Below, piece by piece: positions 1-64,000 of a stretch of DNA of 64,000 nt; the stretch's first letter is position 1, and each line of letters opens with the position of its first letter. The DNA comes from Haladaptatus sp. R4 (GTDB taxonomy: Archaea; Halobacteriota; Halobacteria; Halobacteriales; Haladaptataceae), in NCBI RefSeq assembly GCF_001625445.1, contig NZ_LWHG01000028.1:186001-250000 (forward strand), in the 5' to 3' direction. Under the pieces are notes generated by a model, which saw only the letters and a program-made list of their open reading frames with translations, did no database searches and was not told the origin of the DNA. A program made the position numbers and the translations under genes.

Positions 1-100
1 CGACTCCCACGACTTCGAACCTCGCACCGGGCACCTGCGAAAACGTTTCGCGGAGTGCAAACTCGCTGGTCGGGAGTGCAATCTCTGCAATCGTACTCAC
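1..100 (-). CDS. Bacterio-opsin activator-type HTH regulator, N-terminus only
   Basis: The first 100 bases read on the minus strand give 33 residues from a GTG start at 100: V-S-T-I-A-E-I-A-L-P, then a segment containing F-A-L-R-E-T-F. This is the typical opening of haloarchaeal Bat/HTH_10 proteins, whose N-terminal domain precedes a C-terminal HTH_10 DNA-binding domain. The gene runs off the left edge, so the HTH itself is not visible. It would be the third regulator of this family in the window, besides those at 21906 and 33106. The family assignment rests on the short N-terminal pattern alone. Confidence 0.6.
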   Translation of the reverse strand, partial: MSTIAEIALPTSEFALRETFSQVPGARFEVVGV

Positions 101-284
101 CCGAGTGAGAAGCAACAGTATCCAGTTCGCTGTTCTGCTTGCTAATTCATGCTGCTTTAAGAAACGCGGGATACGTCACATAACTAATTTCGTGTGGATT
201 TCACTTTAGCTGGTGTATAATTAACTGGATAGGGTCCTGACCTTCTGGATATATGGTGCGGCACATACGGGGGAGATGAGAATC

Positions 285-1235
285 ATGTCAGGCTCTTCAT
301 CCGGCGGTTTTATCCAGGGAATACTCATCGGCGGCGGCGTCGTTTTCTTCGTTGCTGGTCTCATCATCGTCGCGGGGATTCCCGGCGGAATCCTCGGACC
401 AGCAGGTAGTACGAACGGTGGCGCGAACGCTTCACCGGGAACCTCGCCAGCCACGACCAGCGTGGAGGCGACGTCCACCGCGGCGACGACCACCCAAACG
501 ACGAAATCAGCCACCACTACGCCGAAAACCACGGCGACACCGACGAGTACGACGAGTACAACGACGTCGACCACTTCGACCACCCAGACGACACAACTGC
601 AGAAGACGGTCCGCTATCGTGTCAACGTCGGTGGCCCACAGCTCAAATCCTCCGACGGCGGTCGGTATTGGCTCGCGGACACCGAGGATAGCCCGTCGCG
701 ATTCAACAACGCGCGTATCAGTGGTAGCCACACGAACAGCACGAACGATTACATCTCGATGACGTCCGCCGTCCCGTCCGGAACGCCCAAAGCCATGTTC
801 CAGAGTCGGCGGTACGACGCCGACGTCGATGGAAAGCCGAGCGACGACACCGAGATGCAGTATCGGTTCCCGGTGCAGAACGGCCGGTACGAGGTCCGGT
901 TGTACTTCGTCGAGAGCTACTTCGACAAACAGAGCTACAAGAAGAAAGGCCCGCGTAAGTTCGACGTCGAAATCGAGGGCAAGCGCGTCCTCAAAAACTA
1001 CGACATGTTCAAGGAACTCGGTCACAACCGCGGCACGATGAAGTCGTACACGGTGACCGTCCGCGACGGCGTGGCCAACGTGAAGTTCATCCACGAGAAG
1101 GAGGACCCGATGCTCTCGGGCATCGAAATCGTCCGCGTTCAGGGCGGCAAGCAGAAAGGTGGCAAACAAAACGACCGTCAGTCGAACGACGTGAATTCGG
1201 CCCAGAAACTCGCCCCCGCTTCCAAGTCGAACTGA
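285..1235 (+). CDS. Membrane-anchored malectin-domain protein with Thr-rich stalk
   Basis: This 316-residue protein has one hydrophobic segment (about residues 8-33) close to the N-terminus. A stalk of almost pure Thr/Ser/Ala follows (about 45-105), a likely O-glycosylated spacer. The rest, about residues 108-285, resembles a malectin/di-glucose-binding beta-sandwich: R-V-N-V-G-G near its start, then D-G-G-R-Y-W-L-A-D, Y-E-V-R-L-Y-F-V-E, F-D-V-E-I-E-G-K-R-V-L and a closing G-I-E-I-V. Malectin domains bind carbohydrate, so a surface sugar-binding role is inferred. I chose the ATG at 285 over the in-frame ATG at 276 because GGGGGAG (269-275) then sits at normal Shine-Dalgarno distance. No sorting signal is seen at the C-terminus. 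The gene stands alone. Confidence 0.7.
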   Translation: MSGSSSGGFIQGILIGGGVVFFVAGLIIVAGIPGGILGPAGSTNGGANASPGTSPATTSVEATSTAATTTQTTKSATTTPKTTATPTSTTSTTTSTTSTTQTTQLQKTVRYRVNVGGPQLKSSDGGRYWLADTEDSPSRFNNARISGSHTNSTNDYISMTSAVPSGTPKAMFQSRRYDADVDGKPSDDTEMQYRFPVQNGRYEVRLYFVESYFDKQSYKKKGPRKFDVEIEGKRVLKNYDMFKELGHNRGTMKSYTVTVRDGVANVKFIHEKEDPMLSGIEIVRVQGGKQKGGKQNDRQSNDVNSAQKLAPASKSN

Positions 1236-1575
1236 CCCGCCGGTTTCCCCTGATTTTCCCGTACGCCGACCGTTTCAGAACTGTTGTAAACTCCCGTCCG
1301 ACCCGTTCATCGACCTGTGTTCCGCACGTCGTGCGAAATCTCCGGTCCATTCCGAACATGACTCCTGTTCCGTGTCTCCACTAATCGTGCGAGATACCGT
1401 GAGACCAATAGTTGAACAGATGAACAACTGTTCAACTATCCGCTCGATCCCGGTGAGACGTTTCGTGTCGCCGTCGGTCCGTGACGGCTCCCGAATTACG
1501 GATTTGGATGCCGCTTTCCCGCTCTGCCGAGACGAGCACCGGGATGCGGCGCTCGTCGGGTAATCGCGTAAAAAG

Positions 1576-1596
1576 CGGTGGGAACCCGATTCGAAC
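1576..1596 (-). repeat. tRNA 3'-end-like fragment
   Basis: Read on the minus strand, this ends like a tRNA: a T-loop GTTCGAATC, then GGGTTCCCACCG. It closely resembles the 3' end of the intact tRNA-Ser at 1691-1773 (TTCAAATCC, ATTCCCACCG). No matching 5' T-stem strand, anticodon arm or D-arm lies upstream, so it is a fragment. Such pieces are typical left-overs of integration at tRNA 3' ends. Confidence 0.45.
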
Positions 1597-1601
1597 AACG
1601 T

Positions 1602-1632
1602 CCGAGAACCTGTGCAGTGCGCAGGTTCTCGG
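1602..1632. other. Strong hairpin (14-bp stem, 3-nt loop)
   Basis: The arms 1602-1615 (CCGAGAACCTGTGC) and 1619-1632 (GCGCAGGTTCTCGG) are inverted repeats with one G-T wobble and the loop AGT. It lies between the tRNA 3'-like fragment and the real tRNA-Ser, downstream of the latter in its transcription direction. It may end or process the tRNA transcript, or be part of a mobile-element remnant. The stem is certain; the function is unknown. Confidence 0.5.
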
Positions 1633-1690
1633 TCTAATTCAAAATCCCATTCGTCGTACTCAACGCTCACGGATTTGTTCGCGTTGAGAA

Positions 1691-1773
1691 CGGTGGGAAT
1701 GGGATTTGAACCCATGAGGCATGACGCCACCTGCTTTCAAGGCAGGCGCAATAGGCCGCTCTGCCATCCCACC
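1691..1773 (-). tRNA. tRNA-Ser (anticodon UGA)
   Basis: On the minus strand this 83-nt gene folds into a full class II cloverleaf. The acceptor is GGTGGGA pairing with TCCCACC, with discriminator G. The anticodon stem-loop is CCTGC-CTTGAAA-GCAGG (anticodon TGA). A long variable arm (GGC/GCC stem) is followed by the T-arm ATGGG-TTCAAAT-CCCAT. The long variable arm and UGA anticodon identify a serine tRNA. CCA is not encoded. Partial copies of its 5' and 3' ends occur nearby (2500-2524 and 1576-1596). Confidence 0.93.
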
Positions 1774-2142
1774 GCGAGAGTGTCGATTTACCCCAATGCC
1801 CTGCTGCGATTTTACGCCTTCAGGACGTGAAGCGAGAGATAACGGTTCGCAGTACCGAAGCCCGACTGAACGAACTCGGAAACCACGAAACCGCCGTTCG
1901 TGGGGTGTATCACCAAGTGTGAGGTGGAGAAAGTTGAAGGTATCGTTCTCATTCCCGAACCAACCCGACGACAGCACGATGACCGGAGGCTAATCGCGGA
2001 CAAAAACGACCGGAAACGACCCGCCAAATGGATCACTCGGGGGGATGATCGACTTCCATCTGCTCCCCATCTCCGTACAGTCCCCCCGGTTGGTTATCGG
2101 GTTTCCCGGTAGAATTATTGTCCGCGAACGAGAATTTCGACC

Positions 2143-2418
2143 ATGTCCTCCAAGAAAGCAGTCGGCGTCGCACCACTCGTTACTGGACTTCTACTTGCAA
2201 GCCAGTCATTCGATCAATCAGTCCTGAGTCATCCGTCTCTGTCGTCAGTGAGCGGGATGGTAGGGAGCCTCGCAGCTATCTTCGTCGGTATCGGTATTCT
2301 ATCCGGTAGGTGGGGCTTCGATGTCGAAACGGATTCGTCCAGTCAAACGGTTTCTACCGTTCTCGTTCTGATTGCCTTGGTAGCCTTTATTCTCGGGTTC
2401 GCACTGACTGTGGCCTGA
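2143..2418 (+). CDS. Small hypothetical membrane protein
   Basis: This 91-residue protein has hydrophobic stretches near residues 8-19, 35-53 and 70-90, so probably two or three membrane spans. I see no motif of a known enzyme or transporter. It is the only plausible gene between the 5' copy of tRNA-Ser (2500-2524) and the real tRNA-Ser (1691-1773), so it may be cargo of a small integrated element. It could also be an ordinary haloarchaeal membrane protein of unknown role. Confidence 0.5.
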   Translation: MSSKKAVGVAPLVTGLLLASQSFDQSVLSHPSLSSVSGMVGSLAAIFVGIGILSGRWGFDVETDSSSQTVSTVLVLIALVAFILGFALTVA

Positions 2419-2499
2419 TTTTTCGGCGAGAGGTCGTATCAGCTACCCATCTTCGAAATCTCCGGCTAGAATCCAACTGACCTGTTTTCGGTCCGGGCA

Positions 2500-2524
2500 C
2501 AATAGGCCGCTCTGCCATCCCACC
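2500..2524 (-). repeat. 25-bp exact copy of the 5' end of tRNA-Ser
   Basis: These 25 bases are identical to 1749-1773, the acceptor 5' strand and D-arm of the intact tRNA-Ser, in the same orientation. Identity ends at the D-arm/anticodon-stem border; the following minus-strand bases cannot form an anticodon loop with the required U33. It is a tRNA fragment marking one side of a 0.73 kb interval whose other side is the real tRNA. Confidence 0.8.
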
Positions 2525-2671
2525 ACGGTTCGCTCTACTCGGCACCGCTTCTACGTACAGCCTGTCTCGGGTCAACGACGTATCCGACGCAACGAATTGC
2601 GCGGCTGAAATATTATCCCAAGACATCGTACCATAAGCGTTTAATTCCCCAGGTGCATTTCCCGGAGTACG

Positions 2672-4123
2672 ATGCCATCATTGGATTTCGAGCCGATGAC
2701 GTACGAGGAGTTGCCGGAGGAGCGGCGACCCACGTTCAAACAGGCGCTTTTACCCGTCCTTGCGACCATCGTCTTTCTCGCGGTTGGGTCGGCGTTGCTG
2801 GGGATGGACCCGCACATGCCGTTGCTCTGGGCCATCACGTTCACCGGCCTCGTCGGGTACTACGTCTTCGGCTACTCCTGGGAGGAACTGTACGATGGAC
2901 TCGCCAACAGCCTGATGATGGGCTTGCAAGCGATTCTCATCCTGTTCTCGATTTACGCGCTGATCGCCACGTGGATCAGTTCCGGCACGATTCCGGGGCT
3001 GATGTACTACGGACTGCAACTGCTCTCCCCGTCCGTCTTCCTGCCCATAACGGCGATACTGTCGGGACTCGTGGCCTTCTCCATCGGGTCGTCGTGGACG
3101 ACGGTGGGGACGCTCGGCGTGGCGTTCATCGGTATCGGGTCAGGGCTCGGGATTCCCGCGCCGATGACCGCCGGAGCGATTCTCTCCGGCGCGTACGCGG
3201 GTGACAAACAGTCGCCGCTCTCGGACACGACGAACCTCGCGGCGGCGGTGACGAACACCAAACTGTACGACCACATCAACCGGATGCGAACCGGGACGCT
3301 GCTGGCGTTCGGCCTGTCGGTCGTCCTCTTCGCGTTCTTCGGTCTCCAAGCGAGCGGTGGCACCGAGGGCGGCAAGGCCGCCGCCATCCAGCACGCGCTC
3401 TTGGGAACGTACTCCATCTCGCCGCTGGTGTTCGTCCCGCTGGTCGTCACCTTCGGACTCGCGCTCTACGGCTATCCCGCCCTCCCGTCGCTCATCGCGG
3501 GCATCTTCTCCGGCGCTGGGACGGCCATCCTCGTGCAGGGGATGTCGTTCACCGCCGCGTGGAACGTCGCTCTGAGCGGAACCGCCCCAAAAACGGGGAT
3601 GAAACTGGTCAATAACCTGCTCGCCAACAGCGGCATCAGCGGGTCCGCGTGGACCATTGCAGTCGTCGTGCTCGCGCTCGCGCTCGGCGGACTGCTGGAG
3701 AAGACCGGCGTCCTCGCCACCCTCGCGTACTACCTCTCCCGGGGGCTCAACAGCACGGGCTGGTTGGTCTTCGGAACCGGAATCTCGGCCACGTTGACGA
3801 ACCTGCTCACGGCCCAGCAGTACATGAGCATCGTCGTCCCCGGCATGACGCTCCGGAACGTCTACGACGAACACGGGCTAGATAGCAGCGAACTCTCGCG
3901 GGCCGTCGAGGCCGCCGGAACGCCGACGGGTGCGCTCATCCCGTGGCACGCCGGAGCCATCTACATGGCAGCAGCGCTCGGCGTGCCCACGCTCAGCTAC
4001 GCGCCGTTTTACTTCTTCGGCTTCCTCTCGCCGATCATCCTGTTCGTGATGGCGGCCACTGGCTGGCGCATCGGATCGGAGGATTCGAGCGAAAAACCGA
4101 GTGCCGTCGCGTCGGCCGACTAA
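2672..4123 (+). CDS. nhaC: NhaC-family Na+/H+ antiporter
   Basis: This 483-residue polytopic membrane protein has about 11-12 hydrophobic segments. The signature G-D-K-Q-S-P-L-S-D-T-T near residues 176-190 is diagnostic of the NhaC family; other conserved features are S-S-G-T-I-P-G in the first third and a C-terminal G-A-L-I-P-W-H. The family exchanges sodium for protons across the cytoplasmic membrane; some members exchange organic acids (malate/lactate) instead, so the substrate is not certain. For a salt-loving archaeon, sodium and pH homeostasis is the likely task. The gene stands alone, and length is normal for the family. Confidence 0.9.
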   Translation: MPSLDFEPMTYEELPEERRPTFKQALLPVLATIVFLAVGSALLGMDPHMPLLWAITFTGLVGYYVFGYSWEELYDGLANSLMMGLQAILILFSIYALIATWISSGTIPGLMYYGLQLLSPSVFLPITAILSGLVAFSIGSSWTTVGTLGVAFIGIGSGLGIPAPMTAGAILSGAYAGDKQSPLSDTTNLAAAVTNTKLYDHINRMRTGTLLAFGLSVVLFAFFGLQASGGTEGGKAAAIQHALLGTYSISPLVFVPLVVTFGLALYGYPALPSLIAGIFSGAGTAILVQGMSFTAAWNVALSGTAPKTGMKLVNNLLANSGISGSAWTIAVVVLALALGGLLEKTGVLATLAYYLSRGLNSTGWLVFGTGISATLTNLLTAQQYMSIVVPGMTLRNVYDEHGLDSSELSRAVEAAGTPTGALIPWHAGAIYMAAALGVPTLSYAPFYFFGFLSPIILFVMAATGWRIGSEDSSEKPSAVASAD

Positions 4124-4149
4124 CGAACCTGCACCTTCTCCTGCTCCCG

Positions 4150-4902
4150 CTACCGAACTACCGTCCGTTTTCCGTTCCTCTCCTCGACGCGAACGCCGAG
4201 TTCGTGGAGATACGACGCCGTGTTCACCGGGACGATTCGCTCGGCGGCGATGCGCGAATTGAGAAGTGGAATCAACGAACACAAATCCGCCCCCGTCTCG
4301 ACGCTCGTCATCGCTGGCAGGTAGTCCACGTCGTGACCGGCATCAACGGCGCGCCGGGTCGCGGTTTCGAGCTCAGGCGGCGTGTACACGTCCGCGAAGT
4401 CGATGGTGTCCGTCGCGCCGAGATAGTAGAGGCGTCCGTCCGCGGCGGGGCCGAGGACGACCTCGCTCCGCCGGAGTTTCATCGCCGCGCTGTCGATCTC
4501 CTTTCGCGTGAGCATCGGCGCGGTACCGTCCACGATAGCGACCGAAGCCACCTCTTCCTCTTCGAGCAAGTGCGTCGCCGTGTTTCCGGCGCGTCCGGAG
4601 AGCGTCTCCCCGACCTGTACCTCGAAACGCACGTCGTCCGTCCCTTCCAGCGCCTCGTCGGCAAGTGCACGTAGCTCCTCCTCGGAACTTTCGTCGCCCG
4701 CATACTCGTCCGGAATCGCCTCGTCGGGTCGGTAGTTGACGAGCAGTTCGCCGCCGCTGTTCGCCACGGCGACGAAGGTGTCCTTCAACATGGCGGCGTA
4801 CAGTTCGGCCGCCTCGCTCGCGGAGAGCGGCGACGTTTCGGCGAGTTCCGGGAGGACGAACCCTTCGCGTGGCGGGTCGGCCAACACGGCGATGGTGGTC
4901 AT
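4150..4902 (-). CDS. DUF2064-like nucleotidyl/glycosyl transferase
   Basis: The 250-residue acidic protein opens with M-T-T-I-A-V-L-A-D-P-P-R-E-G. Further in it has V-D-G-T-A-P-M-L-T and L-G-P-A-A-D-G-R-L-Y-Y-L-G, the pattern that identifies the DUF2064 group (GT-A fold nucleotide-diphospho-sugar transferase superfamily). The reaction in archaea is not established. A longer start at 4941 adds 13 residues beginning M-V-P-F-K-A-L, but that ATG overlaps the probable TATA element CATAAAA, so I prefer 4902. The gene is divergent from the small membrane protein at 4971 and shares its promoter region. Confidence 0.65.
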   Translation of the reverse strand: MTTIAVLADPPREGFVLPELAETSPLSASEAAELYAAMLKDTFVAVANSGGELLVNYRPDEAIPDEYAGDESSEEELRALADEALEGTDDVRFEVQVGETLSGRAGNTATHLLEEEEVASVAIVDGTAPMLTRKEIDSAAMKLRRSEVVLGPAADGRLYYLGATDTIDFADVYTPPELETATRRAVDAGHDVDYLPAMTSVETGADLCSLIPLLNSRIAAERIVPVNTASYLHELGVRVEERNGKRTVVR

Positions 4903-4970
4903 ACCCGCCCGTCGGTTCGGGAGCGCCTTGAAAGGCACCATTTTATGCCTCCACCGACCCGATTTCGACC

Positions 4971-5171
4971 ATGGACTGGACGAAACCCCTCGGTCTGCTC
5001 GGCGTCGCCGTTCTCGCGCTACTCGTCGTCGGCGCGCTCGTCTCCCTCGTCATCAACACGCTTTCGGGCACTGCAGCAATCGTAACGGTCGCGCTGCTCG
5101 CCGTCCTCATCGCCGGGGTCGCACACGTCGGCGGTCGGTCGAAGCGCTGGCGGCAGAACCCGTACTGGTAA
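4971..5171 (+). CDS. Small two-span membrane protein
   Basis: The 66-residue protein has two hydrophobic helices (about residues 8-30 and 34-54) and a basic tail ending S-K-R-W-R-Q-N-P-Y-W. A TATA-like TTTTATG (4942-4948) lies about 26 bases upstream, fitting a leaderless transcript. No functional motif is visible. It is transcribed away from the DUF2064-like gene and towards the glycosylase gene. Confidence 0.6.
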   Translation: MDWTKPLGLLGVAVLALLVVGALVSLVINTLSGTAAIVTVALLAVLIAGVAHVGGRSKRWRQNPYW

Positions 5172-5203
5172 CCGATTCGGTCCGTTTTTCGATTCCCCCT
5201 CGA

Positions 5204-5833
5204 TTATCGACCCTGTCGTCCCTTCGTCTGGCGATAATCCGTGTCCATCAACTCGTGGAAATGCTGGACGAACGCTTCGGTCTGTTCTTCGGTCTGGTTT
5301 TCCGGCCGAATCATCGGGACGAGTTCGAACCCGCGTCCGCGAATCGTCGTCGCGTGGTCCGCTACGATGTCGATGTCGGCCGCCGGTTTCGTCGTGTATT
5401 CGGTCGCGATTTCCGCGAGCGCGCCCTCCCCGATGGGGACGAGGATTTCCGGGTTTATCATCCGTATTTCGGCGTTCAGATACGGCTCGCAGGTCATGAT
5501 TTCTCCGTCCGTCGGTCCCCGCTCGGGATGACGACAGCGGGTCACGTAGGTGAGAAACGCGTTCTCGATCTCCGGTTCCTCGGCGTCCGGCGGGGATTCG
5601 TTCAATCCGAGTCGTCCGAGAATCTCCTGTAGTCGCTCCCCCGCCGCGTCGCCGGTGAAGGGAACGCCGGTTTCGTCCGCACCGTCGCCGGGCATCTCGC
5701 CGACGAACAGAAAATGGGCGTCCACGTCGCCGTAGCCGTGGACGACCTGCTCGCGTGTTTCACACAGGTCGCAGTTCGTGCAGGCTTCATCCATCCCAAA
5801 CGGGTTCGAGCGTTCCTCCTGCTTCGCGTTCAT
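5204..5833 (-). CDS. Uracil-DNA glycosylase superfamily protein (family-4-like, Fe-S)
   Basis: This 209-residue protein has the family-4 layout. Cysteines in C-T-N-C-D-L-C near residue 18 and two more about 15 residues apart (T-R-C-R-H-P-E-R-G-P...T-C-E-P) can hold a 4Fe-4S cluster. The substrate loop is V-G-E-M-P-G-D-G-A-D-E-T-G-V-P-F-T-G. Canonical enzymes excise uracil from DNA. The usual C-terminal H-P-S loop appears here as I-R-P-E-N, so the catalytic or DNA-clamping His is missing; activity may be altered. It lies downstream of, and in the same direction as, the wHTH gene ending at 5865, separated by 31 bases. Confidence 0.75.
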   Translation of the reverse strand: MNAKQEERSNPFGMDEACTNCDLCETREQVVHGYGDVDAHFLFVGEMPGDGADETGVPFTGDAAGERLQEILGRLGLNESPPDAEEPEIENAFLTYVTRCRHPERGPTDGEIMTCEPYLNAEIRMINPEILVPIGEGALAEIATEYTTKPAADIDIVADHATTIRGRGFELVPMIRPENQTEEQTEAFVQHFHELMDTDYRQTKGRQGR

Positions 5834-5864
5834 ACCCCCGATTGTGCCGCGAGCCTAAAAGGGG

Positions 5865-6812
5865 CTACTCCTTGACGAGCGCGAGAAACGACTCCGCCCA
5901 TCGTGCACCGTCCCGAACCGAGACGCGATGGTTTCGCTCGTCGTAGTCGATGAGGCCCGCTGAGTCGAGTTTCGGGAGGTGAAGCTGATACAGCGTCGAG
6001 TAGTACTTGCGGTGTTGGTTATGCGTCGATCCTCCGCCCGGTCCGAGGCGTGCGACTGCAGTCGCCAATTCGTTGATGTCGACCGCATCCTCGGTGTCGA
6101 GGAGGTACCGAAGCACGTCACGTCTGCGTCTCGAACTGAGTGCCTCGAATAGGGTATCGAGCGGCGGTCCGTCCCGGGGCGCAGGCTGTGGACTTGCCGC
6201 GTCGTTCGCGTCGTTCGTGCCGTTCAGTTCGACCGTCTGGTCCACGAGCGCCCGAAACGGGGCGACAGCCGAGATATCGACCGCCGAAATCTCCGACGGT
6301 TCCTCACAGTAGAAGTAGCCGACTGCGTCGGCATCCGTGAGAAGGTTCGAAACGTCGTGGAAGAATGGAATCATCTCGTGGAGCGAAACGTGTTCGGTCG
6401 GGGTTGTGAGCGAGTCGAAGACGAGCACCGTCTCGCCGTCCGACGCCGCCAGTGCGGATGCAATCGCCTCCCGAACCCCGTCGAGGTCGTTCGGCCGTTC
6501 GACGGTTTCGACGACTCGCGCGGATCGCTCGTCGGGCGGGGTATCCGCCGTCGAGTCGTCCATCGTCGATCCGTCCGCCGTCGAGCGCATCGTTCGCCCG
6601 ACTTCGATGATCCGAACGAACTCCGGAACCGTTCCGGTACGTCGTCGCCACGCACGCAGGAACGAATCGGCGGATCGGTCGTACGTCACCGCGACCAAGG
6701 CGTCCGCTTCGTCGTGGAGGGGTGAGAGACCGTTCGTCCGTTCGCAGTCGGCGGCAGACGTATCGACGAGGACGCTACTTCCGGTCTCGAAATCGTGATC
6801 TGTGTCGGTCAT
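5865..6812 (-). CDS. DUF7504-like / wHTH (DUF7344) regulator
   Basis: From the ATG at 6812 the protein has 315 residues. The N-terminal half contains a degenerate RecA-like fold seen in haloarchaeal DUF7504 proteins (G-S-S-V-L-V-D-T, later G-E-T-V-L-V-F-D-S-L-T-T-P). The C-terminal 95 residues are a winged helix of the DUF7344 type: R-R-R-R-D-V-L-R-Y-L-L-D, then L-P-K-L-D-S-A-G-L-I-D-Y-D. It is probably a DNA-binding regulator. A longer start at 6896 is possible, but its codons overlap a TATA-like GATATACC, so 6812 is preferred. It precedes the glycosylase gene on the same strand. Confidence 0.6.
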   Translation of the reverse strand: MTDTDHDFETGSSVLVDTSAADCERTNGLSPLHDEADALVAVTYDRSADSFLRAWRRRTGTVPEFVRIIEVGRTMRSTADGSTMDDSTADTPPDERSARVVETVERPNDLDGVREAIASALAASDGETVLVFDSLTTPTEHVSLHEMIPFFHDVSNLLTDADAVGYFYCEEPSEISAVDISAVAPFRALVDQTVELNGTNDANDAASPQPAPRDGPPLDTLFEALSSRRRRDVLRYLLDTEDAVDINELATAVARLGPGGGSTHNQHRKYYSTLYQLHLPKLDSAGLIDYDERNHRVSVRDGARWAESFLALVKE

Positions 6813-7236
6813 GGACGATACGTTCGACGATTGTTCGACTCGTCCGATACCCGTTGGAGGTGGGATACGATGTGGTATATCATTACTATGGGTCATATTG
6901 GGGCGGCAGATGTTTTTCGGCCGTTCACAACGCCGTCTTCGGCGTTATGGACGGCGATTCTCTCCGTCCGCGAATTCGGGTGACATCGGTGATTTCATGG
7001 ATATTTACAGCGACATTGCTATAACAATGTTTCCCATGTTACCGTAGTACCAATGCTATCCGTACGCGCCATACGCATCAATTCGTAATAAAGTTGTCCG
7101 TGAATAAATCTAGGCGGACCGAATCTGGCTTCGTGCGCGAGCGGACGATTGCTCGGTCCGTCTTTCGAGTCGTACATCGGTTATCGTTTCCCGAGTCGTC
7201 GCTTCCGATACTGTGTTCGTGGAATGGGACCCGGTA
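6813..7236. other. Intergenic region
   Basis: This stretch lies between the starts and ends of two minus-strand genes and is AT-richer than its surroundings around 7020-7110. Apart from a TATA-like GATATACC near 6880, which could drive the wHTH gene, I see no open reading frame with haloarchaeal codon character, no tRNA and no strong hairpin. Confidence 0.5.
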
Positions 7237-7581
7237 TCAGTGTCTCACCGTGTTGGGAGTTTCACGAACGAAGACGTGTCCGTTCGAATGAGCGAACACG
7301 GTGAGTCCGTCGAAGGGTAACACGATGTGACCGTCTGCTCGTTCCTCCCCTTGGTAGGTATCGGCGAAGAGTGCGTCGAGCGCATCCGGATCGACCACCT
7401 CCATCAACGGGATTCGGGTGGCGGTCGGGTCCACGTTTCGAATCGCGGCAATCGATTCGATGACGACTTCGCTGAGCGCTCTCGATGTGGTATCATAACA
7501 GGTGTGGTATCCACGAGGATTCGATGTGACGAGCGTCGGCCCTCGTTCTCCGTTGTCACCGCCCGCATTCGTTCTGTTCAT
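7237..7581 (-). CDS. HalOD1 output-domain protein
   Basis: The 114-residue protein carries a HalOD1 output domain. After a variable lead, residues 30-110 show the two family landmarks: V-V-I-E-S-I-A-A-I-R-N-V-D-P followed by P-L-M-E-V-V-D-P-D-A-L-D-A-L-F, and the C-terminal beta strands ending F-A-H-S-N-G-H-V-F-V. HalOD1 is a small haloarchaeal domain often found alone or at the end of signalling proteins; its biochemical role is unknown. Two more copies lie at 24344 and 32584. The gene stands alone upstream of aroC on the same strand. Confidence 0.75.
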   Translation of the reverse strand: MNRTNAGGDNGERGPTLVTSNPRGYHTCYDTTSRALSEVVIESIAAIRNVDPTATRIPLMEVVDPDALDALFADTYQGEERADGHIVLPFDGLTVFAHSNGHVFVRETPNTVRH

Positions 7582-7637
7582 CTACGATACGATGATATTC
7601 TCTCCCTCAAACGTTATAAAATTACGTCCCGGGACGA

Positions 7638-8782
7638 CTACTCGGGGCGACTGGGATGGTAGTCGGTATCGTACTCGCCGGGTTGTGCGTCCAGTCGGTC
7701 GGGGTTGATTCGGCCACCGAGGAGCATGAAGTCCACGAGCGTCAACGCGAGCATGGCTTCGACGACGGGCACGCCGCGCGGCGGAAGGACGGGGTCGTGT
7801 CGGCCGATGACTTGTACTTCCTTCTCCTCGCCAGTCTCCCAATCGACCGTGGTCTGGGTCTTCGGAATGGACGTCGGTGCGTGAAGCGTGACCTCGCCGT
7901 AAATCGGTTCGCCGGACGTGATGCCGCCCTGAATCCCGCCGTGACGGTTCTCCATGGGTTTCGGATCCTCGTTCTCGTCGAACTCCCATTCGTCGTTTCT
8001 GTCGTGGCCTGCCCATTCGCGCGACTCCCGCCCGAGTCCGAACTCGAAGGCGGTGGACGCGGGAACCGACATCATGGCCTGTCCGAGTCGTGCTTCGACA
8101 GAGTCGAAGCGCGGTGCGCCCAATCCACGCGGGACGCCACGGGCCTCGAAGTAGATCGACCCGCCGATGGAGTCTCCCTGTTCCTGATAGTCGTCGATCA
8201 ACTCGCGCATCTCCTCGGCGGCGTCAGGGTCGGCACAGCGGACCTCGTTTTCCTCGCTGTGTTCGAGCATCTCCTCGAACGTCACGTCGGGCCCGAACGT
8301 CGCCGATCTGGTTGACGTGGGCTTTCAGTTCGACGCCGACCGACGAGAGGATTTTCTTGGCGACCGCTCCGGCCGCGACCCAGTTCACCGTCTCGCGCGC
8401 GGACGAACCGACCGCCGCCGCCCCAGTTTCGCGTGCCGAACTTCGCGGAGTAGGTAAAATCGCCGTGGCTCGGGCGCGGCGCGGTGATGAAGGGTTCGTA
8501 CTTCCCGGACTGGGCGTCCTTGTTCTGGATGACCATACCGATGGGCGTCCCGGTGGTGTAGCCGTCCTGAACCCCGCTGTTGATCGTTACTGCGTCGGGT
8601 TCGTTTCGACTGGTGGTTATCATCGACTGGCCGGGTTTGCGCCGGTCCAAGTCGGCCTGTACATCCTCCGTCGAGAGTTCGAGACCGGCGGGACAACCGC
8701 TGATCGTGACTCCCATCGCCTCGCCGTGGCTCTCGCCGTACGTCGTCACCTGAAAGAGGCGTCCGAATCGGTTTCCGTTCAT
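7638..8782 (-). CDS. aroC: Chorismate synthase (two frame changes)
   Basis: Chorismate synthase turns EPSP into chorismate, the last common step of aromatic biosynthesis, using reduced FMN. The N-terminal part (M-N-G-N-R-F-G-R-L-F-Q, S-G-C-P-A-G-L, D-R-R-K-P-G-Q) reads from 8782. After G-T-R-N-W-G-G-G-G-R the frame changes at about 8406, giving S-S-A-R-E-T-V-N-W in the next frame. It changes again near 8290 before D-V-T-F-E-E-M. The rest continues normally to 7638 (G-G-I-Q-G-G-I-T-S-G-E, D-P-V-L-P-P-R). Combined length, about 380 residues, is normal for the family. All conserved blocks are present, so sequencing indels are more likely than decay. Confidence 0.9.
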
Positions 8783-8855
8783 AACCGTGTCTGTGTGACC
8801 GGGGCATTTAGAGGTTACAGACCGCGGAACGTTTCGCCACGGCGGCCGAAAGAAA

Positions 8856-8864
8856 ATTTATACC
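8856..8864 (+). promoter_or_regulatory. TATA box of the lipoprotein gene
   Basis: The AT-rich run TTTATACCC sits about 27 bases ahead of the ATG at 8886, the usual spacing for a haloarchaeal promoter with a very short or absent leader. Confidence 0.5.
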
Positions 8865-8885
8865 CGGAACCCCAACACGGAGGCG

Positions 8886-9422
8886 ATGAATCGGCGTCGC
8901 TTCCTCGCTTTGACGGGGTTCGCTGGCAGCCTCGCGGGCTGCATTGGCCGCCTCCCGTTCGATGACGAGGACGCCTCGAAACCGGTGAGCCTGCGCGTTC
9001 GTAACTACTTCGAAGAACGGCGGGTCGTCACGGTGACGATAAAAGGAAAACGGGGGAAGAAACGATACAAATCCGATTTCTATCTCTTTCCTGGCTGGGT
9101 CGCGAACAGACGAAACATCCTCGAAGCGGGCACGTACAAAGTGAACGTTCAACTCGACAACGGAATGTGGCGCACCGCGGAGTGGACGATGGAGGGCTGT
9201 GACACGAACGTCATTCTGGTCGATGCCGGTCAGGACGGTGTCGGTATCACCTCGACGTGTCAGAAGCACACGACCACCGAGACGGAGACGTCCTCCGGAA
9301 ACGAGACGTCCTCCGGAAACGAGACGACGTCCGGGAACGAACCGGTCACCGAGACGGAGATGCCCGTCGGAAACGAGACGACCAGTGAAACGGGAACGTC
9401 CGAATCGGAAACGACCTTCTGA
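8886..9422 (+). CDS. Tat-exported lipoprotein, hypothetical
   Basis: The 178-residue protein begins M-N-R-R-R-F-L-A-L-T-G-F, a twin-arginine signal, followed by the lipobox L-A-G-C at about residue 19. It should therefore be folded before export and lipid-anchored outside the cell. Residues 35-118 form a small beta-rich domain (V-T-V-T-I-K-G-K, G-T-Y-K-V-N-V-Q-L-D) of unknown function. The tail from about 120 is Thr/Ser/Glu-rich and contains three near-identical repeats of E-T-S-S-G-N encoded by an 18-bp tandem repeat. The gene sits between aroC and aroA on the opposite strand, so it interrupts the aromatic cluster. Confidence 0.75.
   Translation: MNRRRFLALTGFAGSLAGCIGRLPFDDEDASKPVSLRVRNYFEERRVVTVTIKGKRGKKRYKSDFYLFPGWVANRRNILEAGTYKVNVQLDNGMWRTAEWTMEGCDTNVILVDAGQDGVGITSTCQKHTTTETETSSGNETSSGNETTSGNEPVTETEMPVGNETTSETGTSESETTF
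9285..9338. repeat. 18-bp tandem repeat, three units
   Basis: Units 9285-9302 and 9303-9320 are identical (GAGACGTCCTCCGGAAAC); a third unit, 9321-9338, differs at a few bases. The array codes for E-T-S-S-G-N repeats in the lipoprotein tail and is a likely site of copy-number variation. Confidence 0.85.
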
Positions 9423-10711
9423 TTAGCGCTGCACGTCGCCGCCGAGGTCGTAGAGCACCTCGAAGAAGTCGGGAAACGACACGTCGACGTGTTCGGCGTC
9501 CGCTATCATCGTCGTCCCGTCGGCCGCGAGACCGGCGACGGCGAGCGCCATCACGATCCGATGATCCGCGTGGCCGTCCACGACGGACCCGACGAGGTCG
9601 GACTCGCCGCCGTACACGGTGAGCGCGTCGTCTTCTTCCTCGACTTTCGCTCCCAAGTTCGAGAGTTCCTTCGCCATCACGGTCACGCGGTCGGTCTCCT
9701 TGTAGCGGACGTGCTCGCAGTTCTCGATGCGCGTCTCACCGTCCGCGGCGGCACCGAGCGCCGCGATGGTCGGGAGCAGGTCGGGCGTGTCCCCGACGTC
9801 CACCGTCGTCCCCGAGAGCGACGACTGTTTGACCGTCAGCACGCCGTCGTTCCGGTTCCAATCGACGTCCCCGCCCATGTCCGCCAGCACGTCCACGATG
9901 TATGTGTCGCCCTGTGCACTCGGATACGCGCCCTCGACTTGGACGCTCTCGCCGTCCTCGGCGGCGATAGCACCCGCGGCGAGCAGGTAAGAGATGGACG
10001 AGAAGTCGCCGGGGACGTGATACTCCCCGTCGCTCGGTTCGTAGAACTGACCGCCAGCGACCGAGTAGCCGTCCGCTTGCTCCTTCGCGGTGACGCCGAA
10101 GTCGGAAAGCAGTTCCAGCGTGATGTCCACGTACGGTGCCGACTTGAGTTCGGTCTCCAGTTCGATTTCCACCCCGTCCTCGGTCAGCGCCCCCGCCATC
10201 AGAAGGGACGAGACGTACTGGGAGGACACGTCGCCGGGAATCGAGACCGTCCCGCCCGACACCGGGCCCTTGATGACGAGCGGTGCCTTCCCGTTTCCGC
10301 GGCTACTTTCGGCCCGCCCGCCGAGTTGCTCTATCGCCGAGAGCATCGGCCCCTGCGGCCGCGAGCGGAGCGAGGCGTCGCCCGTCAACACGGTGATGCC
10401 ATCGACCAGCGCCGCGGTCCCCGAGACGAGTCGCGTGGTTGTCCCGCTGTTCCCGCAGTCGAGCACGTCCGCTGGCGTCCCCGGTTCGCCGCCGAAGCCG
10501 TCGATTTCGATCGCTTCGCCGGTATCCGTCACGTCGCCGCCGAAGCTTCGACGGCGCGCATGGTCGCCTTCGTGTCCGCACTGATCAGCGGGTCGAACAC
10601 CAGCGCGCCGCCGGAACAGCCCGCCGCGAGAATCGCTCTATGCGTGTAACTCTTCGACGGCGGTGCGCGCGCCGTCCCCGTGAGGTCCGATTGGGAGATT
10701 TCGACATCCAT
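9423..10711 (-). CDS. aroA: EPSP synthase (frameshifted)
   Basis: 3-phosphoshikimate 1-carboxyvinyltransferase joins shikimate-3-phosphate and phosphoenolpyruvate. The first 57 residues ([16 protein letters not shown]) read from 10711; near 10543 a single missing base ends that frame. The remaining approximately 370 residues continue in the next frame: [21 protein letters not shown], and D-H-R-I-V-M-A-L-A near the C-terminus. With one base added, a full-length enzyme of about 430 residues results. All conserved substrate-binding blocks are intact. It is transcribed towards aroC, with a lipoprotein gene between them on the other strand. Confidence 0.92.
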
Positions 10712-10804
10712 GTGCGGGTCGTCTACCCGAACGGGTATCAGAATACCGCTCCGGAAAATATTTTCCTGAATTTATCGAACGGATGTCATCAGCTGACGGT
10801 ACCG

Positions 10805-11257
10805 CTACCTGACGATGGTTACCGGAACCGTCGCCCGCCCCGCCACGTTCTTCGCGACGCTGCCGAACAGCGTTTCGAACCGCTCGGACGCGCCGCGGTG
10901 GCCGACGAAGATGGCGTCGTAACCGTTGTCGTCGGCGTACTCCGTGATCTCCTGTACCGGTTCGCCGTACAGCAATCCGGTATCGAGGTTCGTCCCCTCG
11001 CGCTCGGCGGCCGCCGCCGCATCGTCCAGCAGTTCCTGTCCGTGCGTTTCGGCGTCCTCGACGTTCGACAGGATGAGATCGCGGTTCGCCTCGGCGAAAC
11101 TCGTCGGCGGTACGTCGTCCGCCGCGACGATTTCCTCGGGAACGACGACGTGAACCGCCGTCACCGATTGTCCCGTACTCCGTGCGAGGTCGAGTGCGTA
11201 CCGGAGCGCGTCCATGCTCGCCCCCGACCCGTCGATTGCGACCAGATATCCCCCCAT
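10805..11257 (-). CDS. Universal stress protein (UspA family)
   Basis: This 150-residue protein starts M-G-G-Y-L-V-A-I-D-G-S-G and ends with the ATP-binding loop pattern V-G-H-R-G-A-S-E-R-F-E-T-L-F-G-S-V-A-K-N-V. The G-2x-G-9x-G(S/T)-type glycine spacing marks an ATP-binding member of the UspA family. Length matches a single-domain USP. The long upstream extension of the open frame to 11593 lacks family character, so the ATG at 11257 is chosen. It follows no operon partner; the next gene upstream is divergent. Confidence 0.9.
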   Translation of the reverse strand: MGGYLVAIDGSGASMDALRYALDLARSTGQSVTAVHVVVPEEIVAADDVPPTSFAEANRDLILSNVEDAETHGQELLDDAAAAAEREGTNLDTGLLYGEPVQEITEYADDNGYDAIFVGHRGASERFETLFGSVAKNVAGRATVPVTIVR

Positions 11258-11390
11258 GGTGACTGGTAGTTCGTCGTGTAGGAGGATGTGAATTTCGGTG
11301 ATACGATTTCGGGAACCGAAATCAAAGCTAGTAGATTTTGCGCAATCGTAATAATTATTTATATTCAACCAGAAACTCGGATTTCGAACA

Positions 11391-11847
11391 TGAAACGCTC
11401 GAAGTGGGTAACCTACGGGTTGTTTTTCCTCGGTGTATTCCTCATCGTCGGGGGGGGGTCGTGGCCTGTATCGGGGCGTTCGACCACCAGTTCGCGCTCG
11501 ATTCCTCGGCGAAGAGCCAGCCCAGTTCGGGTCAGCACGTCTTTCACTACGAGAATTTGAACGAGGATCAAAAACACGTGGTCGATGGTGCAATCGGTGG
11601 GAAACAGTACACGCTGGACACTGCCACCACGATTCCGGGTCACGGGCAATCGCTCACCGGCGGGAAGGTGACCGTAGTCAAAGGGGACACGTACTACACC
11701 TTCAGCCACGAGACGTACTTCGCCGCGACGAAGCCTCCGGGACTGGCGGTGATTGCGCTAGTTCTCGGTGGAATCGTAGCAATCATCGAGGGGATACGCC
11801 GACAGCACTTTTCGCACCGCCGACTTCCGTGGCAGGTCGGCGGATAG
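11391..11847 (+). CDS. Two-span membrane protein with poly-G frame break
   Basis: The ATG at 11391 starts M-K-R-S-K-W-V-T-Y-G-L-F-F-L-G-V-F-L-I-V-G, a signal-like helix. Translation must change frame at the nine-G run 11450-11458 to continue as V-V-A-C-I-G-A-F-D-H-Q and reach the second helix (L-A-V-I-A-L-V-L-G-G-I-V-A-I-I-E-G) and the stop at 11847. The joined protein has about 150 residues: helix, extracytoplasmic beta-rich segment of about 85 residues, helix. No known family is recognised. The frame break lies exactly in a homopolymer, so it may be a read error or a slippage site. Confidence 0.55.
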
Positions 11848-11960
11848 GCTCCCATCGTTTTCTATCGTAACGCCGTCTCACAGCCGATTTCCGGGCGATG
11901 TTGCCGGAAAGGCGTTCGTTCTCCGACATCGTTTTGGTCGTTGCCTCTGTGACGAAGGAC

Positions 11961-13138
11961 ATGGAACAGGACCTCTCGGCACTGGATTCCGCGCTCGATA
12001 CGATGGACGTCGATGGCTTCCTCATCGACGCCGACTCGACGGATTCCGACCAACTGTATCTCTCGGGTTTCGACGCGCCGGACCCGTTCACGACGCTGTA
12101 CGCGGACGGCGTTCACCTCCTCGTCTCCAGTTTGGAGTACGGGCGGGCCAAAAAGGAGAGCAACGCGGAAAGCGTCTCCCGCATGTCCGACTACGACTAC
12201 TTCTCGAAGGTCGCGGAGTACGGTTCCGAGGAGGCGGAGTACCACGTTCTCGCCGAATTCCTCGCCGACGAGGGCGTCGAATCGGTCGCGGTACCCAGTC
12301 GGTTCCCGGTCGGCATCGCGGACGGCCTGCGCGAACACGGCGTGACGGTGACGCCCGACGAAACCGCGGTCGTCGAGGGAATCCGTTCGACGAAGACCGA
12401 CGACGAGGTCGAACACATCCGCGTCGCACAGAAGGCCAACGAGGCGTCCATGCACGCGGCCGAGGACCTGATCGCCGCGGCGACGGTCGAGGACGGCGTG
12501 CTCCACTACGAGGGCGAACCGCTGACCAGCGAGCGCGTGAAGGAGGAGATAGAGGTCACGCTGCTGCGCCACGGGGCCGCGCTGGACGAGACCATCGTGG
12601 CGTGTGGCTCCGCGGCGCCGACCCGCACAACCGTGGGAGCGGACCGCTCGCCGCCGACGAGGCCATCATCATCGACATCTTCCCGAAGGACAAGTCCTCG
12701 AAGTATCACGCCGACATGACCCGGACGTTCGTCAATGGCGAGCCTTCGGCGGAGATTCGGGAGTACTACGAACTCACCCACGAGGCGTTCGACGCCGCCT
12801 TCGACGCCCTCGAACCCGGCGCGACGGGCGAGGAGGTTCACGCGGCCGTCTGCGACGTGTACGAGGACGCGGGCTACGACACGCTCCGAAGCAACCCGAA
12901 CGCCGAGACGGGATTCATCCACAGTACGGGACACGGTGTCGGCCTCGACGTGCACGAACTCCCGAAGGTCAGCCCTAGCGGCGGCGAACTGAAACCCGGC
13001 CACATCGTCACCATCGAACCCGGACTCTACGACCCGGCGGTCGGCGGCGTCCGCATCGAGGACATCGCCGTCGTCACCGAGGACGGCTACGAGAACCTGA
13101 CCGACTACCCGATTCAACTCGTCGTGGACGACGAGTAG
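11961..13138 (+). CDS. M24 (Xaa-Pro) peptidase (frameshifted)
   Basis: The aminopeptidase P/prolidase-type protein cleaves N-terminal residues before proline. The N-terminal creatinase-like half starts at the ATG at 11961 (M-E-Q-D-L-S-A-L-D). Near 12617 a missing base moves the frame between V-A-C-G and D-P-H-N-R-G. The catalytic pita-bread half follows with its metal ligands: the two Asp in I-I-D-I-F-P...H-A-D-M-T-R, His in S-T-G-H-G-V-G-L-D-V-H-E, and Glu in T-I-E-P-G-L-Y and G-V-R-I-E-D. About 392 residues in all, a normal length. All five ligands are present. Confidence 0.88.
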
Positions 13139-13237
13139 GTCGACCACTGTCCAGCCGTTTTCGTTTCTCCCCTACGAGATAGCGGCGGGTTTCTCCCGGT
13201 CGAACACGCTTTAGCCCGCGCTCCGAAAAGCGGAACC

Positions 13238-14469
13238 ATGGCCGACGAATTTCGTTCCTTCGAGGGGCTTCGGCGAGCGCTCGCCGAGACCACGTTCGAC
13301 ACCCCACCGGCAATCGTCTGCAACGCACATGTAACCGGTTTGAGCGTCGCCCGCGCGCTCGCCGCACACGACGTTCCCGTCATCGCCATCGACCGAAACG
13401 GGAAGGGCGTCGCACCGTACTCCGACACCGTGGACTTCGCCGGGCAGGTGACCTACCCGCTCGACGATTCGGACGGTTTCCGCGAGGACGTGGAAGCATT
13501 CGCCGCCGAACTGGGTCACGAACCCGTTGCGTTCCCCTGCATGGACGAGTGGGTCCACGCCTTCGCCGGAACCGAACCCGAGGGCGTTCGATTGCCGTTC
13601 GCCGGGCGGGAGACCATCGACGCCGTGCTCGACAAGGAATCCCTGTACGCGAAGGCCGAGCAGTTGGGCGTCCCGTACCCCGAAACGTACCGCCTCTCCG
13701 AGACGAGTACCGACGACGCGGCCGACGCCCTTGGCTTCCCGCTGGTCGTCAAACCGGCGCTCAAACGCGAGTTCGAGGAGGCCGTCGGCACCAACGTCAT
13801 CGAAGTCGCGACCGCGAGGAACTGGCCGACGTGGCCGCGATGGCCGAGGACGCCGGGATCAACGTCATGGCACAGGAGAAGGTGGACATCGCCGTCGGGA
13901 AGGACTGCTCGCTCGCCTCCTACGTTCCCGAATCGGGTTCCCCAGTTACCTTCGTCGGCAACGCGCGGGTTCGCTACCCGCAGGCGTTCGGCACGTCGTG
14001 TCTCGTTCGCGAGGCCGACCACCCCAAAATCGAGGAGCGCGCGCTGACGGTGTTGGAGGAGACGGGCTACCACGGCATCAGCGAATCCGAGTTCGTCTAC
14101 GACCGGAACCGGGAGGAGTACGTCCTCCTCGACATCAACACCCGCCCGTGGAAGTGGATCTCGCTTCCCGTTCAGGCCGGTGCGGACCTTCCGGGAGCCG
14201 CCTACGCCGAAGCCACTGGGAAGGAATTCGAATTCGACGGCACGCACGACGCCACGTGGGTCTACCTCGCCGATTACCTGAAACTGCTGGCAAGCGATTC
14301 CGGTTTCTCGGACGTTCTCTCGGACAACCAGTGGGAGTCGTTGCTCTCCGGTCGGTTCGAACGGGAGCGAGATTTGACCACCGGCGTGTATCGGCCGAGC
14401 GACGTGGGGCCGGTGCGTCGTCTGATGAAAACCGAGTTCGGTGGCACCGAGTACTACTGTTCCTGCTAG
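13238..14469 (+). CDS. ATP-grasp carboxylate-amine ligase (frameshifted)
   Basis: The approximately 410-residue protein has an N-terminal pre-ATP-grasp domain (I-V-C-N-A-H-V-T-G-L-S-V-A-R-A-L) and a central ATP-grasp fold (F-P-L-V-V-K-P-A-L-K; later Y-V-L-L-D-I-N-T-R-P-W-K-W, the Mg/ATP-binding strand). A base is missing near 13808, between I-E-V-A and D-R-E-E-L-A-D-V. Related proteins join a carboxylate to an amine at the cost of ATP; the substrate here is unknown. D-aspartate-ligase-like proteins and haloarchaeal homologues share the layout. It starts 99 bases after the M24 peptidase gene on the same strand. Confidence 0.8.
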
Positions 14470-14910
14470 CGCAATTTTTGGATCTGGTTTTTTCGCAATT
14501 TTGGCGTTCACAGCCGTTGGCTGGCGCGTTTGCGGTCGATTGGCGTGCCACGGCTAAGTGGTGTTTTTTCGAGCGACCAGCGGCAGTGAGATACTGAACC
14601 ATACTGATTTGAACTGAATCGTACTGCTCTGGACTGGTGGCTGAAGCGTTATTTTCTCGTCCGGCGTCGAACGTTCTCGTTCGTTACGCAGAGCGGTGTT
14701 TGGTGAGGTTATCAGTGCAGTTTCTGGAAGGTAGACCGCCTCGAAAGCTCCCGCTGGTCGCTCGTCCCTCGCGCGGGCGCACTGGCGTGCGCCACCGTCA
14801 GAGCTCTGCTCTGACGAGCCATTCGCTCGCTCCTTCTCACTCACGAAGACATCGTGCGCCGTGCGGTTGGCCCGTATCGGCCCGCCTGTCCAACCGGGTG
14901 GCGCGCGCTG

Positions 14911-14950
14911 GCGGGACGGGTCGGCCGAACTGCTGGCCGACCCGTCCCGC
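14911..14950. other. Perfect 16-bp inverted repeat, 8-nt loop
   Basis: The arms 14911-14926 (GCGGGACGGGTCGGCC) and 14935-14950 are perfect reverse complements around the loop GAACTGCT. At this GC content the RNA hairpin would be extremely stable. It is not followed by a T-run on either strand, so it is not a simple terminator. Confidence 0.85.
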
Positions 14951-15036
14951 TGACAGCGTGCGAGGGATGACGGAGGGAGCGACAGCGACCGGAGGAATCG
15001 GCTGGGGAGGGTGTGGCTGTCGCGGTGCGGTCGGGG

Positions 15037-15170
15037 TGGGACTGAAAGGGGCCGGCCGTTCGCGCTCGCTTGTTGCTGTGCAGGCCCTATCCGCGGCGGG
15101 TGTTGCGGAGAGCGCGGATATCCTGCACAGCAACCGCGAGCGGACGGGGGCTTTCGGGGTCGTCGTCCCA
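15037..15170 (+). ncRNA. Candidate structured RNA (134-nt long hairpin)
   Basis: Five helices nest in order: TGGGAC (15037-15042) with GTCCCA (15165-15170); GAAAG (15044-15048) with CTTTC (15151-15155); CGCTCGC (15063-15069) with GCGAGCG (15136-15142); GTTGCTGTGCAGG (15072-15084) with CCTGCACAGCAAC (15122-15134); ATCCGCG (15089-15095) with CGCGGAT (15113-15119). That is 38 base pairs in one rod. The 16-bp sequence CGGACGGGGGCTTTCG of its 3' side recurs at 15213-15228. Whether it is transcribed, and in which direction, is unknown. It does not match SRP RNA or RNase P RNA features I know. Confidence 0.45.
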
Positions 15171-15422
15171 ACGGCTGCAATCACAAAGCAACGAAATCAA
15201 CGTCGTAGCGGACGGACGGGGGCTTTCGAGGTCTGCTTCTCAGTTACTGCGACCGTAAAACCAGCAGATACGTCTTGCCGTACTCCAATCGGGAACTCAC
15301 AATCGAACTACTCTACAAACTTCCATCGTTCTCCCCGTCGCTGTCGTATGAGATGACGGTGAAGTTGGCCGGGTCCCGCCTACATTTGCCCCGACGTTCC
15401 GACTACCACGTACCGAATCACA

Positions 15423-16775
15423 ATGAGCGACGAAACCATCCACTTCAACCTGTTCACGATGAATTCGGTGGAGCACGTGACGGCGGGCAACTGGCGCACG
15501 CCGGGCGACCAGTCACACCGCTACACCGAGATGAGCTACTGGCAGGAGGTGGCTCGACTCGCGGAGAAGGGCGGCTTCGACGCCGTGTTCTTCGCCGACG
15601 TGCGGGGGATTTACGACGTGTACGGCGGGGAACGAACAACGGCCATCGAGAAGGCGATCCAAACGCCAGCGAACGATCCGGAACTGGTGATTCCGGCGAT
15701 GGCGAGCGTCACCGACGACCTCGGCTTCGCGGTGACGCGCTCGACCACCTATGTCCATCCGTACCAACTCGCTCGCGAGCTTTCGACGCTGGACCACCTC
15801 ACGGACGGCCGACTCGCGTTCAACGTCGTCACGTCGTACCTCGAAAGCGCGGCCGAAAACCTCGGTCTCGACGGGCGAATGGAACACGACGCGCGCTACG
15901 ACCGCGCCGAGGAGTTCATGCAGGTCTGCTATCGCCTATGGGAGGACAGTTGGGAGGACGACGCGGTAGTTCGGGACCGAGAGGCGGGGCGGTACACCGA
16001 CCCCGAGAAGGTCCACGCCATCGACTACGAGGGCGAGCACTTCTCGGTGCCCGGCCCGCACTCCTGCGAGCCGTCACCACAGCGGACACCCGTCCTGTAT
16101 CAGGCCGGGTCCTCGGAGCGCGGTCGGGGGTTCGCGGCGAACAACGCGGAGGCGCTGTTCGTCAGCCAACCCACCAAGGATGCCGTCGCAAATTACGTCG
16201 AGGACGTGCGGGCGCGCGCCGACGCGGCCGGGAGAAACGGCGAGGACCTCGCCTTCTTCGCTGGCATCGCGCCCATTGTGGGCGAGACGGAAGAAGTCGC
16301 GCGGGCGAAGTACGATAAATATCGGAAAAACGTCGATACGGATGCGACGCTGACCCTGCTCGGCGGTTTCATGGACATCGATTTCTCGGAACTCGAACCC
16401 GACCAGCGAGTCGAACACATCGAAACCGACGCGATGCAAGGCGCGGTCAACGCCCTGACCAAGCATGCGCCGGAACAGGACTGGACGGTTCGCGACGTGG
16501 CGGAATTTTGTGGTCTGGGTTCCACCTCGCCCCTCGTCGTCGGATCCCCGGAAACCGTCGCCGACGAACTGGAGGCGTGGCGCGCGGAGACGGGTGTCTC
16601 CGGCTTCAATCTGAAGGAAATCGTCCGCCCCGGGACGCTCCGGGATTTCGTCGAACTGGTCGTACCGGAACTCAGGGAGCGCGGCCTCGTTCGCGAGGAG
16701 TACGAAGGCGAAACCCTCAGGCAGAACATGCTCGGTCGCCGGTATCTGTCCGAGGACCACCCGGCGAAACGATAG
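15423..16775 (+). CDS. LLM-class FMN-dependent monooxygenase (NtaA/SnaA/DszA type)
   Basis: The 450-residue TIM-barrel protein has the family landmarks: F-F-A-D-V-R-G near residue 60, A-R-E-L-S-T-L-D-H-L-T-D-G-R-L-A-F-N-V-V-T-S, R-Y-D-R-A-E-E-F (about 160) and Y-Q-A-G-S-S-E-R-G-R-G-F-A-A. These enzymes use FMNH2 from a partner reductase to oxidise compounds such as nitrilotriacetate, sulfones or dimethyl sulfide; the substrate here cannot be read from sequence. No flavin reductase gene is adjacent. It is followed on the same strand by two SnoaL-like genes. Confidence 0.85.
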   Translation: MSDETIHFNLFTMNSVEHVTAGNWRTPGDQSHRYTEMSYWQEVARLAEKGGFDAVFFADVRGIYDVYGGERTTAIEKAIQTPANDPELVIPAMASVTDDLGFAVTRSTTYVHPYQLARELSTLDHLTDGRLAFNVVTSYLESAAENLGLDGRMEHDARYDRAEEFMQVCYRLWEDSWEDDAVVRDREAGRYTDPEKVHAIDYEGEHFSVPGPHSCEPSPQRTPVLYQAGSSERGRGFAANNAEALFVSQPTKDAVANYVEDVRARADAAGRNGEDLAFFAGIAPIVGETEEVARAKYDKYRKNVDTDATLTLLGGFMDIDFSELEPDQRVEHIETDAMQGAVNALTKHAPEQDWTVRDVAEFCGLGSTSPLVVGSPETVADELEAWRAETGVSGFNLKEIVRPGTLRDFVELVVPELRERGLVREEYEGETLRQNMLGRRYLSEDHPAKR

Positions 16776-16907
16776 CGTGGAGCGTCCGGAAATCCGGGCT
16801 ATCCACCGAACCACCCCGCGTTACGGCACGTCCTCCCTTCGTTTCCGGTTGAACGATAGCGCGCTTTATTCCCGTACTCGCCGTAGTTCGATTGCGGGGG
16901 AACCACC

Positions 16908-17357
16908 ATGAGCATCGGAACAACAGACAACGAGACGGTCGTCCGCCGCGACATCGAGGAGGTATGGAGCAGCGACGGCGACTTGAACGCCATCGACGAC
17001 ACCGTGACGGACGACTTCGTCTATCACACGTCGATGATGGAGATCAACGGTCCGGCGGAGTACCGCGAGATGGCCGAGGAGACCCGAAAGATGTTTTCGG
17101 ACTTCGACATGGACATCGAGGACGTCATCTCGTCGGACGACGAGGTGGTCGTTCGGTACACGATGCGGGGGACCAACACCGGCGGGATGATGGGCAAGGA
17201 ACCGACCAACGAACGCATCGAGATGACGGGCATCATCATCGACCGACTGGAGGACGGGAAGATACGCGAACGATACGAGAACGCCGACGAACTCGGCATG
17301 CTCGTCCAACTCGGCGTGATCGAACTGCCGCCCGAGATGCGGGAGATAGAGGAGTAA
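16908..17357 (+). CDS. SnoaL-like (NTF2-fold) protein, copy 1
   Basis: This 149-residue alpha+beta protein has the ester-cyclase/SnoaL pattern: V-R-R-D-I-E-E-V-W near the start, V-T-D-D-F-V-Y-H at about 40, A-E-Y-R-E-M, then V-V-V-R-Y-T-M-R-G-T-N-T-G and I-E-M-T-G-I-I-I-D-R. The fold hosts polyketide cyclases and many small-molecule enzymes or binding proteins; activity is unknown. A paralogue with the same spacing of motifs begins 164 bases downstream. The gene lies downstream of the flavin monooxygenase on the same strand. Confidence 0.75.
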   Translation: MSIGTTDNETVVRRDIEEVWSSDGDLNAIDDTVTDDFVYHTSMMEINGPAEYREMAEETRKMFSDFDMDIEDVISSDDEVVVRYTMRGTNTGGMMGKEPTNERIEMTGIIIDRLEDGKIRERYENADELGMLVQLGVIELPPEMREIEE

Positions 17358-17520
17358 TCGGGACGGCGGAACCGACCCCGACCTGTTTTTTGACTCACGA
17401 AACGAGGTTCCCGCTGTCGGATCACGCGACGTTTCCCGCCGTTCAACGGCCGAATTCGAGCGAACGATGTGTTCGGCTTATGCTCGCTCCCACCGTCCGG
17501 GCGTGGAGGGGAGATAATAT

Positions 17521-17969
17521 GAGTATCAAAACGGCGGACAATGAAGCGCTCGTCCGGCGGGAGATTCAGCACGTGTGGGACAGCGAAGGCGACCTCGACG
17601 CGATTCCCGACCTCGTGACCGACGACTTCGTCTTTCACAATCCGATGCTCGACGAACCGGCACGCGGCCCCGCCGAGTATCGAGCGTTAGTGGCGGGGTT
17701 CCACGACGCCTTCTCGGGGATGAAACACCACGTCGAGGAGATGCACGCGGTGGACGACGTCGTGGTGACACGGTACAGGACGCGGGCGACGAACGACGGA
17801 GAACTGATGGGTAACGAACCGACGGGGAAGGAGATAGACGTCACCGGTATCGTCGTGGACCACCTGCGGGACGACAAACTGGCGGAACGCTACGTCAACG
17901 ACGACGCGCTGACTGCTCGAACAACTCGGTATCGTCGAACTCCCGCGACGACCTGATCGCTCGGAGTGA
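17521..17969 (+). CDS. SnoaL-like (NTF2-fold) protein, copy 2 (frameshifted end)
   Basis: The ATG at 17521 starts M-S-I-K-T-A-D-N-E-A-L-V-R-R-E-I, colinear with copy 1. It shares V-T-D-D-F-V-F-H, A-E-Y-R-A-L, N-E-P-T-G-K-E-I-D-V-T-G-I-V-V-D. After N-D-D-A-L near 17920 the frame must change to give L-L-E-Q-L-G-I-V-E-L-P, which matches M-L-V-Q-L-G-V-I-E-L-P of copy 1, and then stops at 17969. The two genes are clearly a tandem duplication that has diverged. About 149 residues in the restored frame. Confidence 0.72.
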
Positions 17970-18023
17970 ACCGAACCCGAGCAAACGAACCCCTTTTGGG
18001 CGAACCGTCCCAACCCGAAGCCA

Positions 18024-18795
18024 ATGAACGTACTCGTCGTCGGGGCGGGCGCGATGGGTCGCTGGTTCGCCGAGTCGATACCGGCCGACCTCGCGTTCGC
18101 GACGCGGAGCCGAGGGTGGCGGAGGACGCCGCGAAGGCGGTCGGTGGGCGAGCGGTCGCGCTGGACACCGACGAAACCTTCGACGCTGTCTGTCTCGCCG
18201 TCCCGATACCCGCAGTCGCGGAAGCAATTGTTGACCACGCACCGAAGGCCAAGCGGGCCATCATCGACGTGACGGGCATCATGGCCACCCCGCTCGACGC
18301 GATGGCCGAACACGCACCGGCGTTGGAACGGGTGAGCCTCCACCCGCTCTTCGGTGCCGACACCGCGCCGGGGAACGTCGCGGTCGTGACCGACGAATCC
18401 GGGTCGGTCACCGACACCCTCCTCGCGGCCATCGACTCCCGCGGAAACACGCTGGTCGAGACGACGGCGGCGGAACACGACGACGCGATGACGACGGTGC
18501 AGGCGGGGACGCACGCGGCCATCCTCGCGTTCGCGCTGTCGGCGAATTCGGTTCCCGATGGTCTTCGGACGCCCGTCTACGACGAGTTGTCCGCCCTGGC
18601 GGACCACGTCACCGACGGGGAATCGCGCGTCTACGCCGACATTCAGGCCAGCTTCGACGGCGCGACGGACGTGGCGAACGCCGCCGAGCGACTGGCCGAC
18701 GCCGACCCGGCCGAGTTCGAGCGCCTATATCGGGAAGCGGCGAAGCTCCGCGACGGCAGACGGATCGAGGGAGCGAGACGGAGGCCGACGAATGA
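18024..18795 (+). CDS. tyrA: Prephenate dehydrogenase (frameshifted)
   Basis: The protein should convert prephenate to 4-hydroxyphenylpyruvate, or act on arogenate, on the way to tyrosine. It opens with the NAD-binding M-N-V-L-V-V-G-A-G-A-M-G-R-W-F-A. A base is missing near 18100; the other frame continues D-A-E-P-R-V-A-E-D and carries I-D-V-T-G-I-M, H-P-L-F-G-A-D and the C-terminal helices. A second shift near 18773 is suggested because only then does it stop (E-T-E-A-D-E, 18793-18795), overlapping the ATG of the next gene as ATGA. Length about 256 residues. Together with aroA and aroC it serves aromatic biosynthesis. Confidence 0.82.
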
Positions 18796-20546
18796 ACCCG
18801 GACCAGCGCGAGCAGGTGCTCTCGAATGCCAAGTACCTCCAAGACGTGCGACCCGTGGACCCGGACGAGATCGCGGAGTACGTCGAAGGCACGCCCCATC
18901 CGGCGGTCGTTCGGCAGGTGCTCCGTGAGGAGTTGGAACCGCTCGGGTTCGTGGAGCGCGAGGACGGCACCTTCGAACCCGCCTCGGACGACCCGGTTCG
19001 TCCGGAGTTTCGTGGCGTCGAATCGTTCCCCGAGACGTACGGCAGAAAACTGGAGGACCTGTTGGTCGCGGAGTTCGGTGCGGGCTGGCCGGACGGTGAG
19101 TCGGGCGACGAACTGCGGCGGACGATTCAGCGCCTCAAGGAGGACTACTTCGCGCAAAACCCGGTCGAGTACGATTATCGCGTCGCGCTCGGCTACGCCA
19201 TCTACCACCTGCCGGACTACTACGCCGTGGCGCAGTACGTCCTCTCGGAACTCGCGGGACGAGGGTTGTTGCCCGGAAAACTGCGCGTGCTTGACGTCGG
19301 CGCTGGCGTCGGCGGTCCGGCGCTCGGCCTGCACGATTTCCTCCCGTCCGAGACGTTCGTGGAGTACCACGCCGTCGAACCGAGCGAGGCCGCAGAGGTC
19401 CTCTCGGCGATGCTGGAGGAGACGGGGGAGAACTTCCACCCGACGGTGCACCGCGAGACGGCGGAGGCGTTCGAACCCCCGGAAGGGAGCTTCGACCTCG
19501 TCCTGTTCGGCAACGTGCTGAGCGAACTCGACGACCCGGAAGCGGTCGTCCGGAAGTATCTGGATTTCCTCGCGCCGGACGGGGCGATGGTCGCCATCGC
19601 CCCGGCGGACAAGAACGCCAGTATCGGTCTCCGAGAAGTCGAGCGGAGCGTTTCCGACCGAACGACGGTGTTCTCGCCGACGCTGCGCCTGTGGTCCGGC
19701 GAGGAGCCGAGCGACGACTGCTGGTCGTTCGACGTGAAACCCGAGTTGGCGGTGCCGCCGTTTCAGCGGCGGCTGGACGGCGGAAGCAGCGGAACTGGGA
19801 CGGAAGACGAACCGGCGAGCACGGCGGATGCGGCGAGTGCAGCGGACGGAACGAACGCGACGACCACGACGGACGTCTCGAACCGGGACGGCATCGACGC
19901 CAGCGAGTACGAGTTCGACGCGGACCCGGACGAAGACACGGATTCGCGCGCCGCCGACGTGAGTTCGCGCGGCATCGACGCGAGCGGGTACGACGTGGAC
20001 GGGGCCAAGAGCTCTGGCGACGGCGACGGGTCGGAAAGCGGACCCGACGCCACCGAGGACGGACTCGATGCGGATGCGTACGAATCGAACGGGGTACGGG
20101 AAACCGAGTCGGACTCGTCGCCGAAGGTAGTGACGGCCGACGAACTCGACAGCGACGGCGAGTTCGTCAACGTGGACGTGCAGTACTCACACGTCATCCT
20201 GCGAACCGACGACGTCAGGCGGCGGGAGTTCACGTCGAACCGGTCGGTGTCCGCGAAGATGGCCGAAATGGACCGACACGTCACCGAGCGGGTGAACCTC
20301 GTGGCGGTGAAGCTCAGCCACTCGCTGTCGGAGGAGGGGGAAAATCCGGTGTTCAAAGTGAGCGACGGAAGCGAGTCGGTCGGGAACTTCGCCGTGGTAA
20401 CGAGGGAGACGTCGCTCAATCGAACGCTTCGTGAAGCGGCCTACGGTAGCCTTCTCGCCTTCGAGGACGTGCTAGTGCTCTGGAACGATGACGAAAAATC
20501 GTACAACCTCGTCGTGGACGAGCGGACGGTCGTGGACCGCCGCTAG
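18792..20546 (+). CDS. Rsm22-like small-subunit-associated methyltransferase
   Basis: The 584-residue acidic protein has an N-terminal helical region, then a class I SAM-binding core: L-R-V-L-D-V-G-A-G-V-G-G-P-A-L-G at about 170, and F-D-L-V-L-F-G-N-V-L-S-E-L at about 235. This layout matches the Rsm22 group linked to ribosomal small subunits. Residues about 325-450 are a disordered Ser/Asp/Glu stretch with three repeats of the type G-(I/L)-D-A-(S/D)-x-Y. The last 130 residues form a separate domain (V-N-V-D-V-Q-Y-S-H-V-I-L-R). The start overlaps the end of tyrA, so the two are probably cotranscribed. The target of methylation is unknown. Confidence 0.75.
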   Translation: MNPDQREQVLSNAKYLQDVRPVDPDEIAEYVEGTPHPAVVRQVLREELEPLGFVEREDGTFEPASDDPVRPEFRGVESFPETYGRKLEDLLVAEFGAGWPDGESGDELRRTIQRLKEDYFAQNPVEYDYRVALGYAIYHLPDYYAVAQYVLSELAGRGLLPGKLRVLDVGAGVGGPALGLHDFLPSETFVEYHAVEPSEAAEVLSAMLEETGENFHPTVHRETAEAFEPPEGSFDLVLFGNVLSELDDPEAVVRKYLDFLAPDGAMVAIAPADKNASIGLREVERSVSDRTTVFSPTLRLWSGEEPSDDCWSFDVKPELAVPPFQRRLDGGSSGTGTEDEPASTADAASAADGTNATTTTDVSNRDGIDASEYEFDADPDEDTDSRAADVSSRGIDASGYDVDGAKSSGDGDGSESGPDATEDGLDADAYESNGVRETESDSSPKVVTADELDSDGEFVNVDVQYSHVILRTDDVRRREFTSNRSVSAKMAEMDRHVTERVNLVAVKLSHSLSEEGENPVFKVSDGSESVGNFAVVTRETSLNRTLREAAYGSLLAFEDVLVLWNDDEKSYNLVVDERTVVDRR

Positions 20547-20755
20547 TTCGCTTCCACGCACTCCCGAACGAAGTTGTAATACGAGCCGAACTTACCCTCG
20601 TCGTTCGGCGACAGCGGTATCCCGTTTTCTGCTAGCAGTTCCACCGTCTTCCGTGGCTCGCACTCGAACCAGATCGACAGCACGTCAACGTTGTGTTGCG
20701 CGTACTCGTAGTTGAGTTCGAGTGTGTGAGCGTCTGTGACATTTCCCTCCGCCAT
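20543..20755 (-). CDS. Small hypothetical protein
   Basis: From the ATG at 20755 the protein has 70 residues (M-A-E-G-N-V-T...C-V-E-A-N). It is acidic, with no membrane segment and two Cys. A TATA-like TTTATG lies about 35 bases upstream at 20788-20793, close to the in-frame ATG at 20794, which I therefore reject as the start. The end overlaps the stop of the Rsm22-like gene by four bases in convergent orientation. No known family is recognised. Confidence 0.5.
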   Translation of the reverse strand: MAEGNVTDAHTLELNYEYAQHNVDVLSIWFECEPRKTVELLAENGIPLSPNDEGKFGSYYNFVRECVEAN

Positions 20756-21069
20756 GTCCGTTTGGATACTGTGAGTGTCAGAGCATAAATCCATGTGGTT
20801 CGTTAACCATCAATACTGTATTATAATATCTCATAAATGCGCCAGTACTAACGAGACACGACAGTAGAGCAAATGATTCCCCGGGTATCGTGGGGTCGTT
20901 CGGTGTGGATACGTTCAGTTATCAGATTTCGAAGATCAAAAACCCTCCCTCGCCACAGTCGTTTCTCCGACGGTTCTGTCCTCTTTTTCCGACGGTTCCG
21001 TCCTGATCGACGGCGGTCTCACTGCGGCCGAGCGGAGTACTTTTGCGTTCCCGTTCCTACCACCACTTC

Positions 21070-21846
21070 ATGGGCGATTCGCTGGAGATTCTTCTGACGA
21101 ACGACGACGGCATCGACAGTCCCGGTATCCGCGCGTTGTACGAGAGCCTACAGGAGGTCGGAAACGTGACCACCGTCGCACCCGCGACGGACCAGAGCGC
21201 GGTCGGGCGGGCGATGTCCTACGAGGTCGAAGTCGAGGAGCACGAAATCGGCTACGCGATCACGGGAACCCCGACCGACTGCGTGGTCGCCGGATTGACC
21301 GAAATCGGGCCGTACCCCGACCTCGTCGTTTCGGGATGTAACAACGGGGCGAACCTCGGGGCCTACGTCCTCGGGCGTTCCGGCACCGTCAGCGCCGCAG
21401 TCGAGGCCGCCTTCTTCGACGTGCCGTCCATCGCCGTCTCGCTTCACGTTCCCAACGACCTCTGGCCCTACGATACGAGCATCGAGGAGTACGACGTGGC
21501 GGCCGACGCCGCGACCTATCTCGCCGAACATGCGCTCGAATCCGGCGTGTTCGAAGGGGCGGAGTACCTGAACGTCAACGCACCCATGCCGAACGGCGAG
21601 TCGGTCCCGATGGAAGTCACGCGACCGTCGCACGTCTACGACATGGACACGACCAACGAGGCGGGCGTCATTACGCTCCACGACCGGACGTGGGAGCAGA
21701 TGAACGACGAGACGCTCCCCGACGCCGAAGGAACCGACCGCCGTGCAGTGTTCGAGGGGAAAGTCAGCGTCTCTCCACTGACCGCACCGCACACGACGCA
21801 TCGACACGAATCGCTAGACGAGTTGGTGACGGAGTACCGTTTCTAG
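21070..21846 (+). CDS. surE: 5'/3'-nucleotidase SurE
   Basis: The approximately 258-residue protein starts M-G-D-S-L-E-I-L-L-T-N-D-D-G-I-D-S-P-G-I, which contains the metal-binding N-D-D-G of SurE. Further signatures are the conserved Ser in P-A-T-D-Q-S-A-V-G, G-T-P-T-D-C-V, and S-G-C-N-N-G-A-N-L-G. SurE is a survival-type phosphatase that removes phosphate from nucleoside monophosphates and short polyphosphates in the cytoplasm. I prefer 21070 to the in-frame ATG at 21043 because the TACTTTTGC run at 21039-21047 looks like its TATA element. It stands alone. Confidence 0.93.
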   Translation: MGDSLEILLTNDDGIDSPGIRALYESLQEVGNVTTVAPATDQSAVGRAMSYEVEVEEHEIGYAITGTPTDCVVAGLTEIGPYPDLVVSGCNNGANLGAYVLGRSGTVSAAVEAAFFDVPSIAVSLHVPNDLWPYDTSIEEYDVAADAATYLAEHALESGVFEGAEYLNVNAPMPNGESVPMEVTRPSHVYDMDTTNEAGVITLHDRTWEQMNDETLPDAEGTDRRAVFEGKVSVSPLTAPHTTHRHESLDELVTEYRF

Positions 21847-21905
21847 CGCCACCGTTTTACCCGCAGAAGCCTAATTTGGCATGATGAGCGGGGGGTGAGA
21901 ATACC

Positions 21906-24245
21906 GTGAGTCGTACCGATATCGATCAACTCGCACTCGACATACTCCCGGTGAACGTCGCGGTTCTCGACGGGGATGGCACGATCATCGCCACGAACGA
22001 GGCGTGGGAGGAGTTCGGCCGAGGAAACGGTCTCACGGACACGACGCTCGACGTCAACTATCTCGACGTGTGTGACGTGGCCGACGACCGGACCGCAGAC
22101 GAGGTAGCGGCAGGTATCCGTGCCATCCTGGCGGGTGACCGATCCGAGTTCAGCCTCGAATATCCGTGCCATTCGCCCGACGAACGCCGGTGGTTCGTGA
22201 TGCGCGCCGTCGACGTGACCGAGGGCGAGGACACGTACGTCGTGGTCGCTCACATGAACGTGACCGAGCGCCACGAACGGGAGTCGGAAGTCGAACGCTA
22301 CGAGATGATCGTCCGCAACGTTCCCGTGATCTTCTTCGTCATCGATACCGACGGGACGTTCCAACTCGCGGAGGGACGCGGGGTGGAGACCGCAGGATTG
22401 GACTCCGAGGAACTCGTCGGCCAATCGATCGACGACCGATACGAGGACCACCCCGACATCCTCGAAAACTGCCGTCGTGCGCTCTCGGGCGAGTTGGTGT
22501 GTGCGACCAGCGAAATGGAGGGTACGATCTACGACATCGTGTATCAACCCGTGTTCGACGCGGCGGGGGCGGTCGAACGCGTTATCGGCGTTGCGACGGA
22601 CGTAACCCGACGGAAACGACACGAAGACGCCCTCGCCGCGCTCTCGGACGTCACGCGGGAACTGTTGGATTCGGAAACGTCGGACGAAGTGTGTACCGTC
22701 GCTGTCGAGGCGGCCGAGCGGTCGTTACACCTTCCGAAGACGACCATCGCGCTGTACGACGACTCCACGGGCGCGCTCCTCCCGGAGGCGGAGACGAGCG
22801 ATGGTGGCCCGCTGCCGGACGAGGTGTTGGACGGGGACGGCATCGCGTGGACCTCGTTTACCGAGAACGAGGCCCGTTTCGACGGCGAACTGGTTTCGCT
22901 GCCGCTCGGGACACACGGGGTGTTCATAACGTCGATCACCGGCGACGCGGCGCTCGATATCGCCGAACTCTGTGCCGCCGCCGTCGAGTCGGCCCTCGGG
23001 CGGGCAAAGCGCCAGCGTCGACTGCAGGAACAGGAGACGACGCTCCGCCGACAGAACGCGGCGCTCGAACGACTCAACGAACTGAACGAAGGGATTCGGC
23101 GCATCGACCGGGCGCTCGTGGAGGCGAGAACGCGGGAGGAAATCGAAGTCGCCGTCTGTAGCCGCCTGACCAGTGGCGGACCGTATCGGTTCGCCTGGAT
23201 CGGGATGGATGATCCGGCGACGGCAACCGTCGTTCCACACGAATCGGCGGGCGTCGAACGGGGATACCTCGACGCGATTACCATCAACACGAACGACGAA
23301 ACGGCCGACCCCGCGGGGACCGCGCTTCGAACCGGGCGCGCACAGGTCGTTCAGGACGTCCTCCGTGGATCGCTCTCCGAACAGTGGCAGAGCGAGGCGC
23401 TGAAACGAGGATACCGGTCGTCCTGTGCGCTCCCGCTCCGCTACGGTGACGCGGTGTACGGCGTGCTTTCGGTCTACTCGGACCAGCCACGGACGTTCGA
23501 CGAACTGGAACGGGCCGTCCTCGAAGACGTGAGCCAAACGATCGCGTACGCGATCAACGCCGTCGAGACGAAAAAGGCGTTGACGAGCGGCGAGGTCGTC
23601 GAACTCGAATTCGAAATCGGCGACCCCGGAGTGTTCTTCGTGGAACTCGCGACGGAGTTGGATTGCCGCGTCGAATTCACGGGTATCGTCTCGACGTCGG
23701 ACGGCACGGTGACGACGTTCTTTACCGTCCGCGACGTCCCGGCCGACGACGTGTCGACCGTCGCGGCCCAATCGCTTGAAGTGATCGACATAGAGCAGGT
23801 GAGTAGCCGAAACGGCGCGTCGCTGTTCGCCGCGACGCTGACGGATTCGAGTTTCATCGGGACGCTCCTCGACCACGGTGCGGTTCCCGAGGCGTTCGTG
23901 GTCGGTCCCCTTCCCGGAACCATGGTCGTCAGGCTCCCGACGAACGCGGACGTTCGGACGTTCGTCGAGGTACTCAAAACACGGTTCCCCGACGTCACCC
24001 TTCGAAGTCGGCGACATCGGGAGAAGCCGGTCGTGTCCGACGACCTGAATACCACGCTCGCGGAGACGCTGACCGACCGCCAGCGGGAGGTGCTGGAGAC
24101 GGCCTACTACAGCGGCTTCTTCGACTCGCCACGGAAGAGCACGGGTGAGGAGGTCGGTCGGTCGCTCGATATCTCACAGCCGACGTTCCAACACCATCTG
24201 CGAGCGGCCGAACGGAAACTGCTTCAGCGATTGTTACAATCGTAA
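21906..24245 (+). CDS. PAS-PAS-GAF-GAF-Bat-HTH_10 sensor regulator
   Basis: This 779-residue soluble protein combines sensing and DNA binding. Approximate domains: PAS 1-125, PAS 128-245, GAF 250-375, GAF 395-560, bacterio-opsin-activator-associated domain 565-715 and HTH_10 720-776 (L-T-D-R-Q-R-E-V-L-E-T-A-Y-Y-S-G-F-F...S-Q-P-T-F-Q-H-H-L-R). There is no His-kinase or receiver domain, so it should act as a one-component regulator. The start is GTG at 21906. The regulator's GAF-Bat-HTH half is paralogous to the end of the giant protein at 33106. Ligand and target genes are unknown; the tiny genes directly downstream are candidates. Confidence 0.85.
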   Translation: MSRTDIDQLALDILPVNVAVLDGDGTIIATNEAWEEFGRGNGLTDTTLDVNYLDVCDVADDRTADEVAAGIRAILAGDRSEFSLEYPCHSPDERRWFVMRAVDVTEGEDTYVVVAHMNVTERHERESEVERYEMIVRNVPVIFFVIDTDGTFQLAEGRGVETAGLDSEELVGQSIDDRYEDHPDILENCRRALSGELVCATSEMEGTIYDIVYQPVFDAAGAVERVIGVATDVTRRKRHEDALAALSDVTRELLDSETSDEVCTVAVEAAERSLHLPKTTIALYDDSTGALLPEAETSDGGPLPDEVLDGDGIAWTSFTENEARFDGELVSLPLGTHGVFITSITGDAALDIAELCAAAVESALGRAKRQRRLQEQETTLRRQNAALERLNELNEGIRRIDRALVEARTREEIEVAVCSRLTSGGPYRFAWIGMDDPATATVVPHESAGVERGYLDAITINTNDETADPAGTALRTGRAQVVQDVLRGSLSEQWQSEALKRGYRSSCALPLRYGDAVYGVLSVYSDQPRTFDELERAVLEDVSQTIAYAINAVETKKALTSGEVVELEFEIGDPGVFFVELATELDCRVEFTGIVSTSDGTVTTFFTVRDVPADDVSTVAAQSLEVIDIEQVSSRNGASLFAATLTDSSFIGTLLDHGAVPEAFVVGPLPGTMVVRLPTNADVRTFVEVLKTRFPDVTLRSRRHREKPVVSDDLNTTLAETLTDRQREVLETAYYSGFFDSPRKSTGEEVGRSLDISQPTFQHHLRAAERKLLQRLLQS

Positions 24246-24343
24246 CCCGGCGGCGACCGTGTCTAGATAGATAGCCTCCCGCGTAATACCTCACGTTCAA
24301 TCTAGCTGGAAGTGCCTTTACATAGTACACCTTCCGAGCAAGT

Positions 24344-24601
24344 ATGGAAACGGAAGTAAAACGACAACCCTTGCGAGACGACGACCGGCTGAGTCTCGAC
24401 GTGCTTTCGGCGGTAATGGAGAAGGCAGGGTACGAGGACGCGACCGAGTTCTCGACCTGTTTGTACGACGTGATCGATCCGGATGCGCTCGATTCGCTCT
24501 TTCATCGGCAGACGAAAGGAGGCCGTGTCGAGTTCGTGCTCGACGGCTATGAAGTTCGAGTCCACAGCAACGGGTTGGTGGAGGTAACCGAAGAGAACTG
24601 A
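24344..24601 (+). CDS. HalOD1 output-domain protein
   Basis: The 85-residue protein is almost a bare HalOD1 domain: S-L-D-V-L-S-A-V-M-E-K-A at about 18, then L-Y-D-V-I-D-P-D-A-L-D-S-L-F, and the end V-R-V-H-S-N-G-L-V-E-V. It begins 98 bases after the sensor-regulator and is followed at short spacing by a zinc mini-protein and an acidic mini-protein, all on the same strand. Function is unknown. Confidence 0.78.
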   Translation: METEVKRQPLRDDDRLSLDVLSAVMEKAGYEDATEFSTCLYDVIDPDALDSLFHRQTKGGRVEFVLDGYEVRVHSNGLVEVTEEN

Positions 24602-24611
24602 TGGACGAACT

Positions 24612-24794
24612 GTGATAGAACGAAACAAAGCGGTAGGCGACCAGCAAAACTGTGCTGTCTGTGGGGACGCCATCGATATCGAAGCGTGGCATCCGGTTCT
24701 CGCCGACACGGACTCGAACGGAACGCTTCGATTGTATCCGTTCTGTACGCCCGCCTGCCGAAACGAGTGGAATAGACACCGAAACGACCGATAA
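24612..24794 (+). CDS. Small zinc-binding protein (DUF7576-like)
   Basis: The 60-residue protein starts with GTG. It has two metal-binding pairs: C-A-V-C-G near residue 14 and F-C-T-P-A-C near residue 44, a typical treble-clef spacing. The His in W-H-P-V is conserved in related small haloarchaeal proteins. It begins ten bases after the HalOD1 gene. Role unknown; a nucleic-acid or protein adaptor is possible. Confidence 0.65.
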   Translation: MIERNKAVGDQQNCAVCGDAIDIEAWHPVLADTDSNGTLRLYPFCTPACRNEWNRHRNDR

Positions 24795-24800
24795 CAGAGA

Positions 24801-24935
24801 ATGAACGAAACACCCCCCAACGAGATAGAATACAGCGAATACGAGGACGAATACGGTACCGTGGCGATGTTCTACGACCCGGAGAATCACCAGGCGTGGA
24901 TTCGTTCGAGCACGACGGTTTCCGTGCAACGGTAG
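24801..24935 (+). CDS. 44-residue acidic mini-protein (DUF7331-like)
   Basis: The ATG at 24801 opens a 44-codon frame directly after the zinc gene, with six bases between. The product is acidic, with the core Y-G-T-V-A-M-F-Y-D-P-E-N-H-Q-A-W-I-R-S, a pattern found in short haloarchaeal DUF7331-type proteins. The start lies behind AGAG (24797-24800). Function unknown; the tight packing implies cotranscription with 24344 and 24612. Confidence 0.65.
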   Translation: MNETPPNEIEYSEYEDEYGTVAMFYDPENHQAWIRSSTTVSVQR

Positions 24936-24970
24936 CGGCTTTTCTGTGGGTTGATTTCGTGCGTGGATAT

Positions 24971-24978
24971 GAATATAT
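24971..24978 (+). promoter_or_regulatory. TATA box of the cupin gene
   Basis: ATATATAG is centred about 26 bases before the ATG at 25001, the distance expected for a leaderless haloarchaeal transcript. Confidence 0.55.
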
Positions 24979-25000
24979 AGATCGTTGACCATCCTGCGGT

Positions 25001-25729
25001 ATGGATCGAATCGTGTTCGGGCGGACGCTCGTCGACGGAACGCCGGACGATTCCGGGCCGAGGATCGAGGTGGATTCAGACTGCCCGACGTTGGCGAAAC
25101 TCCGCGAAGCGACGGGACCGCTCAGGTCGAACCCGGTGACGGGTGAGTGGGGCGCAGGGCTCGTCTCCGCCGACGAAACCGACGGCGAGTACAGCATCAG
25201 TCTCGGAATCGTTCCCGCCGGTGCTGGCGGCCCGGACGAACACGTCCATCCGAACTGCGCCGAGCGGTTCGTCGTGGTCGAAGGGGAAGTCGTGTTCTCC
25301 GTCGACGGCGAGGACCGAACCCTGACCGCTGGCAACGGCGTGACGGTCTCCCCCGGCACGCCACACACGTTCCGGAACGATTCGGACTCGCTCGCGTCGT
25401 TCACCGTCGAAATCCGCCCGTCGGACCAAACGCGCGGCGTCATCACGACCCTGTTCGGGTTGGCCCACGAGGGAACGGTGCGGGACGACGGCCAGCCAAA
25501 GTTCCTGCGGGGGATGGTGCTCGCCGACTCGACCGCCGAGGACACCTACTTTACCTCGCCACCTCGCCCCGTCATGAAGGTTCTCACGACGATTTTCGCA
25601 CCCATCGGTCGGGCGCTCGGCTATCGAGCCATAGAACCGAAATACGCCGAGGAGTCCTTTTGGCGGGAGCACGTCGAACAACCCGACTGGGACGAAATCG
25701 ACGCAACTCGTTCGACAGCCGACGACTGA
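25001..25729 (+). CDS. Cupin-domain protein
   Basis: The 242-residue protein has a cupin core at about residues 65-140: G-P-D-E-H-V-H-P-N-C-A-E-R-F (metal-binding His/His/Glu), then G-N-G-V-T-V-S-P-G-T-P-H-T-F with the third His. The last 90 residues are a conserved helical extension. Cupins range from dioxygenases to sugar-binding proteins, so no reaction can be assigned. It is a single-gene unit, convergent with the GrpB-family gene. Confidence 0.75.
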   Translation: MDRIVFGRTLVDGTPDDSGPRIEVDSDCPTLAKLREATGPLRSNPVTGEWGAGLVSADETDGEYSISLGIVPAGAGGPDEHVHPNCAERFVVVEGEVVFSVDGEDRTLTAGNGVTVSPGTPHTFRNDSDSLASFTVEIRPSDQTRGVITTLFGLAHEGTVRDDGQPKFLRGMVLADSTAEDTYFTSPPRPVMKVLTTIFAPIGRALGYRAIEPKYAEESFWREHVEQPDWDEIDATRSTADD

Positions 25730-25732
25730 GAA

Positions 25733-26263
25733 TCAGTACGTTCCTTCTTTCCTCGCACGTTCGAGCACGTACCGAACGAACGGCTCTTTCTTCGCCGTGT
25801 ACGTCGCCCTGTCGTCGCCGTGTTCGTCGGCCAACTCCCGCTTCAGTCGGTCGTACTCCGCCGCGACGGGGGGATGGTCCCGGAGATAGTCCCGAAAGAC
25901 GACCGATTCACGATAACAGTCGCTTCCCGCTTCGGTCAGCGAGAGATAGTGGGTTCGCTCCGTCCGCGGACCCTTTGCGAGAAAGGCGCGGTCGGGGACG
26001 CCGTCGTTCGGTCGATACTCGTAGCCGTGGCCCTCCAGCACGGAAACGAGTCGCGCGGCGTGAGACGCGTCCTCGACGACGGCGAGGACGTCGATGATGG
26101 GTTTTGCGACGATGCCCGGAATCGCGGTGCTGCCGACGTGTTCGAACGCGAGAACGTCGTTCCCGGCAACCGAACGAAGCCGTTCGATTTCCGCCTCGTA
26201 CTCCCGTCGCCACTCGTCCCTGTGCGGTTCGAGTTCGACGGTGCCGCGCTCCAGACCGACCAT
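25733..26263 (-). CDS. GrpB family (UPF0157) nucleotidyltransferase-fold protein
   Basis: The 176-residue protein from the ATG at 26263 has the GrpB signature F-E-H-V-G-S-T-A-I-P-G-I-V-A-K-P-I-I-D-V-L, which resembles a nucleotidyltransferase G-S plus D active site. A second conserved stretch is R-T-H-Y-L-S-L. GrpB-like domains also occur fused to dephospho-CoA kinase, but their activity is uncertain. The in-frame upstream ATG at 26302 is less likely, since the conserved region begins right after 26263. Confidence 0.8.
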   Translation of the reverse strand: MVGLERGTVELEPHRDEWRREYEAEIERLRSVAGNDVLAFEHVGSTAIPGIVAKPIIDVLAVVEDASHAARLVSVLEGHGYEYRPNDGVPDRAFLAKGPRTERTHYLSLTEAGSDCYRESVVFRDYLRDHPPVAAEYDRLKRELADEHGDDRATYTAKKEPFVRYVLERARKEGTY

Positions 26264-26368
26264 ACGCTGTCCATGGGTGATCCGGAAAATAAACGTTCGC
26301 ACCGGATTCGATGCTCGCCCGAGCGTGGCTCACGGAATATTTATCCCGAATCGTGACGAATTAGAATC

Positions 26369-26635
26369 ATGAACCGTCCCCTCCTCTACCACGCGGCGAC
26401 GGGTCTTCTCGGCCTCTCGTTCGCCGTACGCTCCGTCCCCGACATCCTGTCCGGTGAGTCCAGCATCGTGCTTTGGATGGCCGCAATCGCTGGCGTCGGA
26501 CTGGTACTCGGAAGCATCTACGAAATCCTGACCGGCGGTCGCGAGGACTTCGAACCCAGTCGTCGTATTACGCTGATCGTCGTTGCTGGTGCGGTGATTT
26601 CGGCTCTCGGTGTGGTCGTTTCCTCTCTCGGGTAG
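26369..26635 (+). CDS. Small three-span membrane protein
   Basis: The 88-residue protein has three hydrophobic helices (about residues 8-25, 33-53 and 66-86) with a short acidic loop between the second and third. TATTTATCC (26338-26346) lies about 26 bases upstream of the ATG, consistent with leaderless transcription. No functional motif is seen. It is convergent with the epoxide hydrolase gene. Confidence 0.6.
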   Translation: MNRPLLYHAATGLLGLSFAVRSVPDILSGESSIVLWMAAIAGVGLVLGSIYEILTGGREDFEPSRRITLIVVAGAVISALGVVVSSLG

Positions 26636-26663
26636 TCCGCCGAACGACCGCGATATCGCCGCA

Positions 26664-27797
26664 CTACAGCGACCCGAAGAACGCCCGAATGTCCTCGGCG
26701 GTCAGTTCGGGTTCCTCCCATTCGAGGAAGTGTCCGCCGCGCTCCGTTTCTGTCCAGCGGTCGATGCGGTAGAACCGCTCGGCCCACTCGCGCGGCGTGG
26801 GAAACATGTCCGCCGGGGCCATCAACAGCGCCGTCGGCACGTCCGGACGGCCCCATTCGCCCGCGTCGCGGACGGACTCGTAGTACAACCGCATCGAGGA
26901 GTTGATGGTCTCGGTCGCCCAGTAGATGGTCAGATTCGTCAACAGGTCGTCGCGCGCGAACGCTTCCTCCACGTCGCCGTCGTTGTCGCTCCACGTACGA
27001 AACTTTTCGAGTATCCACGCCGCCAACCCCGCCGGAGAGTCGTTCAGGCCGTAGGCGAGCGTCTGCGGTTTCGTGGACTGCTCCATCGCGTAGGCCGCTT
27101 CCTCCCATCCCCAGCGTTCCGCGTTCTCGATGAACTCCGTTTCGGCCTCCGTCGGGTCGTCCGGTATCATCTCCGCCTCGACGCGCGGGTTGGTCCCGCT
27201 GAGGTGCAGACCGATAATCGATTCTGGATACTTGAGTCCGAGTTGCAGGAGGACGCCCGCCCCGATGTCGCTCCCGCGTCCAGCGTAGCGGTCGTAGCCG
27301 AGTTCGTCGGTCATCAAGGTATGGAATAGGTCGGCGATTCGGGGGACGCTCATCCCCCGTTCAGTCGGCCGGTCGGAGAATCCGTAACCGGGCAGGGACG
27401 GGACCACCACGTCGAACGATTCGTCCGGGTTCCCGCCGAACTCGGAGGGCGTCGTCAACATCGGTACGATGTCCAGCATCTGGACGAACGTGCTCGGCCA
27501 CCCGTGTAGGAGCAACAACGGCGTCGGGTTCTCCCCTTCCCCTCGCTCGTGAACGAAGTGGATGCCGACTCCATCGGTGTCGCCCCGATACTGGTCGAAC
27601 TCGTTCAAGCGTGCTTCCTGTTCTCCCCAATCGAACTCGTCTTTCCAGTACGCGACGAGTTTCCGAAGATAATCGAGATTCGTCCCGTACTCCCACCCTG
27701 CACCCGCTACTTCGTCCGGCCACCGCGTTCGGGCCAATCGGTCACGCAAATCCGCGAGCGTCACGTCGTCGATGGATATCGTCGTTGCTTCTGGCAT
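26664..27797 (-). CDS. Epoxide hydrolase family protein
   Basis: The 377-residue protein has the epoxide-hydrolase N-terminal helical domain (about residues 5-110) and an alpha/beta-hydrolase core. The oxyanion loop is L-L-L-H-G-W-P-S-T at about 95. The nucleophile elbow is G-R-G-S-D-I-G-A-G with Asp, as in epoxide hydrolases. The catalytic His is in R-G-G-H-F-L-E-W-E-E-P near the C-terminus. It should open epoxide rings with water; juvenile-hormone-type and microsomal-type relatives share this layout. The physiological substrate is unknown. It stands alone. Confidence 0.85.
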   Translation of the reverse strand: MPEATTISIDDVTLADLRDRLARTRWPDEVAGAGWEYGTNLDYLRKLVAYWKDEFDWGEQEARLNEFDQYRGDTDGVGIHFVHERGEGENPTPLLLLHGWPSTFVQMLDIVPMLTTPSEFGGNPDESFDVVVPSLPGYGFSDRPTERGMSVPRIADLFHTLMTDELGYDRYAGRGSDIGAGVLLQLGLKYPESIIGLHLSGTNPRVEAEMIPDDPTEAETEFIENAERWGWEEAAYAMEQSTKPQTLAYGLNDSPAGLAAWILEKFRTWSDNDGDVEEAFARDDLLTNLTIYWATETINSSMRLYYESVRDAGEWGRPDVPTALLMAPADMFPTPREWAERFYRIDRWTETERGGHFLEWEEPELTAEDIRAFFGSL

Positions 27798-27852
27798 GGT
27801 CTCCCCCCGAATGACGTTGGTCGGGAATCCGCAAAAACGTCGCTCTCGACGG

Positions 27853-28125
27853 TCAGAAAAACCGTCGGAAACTCCAGTACAACCCGGATAGCACGTTCTT
27901 CAGGTCCGCTACGGGCGTGAGTCCCGCGTCGGGGTTTCCGGCCGGTTCCCAGTCGGTTTCGAGCGCGTCCCGCGAACAGTGACGTAACTCGCCGGAGTGG
28001 ATTCGGGTCCCATCGGCGTCGGTGAGTCGCAACAGCACAACGTCGTCTCCCGTTCCGACGACGCGGTAGACGTCGCTCCCGTCGCCGTCGGCCGTCGGTC
28101 GGTAGTGGTCGCCAACGTCTATCAT
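27853..28125 (-). CDS. Hypothetical haloarchaeal protein
   Basis: The 90-residue protein is acidic and soluble, with beta-rich N-terminal strands (Y-R-V-V-G-T-G-D-D-V-V-L-L-R-L-T-D-A-D-G) and an aromatic C-terminus W-S-F-R-R-F-F. It lies between the epoxide hydrolase and the phosphorylase genes on the same strand. I do not recognise a described family. Confidence 0.55.
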   Translation of the reverse strand: MIDVGDHYRPTADGDGSDVYRVVGTGDDVVLLRLTDADGTRIHSGELRHCSRDALETDWEPAGNPDAGLTPVADLKNVLSGLYWSFRRFF

Positions 28126-28196
28126 GATTCTCCGCCGTCCGGGGTTCGACTTCGATTATGTACCGGGGTGGTATGAATTGATCGCCGAACCTCGAC

Positions 28197-28973
28197 TCAG
28201 TGCGGACTCGCGGCGAGAACGTCCTTCGCCGTGTCCCCGAGATGTTGCATGTCCTCCCGCGTCAGATGGAACTTCGGCTCCCAGTCCGAGGGGCCGAGGT
28301 AGTCGCTGACGACGAACATCGACGCTGCCTCCACGCCGCGGTGGGCGGCGACGGCGAACACCGCGGACGCCTCCATTTCTACGGTGAGGACGCCCTCCTC
28401 GGCGTACTGTTGGACTTCTTCCTTGGTCTCCCGATACATCGCGTCGGTTGTCCACGACGGCCCGACGTGGAACGCCTCTTTGCGCTCGCGGAGCAGTTCA
28501 ATCGTGGCTTCGGTGAGCAAGTCGCTCGCGTGGGCGTACTTCGCGGATTCGACGTAGTGGTGGGACGTACCCTCGTCGCGGATGGCCTCGTCACAGACGA
28601 TGAACTCGCCCATCTCGATGGTCTCGTCCAGACAGCCAGCGAATCCGACGGAGAAGAACTTCCCGACACCGTCGGCAATCAGTTCGTCCATCAGCATCGC
28701 CGTAGCAGGAGCGCCGATTCCGAAATTCCCGAGGACGCCGACGGAGTAGTCGGCGTCCGCGAAGGCGTACAAGTCGCCGTAGTAGTTGCCGACGTGCTGG
28801 CCGTCGTAGCTCTCGGTGAGGTAGTCCATCAGCGTGCGACTGTAGCAGAGAACGACTGCCGCAGGCAGTCGTTCGCGCCCCGACTCGCCCTCCGTGTGTC
28901 TGTACTCGGAGTGCTCTGCGGGCGTGACCAATGGTTCGGCGTCCTGCTTTCCAGCGAGGTTCGGAAACGGCAT
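28197..28973 (-). CDS. Nucleoside phosphorylase (PNP/UDP family)
   Basis: The 258-residue protein shows the phosphorylase landmarks: G-V-L-G-N-F-G-I-G-A-P-A at about 85, V-G-F-A-G-C-L-D-E-T-I-E-M-G-E at about 115, and V-E-M-E-A-S-A-V-F-A-V-A at about 205, the ribose/base-binding segment. It should split nucleosides with phosphate into base and ribose-1-phosphate. Purine versus uridine specificity is not clear. I chose the ATG at 28973; the one at 28991 adds M-F-L-H-E-E. Confidence 0.85.
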   Translation of the reverse strand: MPFPNLAGKQDAEPLVTPAEHSEYRHTEGESGRERLPAAVVLCYSRTLMDYLTESYDGQHVGNYYGDLYAFADADYSVGVLGNFGIGAPATAMLMDELIADGVGKFFSVGFAGCLDETIEMGEFIVCDEAIRDEGTSHHYVESAKYAHASDLLTEATIELLRERKEAFHVGPSWTTDAMYRETKEEVQQYAEEGVLTVEMEASAVFAVAAHRGVEAASMFVVSDYLGPSDWEPKFHLTREDMQHLGDTAKDVLAASPH

Positions 28974-29105
28974 CTCCTCGTGAAGAAACACGATTCCGTA
29001 ATGTGTGTTGTGCAGGTGTGTGTAATGTGGTCACTCGACACGGATCGATAGCAACGGCTCGAACGACTCGAAAAATCCGAAAATCCGGTTCCAGTTAGAC
29101 CGTCT

Positions 29106-30930
29106 TCAGTCCACGACGACGAGCACGTCGCCCATATCGACGCTGTCGCCCTCACTGACGGCGATTTGCGTAACGGTACCTCCCCGAGAAGCGACGACGT
29201 CGTTTTCCATCTTCATGGCTTCGAGGACGCAGACGACGTCACCGGACTCGATTTCGTCGCCCTCTTCGACTTTCACGTCGAGGATGGTGCCCTGCATCTC
29301 GGCGGCCACCGTCTCACCCTCCGCATCGACGACGGTCTCGCCGCCGTCGCTGCTGCCGCCCGCTGGCTTGGGTTTCTGGCCGCCGCCGCCGTTGTTCGCG
29401 GGAACCGCGGCGACGCCGCCGCGGTCTTCGAGGTTGACTTCGAAGCGCTTGCCGTTGACTTCGACGGTGAACTCGCGTTCGACGACCTCCTCGTCGTCGT
29501 CCGACGATTCGGTCGTTCCCCACTTCTCCTGTGCCTCCTCGATTTTCTCCGCGTCGAGGTGGTGGTCGAGGTACTTCGTGGTGTGGGTCCCGGCGACGAA
29601 CTCCTCGTCGTCGAGCATCAGGCGATGGAACGGAATGATGGTCGGGATTCCCTCGATGTCGTACTCGGCGAGCGCGCGCTTGGAGCGGGTGATACACTCC
29701 TCGCGGTCGCCGCCGTGAACGATGAGTTTCGCGATCATCGAGTCGTAATCGGTGACGAGGTCGTCACCCTGTCGAAGCGCATCGTCGAGACGGACGCCGA
29801 TTCCTCCCGGCGGGTCGTAGGTCGTCAGTTTCCCGCCGTCGCGGGCGCGAAGTCCTTCGCGGCGTTCTCGGCGTTGATGCGGAACTCCATCGCGTGGCCT
29901 TCGAGTTCCACGTCGTCCTGTTCGAAGCCGAGGGGTTCGTCGGCGGCGACGCGAATCTGCCACTTCACGATGTCGACGTCGTCAACCACTCCGTGACGCA
30001 GTGTTCGACCTGAATCCGGGTGTTGACTTCGAGGAAGTAGAAGTCCGTGCCCACGTCGAGGAGTTCGCCGGGACCGCGCGTCTCGTCCTCCTCCACGAGG
30101 AACTCGAAGGTTCCCGCGTTGTAGTAACCGGCGGCGGCCGCACCGTCGCGGGCCGATTCGGCAATTTCCTCCCGAAGTTCGTCCGAGAGCGCGGGCGACG
30201 GCCCCTCTTCGATGACCTTCTGGTGACGTCGCTGCAGCGAGCAGTCGCGCTCGCCGAGGTGGCGCACGTTGCCGTGGTGGTCGGCGATGATCTGGATCTC
30301 GATGTGACGCGGGTTTTCGAGGTAGCGTTCGAGGTAGACGTTGGCGTTGTCGAAGTACGCCTCACCCTCGCGTTGGGCGGATTCGAGTTGATCCTCGGCT
30401 TCCTCGGGACCGCGAACGACCTTCATCCCGCGGCCGCCACCGCCACCCTCCGCCTTGATGGCGACGGGGTAGCCGTACTCGTCGCCGAACTCCGTGACCT
30501 CCGACACGTCCTCGACAGGGTCGGTCGTCCCGGGAACGATGGGCACGTCGGCTTCCTGCATCGTTTTGCGGGCCTTCGTCTTCTCTCCGAGTTGTTCCAT
30601 CGACTCGCTCTTCGGGCCGATCCACGTCACGCCGTCCGTGGCTTCGACCAGCGCGGCGAAGTCGGCGTTCTCCGCGAGGAACCCGTAGCCCGGGTGAATC
30701 GCGTCCGCGCCCGCCTTCTTCGCGGCATCGATGATGGCCTCTTGGTCGAGGTAGGACTCCGCGGCACGGGCCGGGCCGACGTTGTAGGCTTCGTCGGCGT
30801 AGCGGACGTGACCGGAGTTTCGGTCGGCATCGCTGTAGATGGCGACCGTGTCGATTCCGAGTTCCTCGCAGGCGCGCATCACGCGGACCGCGATTTCCCC
30901 GCGATTTGCGACCAGAACTGTATCGAACAT
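29106..30930 (-). CDS. pccA: Acyl-CoA carboxylase biotin carboxylase/BCCP subunit (two frame changes)
   Basis: The approximately 606-residue subunit carboxylates its own biotin with ATP and bicarbonate. Biotin carboxylase occupies the first 450 residues: [12 protein letters not shown], the glycine loop [10 protein letters not shown], and [11 protein letters not shown]. Frame breaks occur at about 29986 (after H-C-V-T-E) and 29854 (before D-G-G-K-L). The C-terminal biotinyl domain ends with [10 protein letters not shown], where the Lys takes biotin. Its partners pccB and pccX lie 8.4 kb away on the same strand. Acetyl-CoA and propionyl-CoA are both plausible substrates in haloarchaea. Confidence 0.92.
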
Positions 30931-31319
30931 TCTTGTGAGAACGTATTCGGGTGGGTAACCTCATTCTGTCGGTTCAGGGTCGCCCACGAGTGTCAACGGG
31001 AGCGTCACACACGGGTTGACGGGTGGTGATTCCGTCCCACGACCCCTCGAAGCGGTAGCTTTTTCTCATTACGCGCTGACATCTCGGGCGTGCAACGACC
31101 GACTCCACCCGCCGCTGGGCCGAATCACGGACCAGCACCTGCTTTTCGCCGGGTGGAGTCCCGATTTCGCCGCTGACGCGGCCTCGGGGTGAAACCGGGC
31201 GATTCGATGACTCGTCTTCGATCAGCAACCACCCCACAGCGACAAATGTACACCAGCACCCGAACAGGCCGACGTATCGACAGTAACGCCAACCGACGAT
31301 CAACCATCGAGGGTCGCCG

Positions 31320-32141
31320 ATGAGCGACATGAACCCTCGAAACTACTACGACGAGTACGGCGAAAACGAGTGGGAGCGACTGGGGCGCGACCCCGTCACC
31401 CGAATGGAGTTCGAGAACACGGTGGACTACCTCGACAACCATCTTCCCGAATCGGGCCGCGTTCTCGACGTCGGCGGCGCGGCGGGGCGCTACGCGGTTT
31501 GGCTCGCCGAACGGGAGTACGACGTGACGCTCGTGGACGTGAGCGAGACGCAGGTCGAACTCGCCCGCGAGAACGCCGCCGAGAGCGGCCTCGAAGACAG
31601 AATCTCTGCGGAGCAAGGCGACGTCCGCGACTTGCGTTTCGAAGACGATGAATTCGACGCCGTCTGCTGTCTCGGTGGTCCCCTGAGCCACGTCGTGGAT
31701 GATACCGAACGCGCACGCGCGATGGCCGAACTCCGACGGGTCGCGGGTGGCGACGCACCCGTCTTCGTCTCGGTCATCAGCAGGTTTGCGCCCATCCGCG
31801 ACATCCTCAAGTTCAACCTCGACTGGTCGCACGGCCTCCTCGTTCCCATCGCCGAGGACGGCAAATACACCGAAGAACGAGTGGACGAGTATGCAAACGG
31901 CGAAGGCTGGGCTGAGTGTCACTTCTTCCGCGCCGACGAGTTCGAAGCGGAGTTGGAGGACGCCGGTTTCGAAGTCGAGCAACTGGTCGGTCTTGAGGGC
32001 GTTGCCAACCGCATGAAACCGGAGTTAGCGGAGGCGAGCGACGAGGCCGTCGAGGACGTTCGGCGACTCGTCAAGTTGCTCCGGGAGGACCGTGCGGTGG
32101 TCGATTTCTCGGAGCACATGCTGGCGGTGTGTCGAGTATAG
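31320..32141 (+). CDS. Class I SAM-dependent methyltransferase
   Basis: The 273-residue protein has a Rossmann core: motif I R-V-L-D-V-G-G-A-A-G-R-Y-A-V-W-L at about 47, V-T-L-V-D-V-S at about 70, Q-G-D-V-R-D-L at about 97 and F-D-A-V-C-C-L-G-G-P-L at about 110. The C-terminal third is a helical cap. The substrate is unknown; similar small methyltransferases act on metabolites. The upstream neighbour pccA is divergent. Confidence 0.82.
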   Translation: MSDMNPRNYYDEYGENEWERLGRDPVTRMEFENTVDYLDNHLPESGRVLDVGGAAGRYAVWLAEREYDVTLVDVSETQVELARENAAESGLEDRISAEQGDVRDLRFEDDEFDAVCCLGGPLSHVVDDTERARAMAELRRVAGGDAPVFVSVISRFAPIRDILKFNLDWSHGLLVPIAEDGKYTEERVDEYANGEGWAECHFFRADEFEAELEDAGFEVEQLVGLEGVANRMKPELAEASDEAVEDVRRLVKLLREDRAVVDFSEHMLAVCRV

Positions 32142-32583
32142 TATCTGGAAGTGCTTCTCGTCCTGCGGTGTGTTTCGCCACTGCCGTTCACGTACGTGGG
32201 AGTGGACATGTCCCGATATCCCTCTCAATTCCTGAATCGTTCGTGGTGCATTGGTTAGTTCAACTCTCGTTGAAATCGGTGGTCGGTCCGATTGCTCCGA
32301 ACGATTGGATACAAAGCAGTCCGATTTCTGGGATTTCGCCCCGTTTCGAGATGAACGATTGGTTCGATAACCGAAGTAGAACGTGCGACGACAGCGAGGT
32401 CGGTTTCTTGAATTTGGCCGGTTTGGGTGATTTACTTCCTGTGGGCAGTATAAGCGGCAGTAGAATCCAGAAGTCGTCTCTCTCCGTAAACCATTCTTTG
32501 TCTAATCGAGTAATCAGCCGCTTCCACGCTCTGAGTATCGAAGACAGTGAAAATTAATCAACGGAGGCACCGTTCGTTCCCAC
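32142..32583. other. Intergenic region, AT-richer
   Basis: This 442-base stretch separates two convergent genes. Open frames in it lack haloarchaeal codon character, and I see no tRNA, no long hairpin and no recognisable transposase remnant. Base composition is lower in GC than to the left, as in most of the next 7 kb. Confidence 0.5.
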
Positions 32584-32892
32584 TCACTCTTCGTCTGTCT
32601 TAACGAGGATAGTAATACTCCCGTTACTCCTGATGATCACGCGATGGCCAGAGACAGAAAACTTGACTATCACACCCCCATCTTTCTCCCCAATGATCGG
32701 CGTCCCGAACAGTGCATCGAGTGCCTCAGGATCAATCGACTCATACAGTAACGTAAGCTCCGTTGGGACAACTCCCTCGGCGACTGAGAGTGCTCGGACA
32801 ATTGCCTCACTCGGCGGTTCATCGCTCGAAAAGCGTGTGTGAAACACATCTTCGAACCCCTCCGGCAGTGAATCATCCTCGTCGTCGGTCAT
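32584..32892 (-). CDS. HalOD1 output-domain protein
   Basis: From the ATG at 32892 the protein has 102 residues. The HalOD1 core shows I-V-R-A-L-S-V-A-E-G, then L-Y-E-S-I-D-P-E-A-L-D-A-L-F, and the tail V-I-I-R-S-N-G-S-I-T-I-L-V. A longer frame starts at 32973 but its lead lacks family similarity. It lies next to, and is divergent from, the giant sensor-regulator at 33106, so a functional link is possible. Confidence 0.75.
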   Translation of the reverse strand: MTDDEDDSLPEGFEDVFHTRFSSDEPPSEAIVRALSVAEGVVPTELTLLYESIDPEALDALFGTPIIGEKDGGVIVKFSVSGHRVIIRSNGSITILVKTDEE

Positions 32893-33105
32893 CTCCCTTT
32901 GTTCCTTGACCGGGTTCTCTGCTGTGGTGAGTCCTTCGAGGCGAGAGTTACTTCCGAATTCGCCTCGCGTCAAAAGAGCAGTATAACTGTGCCACCCTGA
33001 TCGTGAGTAGCTTCGTCAGCGTCGGTTAAATCGCTTTTTGTGGATCATGACCTGTCTGCTTCGGTTGACCGAATCCTTTTGCTTGCGCCACGCCAACACG
33101 ACGCT

Positions 33106-36100
33106 ATGAATTCATCGGCACCCTCACCCGCTGCCGTCCTCGAAGTGTTCGACACTCTCGGTCCCCCCGGCACACCATTCACAACACCCGAGGTCGCAGA
33201 AGAATTCGACTGTACCGACCGCACGATCTACAACAAACTCAACGCGCTCGTTGAGGACGACGCTATCAACACTAAGAAGGTCGGCGCGAAGGGCCGGGTC
33301 TTTTGGCGACCTGTCGACGATGCCATCCAACAAAACGGTGGCGTGTCGGATCTGACTGCCCCCGTTTCACTTCGTGATGGACAGTCGCCTGTATTTCTCT
33401 CCAACAGCGAGATGACCGAGCGCATCCGCGAATTTGACTGGGTCGAGACGTCACTCGGCCGATGGCGGAGTGGCCCACTGAATTGCGGGTGGCGGTCGAC
33501 CTCATGCTGGGTGCGGACGAGGCCATCGGGATCTACTGGGGCGAGGATCTCGTACTGCTCTACAACGACGCCGCACGAGAACAGATCGGAAAGAAACACC
33601 CAAACGCGCTCGGACGGCCAGCTCGCGACGTGTTTCCGGAAGCGTGGGAGTTTCTTGGTCCGATGCACGAGCAGGTCATGGCTGGAAAGGGACCAGTTCG
33701 AGTCGAAGACCAATACCTCCCAATCGAACGTGGTGACGCGATAGAAGACGTCTGGTGGGATTCCAGTTTCAACCCGATCCCGCTCGCGGATGGCTCGGTT
33801 GGTGGCGTGTTCAACATCTCTGTCGATATCACCGACCGGGTACAAATCGAGGCGGCTCTCCGCGAGTCGAACGAGCGATTACAGGTCGCCCTGAATGCTG
33901 CGGAGATGGGGACCTGGGAGTGGGATCTCGAGGCCCGAACGGTGGACGGCGACGACACGATGCTGTCGCTATTCGACTTGCCACCGACAGACGAGCCAGT
34001 TCCAGTCGAGCAGTTCTTGGTGAAGGAATCAGACGAGGGCACAGACCAGGCCGAGGACACGATGGAGTTCTCGTTCGAGCCGGGTGAAGAGATTCAAGAC
34101 GAGGTCGAACTCGAAGGAGTCGACACGCCTCGCTGGATTTCCTGGCGCGGCCGAGCGTCCGCGGACGATCCGACAGTCCTCCGTGGTGTCAGTTTCGATA
34201 TCACCGATCGAAAGCAGGCCGAGATCGAACGCGAACAGGCCATAGAAGAGCTCCGCGAGAGCGAGGAACGCTATCGCACGCTGTTCGATTCGATCAACGA
34301 GTCCATCCAGGAGGGCTTTTGCATCGTCGAACTGCCCGAGGAGGGCGAGGCCGCCGACGAAGCTTCGACGGGCGGCACCGTCGGTGGGCGGAGGGAGCCG
34401 GATGACTACCGCTTCGTGGAGGCCAATCCTACGTTCGAGGAACTGACCGGGGTGACCGACGTGGTCGGTGCCCGTTGGTCCGATATGGATGTGGATGGCG
34501 ACTTCCCCGGGTTCGACGTCTGTGCCGAGGTCGCTCGGACGGGCGAGTCCCAGCGGGTCGAAACGACCGGCGAGCCACTCATCGACGGGTGGTTCGACGT
34601 CCGTGTGTTCCCGTATGGCAGCTCGGACAGTCGGCAGGTCGCGGTTCTCATTGAGGACATCACTGAACAAAAGGAGACCGAAGCAGCGTTGCGTGAGAAC
34701 GAAAAACGGCTTCGACTCGCGGCCGACATCGGGAACATCGCCGTCTTCGAGTGGGACCTCGAGACGGATCGGGTGAGAGGAAACGAGCGAATGAACGAGT
34801 TGTTCGGATACGACAAGCACGAGATCATCGTCGGCGCGGAGTTGCTCGAAGAGCGCATCCATCCGGACGACCTCGACTCTGTCGTCGGCCGGCTGGAGGA
34901 GGTGTTCGAGTCCGCATCCGACGGGAACTACGAGTTCGAGTTCAGAGCGATGCGTCCCGACGGGAGCGACCGGTGGGTGCTCACGAACGGTGAGGTGTTC
35001 TTCGAGGAAGATGGGGACGACCGGCGGGCGGTTCGCGTTTTCGGGACTGGTATCGACATCACCGAGCAGAAGCAGCGCGAGGAGCGACAGGAGTTCCTGC
35101 TCCGGTTCAGCGATGCTCTGCGGGCGCAGCCCGATGCGGAGTCGATCAAAGACCGGGCCGTTGAAATGCTCGCTGAGAATCTGGATCTCGACCGCTGCTG
35201 GATCAGCGAGGTGTTCGAGCAGCGAGGAATCTCTACGGTTGGCCCGGAGCAAATTCGCCCGGACCTTCCGGAGATGGCGGGTGTGTTCCAGCTCTCGGAG
35301 TATCCCGAAACGATGCGTCAGCTCGCGACGCAACCAATGGTCGTCCAGGACGCGGACAACGATCCGCACTTCTCGGACTCCGAGAAGGAGCTGCTGGCCG
35401 GATATGACCTGCGGTCCCTGTTGGTCGCACCGCTACGGGAGGGTGAGGACGACGTCATCTGGGCGCTCGCAGCCGCCATGGCCAAGCCACGCCACTGGAC
35501 TAACGGTGAGCGGGCACTGCTAGAGGATGCCGCCGAGCGGACCTGGGCGGCCGTTGAGCGTACCCGCGCCGAGCAGGAACTCGCCGACGAACTGGCGGCC
35601 ACCCGAGAGTTACAGGACATCAGTACCACACTGATCGGAGAGGACGACATCGAGACTCTCTCCCAGCACGTTCTCGATGCCGCGAGCGAAATGATGGACG
35701 CCGACTTCGGGAGCGTCCAGCTGTACGACCCCGACCGGCACGACCTTGAACTCGTCGCTAACCGGGGGTTCACCGCGGAGACCGAAGCAGCGTGGCAACG
35801 AGTCACTCCCGAACATGGAACCGCCTGTGGCAAGGCACTCAAAACCGGCGAGCGCGTTATCGTATCGGATGTTGAATCAAGCGAATTCATAGCTGGAACG
35901 GGGGATTTGGAGACCTTCCGTCAAAATGGAATCCAGGCGGTCCAGACCACCCCGTTCGTCTCGCGGAGCGGGGACATGATTGGGATGTTCTCCACCCACT
36001 GGGAGACCCCACGCGACCTCTCGGAATCAGACCTCGGTCGCCTCGACGTCCTGGCCCGCCAGGCCGCCGACCTCATCGAGCACCGTCAAATCACAGAAGC

Positions 36101-38147
36101 CCTACGCGAGAGCGAGGAGCGCTACCGCATGCTCTTCGAGTCGATCATCGAAGGCTTCTGCATTATCGAGGTACTGTTCGACGAGGAGGACGAGCCGGTG
36201 GACTACCGCTTCCTAGAGACGAACCCGGCGTTCGAGGATCAGACGGGACTCATCGACGCAGAGGGCAAGCGGATGAAGGAACTCGAACCGAACCACGAGG
36301 ACCACTGGTTCGAAACCTACGGGCGCATCGCGAAGACGGGCGAACCGGAGCGGTTCACGAACCCGGCGAAGCACCTCAACGACCGATGGTACGACGTGAA
36401 TGCGTTTCGCGTCGGCGATCCGGAAGAGCGGAAGGTTGCCATCGCGTTCAAGGATATCAGCGATTCCAAACGCTTCCAGATCGCCCTCGAACGACTCAAC
36501 GACGCGAGCCAAGAATTGATCGATGCAAATCCAGAGGGGGTCAAGGATCGGACCGCCGACATCGTTCGAGACGTCCTCAACGTCGAGTACGCTGCGCTCT
36601 GGCGCTACGACAAAACGGTCGGCGAACTCGACGAATATGCCAGTCAGACAGCCCCCGAAATGCCCGAAAATTCAGTACGTTTACCTGCGGAGTTCTCCGA
36701 GCGGGTCTGGCAGACGTTCATCGGCGACGATATTGATGTTGTCAATGACACCGACATCCCCGAGAACGAGCCAGTGGCGCCACCACTCCGAAGTCGTGTC
36801 CTCATACCATTGGGGAGACATGGCGTCATCTGTGCTGGCTCGACACGGGCCGAGATATTCGACGACCAGAAGCTCGACCTCCTGGAGACGGTTTCCACGA
36901 CCATCGAGACCGCATGGGACCGCGCCGACGGCCAAGAAGAGTTAACACGGCAGAACAAGGAATTGACGCACCTCGACGGGCTCAACACGCTCATTCGAAA
37001 GATTGATCAGGCGCTCGTGGAGGCCGAGACAGTCGATGTAATCGATGAGGCTGTCTGTGAGCGATTGGCCCACTCCGAACTCTTCGAGTTTGCGTGGATC
37101 GGTGAATTCGATGCAGACGACAACGCGGTCAACCCACGTGCGTGGGCGGGCGTCGATAGTCGCTCGCTGGACGACCTGACGACGGAAGTTGACGGACCGG
37201 TGTCCGAGAGGCGTCCGTTTACGGCTGCAATCCAAACCAAAAAGAGACAGGTTGTAAACGACATTGCGACCGATGCAGAAGCTGCTCCCTGGCGTGAGGT
37301 CGCGCTTGACCTTGGTGCACGCTCATGTCTCTGTCTCCCACTCGTGTATGATGACTTCGTGTACGGCATCGTGACTGTCTACAACGGGACCCCCCAACAC
37401 GACGAGCGCGATATCGATGTGCTCGTCGAACTCGGCCGGACGATCGCCAATGCGATTCATGCTGTTGAGACGAGAGAAGCCCATCACATGAATCGCGTCG
37501 TCGAACTCACATTCCGCTCGACAGCAGCGGACACACCCCTGTGCCAGCTCGCCCAGGAAACAGGGTGTGTGATGGAGATTACGGGTCTCGTGCCGGGAGC
37601 AGACGGTGAGACAACCGTGTTTTTCACTGCAACGGACGTTTCGTCCGGTGCGCTGGTGACTGCTGGTGAACAATCACTCGCCATCGGAGAGCTGATCTGT
37701 CTCTCCGAGCGTGAAGACGAGAGCTTGTTCAAAGCGCGTCTGGCTGAATCGACGCTTACCTCGTGGTTCCGCAATCGAGATGCAATGATGCGCTCGCTCA
37801 CCATAGATAATGGGACCGCAACGCTTGTTCTCGACGTTCCCACGTCGGTTGATATCCGCAGGTTCTTTGAGACGGGACAACAGGCGATTCCCGATCTTGA
37901 ACTACTTGCTCGACGAACACACACTCGATCGTCTAACACGACTCACACGCTTCAGACGGCATTCACCGAGCGACTTACCGATCGCCAGCAGGAGATTCTC
38001 CAGTTGGCCTATCGCAGTGGATTTTTCGAATCACCTCGACTCCAAACCGGCAACGAACTCTCCACAGCGCTGGACCTCTCGCAGTCAACCTTCAATTATC
38101 ACCTTCGCGGTGCTGAACGCAGGCTCTTGGAGGTCGTCTTCGACTAG
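33106..38147 (+). CDS. Giant multi-PAS/GAF regulator with N- and C-terminal HTH (frameshifted)
   Basis: This approximately 1680-residue protein is the largest in the window. Residues 1-75 are a winged helix (F-T-T-P-E-V-A-E-E-F-D-C-T-D-R-T-I-Y-N-K-L). A missing base near 33460 interrupts the frame between T-S-L-G and M-A-E-W-P-T-E-L-R. Then follow, by approximate residue: PAS 110-240, PAS 245-370, PAS 375-520, PAS 525-650, GAF 655-830, GAF 845-995, PAS 1000-1120, GAF 1125-1270, GAF 1285-1450, Bat-associated domain 1455-1610 and HTH_10 1615-1675. No kinase domain is seen. DNA-binding modules at both ends are unusual. It sits in AT-richer DNA between a HalOD1 gene and two wHTH genes. Confidence 0.82.
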
Positions 38148-38399
38148 GGACGAAGTACTAAAGCCGCCTTCTTATCCGTCGAGGTGTCCGTTCACATTAT
38201 TGCGACCGGTGACTCTCATATTTACATTTCATACGTGCCACTCACTCCCCCACCTGGTCGAGATGTAGCCACTGCCGGTACCGACATAGTCACTGTGTGA
38301 TGGGTTTCTGTCTCTGAGTCGCAATAGTTCGAAATTTTCTGCCGTGTGTTCGCATTCCTGCGTGGTGATTCTTTCTTAACTGCGTGACGAATTGTAGAT

Positions 38400-38672
38400 A
38401 TGGACTCTGATGGGTCTCGAAACGATTCACGCAGTTACTCATCGTCGAGCCAGGCTTCCGCTTCAGACGACACTGTGGCGTTAGCTGAGTTACTCACTCT
38501 CCTCAGCCAGCGCCCCAACCGCCAGATTCTGCTCCACCTCTTTCAAAACGATGGGCCGGTCTCTGTCGATGAACTCGCTGCACACGTCGAACCACTGGCT
38601 ACCACTGTTTCCGTAGACAAGAGCACTGAACCACCCGAGAAATACGATCGAAGCCATTCCAACTATGACTGA
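38400..38672 (+). CDS. Short wHTH-like protein, possibly truncated
   Basis: The 90-residue protein has a Ser-rich lead, then L-L-T-L-L-S-Q-R-P-N-R-Q-I-L-L-H-L-F...V-S-V-D-E-L-A-A-H-V, which is the first half of a DUF7344-type winged helix. The second half, normally containing a H-L-P-K-L motif, is missing. Its last eight bases overlap the start of the next gene, which carries a complete domain of the same type. It may be a truncated paralogue or a partner subunit. Confidence 0.5.
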   Translation: MDSDGSRNDSRSYSSSSQASASDDTVALAELLTLLSQRPNRQILLHLFQNDGPVSVDELAAHVEPLATTVSVDKSTEPPEKYDRSHSNYD

Positions 38673-39006
38673 ATCCTCAACTTCATCGCCCGCATCCCTG
38701 GATAGTGTGTTAGACGCGATCGCAAACAAATACCGTCGACGACTGCTTGTCGCGTTGTTAGAACATAATCCACAGGATGACGATGACCCACAGATTCCAG
38801 CTAACGTCAAGTTTGAAGATGAAGACCTGGAATCGCTCCAGATCCAAATGACGCATACCCACCTGCCGAAACTGGAAGATGCAGGGTTCATCGAGTGGGA
38901 TCAAGAAACGAATACGGTGCGAAAGGGCCCACGCTTCGACGAGATTCAGCCCCTCCTGGAATTGATGCACAATCATGCCGACGAACTTCCCGATGAGTGG
39001 CTCTAA
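38665..39006 (+). CDS. DUF7344-type winged-helix protein
   Basis: This 113-residue protein is a single ArsR-like winged helix: L-D-A-I-A-N-K-Y-R-R-R-L-L-V-A-L-L-E at the start, and T-H-T-H-L-P-K-L-E-D-A-G-F-I-E-W-D in the recognition/wing region. It ends with an acidic helix. Such proteins are probable transcription regulators. It overlaps the preceding short gene by eight bases and lies downstream of the giant regulator on the same strand. Confidence 0.7.
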   Translation: MTESSTSSPASLDSVLDAIANKYRRRLLVALLEHNPQDDDDPQIPANVKFEDEDLESLQIQMTHTHLPKLEDAGFIEWDQETNTVRKGPRFDEIQPLLELMHNHADELPDEWL

Positions 39007-39337
39007 GCCGGATGCAGTGTCTGTCTCTTCTCCTCGATACAGGTCCTGGAACGGCGACTTCTTGCCATCCAAGACCGTGACCGTTGCCTCCGCTGTCGAT
39101 CATTCGGGATCCAGTATATCTACTCTCGCTTAGTGCAATATGGAGCAGTGAGACAAAGAGATATCGACCAGTTCTCCCTTCCTGTACAAGTGAATCCAGT
39201 TATTGTCTCCTGAAATCATACCGGAAGTGAAACCGGTCGGGTCGCCGTCCCCAGAGAGCAGATCACGTTCGTTCACACCACAAAAAAAGGCTCCAAATCA
39301 GCGGTTTACTCGGGTGACTCTTCGACAGCGTCGAAGA
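39007..39337. other. Intergenic region
   Basis: The stretch lies between the convergent ends of the wHTH gene and pccX. I see no coding frame, tRNA or strong hairpin. It marks the return to GC-richer sequence. Confidence 0.5.
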
Positions 39338-39605
39338 TCAGAACCGCGTCGTCCGCCCCGCCGCGCTCCACGCGTCCGTGGGCGCGTTCATCGGGACACG
39401 CACATCACGGTTCTGCAATCCGGCCATCCGTCCGGCGAACTGCCAACGCTCGCCGTCCCAGTCGGGTTCCCCGTCCTCCGCCGCCGCGGCCGCTTCCCGT
39501 TCGCGGAGGATGACGTTGATGGCCGCCATGATCGCGGCGGCTTCCTCCTCGGAGGCGTCCGGCGGAATCGAGAGGGAGACGTCCTCAGAGGTGGGATATT
39601 TCCAT
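39338..39605 (-). CDS. pccX: Acyl-CoA carboxylase small (epsilon-like) subunit (frameshifted)
   Basis: The gene starts with ATG at 39605, M-E-I-S-H. An extra base at about 39588-39592 shifts it; removal yields S-E-D-V-S-L-S-I-P, a helical segment ([13 protein letters not shown]) and the conserved W-Q-F-A-G-R-M-A-G...D-A-W-S-A-A-G-R stretch. The product has about 88 residues. Small haloarchaeal PccX-type subunits are required for holoenzyme assembly in Haloferax mediterranei. The same correction ends pccB at I-P-L, so the two genes overlap by about 21 bases and must be cotranslated. Confidence 0.72.
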
Positions 39606-41136
39606 GTTTCTTTTCGGGTTGGGATTTGCGCTTGCTCATCAGCATGTCGAGGTCGTCGATGAGGCGCGGGCGGGTCTCCTGCGGTTCGATGACGTCGTCC
39701 ACGAAGCCGCGGTCGGCGGCGGTGTACGGGTTGGCGAACTGCTCGCGGTACTCCTCGATGAGTTCGTCGCGGCGTGCGTCGGGGTCGTCGGCCTCTTCGA
39801 GTTCCGAACTGTAGAGGACGTTGACCGCACCCTGCGGACCCATCACCGCGATTTCGGAGGTCGGCCAGGCGTAGTTCACGTCCGCGCCGATGTGCTTGCT
39901 CGCCATCACGTCGTACGCGCCGCCGTAGGCTTTGCGGGTGATGACGGTCAACAACGGCACCGTCGCCTCCGAGTAGGCGTACAGCAGCTTCGCACCGTGA
40001 CGGATGATACCGCCGTGTTCTTGGTCGGTGCCGGGCATGAAGCCGGGCACGTCCTCGAACGTCACGATGGGGATGTTGAACGAATCACAGAAGCGCACGA
40101 ACCGCGACCCCTTCTCGCTGGCTTCGATGTCGAGGGTTCCCGCGTTGACGCGGGGTTGGTTGGCAACGATACCGACCGAGCGACCGTCGAGGCGGCCGAA
40201 GCCGACGACGAGGTTCTTCGCGTAGTCTTCCTGTACCTCGAAGAACGAATCCTCGTCCACGACGCCGTCGATGACGCGCGTGATGTCGTACGGCTTGCGC
40301 GGTTGGTCGGGCACGACGGATTTCAGTTCCTCGTCGCGGCGCTCCGGGTCGTCCCACGGTTCCATTCGAGGGGGGTCCTCGACGTTGTTCTGCGGGAGAT
40401 ACGAGAGCAGGCGGCGGATGTCGTCGAGCGCTTCCTCCTCGCTGTTCTCGGCGAAGTGGGCGACGCCGCTCTTGCCGGTGTGGGTCGTCGCGCCGCCGAG
40501 TTCCTCGAAGGTGACCTCCTCGCCCGTGACCGTCTCGATGACGTCCGGACCGGTGATGAACATGTGGCTCGTGTCCTTCACCATGAAGATGAAGTCGGTG
40601 ATGGCGGGCGAATAAACTGCACCACCGGCACACGGCCCCATGATGGCCGAAATCTGGGGCACGACGCCGGAGGCCTGCTGATTGCGGTGGAAGATGTCCG
40701 CGTAGCCAGCCAGGGATTCGACACCTTCCTGAATCCGCGCACCGGCCGAATCGTTCAGTCCGATGATGGGCGCGCCGACTTCCATCGCCTTGTCCATGAC
40801 TTTCGTCACTTTCTGGGCGAACACTTCGCCGAGCGAGCCACCGAAGACGGTGAAGTCGTGGGCGAACACGAACACCTTTCGGCCGTTGACCTCGCCGTAG
40901 CCCGTCACGACGCCGTCGCCGGGCACCTGCTTTTCCTCCATGCCGAAGTTGTGGCTTCGGTGGGTTCGCAGTTGGTCGAACTCGTTGAAGGTGTCGTCGT
41001 CGAGGAAGTAGTCGATGCGCTCGCGCGCCGTCATCTTACCCCGCTCGTGCTGTTTCTCGATGCGCTCTTCACCGCCGCCCTGCTCCGCCTCGCGGCGTTT
41101 TTCGCGTAGTTCGTCGATGCGCTCGTCCATCGTCAT
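39585..41136 (-). CDS. pccB: Acyl-CoA carboxylase carboxyltransferase subunit
   Basis: The approximately 517-residue subunit moves the carboxyl group from biotin to acyl-CoA. It shows [24 protein letters not shown] near 95, the acyl-CoA-binding [10 protein letters not shown] at about 135, and [22 protein letters not shown]-style carboxybiotin-binding residues in the C-terminal half. The start at 41136 (M-T-M-D-E-R) gives the usual N-terminus. As given, the frame runs past the stop because of the extra base near 39590; the true end is probably TGA at 39585. It forms an operon with pccX. Confidence 0.93.
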
Positions 41137-41222
41137 CGCTGAACACCCGGACGCATTGTCATTGCCGAATTGCAGTACCAGCGGGCGCAAAAGGTTTCCG
41201 TACTGTGCCGGGGAAGGATTCG

Positions 41223-42551
41223 TCAGCCTGACAACAACGAGTAGAGGTTCAGCGCAAGCGTGACGAGCAAGAACAGCGGTAGAATCGTCCTGACGCCCCA
41301 CAGCCACGGCGTTCCGAGCGACCGCGCGATCCCACCCGCGCCGGAGTCGAACTCCGCGAGGGCGTTCTTGCCGAGGATCCACCCTGTGAAGACGAGGAAT
41401 CCGGCGAGTCCGGCCGTCAGCATCAGATCGACCAGCGTTCCCGCGACGAAGGTGAACACGGACGGGGTGAGCGCACAGACCGCACCCGTGACGAGCACCA
41501 GCGCGGTGAGGCCGAGCGTCGCGTTCCGCCGGGAGACGTCCTGTTCGTCCACGAGATACGCGACGGGTATTTCGAGCATGCTGATGGAACTCGACAGGGC
41601 GGCGAACAGAATGGCGGCGAAGAAGCCGACGGCGACGACCTCACCGTACGGCATCTCCCGGAACGCCCCGGCGACGCCCATAAAAATCGCGCCGGACTCG
41701 CCGCCTCTCGTGACTTCCGTGAGACCGCCTTGAAACGCGAACAGGAGCGGAAAGACGACGAGTCCCGCGAGGACACCGACCGCGGTGTTCAGCACGGCGA
41801 TGACGCTCCCGTCGAACGGGAGGCTGTTGTCCTCGCCCAGATACGAGGCGTAGGTGATCATCGTCCCGACGCCGAGCGAGAGCGTGAACAGCGCCTGTCC
41901 GGCCGCGGCGCGGAGCATCCCGATGGGATCGTTCTTGATCGGTGCCGGGTCGAAGTGGAGGTAGAACGACAGCCCCGCTCCCGCACCGGGTCGGGTGACC
42001 GCCCACCCCGCCAGTACCGCGAGGAGAACGACGATGAGCGGCATCATCACCTTTGTCGCGGCCTCGATGCCGCGGCGGACCCCGCCGAGGACGACCAGCG
42101 CGGTCAGCGCGAGGAACGCGACTTGGAACGCGACGGCTTCCCAGCCGAAGCTGATGGTGCCGAAGTAACCGGAGGGGTCGGCGAAGTACGACCCCGAAAA
42201 GCTGGCGAGGAAGTATCGCACGATCCATCCGCCGACGACGCTGTAGAACGACAAGAGGATGAGCGCCGTGACGACGCCGAACAGGCCGACGTACCCCCAC
42301 GATTTGGTTCCGGGCGCGAGACGCGCCAGCGCCCCCGCCGGGTTTCGGTTCGAGCGGCGACCGATGACGAACTCCGCGAGGAGTCCGGGGACGCCGACGA
42401 GCAAGACGATACAGAGGTAGACCACGAGAAACGCGCTTCCGCCGTATTCTGCCGTCATCCACGGAAAGCGCCAGACGTTGCCGAGGCCGACCGCGCTCCC
42501 CACCGCCGCGAGGATGAAGCCGACTCGACTCGCCCACGATTCACGTACCAT
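41223..42551 (-). CDS. Sodium-dependent (NSS/SNF) transporter 1
   Basis: The 442-residue protein has about 12 membrane helices. The N-terminal sodium/substrate site [16 protein letters not shown] is the hallmark of the neurotransmitter:sodium symporter family. Members such as LeuT and TnaT move amino acids with Na+; the substrate here is unknown. A homologue of equal size lies just upstream on the same strand. The gene is downstream of no obvious enzyme partner. Confidence 0.88.
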
Positions 42552-42758
42552 TGCTATGCACTCGCTTGCCCAGGGGATATGAGACTTTCGAGGTTAGAAA
42601 CCATCAAGACGCTATTAACACACGTGATGGGGCATCAGAAATCGATTTTCAGATTCGAATGGACATGAAATCAGGACTGTCGTCTACGGTTCGTCGATTT
42701 TACCCGCCGCTGTTTAAGTACTCGACAAAAAAGAATCAGTGCCGGTGCCGGACGACGC

Positions 42759-44066
42759 TCAGAAGAACGACATCAGGCTCAGTGCGAGCGTTCCGATGAC
42801 GGCGATGAGCACGACCACTCTGAGGTGCGTGAGCCAAATCGTGCCGATGTTGCCGCGGGTCTTACCGAGGCCACGTCGGAGTTCCTGAACCGCTCCCGCG
42901 CTGTACACCCATCCGACGAAGATGACGGTCAGCACGACGCCGAGGGGGAGGAGGAGGTTCGACGCGATATTGTCGAACATGGTGAACGTGTCGAGACTCA
43001 GCGCCGACGGGACACCGAGGGCGAACACGATGACGCCGACGATGACTGTGATGACCGGCCGACTGAGCGAGTAGTTATCCACGAAGTACGAGACGACCAC
43101 TTCGAGGAGGCTAATCGCCGACGAAAGCGCCGCGATGAGCAGGATGACGAAGAACACGAGACCGACTATCTTCCCCGCCGGTAGTTTCGCGAACGCCTTT
43201 GCGAGGGTGATGAACACCGCACCCGCACCGGCCTCGCCGGGGTCGATACTCTGTGCGAACAGGAGCGGGAAGACGACGAATCCGGCGAGAACGCCGATGA
43301 AGGAGTTCAAGCCGACGATGCTGAGTCCGTCGGTGAGAAGGTTGTCGTCACCGTCCAAGTAGGACGCGTAGGTGACCATCGCCCCCATCCCGAGCGAGAG
43401 CGAGAACAACGCCTGTCCCACGGCGGCGGGGATGATGGACTGGTAATTGTCCACGATGACGCCGAAGTCGGGGGAGAGGAAGTAGTCGTACCCCGCCGCA
43501 GCGCCGTCGAGGGTGAACGCCCACAGGGCGAGTCCGACCATCAGGATGGCGATGGACGGAACCATGATTTTTGTCCCCATCTCGATGCCTTTCTCGACAC
43601 CCAGCGCGACGATACCCACGACGAGTATCATGAACACGAAGTGGAACAGTATCGTTCCAGTACCCGCCGAAATCTGTCCGAAGTACTGGGAGGGGTCGCC
43701 GAAGTACGCGCCGGTCCAACTCCCGATGATGTACTGGATGACCCATCCACCGACGACGCTGTAGTAGGACAGAATCCAGAACCCGGTGAACAGGCCGAGG
43801 AGTCCGATGATTCCTGCGACTGGACCACCGAGGTTTCTGAACGCGTCCACGATGTTCTTCTTGGTCTCGCGCCCGATGACGAACTCCGCGAGGATGGCGG
43901 GCAGTCCGATGAGAACCGCCGCGACGAGGTAGACCACGAGGAAGGCTGCCCCACCGTTCTGTGCAGACATATACGGGAATCGCCAAATGTTACCGAGTCC
44001 AACTGCGCTTCCGACAGCGGCCAGAATGAACCCCATTCGGGATGTCCACGTTTCTCGTTGTGACAT
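42759..44066 (-). CDS. Sodium-dependent (NSS/SNF) transporter 2
   Basis: The 435-residue protein from M-S-Q-R-E-T-W at 44066 carries [18 protein letters not shown] and about 12 helices. It is paralogous to the transporter encoded at 41223-42551 through most of its length (for example S-Y-Y-S-V-V-G-G-W against S-F-Y-S-V-V-G-G-W). The 207-base gap between the two genes suggests separate promoters. Amino-acid uptake with Na+ is the family role. Confidence 0.88.
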   Translation of the reverse strand: MSQRETWTSRMGFILAAVGSAVGLGNIWRFPYMSAQNGGAAFLVVYLVAAVLIGLPAILAEFVIGRETKKNIVDAFRNLGGPVAGIIGLLGLFTGFWILSYYSVVGGWVIQYIIGSWTGAYFGDPSQYFGQISAGTGTILFHFVFMILVVGIVALGVEKGIEMGTKIMVPSIAILMVGLALWAFTLDGAAAGYDYFLSPDFGVIVDNYQSIIPAAVGQALFSLSLGMGAMVTYASYLDGDDNLLTDGLSIVGLNSFIGVLAGFVVFPLLFAQSIDPGEAGAGAVFITLAKAFAKLPAGKIVGLVFFVILLIAALSSAISLLEVVVSYFVDNYSLSRPVITVIVGVIVFALGVPSALSLDTFTMFDNIASNLLLPLGVVLTVIFVGWVYSAGAVQELRRGLGKTRGNIGTIWLTHLRVVVLIAVIGTLALSLMSFF

Positions 44067-44280
44067 GTGTATGCCTGCCATTCTTAACTGATGCGTATAA
44101 ACTGCACGATGTCAATTAATCACTCGAATAAATGATTATCTCATATTATATTCGTGTAAGAAAATGACTCGTCAATCCACCAAACAGCTGAATCCGAAAT
44201 CAAAGCGGCGTGATATCGTACCACTGAGAGACTAATTGACACCGAAAAACCTCAAACGTAATGACGTTTTCGAGGTCGGA

Positions 44281-44985
44281 TCAGGCTTCGCCGTACACCG
44301 GAACCGCCGCCCCGCTGGTCACGCTCGTGGCGTCGCTACAGAGGACACACATCACCGACGCGATATCTTCTGGGGAAACCCACTCGTCGTGGTCGGCGTC
44401 GGGCATCATCTCCCGGTTCGCGGGCGTGTCGATGACGCTCGGCATTACGGCGTTCGCTCGAACCACTCCTGAATTCTCCTCGGCGATCGTCTCGGTGAGC
44501 AGTCTGACTCCCGCTTTGGACGCCCGATACGGCCCGTCCCCTTCCCCACCTTCGAGCGACGCTCGGGCGCTGACGCTGACGATCGCACCCTCGCTCTTCT
44601 GGAGATGCGGCAGCGCGTGCTTGGCAGCCAGGAACATCGTCTTCAGGTTCACGTCGAACAGCAGGTCGAACGTCCCCACGTCCGTCTCCTCGATGGGTGA
44701 ACCGCCCTTCCACGTCCCCGCGATGTTGACGAGCGCGTCGAGGCTATCGTGGTCGTCGACGACCGCCGAAACGACGGTCTCGACGGCCGACTCGTCGGTG
44801 AAGTCGGCCTCGTAGAAATCGACTCGCTCGCCGTCGAGCGGGGAATCCTCGTCCGGTTCGACCACGTCGGTCGCACACACCGTCGCCCCGGCGTCCGCGA
44901 ACGCGGTACAGACCGCGCTGCCGAGCGCGCCGCTCGCACCCGTGACCAGGACGACATCGTCGCTGAAGTCGAAGCTCACGTCCAT
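44281..44985 (-). CDS. SDR-family oxidoreductase
   Basis: This 234-residue classical short-chain dehydrogenase has the NAD(P) loop V-T-G-A-S-G-A-L-G-S-A, the structural L-V-N-I-A-G, catalytic Ser in V-S-V-S-A-R and the Y-R-A-S-K pair. It resembles 3-oxoacyl-ACP/CoA reductases, but the substrate is open; Asp at the end of the second strand (C-A-T-D-V-V) suggests NAD. Position alone does not tie it to the transporters. Confidence 0.85.
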   Translation of the reverse strand: MDVSFDFSDDVVLVTGASGALGSAVCTAFADAGATVCATDVVEPDEDSPLDGERVDFYEADFTDESAVETVVSAVVDDHDSLDALVNIAGTWKGGSPIEETDVGTFDLLFDVNLKTMFLAAKHALPHLQKSEGAIVSVSARASLEGGEGDGPYRASKAGVRLLTETIAEENSGVVRANAVMPSVIDTPANREMMPDADHDEWVSPEDIASVMCVLCSDATSVTSGAAVPVYGEA

Positions 44986-45027
44986 GGATCGTCACACAGC
45001 GTGAGCCATGAAAACACACACGGCCGT

Positions 45028-45768
45028 TCAAACCTCGTCGTACGCTCCCAATCGCGTTCCGTCCAACAGGTACGCCTCGCCGTCCGAGAGTCCGTCGGGC
45101 AGGAACGGCGCGAGGAATCCCTGCCCCGCGACGTTCACCCACGTCCCGCCCGTCAGGTCGTTGAACGCGGGAAAGACGACGAGTTGGGCGTCGATGGAGA
45201 ACTCCCCGTCGTACCGTTCCACGAACGGTTCCGGATTCACGCGGCCGCGCAACCAGACGCGTTCGATTCGGCTGCCGCCGACCGAGTCCTCCAATCGCAC
45301 GCAGGGATGTTCGTGGCCGACGCAGACCACATCTGCCGAGAGCACGTCCTCGCTCGGCCACGTGTGGCCGTGGACGAATCCGACGTCGCCGAGGCGAATC
45401 CCATCTCCCGGCGTCACCGCACAGTCGACCCACGACTCGATATCCCCGTCGTGATTCCCCTTCACCAGCGTCACCGGTTGGTCGATGGATTCGAGCAGCA
45501 CCTCGATTTCGCCGCGCTCGGCCCCACCCGGTCCGGCGATGGAGTGCATGAAGTCGCCGAGGACGACGACCCTGTCCGGGTCGGTTCGCCGGACGAGCGA
45601 CGCCATTCGCTCGCGGCGCTCGTCCGCACGGCTGTCGAGGTTGATCCCCTGCTCGTAGCGGAGTCCGTCCTCGATTCCGGCGTGGTAATCCGCCACCACG
45701 AGCGCCCGTTCGTCGCCGAGCGTCGCGGTCGCGGCCGGTTCGCCGGGAACCGGTTCGACCAGCGCCAT
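45028..45768 (-). CDS. ICC-like metallophosphoesterase of the RPA operon
   Basis: The 246-residue calcineurin-fold protein has the full metal set: V-A-D-Y-H-A-G (D-x-H), V-L-G-D-F-M-H (G-D), V-K-G-N-H-D-G (G-N-H-D), V-H-G-H-T-W and G-H-E-H-P. It matches COG1407-type predicted phosphoesterases. The ATG shares its A with the stop of the RPA-associated gene (TGATG), so it belongs to the RPA operon; the Haloferax volcanii rpa1 operon has the same third gene. Its substrate, perhaps a nucleic acid end, is unknown. Confidence 0.85.
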   Translation of the reverse strand: MALVEPVPGEPAATATLGDERALVVADYHAGIEDGLRYEQGINLDSRADERRERMASLVRRTDPDRVVVLGDFMHSIAGPGGAERGEIEVLLESIDQPVTLVKGNHDGDIESWVDCAVTPGDGIRLGDVGFVHGHTWPSEDVLSADVVCVGHEHPCVRLEDSVGGSRIERVWLRGRVNPEPFVERYDGEFSIDAQLVVFPAFNDLTGGTWVNVAGQGFLAPFLPDGLSDGEAYLLDGTRLGAYDEV

Positions 45769-47629
45769 CAGATGGGTTTTAGGGTGTCCTCGCCGGATTC
45801 GTAACACCGTCCGGCCATCAGCGCGTCCTGCAGTGCGTCCTCCACCTCGGCGGGCGTCGTGTCGTAGGAGTTCACGATGTTCGCCATGAGGCGCTCGCTC
45901 TCGACGCCGTCGCCGTCGTTCATGTCACGCATGACCTCCATCACGGTGTTTTCGAGGTTCTCGGGCGCGGATTTCTCGCCATCCTCGTCCGCCGCTTCGG
46001 ACTCGGATTCGGATTCCGCCGATTCGGATTCTGATTCCGCTCCTTCGGTCGGTGTCGGTTCCGGTTCGGTCGCTTCAGTCTGTTCGGGCTGTGCCGTCCC
46101 GGCCTCCGGCCCGGCCGCTTCCGCCGGTTCGGCGGCGGTGTCGGTATCCGGTTCGGATTCCGATTCCGTCGCCATCTCCTGGGCTGGTTCCGGCGTTTCG
46201 ATGTCGGCCTCACCGGCCGCGTCGACTTCCGCACCGCTGGTGAACTCCGTGCCGAACTCCTCCTCGATCTGTTCGCGTTCACCCTCGTCAACTCGTACAT
46301 CTCGCCGCTCACGTCCTCGCCCATCGGCTGGTCGTCGAAGTCGCCGAGGTCGTCCTCGTCGGACGTTCCCGAATCGAAATCGCCGAGTTCGTCGGTGGAG
46401 TCGTCCGCGGATTCGCTCCCCGTGTCGAACTCCTCGACACCGGTTTCACCGATCGGTTCTCCCTCTCCCGGTTCCGAATCGGCCAATTCGGCGTCCGTCG
46501 GTTCCGGTTCGGCCGGTTCCTCGAACTCATCCGGTTCGCGGGCTTGCGCCGGCGGCGTTTCGGGTTCCGGATCGACGTCCGGAGCCGTGGTTTCCGTCGC
46601 CGATTCGGGTTCGGTTGCCGATTCGCGTTCGGTCGCGGTTTCGGATTCGGACACCGTTCCAGCGTCGAACTCCGACTCGGCTTCCGTCGTCGATTCGCCC
46701 CCCGCTGCCGGTTCCGAACCCACCGCCGATTCGCTCTCTGCTGCCGGTTCCGACTCGAACGTCGATTCCGCTTCGGATTCGGATCCGGATTCGAACGTCG
46801 ATTCCGCTTCGGCGGATTCGGTCGTCTCCGAGTTCGACGGTTCGGCGTCGAACTCGGTCGCGGGTTCCGTTTCCGTCCCGGCTTCCGTCTCGACGTCGGG
46901 CGTTTCGAGCGACACGTCCACGTCGAGCGTCGCGTCGCCGGGTTCGTCCGGCGACGCATCGACCGTTCCGACCTCGTCCTGTTCGCCCGCGACGACGCGG
47001 GCCGCATCGAGCGCCACGTCCTGCAACTCGGCGAGGTACGGCGTCGACGTCCGATAGTGGTCGAGCGCCAGCGGGACACCGGCGGCGAGGCCGGTGTCCA
47101 CGTCGGCGGCTTCGAGCGCCTGGCGCAGGTCCTCCCCGCGCTGGCCGGAGTCGAGCGCACCGGCGAACGTGCGAACCCTGTCGAGGGTCTGTTGTGCCGT
47201 TTGGACCGTCCAGCGGTCGCGGGTTTCGGCGTCGACCGCGTTCATGCTCTCCGGTCGGATCGAGGTGTACACCAAGTCCGAGTCATCGGGCTGGAACGTC
47301 CGCGCCTTGCCCGTCACGGCGACGAACATCGGCGCTTCGGCGCGTTCGAGGAACGCGAGCGCGTCAGGCTGGTACTGGCCAGCGTAGACGACGAACCCGC
47401 CGGTCGGGTCCACGATTCGGGCGCGGAGCACCTCGTCGCCGACCTGCTCGATTTCGGTCAGCACCCCGACGACGAACAGACGGTTGATTCGTGCACCCGT
47501 CGGCGTGACGACGTAGTTCGGCGCGCGCTCCTCGTCGCTGTCGGAGTGTTCGAGCGATGACCCGTCGTACTCGGCGGCGAAGATTCGCCACGCGACTTCC
47601 CGGCGGCCGACGCCACCCTGCGAACTCAT
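45768..47629 (-). CDS. RPA-associated protein (frameshifted)
   Basis: The approximately 620-residue protein has an N-terminal OB-fold-bearing domain (about residues 1-190: R-I-F-A-A-E-Y, I-N-R-L-F-V-V-G-V-L-T-E-I, F-V-V-Y-A-G-Q-Y). A very long disordered acidic region follows (about 210-570), rich in Ser-Glu, Thr-Glu and Pro-Glu repeats. A missing base near 46282 breaks it; the other frame continues E-R-E-Q-I-E-E-E-F-G and ends in a short helical domain (E-V-M-R-D-M-N-D-G-D). COG3390-type proteins act with RPA on single-stranded DNA. Start overlaps the end of rpa by four bases (ATGA). Confidence 0.82.
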
Positions 47630-48897
47630 GCGTCCACCTCCGCGAGGAAGGCCTTCGCACGGTCGGCCGGGTTGTCGTCCGTCTCGGCGAACTCGGTCGC
47701 TTCGAGGTTCGCGCCGTAATCGTCCACCGAGAGGTTACCCCGGACGCGGTACTCGTGGCCGACGACCTCCTCGCGGATGCTGTCCGCGACGACTTCCTGA
47801 TCCATCGCGTCGCGGGCCTGCTGGCGGGCCTTCTCCAGACCGCCGCCGTACACTTCCGCGGTGAGGTCGGCGTCCAGAATCGCGGTGACGGTTCCCGTCC
47901 CGTCGTCCACGATGGCCTTCACGCGCAGGTCGTCCTCGCCGTCCACCTGTCCGTGGCTTCGGCACTGGCCCTTCTGCACCACACGTCCACACTCGGGACA
48001 ACGCTGAATGAGACCGGAGCCGTCACGAACGGCCACGATGTTGCCGAGGACTTCCACGTCGAACGCGCCGCCCGTCTCGACCGCTTCGCGGACGGACATG
48101 CGCGTCGCGCTGTCGTTTACGTCCACCTCGCGTTCGAGGGGTGAAACGGTCGTGAACTCCGAGAAGTTGATCGACGGCACGCCGCGGAACTCGCGCACGT
48201 AGACGTTGTCCACGCGAATCTCCGCGCCCTCCGTCACCTCGTCGCGCGCTTCCCAGTCGGTGAACGGGAGTCGCGCCGACTCGTCGGCGACGATACCGCT
48301 CTTGATCTCGGTGTCGCCGTCGCGTCCGTCGATGACTTTGCTCTCGGCTTCGAGAACCGTCACCTCCAGCGCGACGCCGCGGTCGCCGGGTCGGACCTCG
48401 GCCAACGTCGCGTCGCCGCCCACTTTGTAGGATACGTCGAGTTCGGTGTTCTCGCGCGCGATGTTGGTGCTATCCCCGAGGTTGAGTTCGGGGTTGCCCT
48501 CCCACTCTCGCACGCCCGCGTTGCCCGCGGTGATGACCTCGCCCGGACTGAGGCTGAAGTCGTTCCACGCCGTGTAGGAGATTTTTCCGGTTTCGTCGGC
48601 CAGTTCCCCCTCGAAAATCGTCTGCTCGTTGCCCTGATAGCGAATCGAGCGCTGGCCGACGGTGAGCACCTTCGCGGTGATCGTGACGTTGCCCATGTCG
48701 GTCGTCACGTCGTCGATGTCGGCCGTGGAGGGCGAGGAACTGCTCGAACTGCCGTCGCCGTACTTTCGTCGAAGGCTCTGTTTGGCTTCGTCTACCGGCA
48801 CACTGTACTCGATGAGGTTCTGCAGGTCTGCTTTGACCTCCTCTTTGTCTACGCCGAGGTCGGAGGCGAGCGCCTCGGCATGGTCGTCAACGTTCAT
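47626..48897 (-). CDS. rpa1: Replication protein A (ssDNA-binding, three OB folds, zinc finger)
   Basis: The 423-residue protein coats single-stranded DNA in replication and repair. A short helical lead (about residues 1-50) and Ser linker precede OB folds at about 62-160 (T-I-T-A-K-V-L-T-V-G-Q-R), 165-260 (V-A-L-E-V-T-V-L-E-A-E) and 275-390. The third holds a zinc finger, C-P-E-C-G...G-Q-C-R-S-H-G (C, C, C, H). The ATG at 48897 is preferred over the GTG one codon earlier. It leads the operon rpa, RPA-associated protein, phosphoesterase. Three OB folds plus zinc finger fit the Haloferax Rpa1 type. Confidence 0.88.
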   Translation of the reverse strand: MNVDDHAEALASDLGVDKEEVKADLQNLIEYSVPVDEAKQSLRRKYGDGSSSSSSPSTADIDDVTTDMGNVTITAKVLTVGQRSIRYQGNEQTIFEGELADETGKISYTAWNDFSLSPGEVITAGNAGVREWEGNPELNLGDSTNIARENTELDVSYKVGGDATLAEVRPGDRGVALEVTVLEAESKVIDGRDGDTEIKSGIVADESARLPFTDWEARDEVTEGAEIRVDNVYVREFRGVPSINFSEFTTVSPLEREVDVNDSATRMSVREAVETGGAFDVEVLGNIVAVRDGSGLIQRCPECGRVVQKGQCRSHGQVDGEDDLRVKAIVDDGTGTVTAILDADLTAEVYGGGLEKARQQARDAMDQEVVADSIREEVVGHEYRVRGNLSVDDYGANLEATEFAETDDNPADRAKAFLAEVDA

Positions 48898-49135
48898 CAC
48901 CCGAAGTTGGGACGGGATGGATTAAAAGTGTTCGTCGTCGCTAGAAGTGTGAGCGGGAATGGAGGTGGAATCGAAATCGACCGAAATCCGCTATCGCCCG
49001 GCAAATCCCCACGCGAAGACCAACCCGATCAGCATGACCGGATTCTCACCAAGACCGAACTCATTCCGACAAAGCGACCGTTCTTCCTTCCGAGACACCG
49101 AAAACGGTTTTCTCCCGTGAGCCGTACTCCGGAGC

Positions 49136-49768
49136 ATGCACGTGGTCGTCAACGCCGCGATGAGCGCCGACGGAAAGCTCTCCTCCCGCCAGCGCGAGCA
49201 GGTCGCCATCAGCGGCGCGAACGACTTCGACCGGGTAGACGACCTTCGGGTGGAAAGCGACGCCATCGTCGTCGGCGTCGGAACCGTCCTCGCGGACGAC
49301 CCCTCCCTGACCGCCGACGATGGAGCAAACCCGACACGCATCATCGCGGATTCGCGGGCGCGAACCCCGCTCGACGCGCAGGTGTTGGACGACCGGGCGG
49401 ATACCCTCATTTTCGTCGCCGAAAGCGCGCCGACCCGGAACGTCCGAGCGCTGCGCGGGGCCGGTGCGGACGTCGTCGTCGCCGGAAACGGTCGCGTCTC
49501 GCTCCACCGGGCGTTTTCGGAACTCGAATCGCGCGGCACCGAACAGGTCATGGTCGAGGGCGGCGGCGAACTCATCTTCTCGATGTTCGACTGTGGGTTG
49601 GTGAACGAACTCCGCCTCTACGTCGGGTCGCTGGTCATCGGCGGCCGGGACGCGCCGACGCTCGCGGACGGCGAGGGCTTCGTGGAGAGAAACTCGTTTC
49701 CGGACCTCGAACTCGATTCGGTCGATACGATGGACGACGGCGTTCTGCTTCGCTATCTCGTCTCCTGA
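49136..49768 (+). CDS. arfC: 2,5-diamino-6-ribosylamino-pyrimidinone 5'-phosphate reductase
   Basis: The 210-residue protein is a stand-alone RibD C-terminal-type reductase: N-A-A-M-S-A-D-G-K-L at about 6, V-G-V-G-T-V-L-A-D-D-P-S-L-T at about 47 and V-M-V-E-G-G-G-E-L-I at about 138. In archaea the enzyme reduces the ribosyl side chain with NADPH early in riboflavin (and F420) synthesis, before deamination. Length is normal. It has no partner from the pathway beside it, and is convergent with asd. Confidence 0.87.
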   Translation: MHVVVNAAMSADGKLSSRQREQVAISGANDFDRVDDLRVESDAIVVGVGTVLADDPSLTADDGANPTRIIADSRARTPLDAQVLDDRADTLIFVAESAPTRNVRALRGAGADVVVAGNGRVSLHRAFSELESRGTEQVMVEGGGELIFSMFDCGLVNELRLYVGSLVIGGRDAPTLADGEGFVERNSFPDLELDSVDTMDDGVLLRYLVS

Positions 49769-49778
49769 CTGGTTCGTC

Positions 49779-50813
49779 TCAGATCCAGCCTTCCTGCGCG
49801 AGCAGTTCGCCGTTCAGCACGCTCGCACCGGCGGCGCCGCGAATCGTGTTGTGGGCGAGGCAGTTGTACTGAATCCCCGTCGAAGTCTCCTGTACGTCAC
49901 CGACCGCAATCTGCATGCCGCCGCCGAGGGTGCGGTCGAGGCGGGGTTGCGGGCGGTCGGGGGCCTCGAACACTTTGATGAGCGGGTCCGGCGCGCTCGG
50001 GAGGTCGAGCGTGGTGGCGTTTTCGAGGGCTTCCTCGGCGCTCGCCTTCGTTATCTCCTCGGCCGTCTCCGCCCACACGTTTTCGAGGTGGCCGTCCAGC
50101 GTCGGGACGCGATTACACGAGGCCGCCACGTCCACGTCGTGAAGCGAGATTTCGCTGCCGTCGAAGGTGCCGAGCAGTTTTCGTGGCTCGTCCACCATCT
50201 TCTCCTCCTCGCCGCCGATGTGCGGGATGACGTTGTCGATAATCTCCATCGACGTGACGCCGTCGTAGCCCGCGCCGGAGACGGCTTGCAGGGTGGAGAC
50301 GTGCACGCGCTCCAAGCCGAACGAATCGAGCGCGGCGAGCGTCGGCACCATCGTGATGGTCGAGCAGTTCGGGTTCTTGACGAGCGCGCCGTCCCAGCCC
50401 CGTTCGTCGCGCTGGACTTCGATGAGGTCCAGATGCTCCGCGTTGACTTCCGGGATGACGAGCGGAACGTCCTCGGCCATTCGGTCGTTCGAGGAGTTCG
50501 AGGAGACGACGTACCCCGCCTCGGTGAACTTCGGTTCCACTTCGGCCGCGACGCCGGACGGAAGCGACGAAAAGAGGAGGTCCACGTCGTCCGGGACGTC
50601 GCTCGGGTCGGTCGCGCGTACTTCGATGTCGCCAACGTACTCCGGGATGGGCGAATCGATCCGCCACTTCGCCGCTTCGCGGTAGAGTTTCCCCGCGCTG
50701 TTCTCGCTCGCGGTTATCGTCGTCAGTTCGAAGTCCGGATGACCGTCGAGGAGTTGAATGAATCGCTGTCCGACCGCTCCGGTTCCGCCGAGAATTCCGA
50801 CGTTAACACTCAT
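49779..50813 (-). CDS. asd: Aspartate-semialdehyde dehydrogenase
   Basis: This 344-residue protein reduces aspartyl phosphate to the semialdehyde for lysine, threonine and methionine. It starts M-S-V-N-V-G-I-L-G-G-T-G-A-V-G-Q-R at 50813 with the NADP loop. The nucleophile Cys lies in L-V-K-N-P-N-C-S-T-I at about 148. S-G-A-G-Y-D-G-V and H-N-T-I-R-G-A-A-G near the end are also conserved. The upstream frame extension to 50840 is rejected because the Rossmann strand starts directly at 50813. rps17e lies on the same strand further upstream, as in other haloarchaea, with a zinc-ribbon gene between them on the other strand. Confidence 0.93.
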   Translation of the reverse strand: MSVNVGILGGTGAVGQRFIQLLDGHPDFELTTITASENSAGKLYREAAKWRIDSPIPEYVGDIEVRATDPSDVPDDVDLLFSSLPSGVAAEVEPKFTEAGYVVSSNSSNDRMAEDVPLVIPEVNAEHLDLIEVQRDERGWDGALVKNPNCSTITMVPTLAALDSFGLERVHVSTLQAVSGAGYDGVTSMEIIDNVIPHIGGEEEKMVDEPRKLLGTFDGSEISLHDVDVAASCNRVPTLDGHLENVWAETAEEITKASAEEALENATTLDLPSAPDPLIKVFEAPDRPQPRLDRTLGGGMQIAVGDVQETSTGIQYNCLAHNTIRGAAGASVLNGELLAQEGWI

Positions 50814-50961
50814 GTGAAACTCGATAGCAGGAGTGTGCAAGTAGCTTTCGACGGTGTCGGTGTTTGCCGTGAGGCCGATAGCCGTCCGTCGATTCTCGCG
50901 GCGATACGTGTCCCATGTCTGAACACTATGCTAATATATCGGTTGAAGCCTCTGGGAGAGC

Positions 50962-51123
50962 ATGGAGAGGGATGTTGTCACATGTCAGGGGTGCGGCCGT
51001 GCATACTCGGCCCGCGTTCGAGACGACGGCACGTACGTCCTCCCGACGGACACGGGTACGTGTGAGCGATGTGGAAGCGTCGAGTTCGATAGAGTCTCCA
51101 AGGAGATAGTCGAAAACGATTGA
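50962..51123 (+). CDS. 53-residue zinc-ribbon protein
   Basis: A short frame from the ATG at 50962 codes for M-E-R-D-V-V-T-C-Q-G-C-G-R-A-Y, followed after 23 residues by T-C-E-R-C-G. Two C-x2-C knuckles make a typical zinc ribbon, and the tail is acidic. Codon use is haloarchaeal. Tiny zinc-ribbon proteins of this kind are common in haloarchaea, and most have no known role. It is convergent with rps17e and lies upstream of asd on the other strand. Confidence 0.65.
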   Translation: MERDVVTCQGCGRAYSARVRDDGTYVLPTDTGTCERCGSVEFDRVSKEIVEND

Positions 51124-51172
51124 ACCGCTCGGCTCCGCAGAATCGATGAACAGTGCGACAGCACTGAGAAAA

Positions 51173-51349
51173 TTACTCTTTCTTGCGCGTGACGTAGCCG
51201 GCGATGCGGTTGCGGACGCCCTTCGAGCCGATGTTGGTCAGCTTTTCGACGCTGTCCTTGTTCTGGTTGAAGTCCTTCGTGAATGCGGTCGGATATCGCT
51301 CCAACAGGATGTTCCCTGTCTTCTTGACGTAGTCGGGTTTGATTGCCAT
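51173..51349 (-). CDS. rps17e: 30S ribosomal protein S17e
   Basis: The 58-residue basic protein reads M-A-I-K-P-D-Y-V-K-K-T-G-N-I-L-L, then T-K-D-F-N-Q-N-K and I-A-G-Y-V-T-R-K-K-E. It is the archaeal/eukaryal S17e of the small ribosomal subunit, full length. The next gene upstream on the same strand is acylphosphatase; asd lies downstream. Confidence 0.95.
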   Translation of the reverse strand: MAIKPDYVKKTGNILLERYPTAFTKDFNQNKDSVEKLTNIGSKGVRNRIAGYVTRKKE

Positions 51350-51426
51350 ACCGAACTCTTTCCGATAGCGGGCCTTAAAAGCATTCGTTCGCGTCGGCCG
51401 CGACGAAGCTATCGGCGACCCCGGAA

Positions 51427-51705
51427 CTATCGTCTGACTCGAAACCCGTCTTCCCCGTTCGGGTCGTCGTACTCGACGTCCACGTCGTCAACGTCCGCGG
51501 CCGGACTCCCCGTGTGACACCACTCGACCATCTCCTCGACCGTGGATTCGGGGCCCTCGAAGACGGCTTCGACGCGCCCGTCGGAGAGGTTCTGCACCCA
51601 GCCGTCGATTCCCTTCGATTCCGCCGTGTCCCGGGTGTTCGCCCGATAGAAGACGCCCTGTACCTTGCCGGAGACGAAGACGTGTGCGCGAGTACGATCC
51701 GTCAT
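51427..51705 (-). CDS. acyP: Acylphosphatase
   Basis: The 92-residue protein from M-T-D-R-T-R-A-H-V-F at 51705 has the two catalytic signatures: G-K-V-Q-G-V-F-Y-R with the phosphate-binding Arg, and G-W-V-Q-N-L-S-D-G-R-V with the water-activating Asn. It hydrolyses acyl phosphates. Length equals the family norm. The upstream in-frame ATG at 51732 would add nine residues outside the fold. Confidence 0.93.
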   Translation of the reverse strand: MTDRTRAHVFVSGKVQGVFYRANTRDTAESKGIDGWVQNLSDGRVEAVFEGPESTVEEMVEWCHTGSPAADVDDVDVEYDDPNGEDGFRVRR

Positions 51706-51747
51706 ATGCGAAAATTCGAAGTCGAACCACAAAATCCTCGGGGCCGT

Positions 51748-51936
51748 TCACCCTTCGGTTCCCTCCTCCGGTGGCATCCGTTCGTACGAGAGGTGTTTCA
51801 CCGCCGTTCGGATTTCCTCCTTCGTGAGGTCCAGTTCGTTGTACACGAACGACCTGAGCGCGAGGTACGCGCCGATACCGGAGACGGCGACGCCGATGAC
51901 GAAGCCGAACAGGAGGGCGGGGAGTCCAGTAACCAT
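51748..51936 (-). CDS. Small single-span membrane protein
   Basis: The 62-residue protein has one N-terminal helix (about residues 4-26, G-L-P-A-L-L-F-G-F-V-I-G-V-A-V) and an acidic amphipathic cytoplasmic tail. It lies 42 bases upstream of acylphosphatase on the same strand. No family function is known to me. Confidence 0.6.
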   Translation of the reverse strand: MVTGLPALLFGFVIGVAVSGIGAYLALRSFVYNELDLTKEEIRTAVKHLSYERMPPEEGTEG

Positions 51937-52002
51937 ATCTTCACTTTCGATAGCCCCACGAAATAACCATCGAATGAACTGTTTCGAATTCCGAACGATC
52001 TC

Positions 52003-52881
52003 TCAGCTTCGAAGATAGTGGAACACGTACGTCTGTGCGTACCCGGCGTACTCGCCGAACTGTTCCCGAATCGCGCGTGACGTGGCCTCGTACGATCCCT
52101 GTTCGCAGTGCGGGTAGTGGTCCTCGATGGCGCTCTGAATCCACGTATCGAGCGGAACTGCCTCCAGGTAGTCGAGCGCGAACAGGAGCACGCAGTCGGC
52201 GACCTTGTCGCCGACGCCGACGAAGGCCTGCATGGCGTCGCGGGCGTCCTCGTAGGATTTCCCGCGAACGTCGTCCGGTGAGGCCTCGCCGGACGCCAAC
52301 AACTCGGCGGACTTCTTGACGTACGGGGCACGGTAGCCCAGGTTCAGGTCCCGTAGCGCCCCTTCCGACGCTTCGGCCAAGGCTTCCGGCGTCGGGAACT
52401 CGTAGTACGTCTTTCCGTCGAACTCGATGGGGGTTCCGAACTCGCGGGCCAGCGCGGTCTGCATGCCGTAGATTCGGCTCACGCGCATCTGTGCCGAGCA
52501 GATGAAGGAGACGAGACACGGGAAAAAGGGATCGCGGACGATTCGCATGCCGCGATATTCGTCGTAGGCCGACTCGACCAGCGAATCCGCGGGCGTGGCG
52601 TCGATTATCGCGTCCAAGTCGTCGTCGAGGCGCAAAAGCGAGAACAGGTGAGGTTCGGCGTCGGTCGTCGCCTCCCACTCCAGCAGTCCGTCCCGTTGCC
52701 GGGCGCGGACGACGTTCCCGTCGAGGACAGTGTAGTACCACGCCGACCCGCCGTAGGCGTGGGTCGTCTCGTACATCCGTCCGTCCTCGCGCCGCCAGAG
52801 GTAACTCTGGCCGCTCTCGACGGTCGATTGGAGATCGAACCCACCCGGTAACTCTTCGACGGGTATCGAACCGGTTTCCAT
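52003..52881 (-). CDS. OGG1-like DNA glycosylase/AP lyase
   Basis: The 292-residue protein from M-E-T-G-S-I-P-V at 52881 has the OGG N-terminal domain (L-Q-S-T-V-E-S-G-Q-S-Y-L-W-R) and the HhH-GPD core. F-I-C-S-A-Q-M-R-V-S-R-I precedes L-G-Y-R-A-P-Y-V. The catalytic hairpin V-G-V-G-D-K-V-A-D-C-V-L-L-F-A-L-D has the Schiff-base Lys, followed by A-V-P-L-D-T-W with the conserved Asp. It should remove 8-oxoguanine or similar lesions and nick the abasic site. Human OGG1 has the same arrangement. Confidence 0.87.
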   Translation of the reverse strand: METGSIPVEELPGGFDLQSTVESGQSYLWRREDGRMYETTHAYGGSAWYYTVLDGNVVRARQRDGLLEWEATTDAEPHLFSLLRLDDDLDAIIDATPADSLVESAYDEYRGMRIVRDPFFPCLVSFICSAQMRVSRIYGMQTALAREFGTPIEFDGKTYYEFPTPEALAEASEGALRDLNLGYRAPYVKKSAELLASGEASPDDVRGKSYEDARDAMQAFVGVGDKVADCVLLFALDYLEAVPLDTWIQSAIEDHYPHCEQGSYEATSRAIREQFGEYAGYAQTYVFHYLRS

Positions 52882-52921
52882 CGCCCGAGAATGGGTATCG
52901 GGGACAAGCAACTCTTTCGAT

Positions 52922-53959
52922 TCACCACGTCGCGGCCAGCACCCGCCGCCAGTTCCCGTGGGCGACCTTCGAAACTTCGTCCTCGCCGAACCCGCGCTCC
53001 CGAAGTTCCTCGAACACGGCGGGAAGACCGGTCACGTCGCCCACGTCGTCGGGTATCGGTGCGCCGTCGAAGTCGGATCCTAACACCACGTGGTCGATAC
53101 CTGCGCGGTCGGCGACGTATTCGATATGGTCCACGAGGTCGGACAGGGTCGCATCGGCGCCCGGGTCCGAGTCGTCGGCCAAAATCGGTTCGAGGAAGCC
53201 GATGCCGACGACGCCGTCGGCGTCGGCCACGGCGTCTATCTGCTCGTCCGTCAGGTTTCGGGAGTGCGGACAGAGGCTGTACGCACCGGTGTGCGAGGCG
53301 ACGAGCGGGGCGCCGCTCGTCTCGGCGACGTCCCAGAATCCCCGTTCGGTCAGGTGTGCACAGTCGACCACGATGCCACGCCGTTCGCACGCCCGGACGA
53401 GGTCTCGCCCCGCGTCGGTCAGTCCGTCGCCGGTATCCGGACTCCCGGGGTAGCGCGAGACGACGCCCTGCCCGAAGGCGTTCGGACGGCTCCATACCGG
53501 GCCGATGGAGCGCACGCCCGCGGCGTACAGGAAGTCGAGGTTGGCGAGGTCGGGAGCGACGCCAGCAGCGCCTTCGATGTGCGGGACCGCGCCGAGTTCA
53601 CTCGATTCGAGGCAGGCGTCGAAGTCGTCGAGCGAGTCCACGACGCGAAAGCCGTCGACGGTGGCGTCGAGCCTGTGGAGCAGTTCGAGGTATCGGTACG
53701 TCACGGACCGCGCGTCGGCGTGGTCGAGTTCCTCGGGGAGGGGGAACTCGTAGCCCTCGTCGGTCCGTCGAACCTCGTGTTCGTCGTCGCTCAGGACGAA
53801 GGTGGCGAAGAATCCGACGCCGAGTCCCGCCTCGCGGGCACGCGGGAGATCGATATGTGTGCTCCCGATTCCCTCCGCGAACGCCGATACGGGGTCGTCG
53901 GTCGAACCCAACCGGAGCAGCGTATCGTTGTGGCCGTCCACGACCGGCATGTGAGTCAT
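52922..53959 (-). CDS. M19 membrane dipeptidase (renal dipeptidase family)
   Basis: The 345-residue protein from M-T-H-M-P-V-V-D-G-H-N-D at 53959 has the zinc ligands of the M19 TIM barrel: D-G-H-N-D (H-x-D), Glu in P-H-I-E-G-A, His in V-A-S-H-T-G-A, then S-R-N-L-T-D-E-Q and G-S-D-F-D-G. It cleaves dipeptides, or in some relatives D-amino acid or acyl derivatives. No signal peptide is seen, so it is probably cytoplasmic. It lies 40 bases upstream of the glycosylase gene on the same strand. Confidence 0.9.
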   Translation of the reverse strand: MTHMPVVDGHNDTLLRLGSTDDPVSAFAEGIGSTHIDLPRAREAGLGVGFFATFVLSDDEHEVRRTDEGYEFPLPEELDHADARSVTYRYLELLHRLDATVDGFRVVDSLDDFDACLESSELGAVPHIEGAAGVAPDLANLDFLYAAGVRSIGPVWSRPNAFGQGVVSRYPGSPDTGDGLTDAGRDLVRACERRGIVVDCAHLTERGFWDVAETSGAPLVASHTGAYSLCPHSRNLTDEQIDAVADADGVVGIGFLEPILADDSDPGADATLSDLVDHIEYVADRAGIDHVVLGSDFDGAPIPDDVGDVTGLPAVFEELRERGFGEDEVSKVAHGNWRRVLAATW

Positions 53960-54064
53960 TGCTCGTGATGTGTTGGAAACGGACATAAGTGCTGTCGTGA
54001 CCTGTCACGATACCCCAAAAGGGCGAAAATTCATACTGCTGGCCCTGTAATTACCGTTGGGATT

Positions 54065-54526
54065 ATGAACTGTAGAGTTGTCGTCGAAGCCGCAATCCCG
54101 GTCTACGACGTGCAGACGCCGGACGAGGCGGTGCGAATCGCCATCTCAAAGACCGGCGAGATGCTCAATCCCGACCTAAACTACGTCGAAATAAACATGG
54201 GTTCGCGGACATCGCCATCCGGAGAGGAACTCCCGCCAGCGTTCATCGCCGCCGACGAGGCACTCGTCGCGCTGGAGTTGGAGATGACGGTGTTCAACGT
54301 CGAGCGAGAGGAACACGCATCGCGTATCGCCCGGAAGGAAATCGGCCAACGGTTGGAAAACATTCCGCTCACCGTCCTCGACGTCGAGGTCATCGAGGAC
54401 GAGGACAGCGATTCGGACGAGACGGACGAAACCGACGAAACCGACACCAGCGCCGACGATTCGGACGACGATGACGGAAGCGATACGGACGACGTGTTGC
54501 CCGAATTCGAGGATCTCATCGACTGA
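54065..54526 (+). CDS. DUF555 (UPF0212) protein
   Basis: The 153-residue protein has the DUF555 core: R-V-V-V-E-A-A-I-P-V-Y-D-V at the start, A-V-R-I-A-I-S-K-T-G-E-M-L-N-P, and D-L-N-Y-V-E-I-N-M-G. The C-terminal 40 residues are a run of Asp, Glu, Ser and Thr with no fold. The family is archaeal and uncharacterised. It is divergent from the M19 gene. Confidence 0.8.
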   Translation: MNCRVVVEAAIPVYDVQTPDEAVRIAISKTGEMLNPDLNYVEINMGSRTSPSGEELPPAFIAADEALVALELEMTVFNVEREEHASRIARKEIGQRLENIPLTVLDVEVIEDEDSDSDETDETDETDTSADDSDDDDGSDTDDVLPEFEDLID

Positions 54527-54689
54527 TCGGTCACCGGGAACGGCTTCATCGCGGCGGGCTTGCCGCAGTAGGAGTGAGTTGTAGGTCATTTTCATCGCTT
54601 CTCGCGCCGTGATACGGTCTTTCGTCTCAAACTGCCCTGCTTGGACGGCGGTCACAAACCCTAACCGGCGGGACGACCAACGGAGGGAT

Positions 54690-54899
54690 ATGACGAAGTA
54701 CACCACTGTTTCCATTCCGAAGGATCTAGCCGATCGCGTGGAGGAGACGATCGAGGGAACGAGCTTTTCGAACACGAGCGATCTCGTCCGGTTTCTGCTC
54801 CGGAGTATCGTCATTCAGCACCAACGGCAGGGAAAGCTCACGGAATCGGAGTTCAGCGAGATAACCGACCAACTGCGTGAGTTGGGGTATTTAGAGTAG
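54690..54899 (+). CDS. Ribbon-helix-helix protein (CopG/MetJ type)
   Basis: The 69-residue protein starts M-T-K-Y-T-T-V-S-I-P-K-D-L-A-D-R-V-E-E, the strand and first helix of a ribbon-helix-helix fold, and continues T-S-D-L-V-R-F-L-L-R-S-I. GGAGGG at 54682-54687 lies just ahead of the ATG at 54690. Such proteins bind DNA as dimers, as repressors or antitoxins. No toxin gene is adjacent. Its end overlaps the convergent gene at 54891 by nine bases. Confidence 0.8.
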   Translation: MTKYTTVSIPKDLADRVEETIEGTSFSNTSDLVRFLLRSIVIQHQRQGKLTESEFSEITDQLRELGYLE

Positions 54900-55301
54900 T
54901 TCCGCTGGCGGTTCGGCATCGAGGACGACCAGTTCCTGTTTTCGCCCGGAACGGTCGAACGCGGCGACCGTTTCCCGTGTCCACGGTGGGACGGCAACGA
55001 CGACGACTTCCCGTAGGTCGTCCGTCTGCGTGACTTCGAGTGGGCCTTGCGGGTGTGAGATGAACTGGCCCTGCGTCTGTCGTGGTGGTATCGAGAGATC
55101 CATCCCGAAGACCGCGGTCACGGATTTTCCCGTATCCGGCGGATAGAAGTGGGTAAATACGGGTGTTTCCGGTTCGAGATCGTCCGCGCCGTCCAGGTCC
55201 TCCGCAGGGGTAACCGCTAGCGGAACGGTCACTTTCTTCGGTTCGGCGTCCGCCGCCAGTTCGAGAAGCGCGTCGTTCAGTCCACGAGTGATGTAGACCA
55301 C
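54891..55301 (-). CDS. Hypothetical haloarchaeal protein
   Basis: The 136-residue soluble protein has a central hydrophobic/aromatic stretch T-H-F-Y-P-P-D-T-G-K-S-V-T-A-V-F-G and V-V-V-V-A-V-P-P-W near residue 105. I do not recognise a family. It overlaps the ribbon-helix-helix gene tail to tail and is divergent from the mini-gene at 55483. Confidence 0.5.
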   Translation of the reverse strand: MVYITRGLNDALLELAADAEPKKVTVPLAVTPAEDLDGADDLEPETPVFTHFYPPDTGKSVTAVFGMDLSIPPRQTQGQFISHPQGPLEVTQTDDLREVVVVAVPPWTRETVAAFDRSGRKQELVVLDAEPPAELL

Positions 55302-55482
55302 ACGCCCCTCTTCGTGTCGTATTTAGATAATACCGTCGCCCGCCGCTTGTCACAGAGGTATCCCGTTTCGCGATGTATTTCTTTATAGCATCCGGATAAT
55401 TAATATCTCCTCTGTATTTCCACTATATTTTCATATTTTTATAATAGTTAATTTAATATTGGTCCGAGTGGGTGGTTATGAT

Positions 55483-55617
55483 ATGGCAAATCGAGACCTC
55501 ACGACCTATCTGGCTGAAAATCCGCGGATGATCGGCGTACTGTTCACGATCGTGTTGCTACTGACGCAGGCAGGGAGCGTGGCTGGTGCGTGGGCCGGGC
55601 ATGTTCGTGGTCCGTAG
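55483..55617 (+). CDS. 44-residue membrane peptide (DUF7503-like)
   Basis: A 44-codon frame starts at the ATG at 55483 behind a very AT-rich promoter region (TTTATAATAGTTAATTTAAT near 55437-55457). The peptide has one hydrophobic helix, with the sequence E-N-P-R-M-I-G-V-L-F-T-I-V-L-L-L-T-Q-A-G-S-V-A-G. The pattern P-R-M-I-G-V-L-F-T...Q-A-G-S-V-A recurs in a small haloarchaeal family (DUF7503). Its stop lies six bases from the end of the convergent CHAT protease gene. A role as a partner or substrate of the protease is speculation. Confidence 0.65.
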   Translation: MANRDLTTYLAENPRMIGVLFTIVLLLTQAGSVAGAWAGHVRGP

Positions 55618-55623
55618 AAGCGT

Positions 55624-57677
55624 TCAGAGCGAACTCACATCGATCTCGTAGCTCCACGTGAACTGTCCGTCGAGGTAAACCGGCACGTTCTCCAACGCGA
55701 GATTTCGTTCCAGTTCGGTTTTGGTAAGCGTGACCGATGGTAACGCTCCCGATGAGAGATACGTCTCGTTTTGGTCCGAGAGACGCGGTATGACGAGACC
55801 GCCGATGCCACCGCTGCTGGAATTGTACGTTCTCGGCGTCAGCTCAAACGAGTTCCCTTCGGATTCGATCTCGAAGAACACCGCAACGTCGCTTTCCGCT
55901 TGGACGATATTGATGGTGCCATCTCCGACGAGGGTGTATTGGCCGCCGATGATGCTCCGGTCGCGGGCGATGTTCAATGCCGCTGAGAGCGGAAATCCAC
56001 GGTTGAGTAGTTGCGCCATCGCCTTCCCAACCCGAACTGCCCCGCTATTTATTACATCACTCAACGTGACGACGCCGCCGATCGCACCCGCTTCGATGAG
56101 CGCCATCCCCTGCTGGTACGACTGGCAGGCGTTGAGTAGAAACGCTTCGATGCCGACGGAGTCGAGGTCAGTGGCATCGAGCGTTCCATCGACACATTTG
56201 AACCCGCTCTCGTCGATGTGACCGATGTAGTGGAGGAACTGTGCTTCGGATTCGAGGAGGGCACGGAGTTCCTCCGTGGTCAACTCGTGCTGAACGGTCA
56301 CATCGAACGGTAGATCCCGTCCCGACCCGTATACCTCGTCGGCGAGGTCTCTCTCTTCGTCCATTTCGGCGTCGTTACAAACGACCGTGATACCGATATC
56401 CCCTTCCGTTGCGGTGCGTTCGAGTTTGTTTCGAAACGCGGTCACCGTCGCCTTGCTCGCTCCGATTGGCGCCTCGTCGCGACCCACACTTCTTCGAGCG
56501 AGTCCGACGGTTCGGGTTCGATGAACGAACGCGGGTTGGTAGCCGTTTCGGACAGACTTCTCGTCTTCCCGCGAACGAACTGCTCGACTGCGGGTACCTG
56601 TATCGAGGATGCGGACACCTCCTTCGCGTGTGGCGTCCGTATGATCGCGAGGTCGTTGACGAGGAACGGGAGCATCTCGACGTTATCGGACGTAGGTGAT
56701 ACGTGGGTGGTCAACTGCCAGTCCGGAACGAACTCCTCTATTAGATTGTACGGAACCGAGAGATACGCCTCCAGGCGTTTGGCAAACGGAGTATCGTACA
56801 GCGTTGCGAAGTCCAAATCGACCATCGATTCGACTTCTCTACGTTCGTATAGGTTGACCGGATACAACCCCTCGGTACGGGCGATACAGTCGAAGAGGAA
56901 CGTCTGTTTCAGTACCCGTTCTACCTCCTTTTCGAAGCCGAGGGACGTGTCGAGCGGGTGTTCGAATTCGTCCGTGACGATTCGTGGCGTGTTTCCGGGT
57001 ACGAGTTCCGCCCCGAGATAGTATGCGAGTGGTGCGACGGGGAAAATCGAACCGTACTCGGGTGGAACCTCGACGGTGATGCCCGTTTCCGGCGGTTTCA
57101 ATCCGTCCGGAACGTGGAGTTCCTCGCCGAGTTCGACTGTCGGGGGATGGCCCCGAAGTGTCGGGAACGACCGTTCGGGACTGGTCGTCTTCAGCGCCGA
57201 CCCGAACGTCGAAATCGCTGCCATCATGTCTGCCGGGTCAGTCGTCGTCGTCACCGTTCCCGCCGGACGTCGGTGAAGCGACCGCCCGCCGATGTTCACG
57301 TCCACTACCGAGCCGAAATCGATAGTCACGTCCTCGAACGAAGCGCCGATACTGACCGTCCCTTCGACGTGCAAGTATAGTTTGATCGGCGGGCAGAGTT
57401 CGATGGTGTACGTCCCGCTCGGAAGCTCCTCGCGTTGAATTCCTTCGATACTCGTCAACATCTCACCGGACTCATCGCGAACGTAGACCGCCGTCGGGAT
57501 TGGAAGGCGAAGCCCGGAAGTCCGAACGCGAACTGCGCGGTCGACCGGAAAACAAAACGAATCGGTGTCGACAGCAACGGGGTGAACCGCGTCGAACGTA
57601 TGGAGGGAGAACGTGCGCCGCTCGATTGGGTCCTGGATTACGATTCCGTCTGCGTGGGAATCGAACGAAATCGTCAC
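55624..57677 (-). CDS. CHAT-domain peptidase (frameshifted)
   Basis: The approximately 684-residue protein has an N-terminal half of about 400 residues with beta-sandwich character (S-G-T-Y-T-I-E-L at about 87) and helical segments. A base is missing near 56473, between L-E-E-V-W-V and G-R-D-E-A-P-I-G. The C-terminal 285 residues are a CHAT caspase-like domain with the catalytic dyad in H-Y-I-G-H-I and L-L-N-A-C-Q-S-Y-Q-Q-G. CHAT proteins are cysteine peptidases; several act in bacterial and CRISPR-linked defence or cell death. Upstream on the same strand is an MBL-like gene. Downstream lies the convergent mini-gene at 55483. Confidence 0.8.
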
Positions 57678-57785
57678 CGGATTACCTCCGTCTCTGGAGG
57701 GGTTTGATTCCGGCTCTCAAGGCACATACGTCGTAGGTATCAATCGGATGTTAAAAAACTATCGGCAGTTTGTAATTCTTCAGTA

Positions 57786-58460
57786 TCACATCGATACGAA
57801 TCCACGAACGGTCTCCAGCAGCAAGGAGGGATATCGACGACGAGACCCGTTCAGCGCGTCGGCGAGCGCTACCGGCGCGTCGTCGAAGACGCCGGGACCG
57901 TGTCCGACGAGGATACGTTTCGGTGTCAACCCTCGCAGTTCGTCCGGCGGGAAGAGTCGGATCATCGGGTGGACTCCCAACCGTTCGTGGCCGGTTCGGA
58001 AGTAGTCCGCAGTGCCGACGGATTCGGGGACGACGAGCGTCCCATCCGTTTCGTCGTACAGTGCGGCCTCCTGCCACGCCGGGTTGTCGAACAACTTCAA
58101 CACCCGTAGTTCCGTATCGGCGAGCGTCGTGCCGAACCGACGGACGGGAACGCCGCTGACGCTCCGGCGAACCCACGTGGGTAGGTACAGCGGCACGTCG
58201 TGTCGCCGGGCGACAGCCTCGGCATCACGCATGTGGCGGTCGAGGAGGACGACCACACCGGCGACCGTGCCGAACTCCGCGAACAACTCGTCTATCTCCG
58301 GGGCATCGACCGGGTCGATAACCCACACATCACCGTCGATGGATAGCGCGTGACTCGCCCGCTCCATCGTTTCGTCCGGATGTGCCAGCCAACCGACGCC
58401 ACCGTCCCATCGGTCGATCTCTCGATACGTGTTCGACGCATCCGTCTCTTTCAAGGGCAT
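57786..58460 (-). CDS. Degenerate MBL-fold-like protein
   Basis: The 224-residue protein from M-P-L-K-E-T-D-A-S at 58460 resembles haloarchaeal metallo-beta-lactamase-like proteins: V-W-V-I-D-P-V-D-A-P-E-I-D at about 45, V-V-V-L-L-D-R-H-M-R-D-A-E near 70 and R-I-L-V-G-H-G-P-G-V-F-D-D near 190. The usual H-x-H-x-D-H zinc motif is reduced to D-R-H-M-R-D, so zinc binding may be partial. It lies 108 bases upstream of the CHAT gene on the same strand. The longer frame from 58625 begins with low-similarity sequence. Confidence 0.6.
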   Translation of the reverse strand: MPLKETDASNTYREIDRWDGGVGWLAHPDETMERASHALSIDGDVWVIDPVDAPEIDELFAEFGTVAGVVVLLDRHMRDAEAVARRHDVPLYLPTWVRRSVSGVPVRRFGTTLADTELRVLKLFDNPAWQEAALYDETDGTLVVPESVGTADYFRTGHERLGVHPMIRLFPPDELRGLTPKRILVGHGPGVFDDAPVALADALNGSRRRYPSLLLETVRGFVSM

Positions 58461-58672
58461 ACCCCGACTACCGTCGGAGAACGCATAAATCGACGGGGGA
58501 ACAGGTCGTGTGCGGACGGCCCGTCGGCGGCGTACGTGCTCGGGGCTGGACCGGTCGGAACTCGAAGGGAAACCTCGATCGGGTGGGATCGATTCGGTCG
58601 AAAAATCGGGAACCGGGTGTGTCACGTCGAATCGCTCGATACAGGTGGCCGAATTCGGGATTCGGACGGCCG

Positions 58673-59473
58673 CTACGCGACGGTGTCGTCGAGCGACTCG
58701 ATGTAGTCGGCGACCGGTTCGGCGTCGTTCCAGACGTGCTCGAACAACTTCGTTCCCCGCCGATGTGCCCGTTCGGAGTCGGCGATGAGTTCCGTCCCCG
58801 CGTCGTAAGACCCATCGAGCAGTGGAAGCGAGAGCAACAGGCTGTCGTCGGTCACCGTCAAGGCGAACGAGACGTTCGCCACTCGGACCTCCAACTCGTC
58901 GTTCATGGGGATCGACGGTTCTTCGAGGAGGGAGTCGAGGACGTTCGTTCCCAGAATCAGTCGCGATTTCCCGCTGTCGTCGAGGCCATCGAGGAGGGCG
59001 TCCGAAAATCGTTCGTTGAAGATGGGTGCGATGACCGACGCGGATGTCGTGGTTTCGAGTCGGCGTTCGATCTCCCGTACCGCCTGTGACGGGCGAGTGT
59101 CGGTCGCTCGGACGACGGTAGCGTCGACGAGGTCGGCGATACGAAACACGTCGGTGGAGGGGAGCGCGGCGGTGTCGTGTCGCTGCCAGTAGTCGGCGTC
59201 GATCGCGAGTGCTTGTTCCGTTTCCCGTTGTTCACGGACGAGGTCACAGACGACCGACCCTGTTCCCGTCGGTGCCCAGCGCTTCGCCCGGGGGGAGTAG
59301 ATCAATCCACGATTTTCCAACTCCGTGAGTGCGTTGTACACGGCGGATTCGCTCGCGAGGTTCCGATTCAGCAGTGCCTGTGTCGTCTCGTCGCCATCGA
59401 CGATGGCCTGCAACACTGCCGTTCGTGCCCCGGAGCGAAGCACGTACTTGATGAGGGACTGGTGTTGTTCCAT
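58673..59473 (-). CDS. TrmB/FilR1-like winged-helix regulator
   Basis: The 266-residue protein from M-E-Q-H-Q-S-L-I-K-Y-V-L-R at 59473 has an N-terminal winged helix (E-S-A-V-Y-N-A-L-T-E-L-E-N-R-G-L-I). Its effector-type domain in the middle and C-terminus (V-I-A-P-I-F-N-E-R-F, L-I-L-G-T-N-V) matches the haloarchaeal group related to FilR1/DUF1724. It probably senses a small molecule. It lies upstream of the MBL-like and CHAT genes on the same strand and could control them. Confidence 0.72.
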   Translation of the reverse strand: MEQHQSLIKYVLRSGARTAVLQAIVDGDETTQALLNRNLASESAVYNALTELENRGLIYSPRAKRWAPTGTGSVVCDLVREQRETEQALAIDADYWQRHDTAALPSTDVFRIADLVDATVVRATDTRPSQAVREIERRLETTTSASVIAPIFNERFSDALLDGLDDSGKSRLILGTNVLDSLLEEPSIPMNDELEVRVANVSFALTVTDDSLLLSLPLLDGSYDAGTELIADSERAHRRGTKLFEHVWNDAEPVADYIESLDDTVA

Positions 59474-59707
59474 GGCGGCGGGTGTCAGTACATCGGAGCG
59501 ATTCTTTTCACTATCGCTCTCAACCAGCCAGATATCAAATTCCATACGAATAGGTATTTTCTACGAGTAGCTCAAATTTGTGCGCTCTAGAATGGAATTT
59601 TTATATACTACTACTGTATTTTTACCGCTTGGGCCACCCTGTGGTCCTCGTTGACGCAATCCGGGCAGTGGTTTTCTACTGTCTACCTCCATCGGCGCGG
59701 GCGTTTC

Positions 59708-59998
59708 TCAGAGTTCGCTCGTATCGATGTCGATGTCGGGCGGTGAGATGATGAGAAACTTCCGGAAATGCACCAAATTCCCGCCGCCTTTTTTCACGGC
59801 CGGTGCGAGATCGGCCGCCAATTCGGTCAGGTCGCCGTCGATGGCGAGGACGAGCGTGTGTCCCCGCTCTATCGCCTCGACTCGTTCCTCGACGGCGGTC
59901 GTTCCGTCGAGGACGCCGAGGATGACACGGGCATCCTCGTCGAAGTCGATATCCTGTTCGGCCGCCTGAAGGTCCAAATCGAACCCGGAATCGTTCAT
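59708..59998 (-). CDS. DUF5779-like haloarchaeal protein
   Basis: The 96-residue protein from M-N-D-S-G-F-D-L-D-L-Q at 59998 has the core A-R-V-I-L-G-V-L-D-G and a hydrophobic strand T-L-V-L-A-I-D-G-D-L. After a Lys/Gly stretch it ends L-I-I-S-P-P-D-I-D. The family is known only from haloarchaea, with no function assigned. It is separate from the flanking genes. Confidence 0.65.
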   Translation of the reverse strand: MNDSGFDLDLQAAEQDIDFDEDARVILGVLDGTTAVEERVEAIERGHTLVLAIDGDLTELAADLAPAVKKGGGNLVHFRKFLIISPPDIDIDTSEL

Positions 59999-60047
59999 GG
60001 CGGTATCTCTCATCGCCCCGAGAAAAATCCTTGCCTTGGTGTGTCAA

Positions 60048-60499
60048 TCAGTTTTCGTACTCTCGCTTGAACCCGCGGAACTCCGTCCGGTGGGCCTCCT
60101 CGTCGGCGAGGATGGTGACTCCGAGGTCCTCGGTAACGGGGTCGTCCGCGTCCGTCGCTGCCGATATGACCGACCGATAGGTCTCGATGGCGTCCTCTTC
60201 GGCTTCGAGAACCCCTTCGATGACCGAGAGCACGTCGGTGCTGTCCTCAGGCGGTTGCAGTCCTTCCTGTCGCGCCTCGAAGTCGTAGGATGCGGGCGGC
60301 CGCTCGTCCAACTGCTTGAGTCGCTGCCCGATTCGCTCTGCGTGACCCAACTCCTCCTGAATGTCTTCTTCGAGGCTCTCACGCACCTCTTCGGCGTCAC
60401 TCCTTCGAGGACGATGGAGTTCGTGAGGTAGTTCATCACGGTTTCGATTTCGTCGCTGTACGCCTTTTTGAGTAGGTCCGTTACTTCCTCGCTCGTCAT
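60048..60499 (-). CDS. Ferritin-like (diiron four-helix) protein (frameshifted)
   Basis: The N-terminal helix (M-T-S-E-E-V-T-D-L-L-K-K-A-Y-S-D-E-I-E-T-V-M-N-Y) reads from 60499. Near 60397 a missing base shifts the frame to E-E-V-R-E-S-L-E-E-D. Further helices carry E-E-L-G-H-A-E-R-I-G, A-E-E-D-A-I-E-T-Y and A-D-E-E-A-H-R-T-E-F, giving the Glu/His ligands of a diiron centre. The product has about 151 residues. Members store iron or act in oxidative stress. The gene is upstream of the DUF5779-like gene on the same strand. Confidence 0.75.
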
Positions 60500-60604
60500 C
60501 GTCCGACGATACGACGTGAACCCTCCTTACGATTGTGGCGGTTCATCCGGACTCGTTCGAAACCGTCCGCTACCGACCGGCAATCGTTGCCTCGCGCACA
60601 ACGG

Positions 60605-60612
60605 TTATATAT
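60605..60612 (+). promoter_or_regulatory. Strong TATA box (TTATATAT)
   Basis: TTATATAT lies about 22 bases ahead of the ATG at 60630. It is one of the best TATA matches in the window. Confidence 0.55.
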
Positions 60613-60629
60613 CTGTGTCACACATACAC

Positions 60630-60716
60630 ATGCTAACGATGAAACAGCAAGTCAATGTCTCGCACACCGATGCGAGCGACGCTGTTGTCGGCCCGATTCT
60701 CATCGTAGGGGTCTGA
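60630..60716 (+). CDS. Candidate 28-residue peptide
   Basis: A short frame from the ATG at 60630 (M-L-T-M-K-Q-Q-V-N-V...G-P-I-L-I-V-G-V) follows a very strong TATA box. The C-terminus G-P-I-L-I-V-G-V is hydrophobic. With so few codons it may be chance, but promoter and frame fit a leaderless transcript. Function unknown. Confidence 0.3.
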   Translation: MLTMKQQVNVSHTDASDAVVGPILIVGV

Positions 60717-60830
60717 TTCCCCTGCCTACTCACACCAGAAAACGACCGAATCGACACGAAACTGAGCCGACAGTGCATCGTGGCAAGCTAAACCACCGCA
60801 TAGAGACGACGTGACCAACGCACACAAACA

Positions 60831-61004
60831 ATGACAGACGACAACCAACACCGAGAACCGACGACGGATGGCGGACGATCGAATCGAGAGAAACGAACGA
60901 TGGCGGAAATCAGCCACACACCGCCGTACGAAGCACCAGATGCAAGCCGCGTGTTCGAGCGCGGTGGCGAACTGCTGACCGAACCGACGGCCGACGCGGA
61001 CTGA
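60831..61004 (+). CDS. 57-residue hypothetical protein
   Basis: The frame from the ATG at 60831 codes for a polar N-terminus and the core M-A-E-I-S-H-T-P-P-Y-E-A-P-D-A-S-R-V-F-E-R-G-type sequence, which has a familiar haloarchaeal look (H-T-P-P...V-F-E-R-G). Third-position GC is high. I cannot name a family. It stands downstream of the candidate peptide gene on the same strand. Confidence 0.5.
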   Translation: MTDDNQHREPTTDGGRSNREKRTMAEISHTPPYEAPDASRVFERGGELLTEPTADAD

Positions 61005-61211
61005 CGGGATTTCACCCGTCGATCGTTTCTCCGTATCCTCTCACCATTGAGCGACAACTCTGAACGATAACTCCGAGCGACGCCGACGCTTGCCATTTCC
61101 GTCTCATCCGAAAAAGAACCGCAAACGGTTTTTCCTCCCTCGCTTCCGGAAACCGACCCCACTTTCGACCGTACCCCCCAGTACGGTTCCGAGACGAACT
61201 GCCGGTTCGAC

Positions 61212-61445
61212 TCAGCGAATCGGCTCTCGACCGCCGACGAGTTTCGAGGTGTCCACGAACTCCGCGCGCGCACCTCCCTTCTTCACTTCAGTCGCGGTCA
61301 TACATTCGAGACAGCCGAAGACCTCGTTCTCGTTGTTGCCAAACACGCGTGCGAAATCGCGTGTCACGAAGGAACCGCAGCTTCGGCATCGGTTTTCGGC
61401 GACTGTGTCACTGCCACTTGCAATCTGACTGTTTGTCGTTGTCAT
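61212..61445 (-). CDS. DUF7563-like zinc-binding protein
   Basis: From the ATG at 61445 the protein has 77 residues. It has the zinc pairs C-R-S-C-G-S-F-V near residue 20 and V-F-G-C-L-E-C-M near residue 43, spaced by F-A-R-V-F-G-N-N-E-N-E, a pattern shared by small haloarchaeal DUF7563 proteins. A Lys/Gly-rich tail follows. Function unknown; a nucleic acid-binding role is possible. Confidence 0.65.
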   Translation of the reverse strand: MTTTNSQIASGSDTVAENRCRSCGSFVTRDFARVFGNNENEVFGCLECMTATEVKKGGARAEFVDTSKLVGGREPIR

Positions 61446-61671
61446 GCTAAGCCTCGTCGGTACGACTAACATCAGTGTGGGTACTTTGTTATCCGGTGGC
61501 TGTCGGGGAGAAACCAACCACTATCGAACGGAAAGACAACTCTACGATTCCGGTAACGACCCCTTACTCGGCGGATAAGTCGGTTTCCAGTCGGAATTGG
61601 GGGAATGACACCATCCCCAAAATCTCCCCCGGCCTATGCTTTAATGAACGTCGGGGCGGTATGGGGCACTG

Positions 61672-61827
61672 ATGCCCAAGATAACACTCGACGAGGAGAC
61701 CGTCTCGCGACTCGACAGCCTGCGTGTCGAGGACGAATCCTACGACGAAATCATCACCGAACTCGTCAACATCTACGAGGCAGAGGAACTGACGCTCTTC
61801 CACGGCGGCGACTATTCGAGCGACTAG
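61672..61827 (+). CDS. 51-residue DUF7557-like (antitoxin-like) protein
   Basis: The frame from the ATG at 61672 codes for M-P-K-I-T-L-D-E-E-T-V-S-R-L-D-S-L, then Y-D-E-I-I-T-E-L-V and a short acidic end. The N-terminal strand plus helices recalls VapB/ribbon-helix-helix antitoxins. CTTTAATG (61639-61646) lies about 26 bases upstream, fitting a leaderless transcript. Its last four bases overlap the stop of the convergent decarboxylase gene. No toxin gene is beside it. Confidence 0.65.
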   Translation: MPKITLDEETVSRLDSLRVEDESYDEIITELVNIYEAEELTLFHGGDYSSD

Positions 61828-62426
61828 TCGCTCCGCACCTCGGAACGAGTCAACACCGTCTCCCCTGCGCGCACGCGTTGTCCCTTTCTTACTTCGATGT
61901 CCGTCACGTCGACCGATGGTGGCAGGAGTACGTCCGCCCTGCTACCGAACGCGATGTGGCCCAACCGTTCCCCGCGTTCCAGTTCGTCGCCCGACTTGAC
62001 GTACGGATGGATCCGCCGCGCGAACGCGCCCGCGATGAGCGTCACGTCGTAGGACGGAAACCCGATGTGGACCTTTTCGTTGTTGTCCGAATCCTTGCTG
62101 AACGCCGGACGGTGTTTTCCCGGTTCGTGTTCGACCGACTCGACGCGTCCGCCCACCGGCGCGCGGTTGACGTGTACGTCCGTGACGTTCATGAACACGC
62201 CGACGCGAACGCGGTCTCCTTCCTTCCGAATCACGGAGACGCGCCCGTCCGCGGGCGAGAGGATTCCCTCCACTGGTGGGTTCCGCTCCGGGTCGCGGAA
62301 GAAGTGCAGGATTGCACCACCCGTCGCCAGCGCGAGCAGCGTCCCAACGGGCGAGAGGAATCCCAGCGGTCCGGCCAACAACAGCGGCGGCGCGGCGTAT
62401 CGCCACGCGTCCGGAACGATCTTCAT
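61824..62426 (-). CDS. pssD: Archaetidylserine decarboxylase (Psd type)
   Basis: The 200-residue proenzyme has an N-terminal hydrophobic region (about residues 10-40). The core is D-V-H-V-N-R-A-P-V-G-G-R-V near 85 and H-I-G-F-P-S-Y-D-V. The self-cleavage site is H-I-A-F-G-S-R-A-D-V, where the Ser becomes the pyruvoyl group. In haloarchaea the enzyme makes archaetidylethanolamine, used by the archaeosortase A protein-sorting/lipid-anchoring system. The short length is typical of this archaeal type. Confidence 0.88.
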   Translation of the reverse strand: MKIVPDAWRYAAPPLLLAGPLGFLSPVGTLLALATGGAILHFFRDPERNPPVEGILSPADGRVSVIRKEGDRVRVGVFMNVTDVHVNRAPVGGRVESVEHEPGKHRPAFSKDSDNNEKVHIGFPSYDVTLIAGAFARRIHPYVKSGDELERGERLGHIAFGSRADVLLPPSVDVTDIEVRKGQRVRAGETVLTRSEVRSD

Positions 62427-62457
62427 CGGTTCGACCCCCCATGCCGTGACCCGCCCA

Positions 62458-62904
62458 TCAGTCCTGAACCGCGGTCCTGACGCGCGCCCACTTCCCCTTC
62501 GATTCGAGGCGGGCCTGTAGTTCGTCGGCGTACTGCTGTGCCAACGCCTCGGCCGCCGAGAGTCGGTCCTGGTCGACGCCGGAGTCGCCGCCGCCCAACC
62601 CGAGCGCGCTTTTGACGGAGCTAAACACGCCTTTACTGTCCTTTTTCGATGATTGGCCCGACATCGAGTTCATCTGCGACTGGATGTTGTCCATCTCGGG
62701 CATCACCTGCTCGACCTTGCTCGTGTCCGCCACGAGTTTCGCGCGCTCGTCGTCCTCGGGGTGTTCTATCTCGAATTCCACGGCCGTCATCACCAATCCC
62801 CACTCCTGCCGTGAAAACTGGGAGTTCGTCACTTCCTCCATGAACTCCCTATCGACAGCCATCCTGTCCCCCACGATCATGTCCGTCCACCGTTGTCCGC
62901 TCAT
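62458..62904 (-). CDS. DUF5799-like haloarchaeal protein
   Basis: The 148-residue protein from M-S-G-Q-R-W-T-D-M-I-V-G-D-R-M at 62904 contains F-S-R-Q-E-W-G-L-V-M-T-A-V-E-F-E-I-E, a central Met/Ser/Gln-rich linker and a helical C-terminus (A-L-A-Q-Q-Y-A-D-E-L-Q). The family is haloarchaeal and uncharacterised. It ends 31 bases before the decarboxylase gene on the same strand, so cotranscription is possible. Confidence 0.68.
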   Translation of the reverse strand: MSGQRWTDMIVGDRMAVDREFMEEVTNSQFSRQEWGLVMTAVEFEIEHPEDDERAKLVADTSKVEQVMPEMDNIQSQMNSMSGQSSKKDSKGVFSSVKSALGLGGGDSGVDQDRLSAAEALAQQYADELQARLESKGKWARVRTAVQD

Positions 62905-63095
62905 ACCCCACATTGATGTGGCACGAGACTTGGTGTTTTCGTCTACACTTGTGGAAAACAAGCGGTGAAGTTGCAACCGTGGTGTCGAGAATCCCGCAGT
63001 AGGGGGTTCCTACGGCGGGCGAAAGAGGGTGTAATCACTCCTTTCCGGGGAGAATATCGCCGGAATCAAAAACCGCTGGAGGAGGATGATAGCGG

Positions 63096-63371
63096 TCAGT
63101 CGTACGGGTAGCGCGCCTGGTCACCACAGTCGCAGGTAACCACGACGTGGCCGTCCTGGAGTCTGACGCGCGCGTTCTTTCCGGGGCGGAGGTAGGCGTC
63201 GCAGGCATCGCAGGTGAATCGCTTGAACTGTCTCGGGAGGGACAACCGCTGGCGTTCGGCGATTCGTCTGGCGAGGCGGACGTATTCGCGCGCTCGGTCG
63301 TCGTTACACTCTGCGGTGGCGTCCCGTGCGAGTACGGTGAGACGCTCTATTCGCTCTTGAGCTACTGTCAT
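63096..63371 (-). CDS. rnp4: Ribonuclease P protein component 4
   Basis: The 91-residue protein has an N-terminal helical pair (E-R-I-E-R-L-T-V-L-A-R-D-A, Y-V-R-L-A-R-R-I-A-E-R) and a zinc ribbon: C-D-A-C-D-A-Y-L-R-P-G-K-N-A-R-V-R and V-V-T-C-D-C-G. This is the Rpp21/Rnp4 subunit of archaeal RNase P, which trims tRNA 5' leaders. I start it at the ATG at 63371; the frame extends upstream but lacks similarity. Confidence 0.9.
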   Translation of the reverse strand: MTVAQERIERLTVLARDATAECNDDRAREYVRLARRIAERQRLSLPRQFKRFTCDACDAYLRPGKNARVRLQDGHVVVTCDCGDQARYPYD

Positions 63372-63490
63372 TCGGAATGGGGGGGTGGGGGGTTTCCGGG
63401 GCGAGACAGGACAAGGATAGAAATCGTTCCTGTATTGCCCCATGCGAGTCATGCTCGTACGGGAACAAATACTTTGCGGTCGATCAATGA

Positions 63491-63507
63491 CTCCTTTCCG
63501 AAAGGAG
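63491..63507. promoter_or_regulatory. Hairpin covering a Shine-Dalgarno-like sequence
   Basis: CTCCTTT (63491-63497) and AAAGGAG (63501-63507) are perfect inverted repeats with a three-base loop. The right arm resembles a Shine-Dalgarno site directly before the ATG at 63510. A stem here would hide it in an mRNA. Function is inferred. Confidence 0.4.
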
Positions 63508-63509
63508 TA

Positions 63510-64000
63510 ATGGGTCACTGTGCCATCTCCCCCGCAGTGCGCGTACTCAACTACCTCGAACTCGAATCCGAGTTGGCCCGTAGCGGCATCGGAACCTCCA
63601 CAAAGCAGCAACGCAAGGCTCTCGCGGGGACGAGCGTGGACGTCGTCACGTCGCCGTGGAACGGAAAAACTCCCCTCCATGCACTCCCATCGGGGGCGGT
63701 AGGGAGTGGTTTCTTCGCCGATTTCGACCTCGCTCACTGCAACGTCATCGGGCCGGGGTCAATCGCCGTCGCACGCCACGCCAAGCGCAACGACATCCCG
63801 CTCGTCCTCCACGCGCACGTCACGAGCGAGGACTTCGCCGAGAGCTTTCGCGGGTCGAGCATCGCCGCGCGCCCCCTCGGTCGCTATCTGAAGTGGTTCT
63901 ATTCGCAGGCCGACCTCGTGCTCTGTCCGAGCGAATACACGAAATCCGTCCTCGAACGCTATCCCGTCGATGCGCCGATTCAGCCGATTTCGAACGGTGT
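63510..64000 (+). CDS. GT4-family glycosyltransferase, N-terminal part
   Basis: The gene runs off the right edge; 163 residues are visible. It has V-R-V-L-N-Y-L-E-L-E-S-E-L-A-R-S-G-I-G-T, the opening of haloarchaeal GT4 enzymes, then L-V-L-H-A-H-V-T-S-E-D-F-A and L-V-L-C-P-S-E-Y-T-K, the N-terminal Rossmann domain. It transfers sugar from an activated donor; acceptor unknown. Relatives usually begin at the equivalent of the GTG at 63537, so the true start may be there and not at 63510. Its 5' flank holds a small perfect hairpin. Confidence 0.8.
   Translation, partial: MGHCAISPAVRVLNYLELESELARSGIGTSTKQQRKALAGTSVDVVTSPWNGKTPLHALPSGAVGSGFFADFDLAHCNVIGPGSIAVARHAKRNDIPLVLHAHVTSEDFAESFRGSSIAARPLGRYLKWFYSQADLVLCPSEYTKSVLERYPVDAPIQPISNG

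Follow-up and report, generated by a model that had tools for sequence, protein, structure and literature searches.

The window analysed here is a stretch of 64,000 nucleotides from the genome of Haladaptatus sp. R4. It contains a hairpin-rich block, described in an earlier note at positions 14718-15251, which is located between an ATP-grasp-like gene and a luciferase-like monooxygenase gene. The ATP-grasp-like assignment of the upstream gene (13238-14469) is based on a weak Pfam match just below the threshold. This gene is split over two frames, as is the peptidase-like gene upstream of it (11898-13138), which suggests frameshifts, either by assembly indels or in pseudogenes. In agreement with the earlier description, the block itself holds no plausible reading frame: its two overlapping long ORFs show no Pfam match. 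The following parts were distinguished:

14738-14765, minus strand: left end, an inverted copy of the tail or right-end motif (CCTCGAAAGC.CCCGCTGGTCGCTCG), forming a 15-nt inverted repeat with 15217-15231.
14766-14956, no strand assigned: head and centre module with the hairpins 14797-14815 and 14911-14950 (16 bp, perfect), found as separate recurring modules in the own genome.
14957-15035, plus strand: G-rich arm module (GCGTGCGAGGGATGA...GGAATCGGCTGGGGAGGGTGTGG...), recurring by itself as well as in front of rods, both in the own genome and in relatives.
15036-15163, plus strand: rod, the covarying core of about 125 nt, matched by the covariance model R1.
15164-15231, plus strand: tail repeat, consisting of a linker and a second copy of the 3' arm of the rod (GTAGCGGACGGACGGGGGCTTTC, 15205-15227), a direct repeat in the block.

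Most of the structural features noticed before were found again. The perfect 16-bp inverted repeat (14911-14926/14935-14950) is present, and so is the perfect 8-bp hairpin at 14797-14815, as read from the sequence. The multi-helix rod at 15037-15170 folds with -73.8 kcal/mol (z -3.45, none of 200 shuffled sequences as good), and folding of the whole block resulted in a z of -6.8 (none of 100 shuffles as good). The piece CGGACGGGGGCTTTCG, reported to occur twice, lies within a 52-nt direct repeat, the copies of which are 71% identical and 72 nt apart. The ends are indeed related in inverted orientation (CCTCGAAAGCTCCCG at 14739-14753, CGGGGGCTTTCGAGG at 15217-15231), over 15 nt at 93% identity instead of the approximately 40 bases proposed. 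Read as its reverse complement, the left end resembles the GTAGCGAGCGGGCGGGGGCTTTCGAGG tail unit found elsewhere.

A blastn search with window positions 14700-15270 as query gave 108 matches in the own genome, showing that the block is multi-copy. The matches cover separate pieces of the query (approximately 59-94, 93-159, 153-209, 258-332, 335-460 and 430-551), and these pieces vary in order and orientation across the genome. The block is therefore a mosaic of separately recurring modules. The G-rich arm module (14957-15035) and the rod (15036-15163) are the commonest pieces. In Haladaptatus the G-rich arm usually stands ahead of the rod, and its reverse complement is often found across a centre, forming a large palindrome. 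Block matches were detected in 44 of the 59 genomes of relatives.

For the rod, the covariance model R1 was built from 26 rods, including the window copy. R1 matches the window rod (G000:C28:201036-201163, G000 being the own genome) with 125.8 bits and an E-value of 1.7e-27. It identifies about 40 rods in the own genome and about 80 rods above 80 bits in one Halorussus genome (G014). Among 292 genomes of the class, 169 have R1 matches at E<=1e-3, the weaker of which are less certain, and approximately 15 genera of five families have matches at an E-value of about 1e-16 or better. In a phylum-wide sample, all genomes with matches belong to the order of the window itself. Among the carriers are Haladaptatus, Halorussus, Haloarcula, Halomicroarcula and Halonotius as well as plasmids of Halobaculum and Natrinema. 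One genome of the genus Halorussus (G009) was matched neither with the block nor with the rod model, whereas most of the other searched Halorussus genomes have many; this absence is useful for finding a gene linked to rods. The searched phage records and viral contigs contain no rod or block matches. No Rfam family is matched by the rod or the block at the gathering threshold, and a permissive threshold gave weak chance matches only. In the open-access literature, searched also with literal motif strings, no description of the element was found, although absence there is not proof. The rod family is a set of previously unannotated non-coding intergenic repeats of salt-loving archaea.

The rod has a length of about 125 nt and contains 40 base pairs. 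Its foot is GTGGGACTG/CTTTCGAGG, its outer stem pairs GAAAG (15044-15048) with CTTTC (15151-15155), and its internal loops are the conserved GGGG/GGGGG and CC.CTAT/ATAT.CC. Sequence conservation in the unpaired regions concerns the GGGACTGAAAGGGG foot, the facing GGGGG as well as the internal loop CC.CTAT / T. Compensatory changes are present among the rods. In the alignment A1 of 26 rods, which was made without a structure model and is the cleaner witness, they occur in 19 of the 40 predicted pairs. In an alignment of 115 rods, which was fitted to the model, 98.1% of the pair cells are standard pairs, compared to 83.6% after shuffling, and both partners are changed in 32 of the 40 pairs; the observed values were reached by none of 500 shuffles. 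Pairing falls to 34-44% when the partner is slid by 1-3 columns. Double changes were also found in 33 of the 40 pairs in the alignment A2. The refutation proposed in the earlier note, which included a single genomic copy and a lack of compensatory changes, therefore fails. As the covariation exceeds both the shuffled and the slid controls, the rod is a conserved structured nucleic acid. The shape of the core is kept while the letters change, and therefore the folded strand itself must matter.

On the plus strand of the window, G.U outnumbers A.C by 94 to 26 (p 3e-10), and thus one defined strand, the plus strand, is the one that folds. As G.T exceeds A.C in stability in DNA as well, the asymmetry is no proof of RNA. 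G.U pairs are rare in rods (2%). Watson-Crick pairing is therefore closer to perfection than is typical of RNAs, and this would be compatible, too, with a correction of the arms at the DNA level or with single-stranded DNA (ssDNA).

The copies within one genome are diverged. The G014 rods have a mean identity of 0.77, with identities above 95% in no more than 4 of 1770 pairs. Nevertheless, 99.3% of their pair cells are paired, compared to 86% expected for independent columns, and the loop columns are near invariant. The rods of the own genome have a mean identity of 75%, with none above 95%, and 97.0% of their pair cells are paired. Copies that have diverged yet remain paired, with fixed loops, show that each copy is maintained. 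Old, diverged copies which still fold cannot simply be dead insertions. Since one-sided intermediates are few, a correction of imperfect palindromes from arm to arm probably contributes to the match of the arms; it accounts neither for the fixed loops nor for the strand asymmetry.

The location of the element was followed at orthologous spacers. Nine relatives have the same flanking gene pair as the window. Sites without the block exist, as the spacer of 953 bp in the window corresponds to spacers of 156 and 166 bp in two of them; in the rest, the spacer is mostly filled by other members of the repeat family. In a first spacer, compared across 13 Halorussus genomes, G014 carries a rod, G017 an inverted rod and G011 a decayed rod, and six species have none. 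In a second Halorussus spacer, a rod is present in G014 and a 62-nt mini-rod in G015, and four others have none. The mini-rod (L343:2724-2794) keeps the foot and the outer stem, and the apical part is missing. Some longer Halorussus spacers have extra genes in place of the rod. Two G014 rods located about 1 Mb apart have 198 nt in common at 97% identity, with unrelated flanks; the similarity of this near-identical pair starts 3 nt ahead of the rod and stops where the first tail GGGGGCTTTC ends. The presence, inversion, decay and absence at spacers together with this distant pair indicate that the element disperses. When filled and empty sites were compared, the divergence and the many repeats of the flanks obscured any junction or target duplication. 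A comparison of G003 with G004 at orthologous loci shows an apical hairpin swapped as a unit.

In Halorussus, 27-nt mini-hairpin repeats with a consensus near CGGTGACACAATCCACCGGGAATCGCC stand ahead of many rods, and many rods are followed by repeats of about 54 nt which hold a copy of their own 3' arm. Such tails were found on 24 of 56 rods, and they agree better with the rod they belong to than with a shuffled rod (225 compared to 216.4, sd 1.5). The window copy is built alike, with GCGGACGGGGGCTTTC at the end of the rod and GCGGACGGACGGGGGCTTTC repeated in the tail. In the own genome, tails follow 9 of 30 rods, some of them not matching. Tandem 27-nt repeats (CGGTGACACAATCCACCG...) directly abut many G014 rods on the 5' side (L139-L178), in one to five locus-specific copies. 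Two further kinds of variants were observed. Long rods of about 183-190 nt (L024, L029, L167 and others), present in Haladaptatus and Halorussus, have an extra double hairpin of about 55 nt in the apical loop. Four divergent rod-like elements (L087:1674-1790, L092:1359-1472, L108:1637-1749 and L045:1582-1704) have only the foot and the outer stem in common, and three of them are inverted beside a normal rod.

All 58 rods considered in G014 are intergenic according to a simple codon-based gene caller. In spacers between tandem genes of four Halorussus genomes, the rod is oriented in sense to both neighbours in 33 cases and in antisense in 11 (p 0.001). The sense bias is weaker in further Halorussus and MAG loci (13:6), and rods of the own genome show no orientation bias (5:8). 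At one annotated plasmid locus of Halorussus, the rod lies in sense between two co-directional genes. A role in the 5'-UTR, e.g., as a riboswitch, is unlikely and was dropped, because in one spacer set the conserved CGAAACGTATTCCGG before the downstream gene falls beyond the element, and because the own genome shows no orientation bias. Replication-strand clustering of rods was not seen on the G014 chromosome. An evenly spaced chromosome-organising site was rejected because the gaps between G014 rods are irregular. A region of 368 kb (G014:C1:1521937-1890145) is without a rod above about 80 bits, at a mean gap of 42 kb. The Y1 transposase (PF01797) was not found in G000, G011 and G012, all of which carry rods, and the two PF01797 genes of G014 are kilobases away from any rod. 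A Y1/RAYT transposase is thus not needed for the presence of rods. Three TnpB genes (PF07282) were found in G000, none of them near a rod.

The block is probably a mosaic member of a family of intergenic repeats in Halobacteria, which lacks a transposase and disperses. The working unit of the family would be the rod of about 125 nt, a folded single strand of fixed polarity. The best reading would be a BIME/SMR-like palindromic repeat in which the folded single strand is the working form, more likely as RNA than as ssDNA. The element may be copied by a trans-acting factor or by way of recombination between single DNA strands, and this copying would sometimes duplicate the 3' arm into tails. Once in place, a copy may stay folded through use of its hairpin by the host or by the element. 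This use would most probably take place at the RNA level, within read-through transcripts from adjacent genes, similar to what has been proposed for REP/BIME. The earlier suggestion of a miniature element or RNA cluster therefore holds in part: the block is a dispersed repeat of variable presence with a strongly covarying single-strand core, and it is no MITE with simple 40-nt terminal repeats.

The rods might instead form a multi-copy structured ncRNA family proper, in which each rod is a functional RNA (a processing or stability element or a trans-acting RNA) and dispersal is incidental. This is conceivable, if rather doubtful. It agrees with the covariation and invariant loops, the upkeep of each copy, the excess of G.U over A.C on one strand and the sense bias in Halorussus, and without an Rfam match such a family could have been missed. 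However, presence and absence turn over rapidly at orthologous spacers, Haladaptatus has no sense bias and no conserved neighbour genes were noticed. It is unlikely that the rod is an ssDNA hairpin which a nuclease or transposase (IS200/605-like or REP-like) recognises and which persists solely as an active mobile site. A hairpin of fixed polarity, intergenic dispersal, the distant near-identical pair ending at GGGGGCTTTC and tails repeating the right-end motif are consistent with such a site, but the carriers G000, G011 and G012 lack a Y1 transposase, those of G014 and the TnpB genes of G000 do not adjoin rods, no strand clustering is seen along the G014 chromosome and young copies are few.

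Passive mosaic palindromes without function, with a symmetry arising from template switching (quasi-palindrome correction) and a spread by recombination, would explain the near-perfect Watson-Crick pairing with few one-sided intermediates (582 double changes compared to 182 non-Watson-Crick cells), the tandem duplications seen locally in the tails and in the 27-nt repeats upstream, and the exchange of apical hairpins as units. Such an origin seems quite improbable, as diverged copies show hardly any variation in the unpaired columns (GGGACTGAAAGGGG foot, CC.CTAT, GGGGG), the internal loops are not corrected to pairs and one strand is favoured. An ordinary MITE of a known haloarchaeal IS is most improbable despite the short inverted ends (GTGGGACTGAAAGGGG / GGGGGCTTTCGAGG) and the dispersed intergenic location without an ORF, since a non-exhaustive search found no parent element, no target duplication was seen in the diverged, repeat-rich flanks, the mosaic composition is variable and diverged copies maintain their structure.

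The reading as a dispersing, folded repeat family can be extended, tentatively, to class-wide, undescribed structured RNA (or ssDNA) elements in Halobacteria, with tens to about 100 per genome, each copy being selected to stay folded and spread by a machinery which also copies the 3' arm into tandem tails. A strongly covarying structure with tens of copies per genome in at least 15 genera, absent from Rfam, is a large unannotated part of haloarchaeal genomes. The rod family offers a handle on the movement of transposase-free haloarchaeal repeats (SMRs) and on the possible existence of BIME-like folded elements that act on mRNA in archaea. The RNA-seq data already available for haloarchaea could be re-read against the rod model at once.

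Several known systems are similar to the rods. SMR-A/B of Haloquadratum walsbyi are transposase-free repeats of about 110 bp with up to 54 copies, and their inverted ends are unrelated to known transposons (PMC3119063). As "switch repeats" they occur in either orientation at one site, and their mobiliser is enigmatic; identities between the copies commonly exceed 95%, and the targets of SMR-A are PATE/IS605 palindromes (PMC3119063). The rods are likewise haloarchaeal, about 125 nt long and present in many copies, with inverted block ends and without a transposase. Unlike SMRs, they are diverged (75-77% identity) instead of near-identical, covary and are located in ordinary gene spacers, a comparison made by description. 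PATEs are derived from IS605-type ends and have no terminal inverted repeats (PMC3119063). They are haloarchaeal, non-coding, palindromic and dispersed like the rods, for which, however, no IS605 association was found. Structured RNA in many scattered copies is also characteristic of HEARO and the omega-RNA of IscB and TnpB elements, but no TnpB gene adjoins any rod of the own genome and Rfam gave no match.

REP/BIME elements are high-copy intergenic mosaic palindromes, which occur in both orientations with the hairpin as working form; REPs have 20-65 nt, a GTAG/CGTC foot and a RAYT transposase (PMC2817692, PMC3733652, PMC6006769). The rods are high-copy, intergenic and mosaic and are found in both orientations as well. 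In contrast to REPs, the rod is a multi-helix structure of about 125 nt with 40 pairs, fixed internal loops and the foot GTGGGACTG/CTTTCGAGG, and GTAG is found only ahead of tail copies of the rod 3' arm. No Y1 (RAYT) gene is present in the carriers G000, G011 and G012, and the two of G014 are not adjacent to rods. By analogy, the element would work like BIMEs, and it resembles SMRs, yet it departs from the defining features of REPs (size, foot and RAYT) and of SMRs (near-identity). There is an open chance that it represents a new class of archaeal structured RNA.
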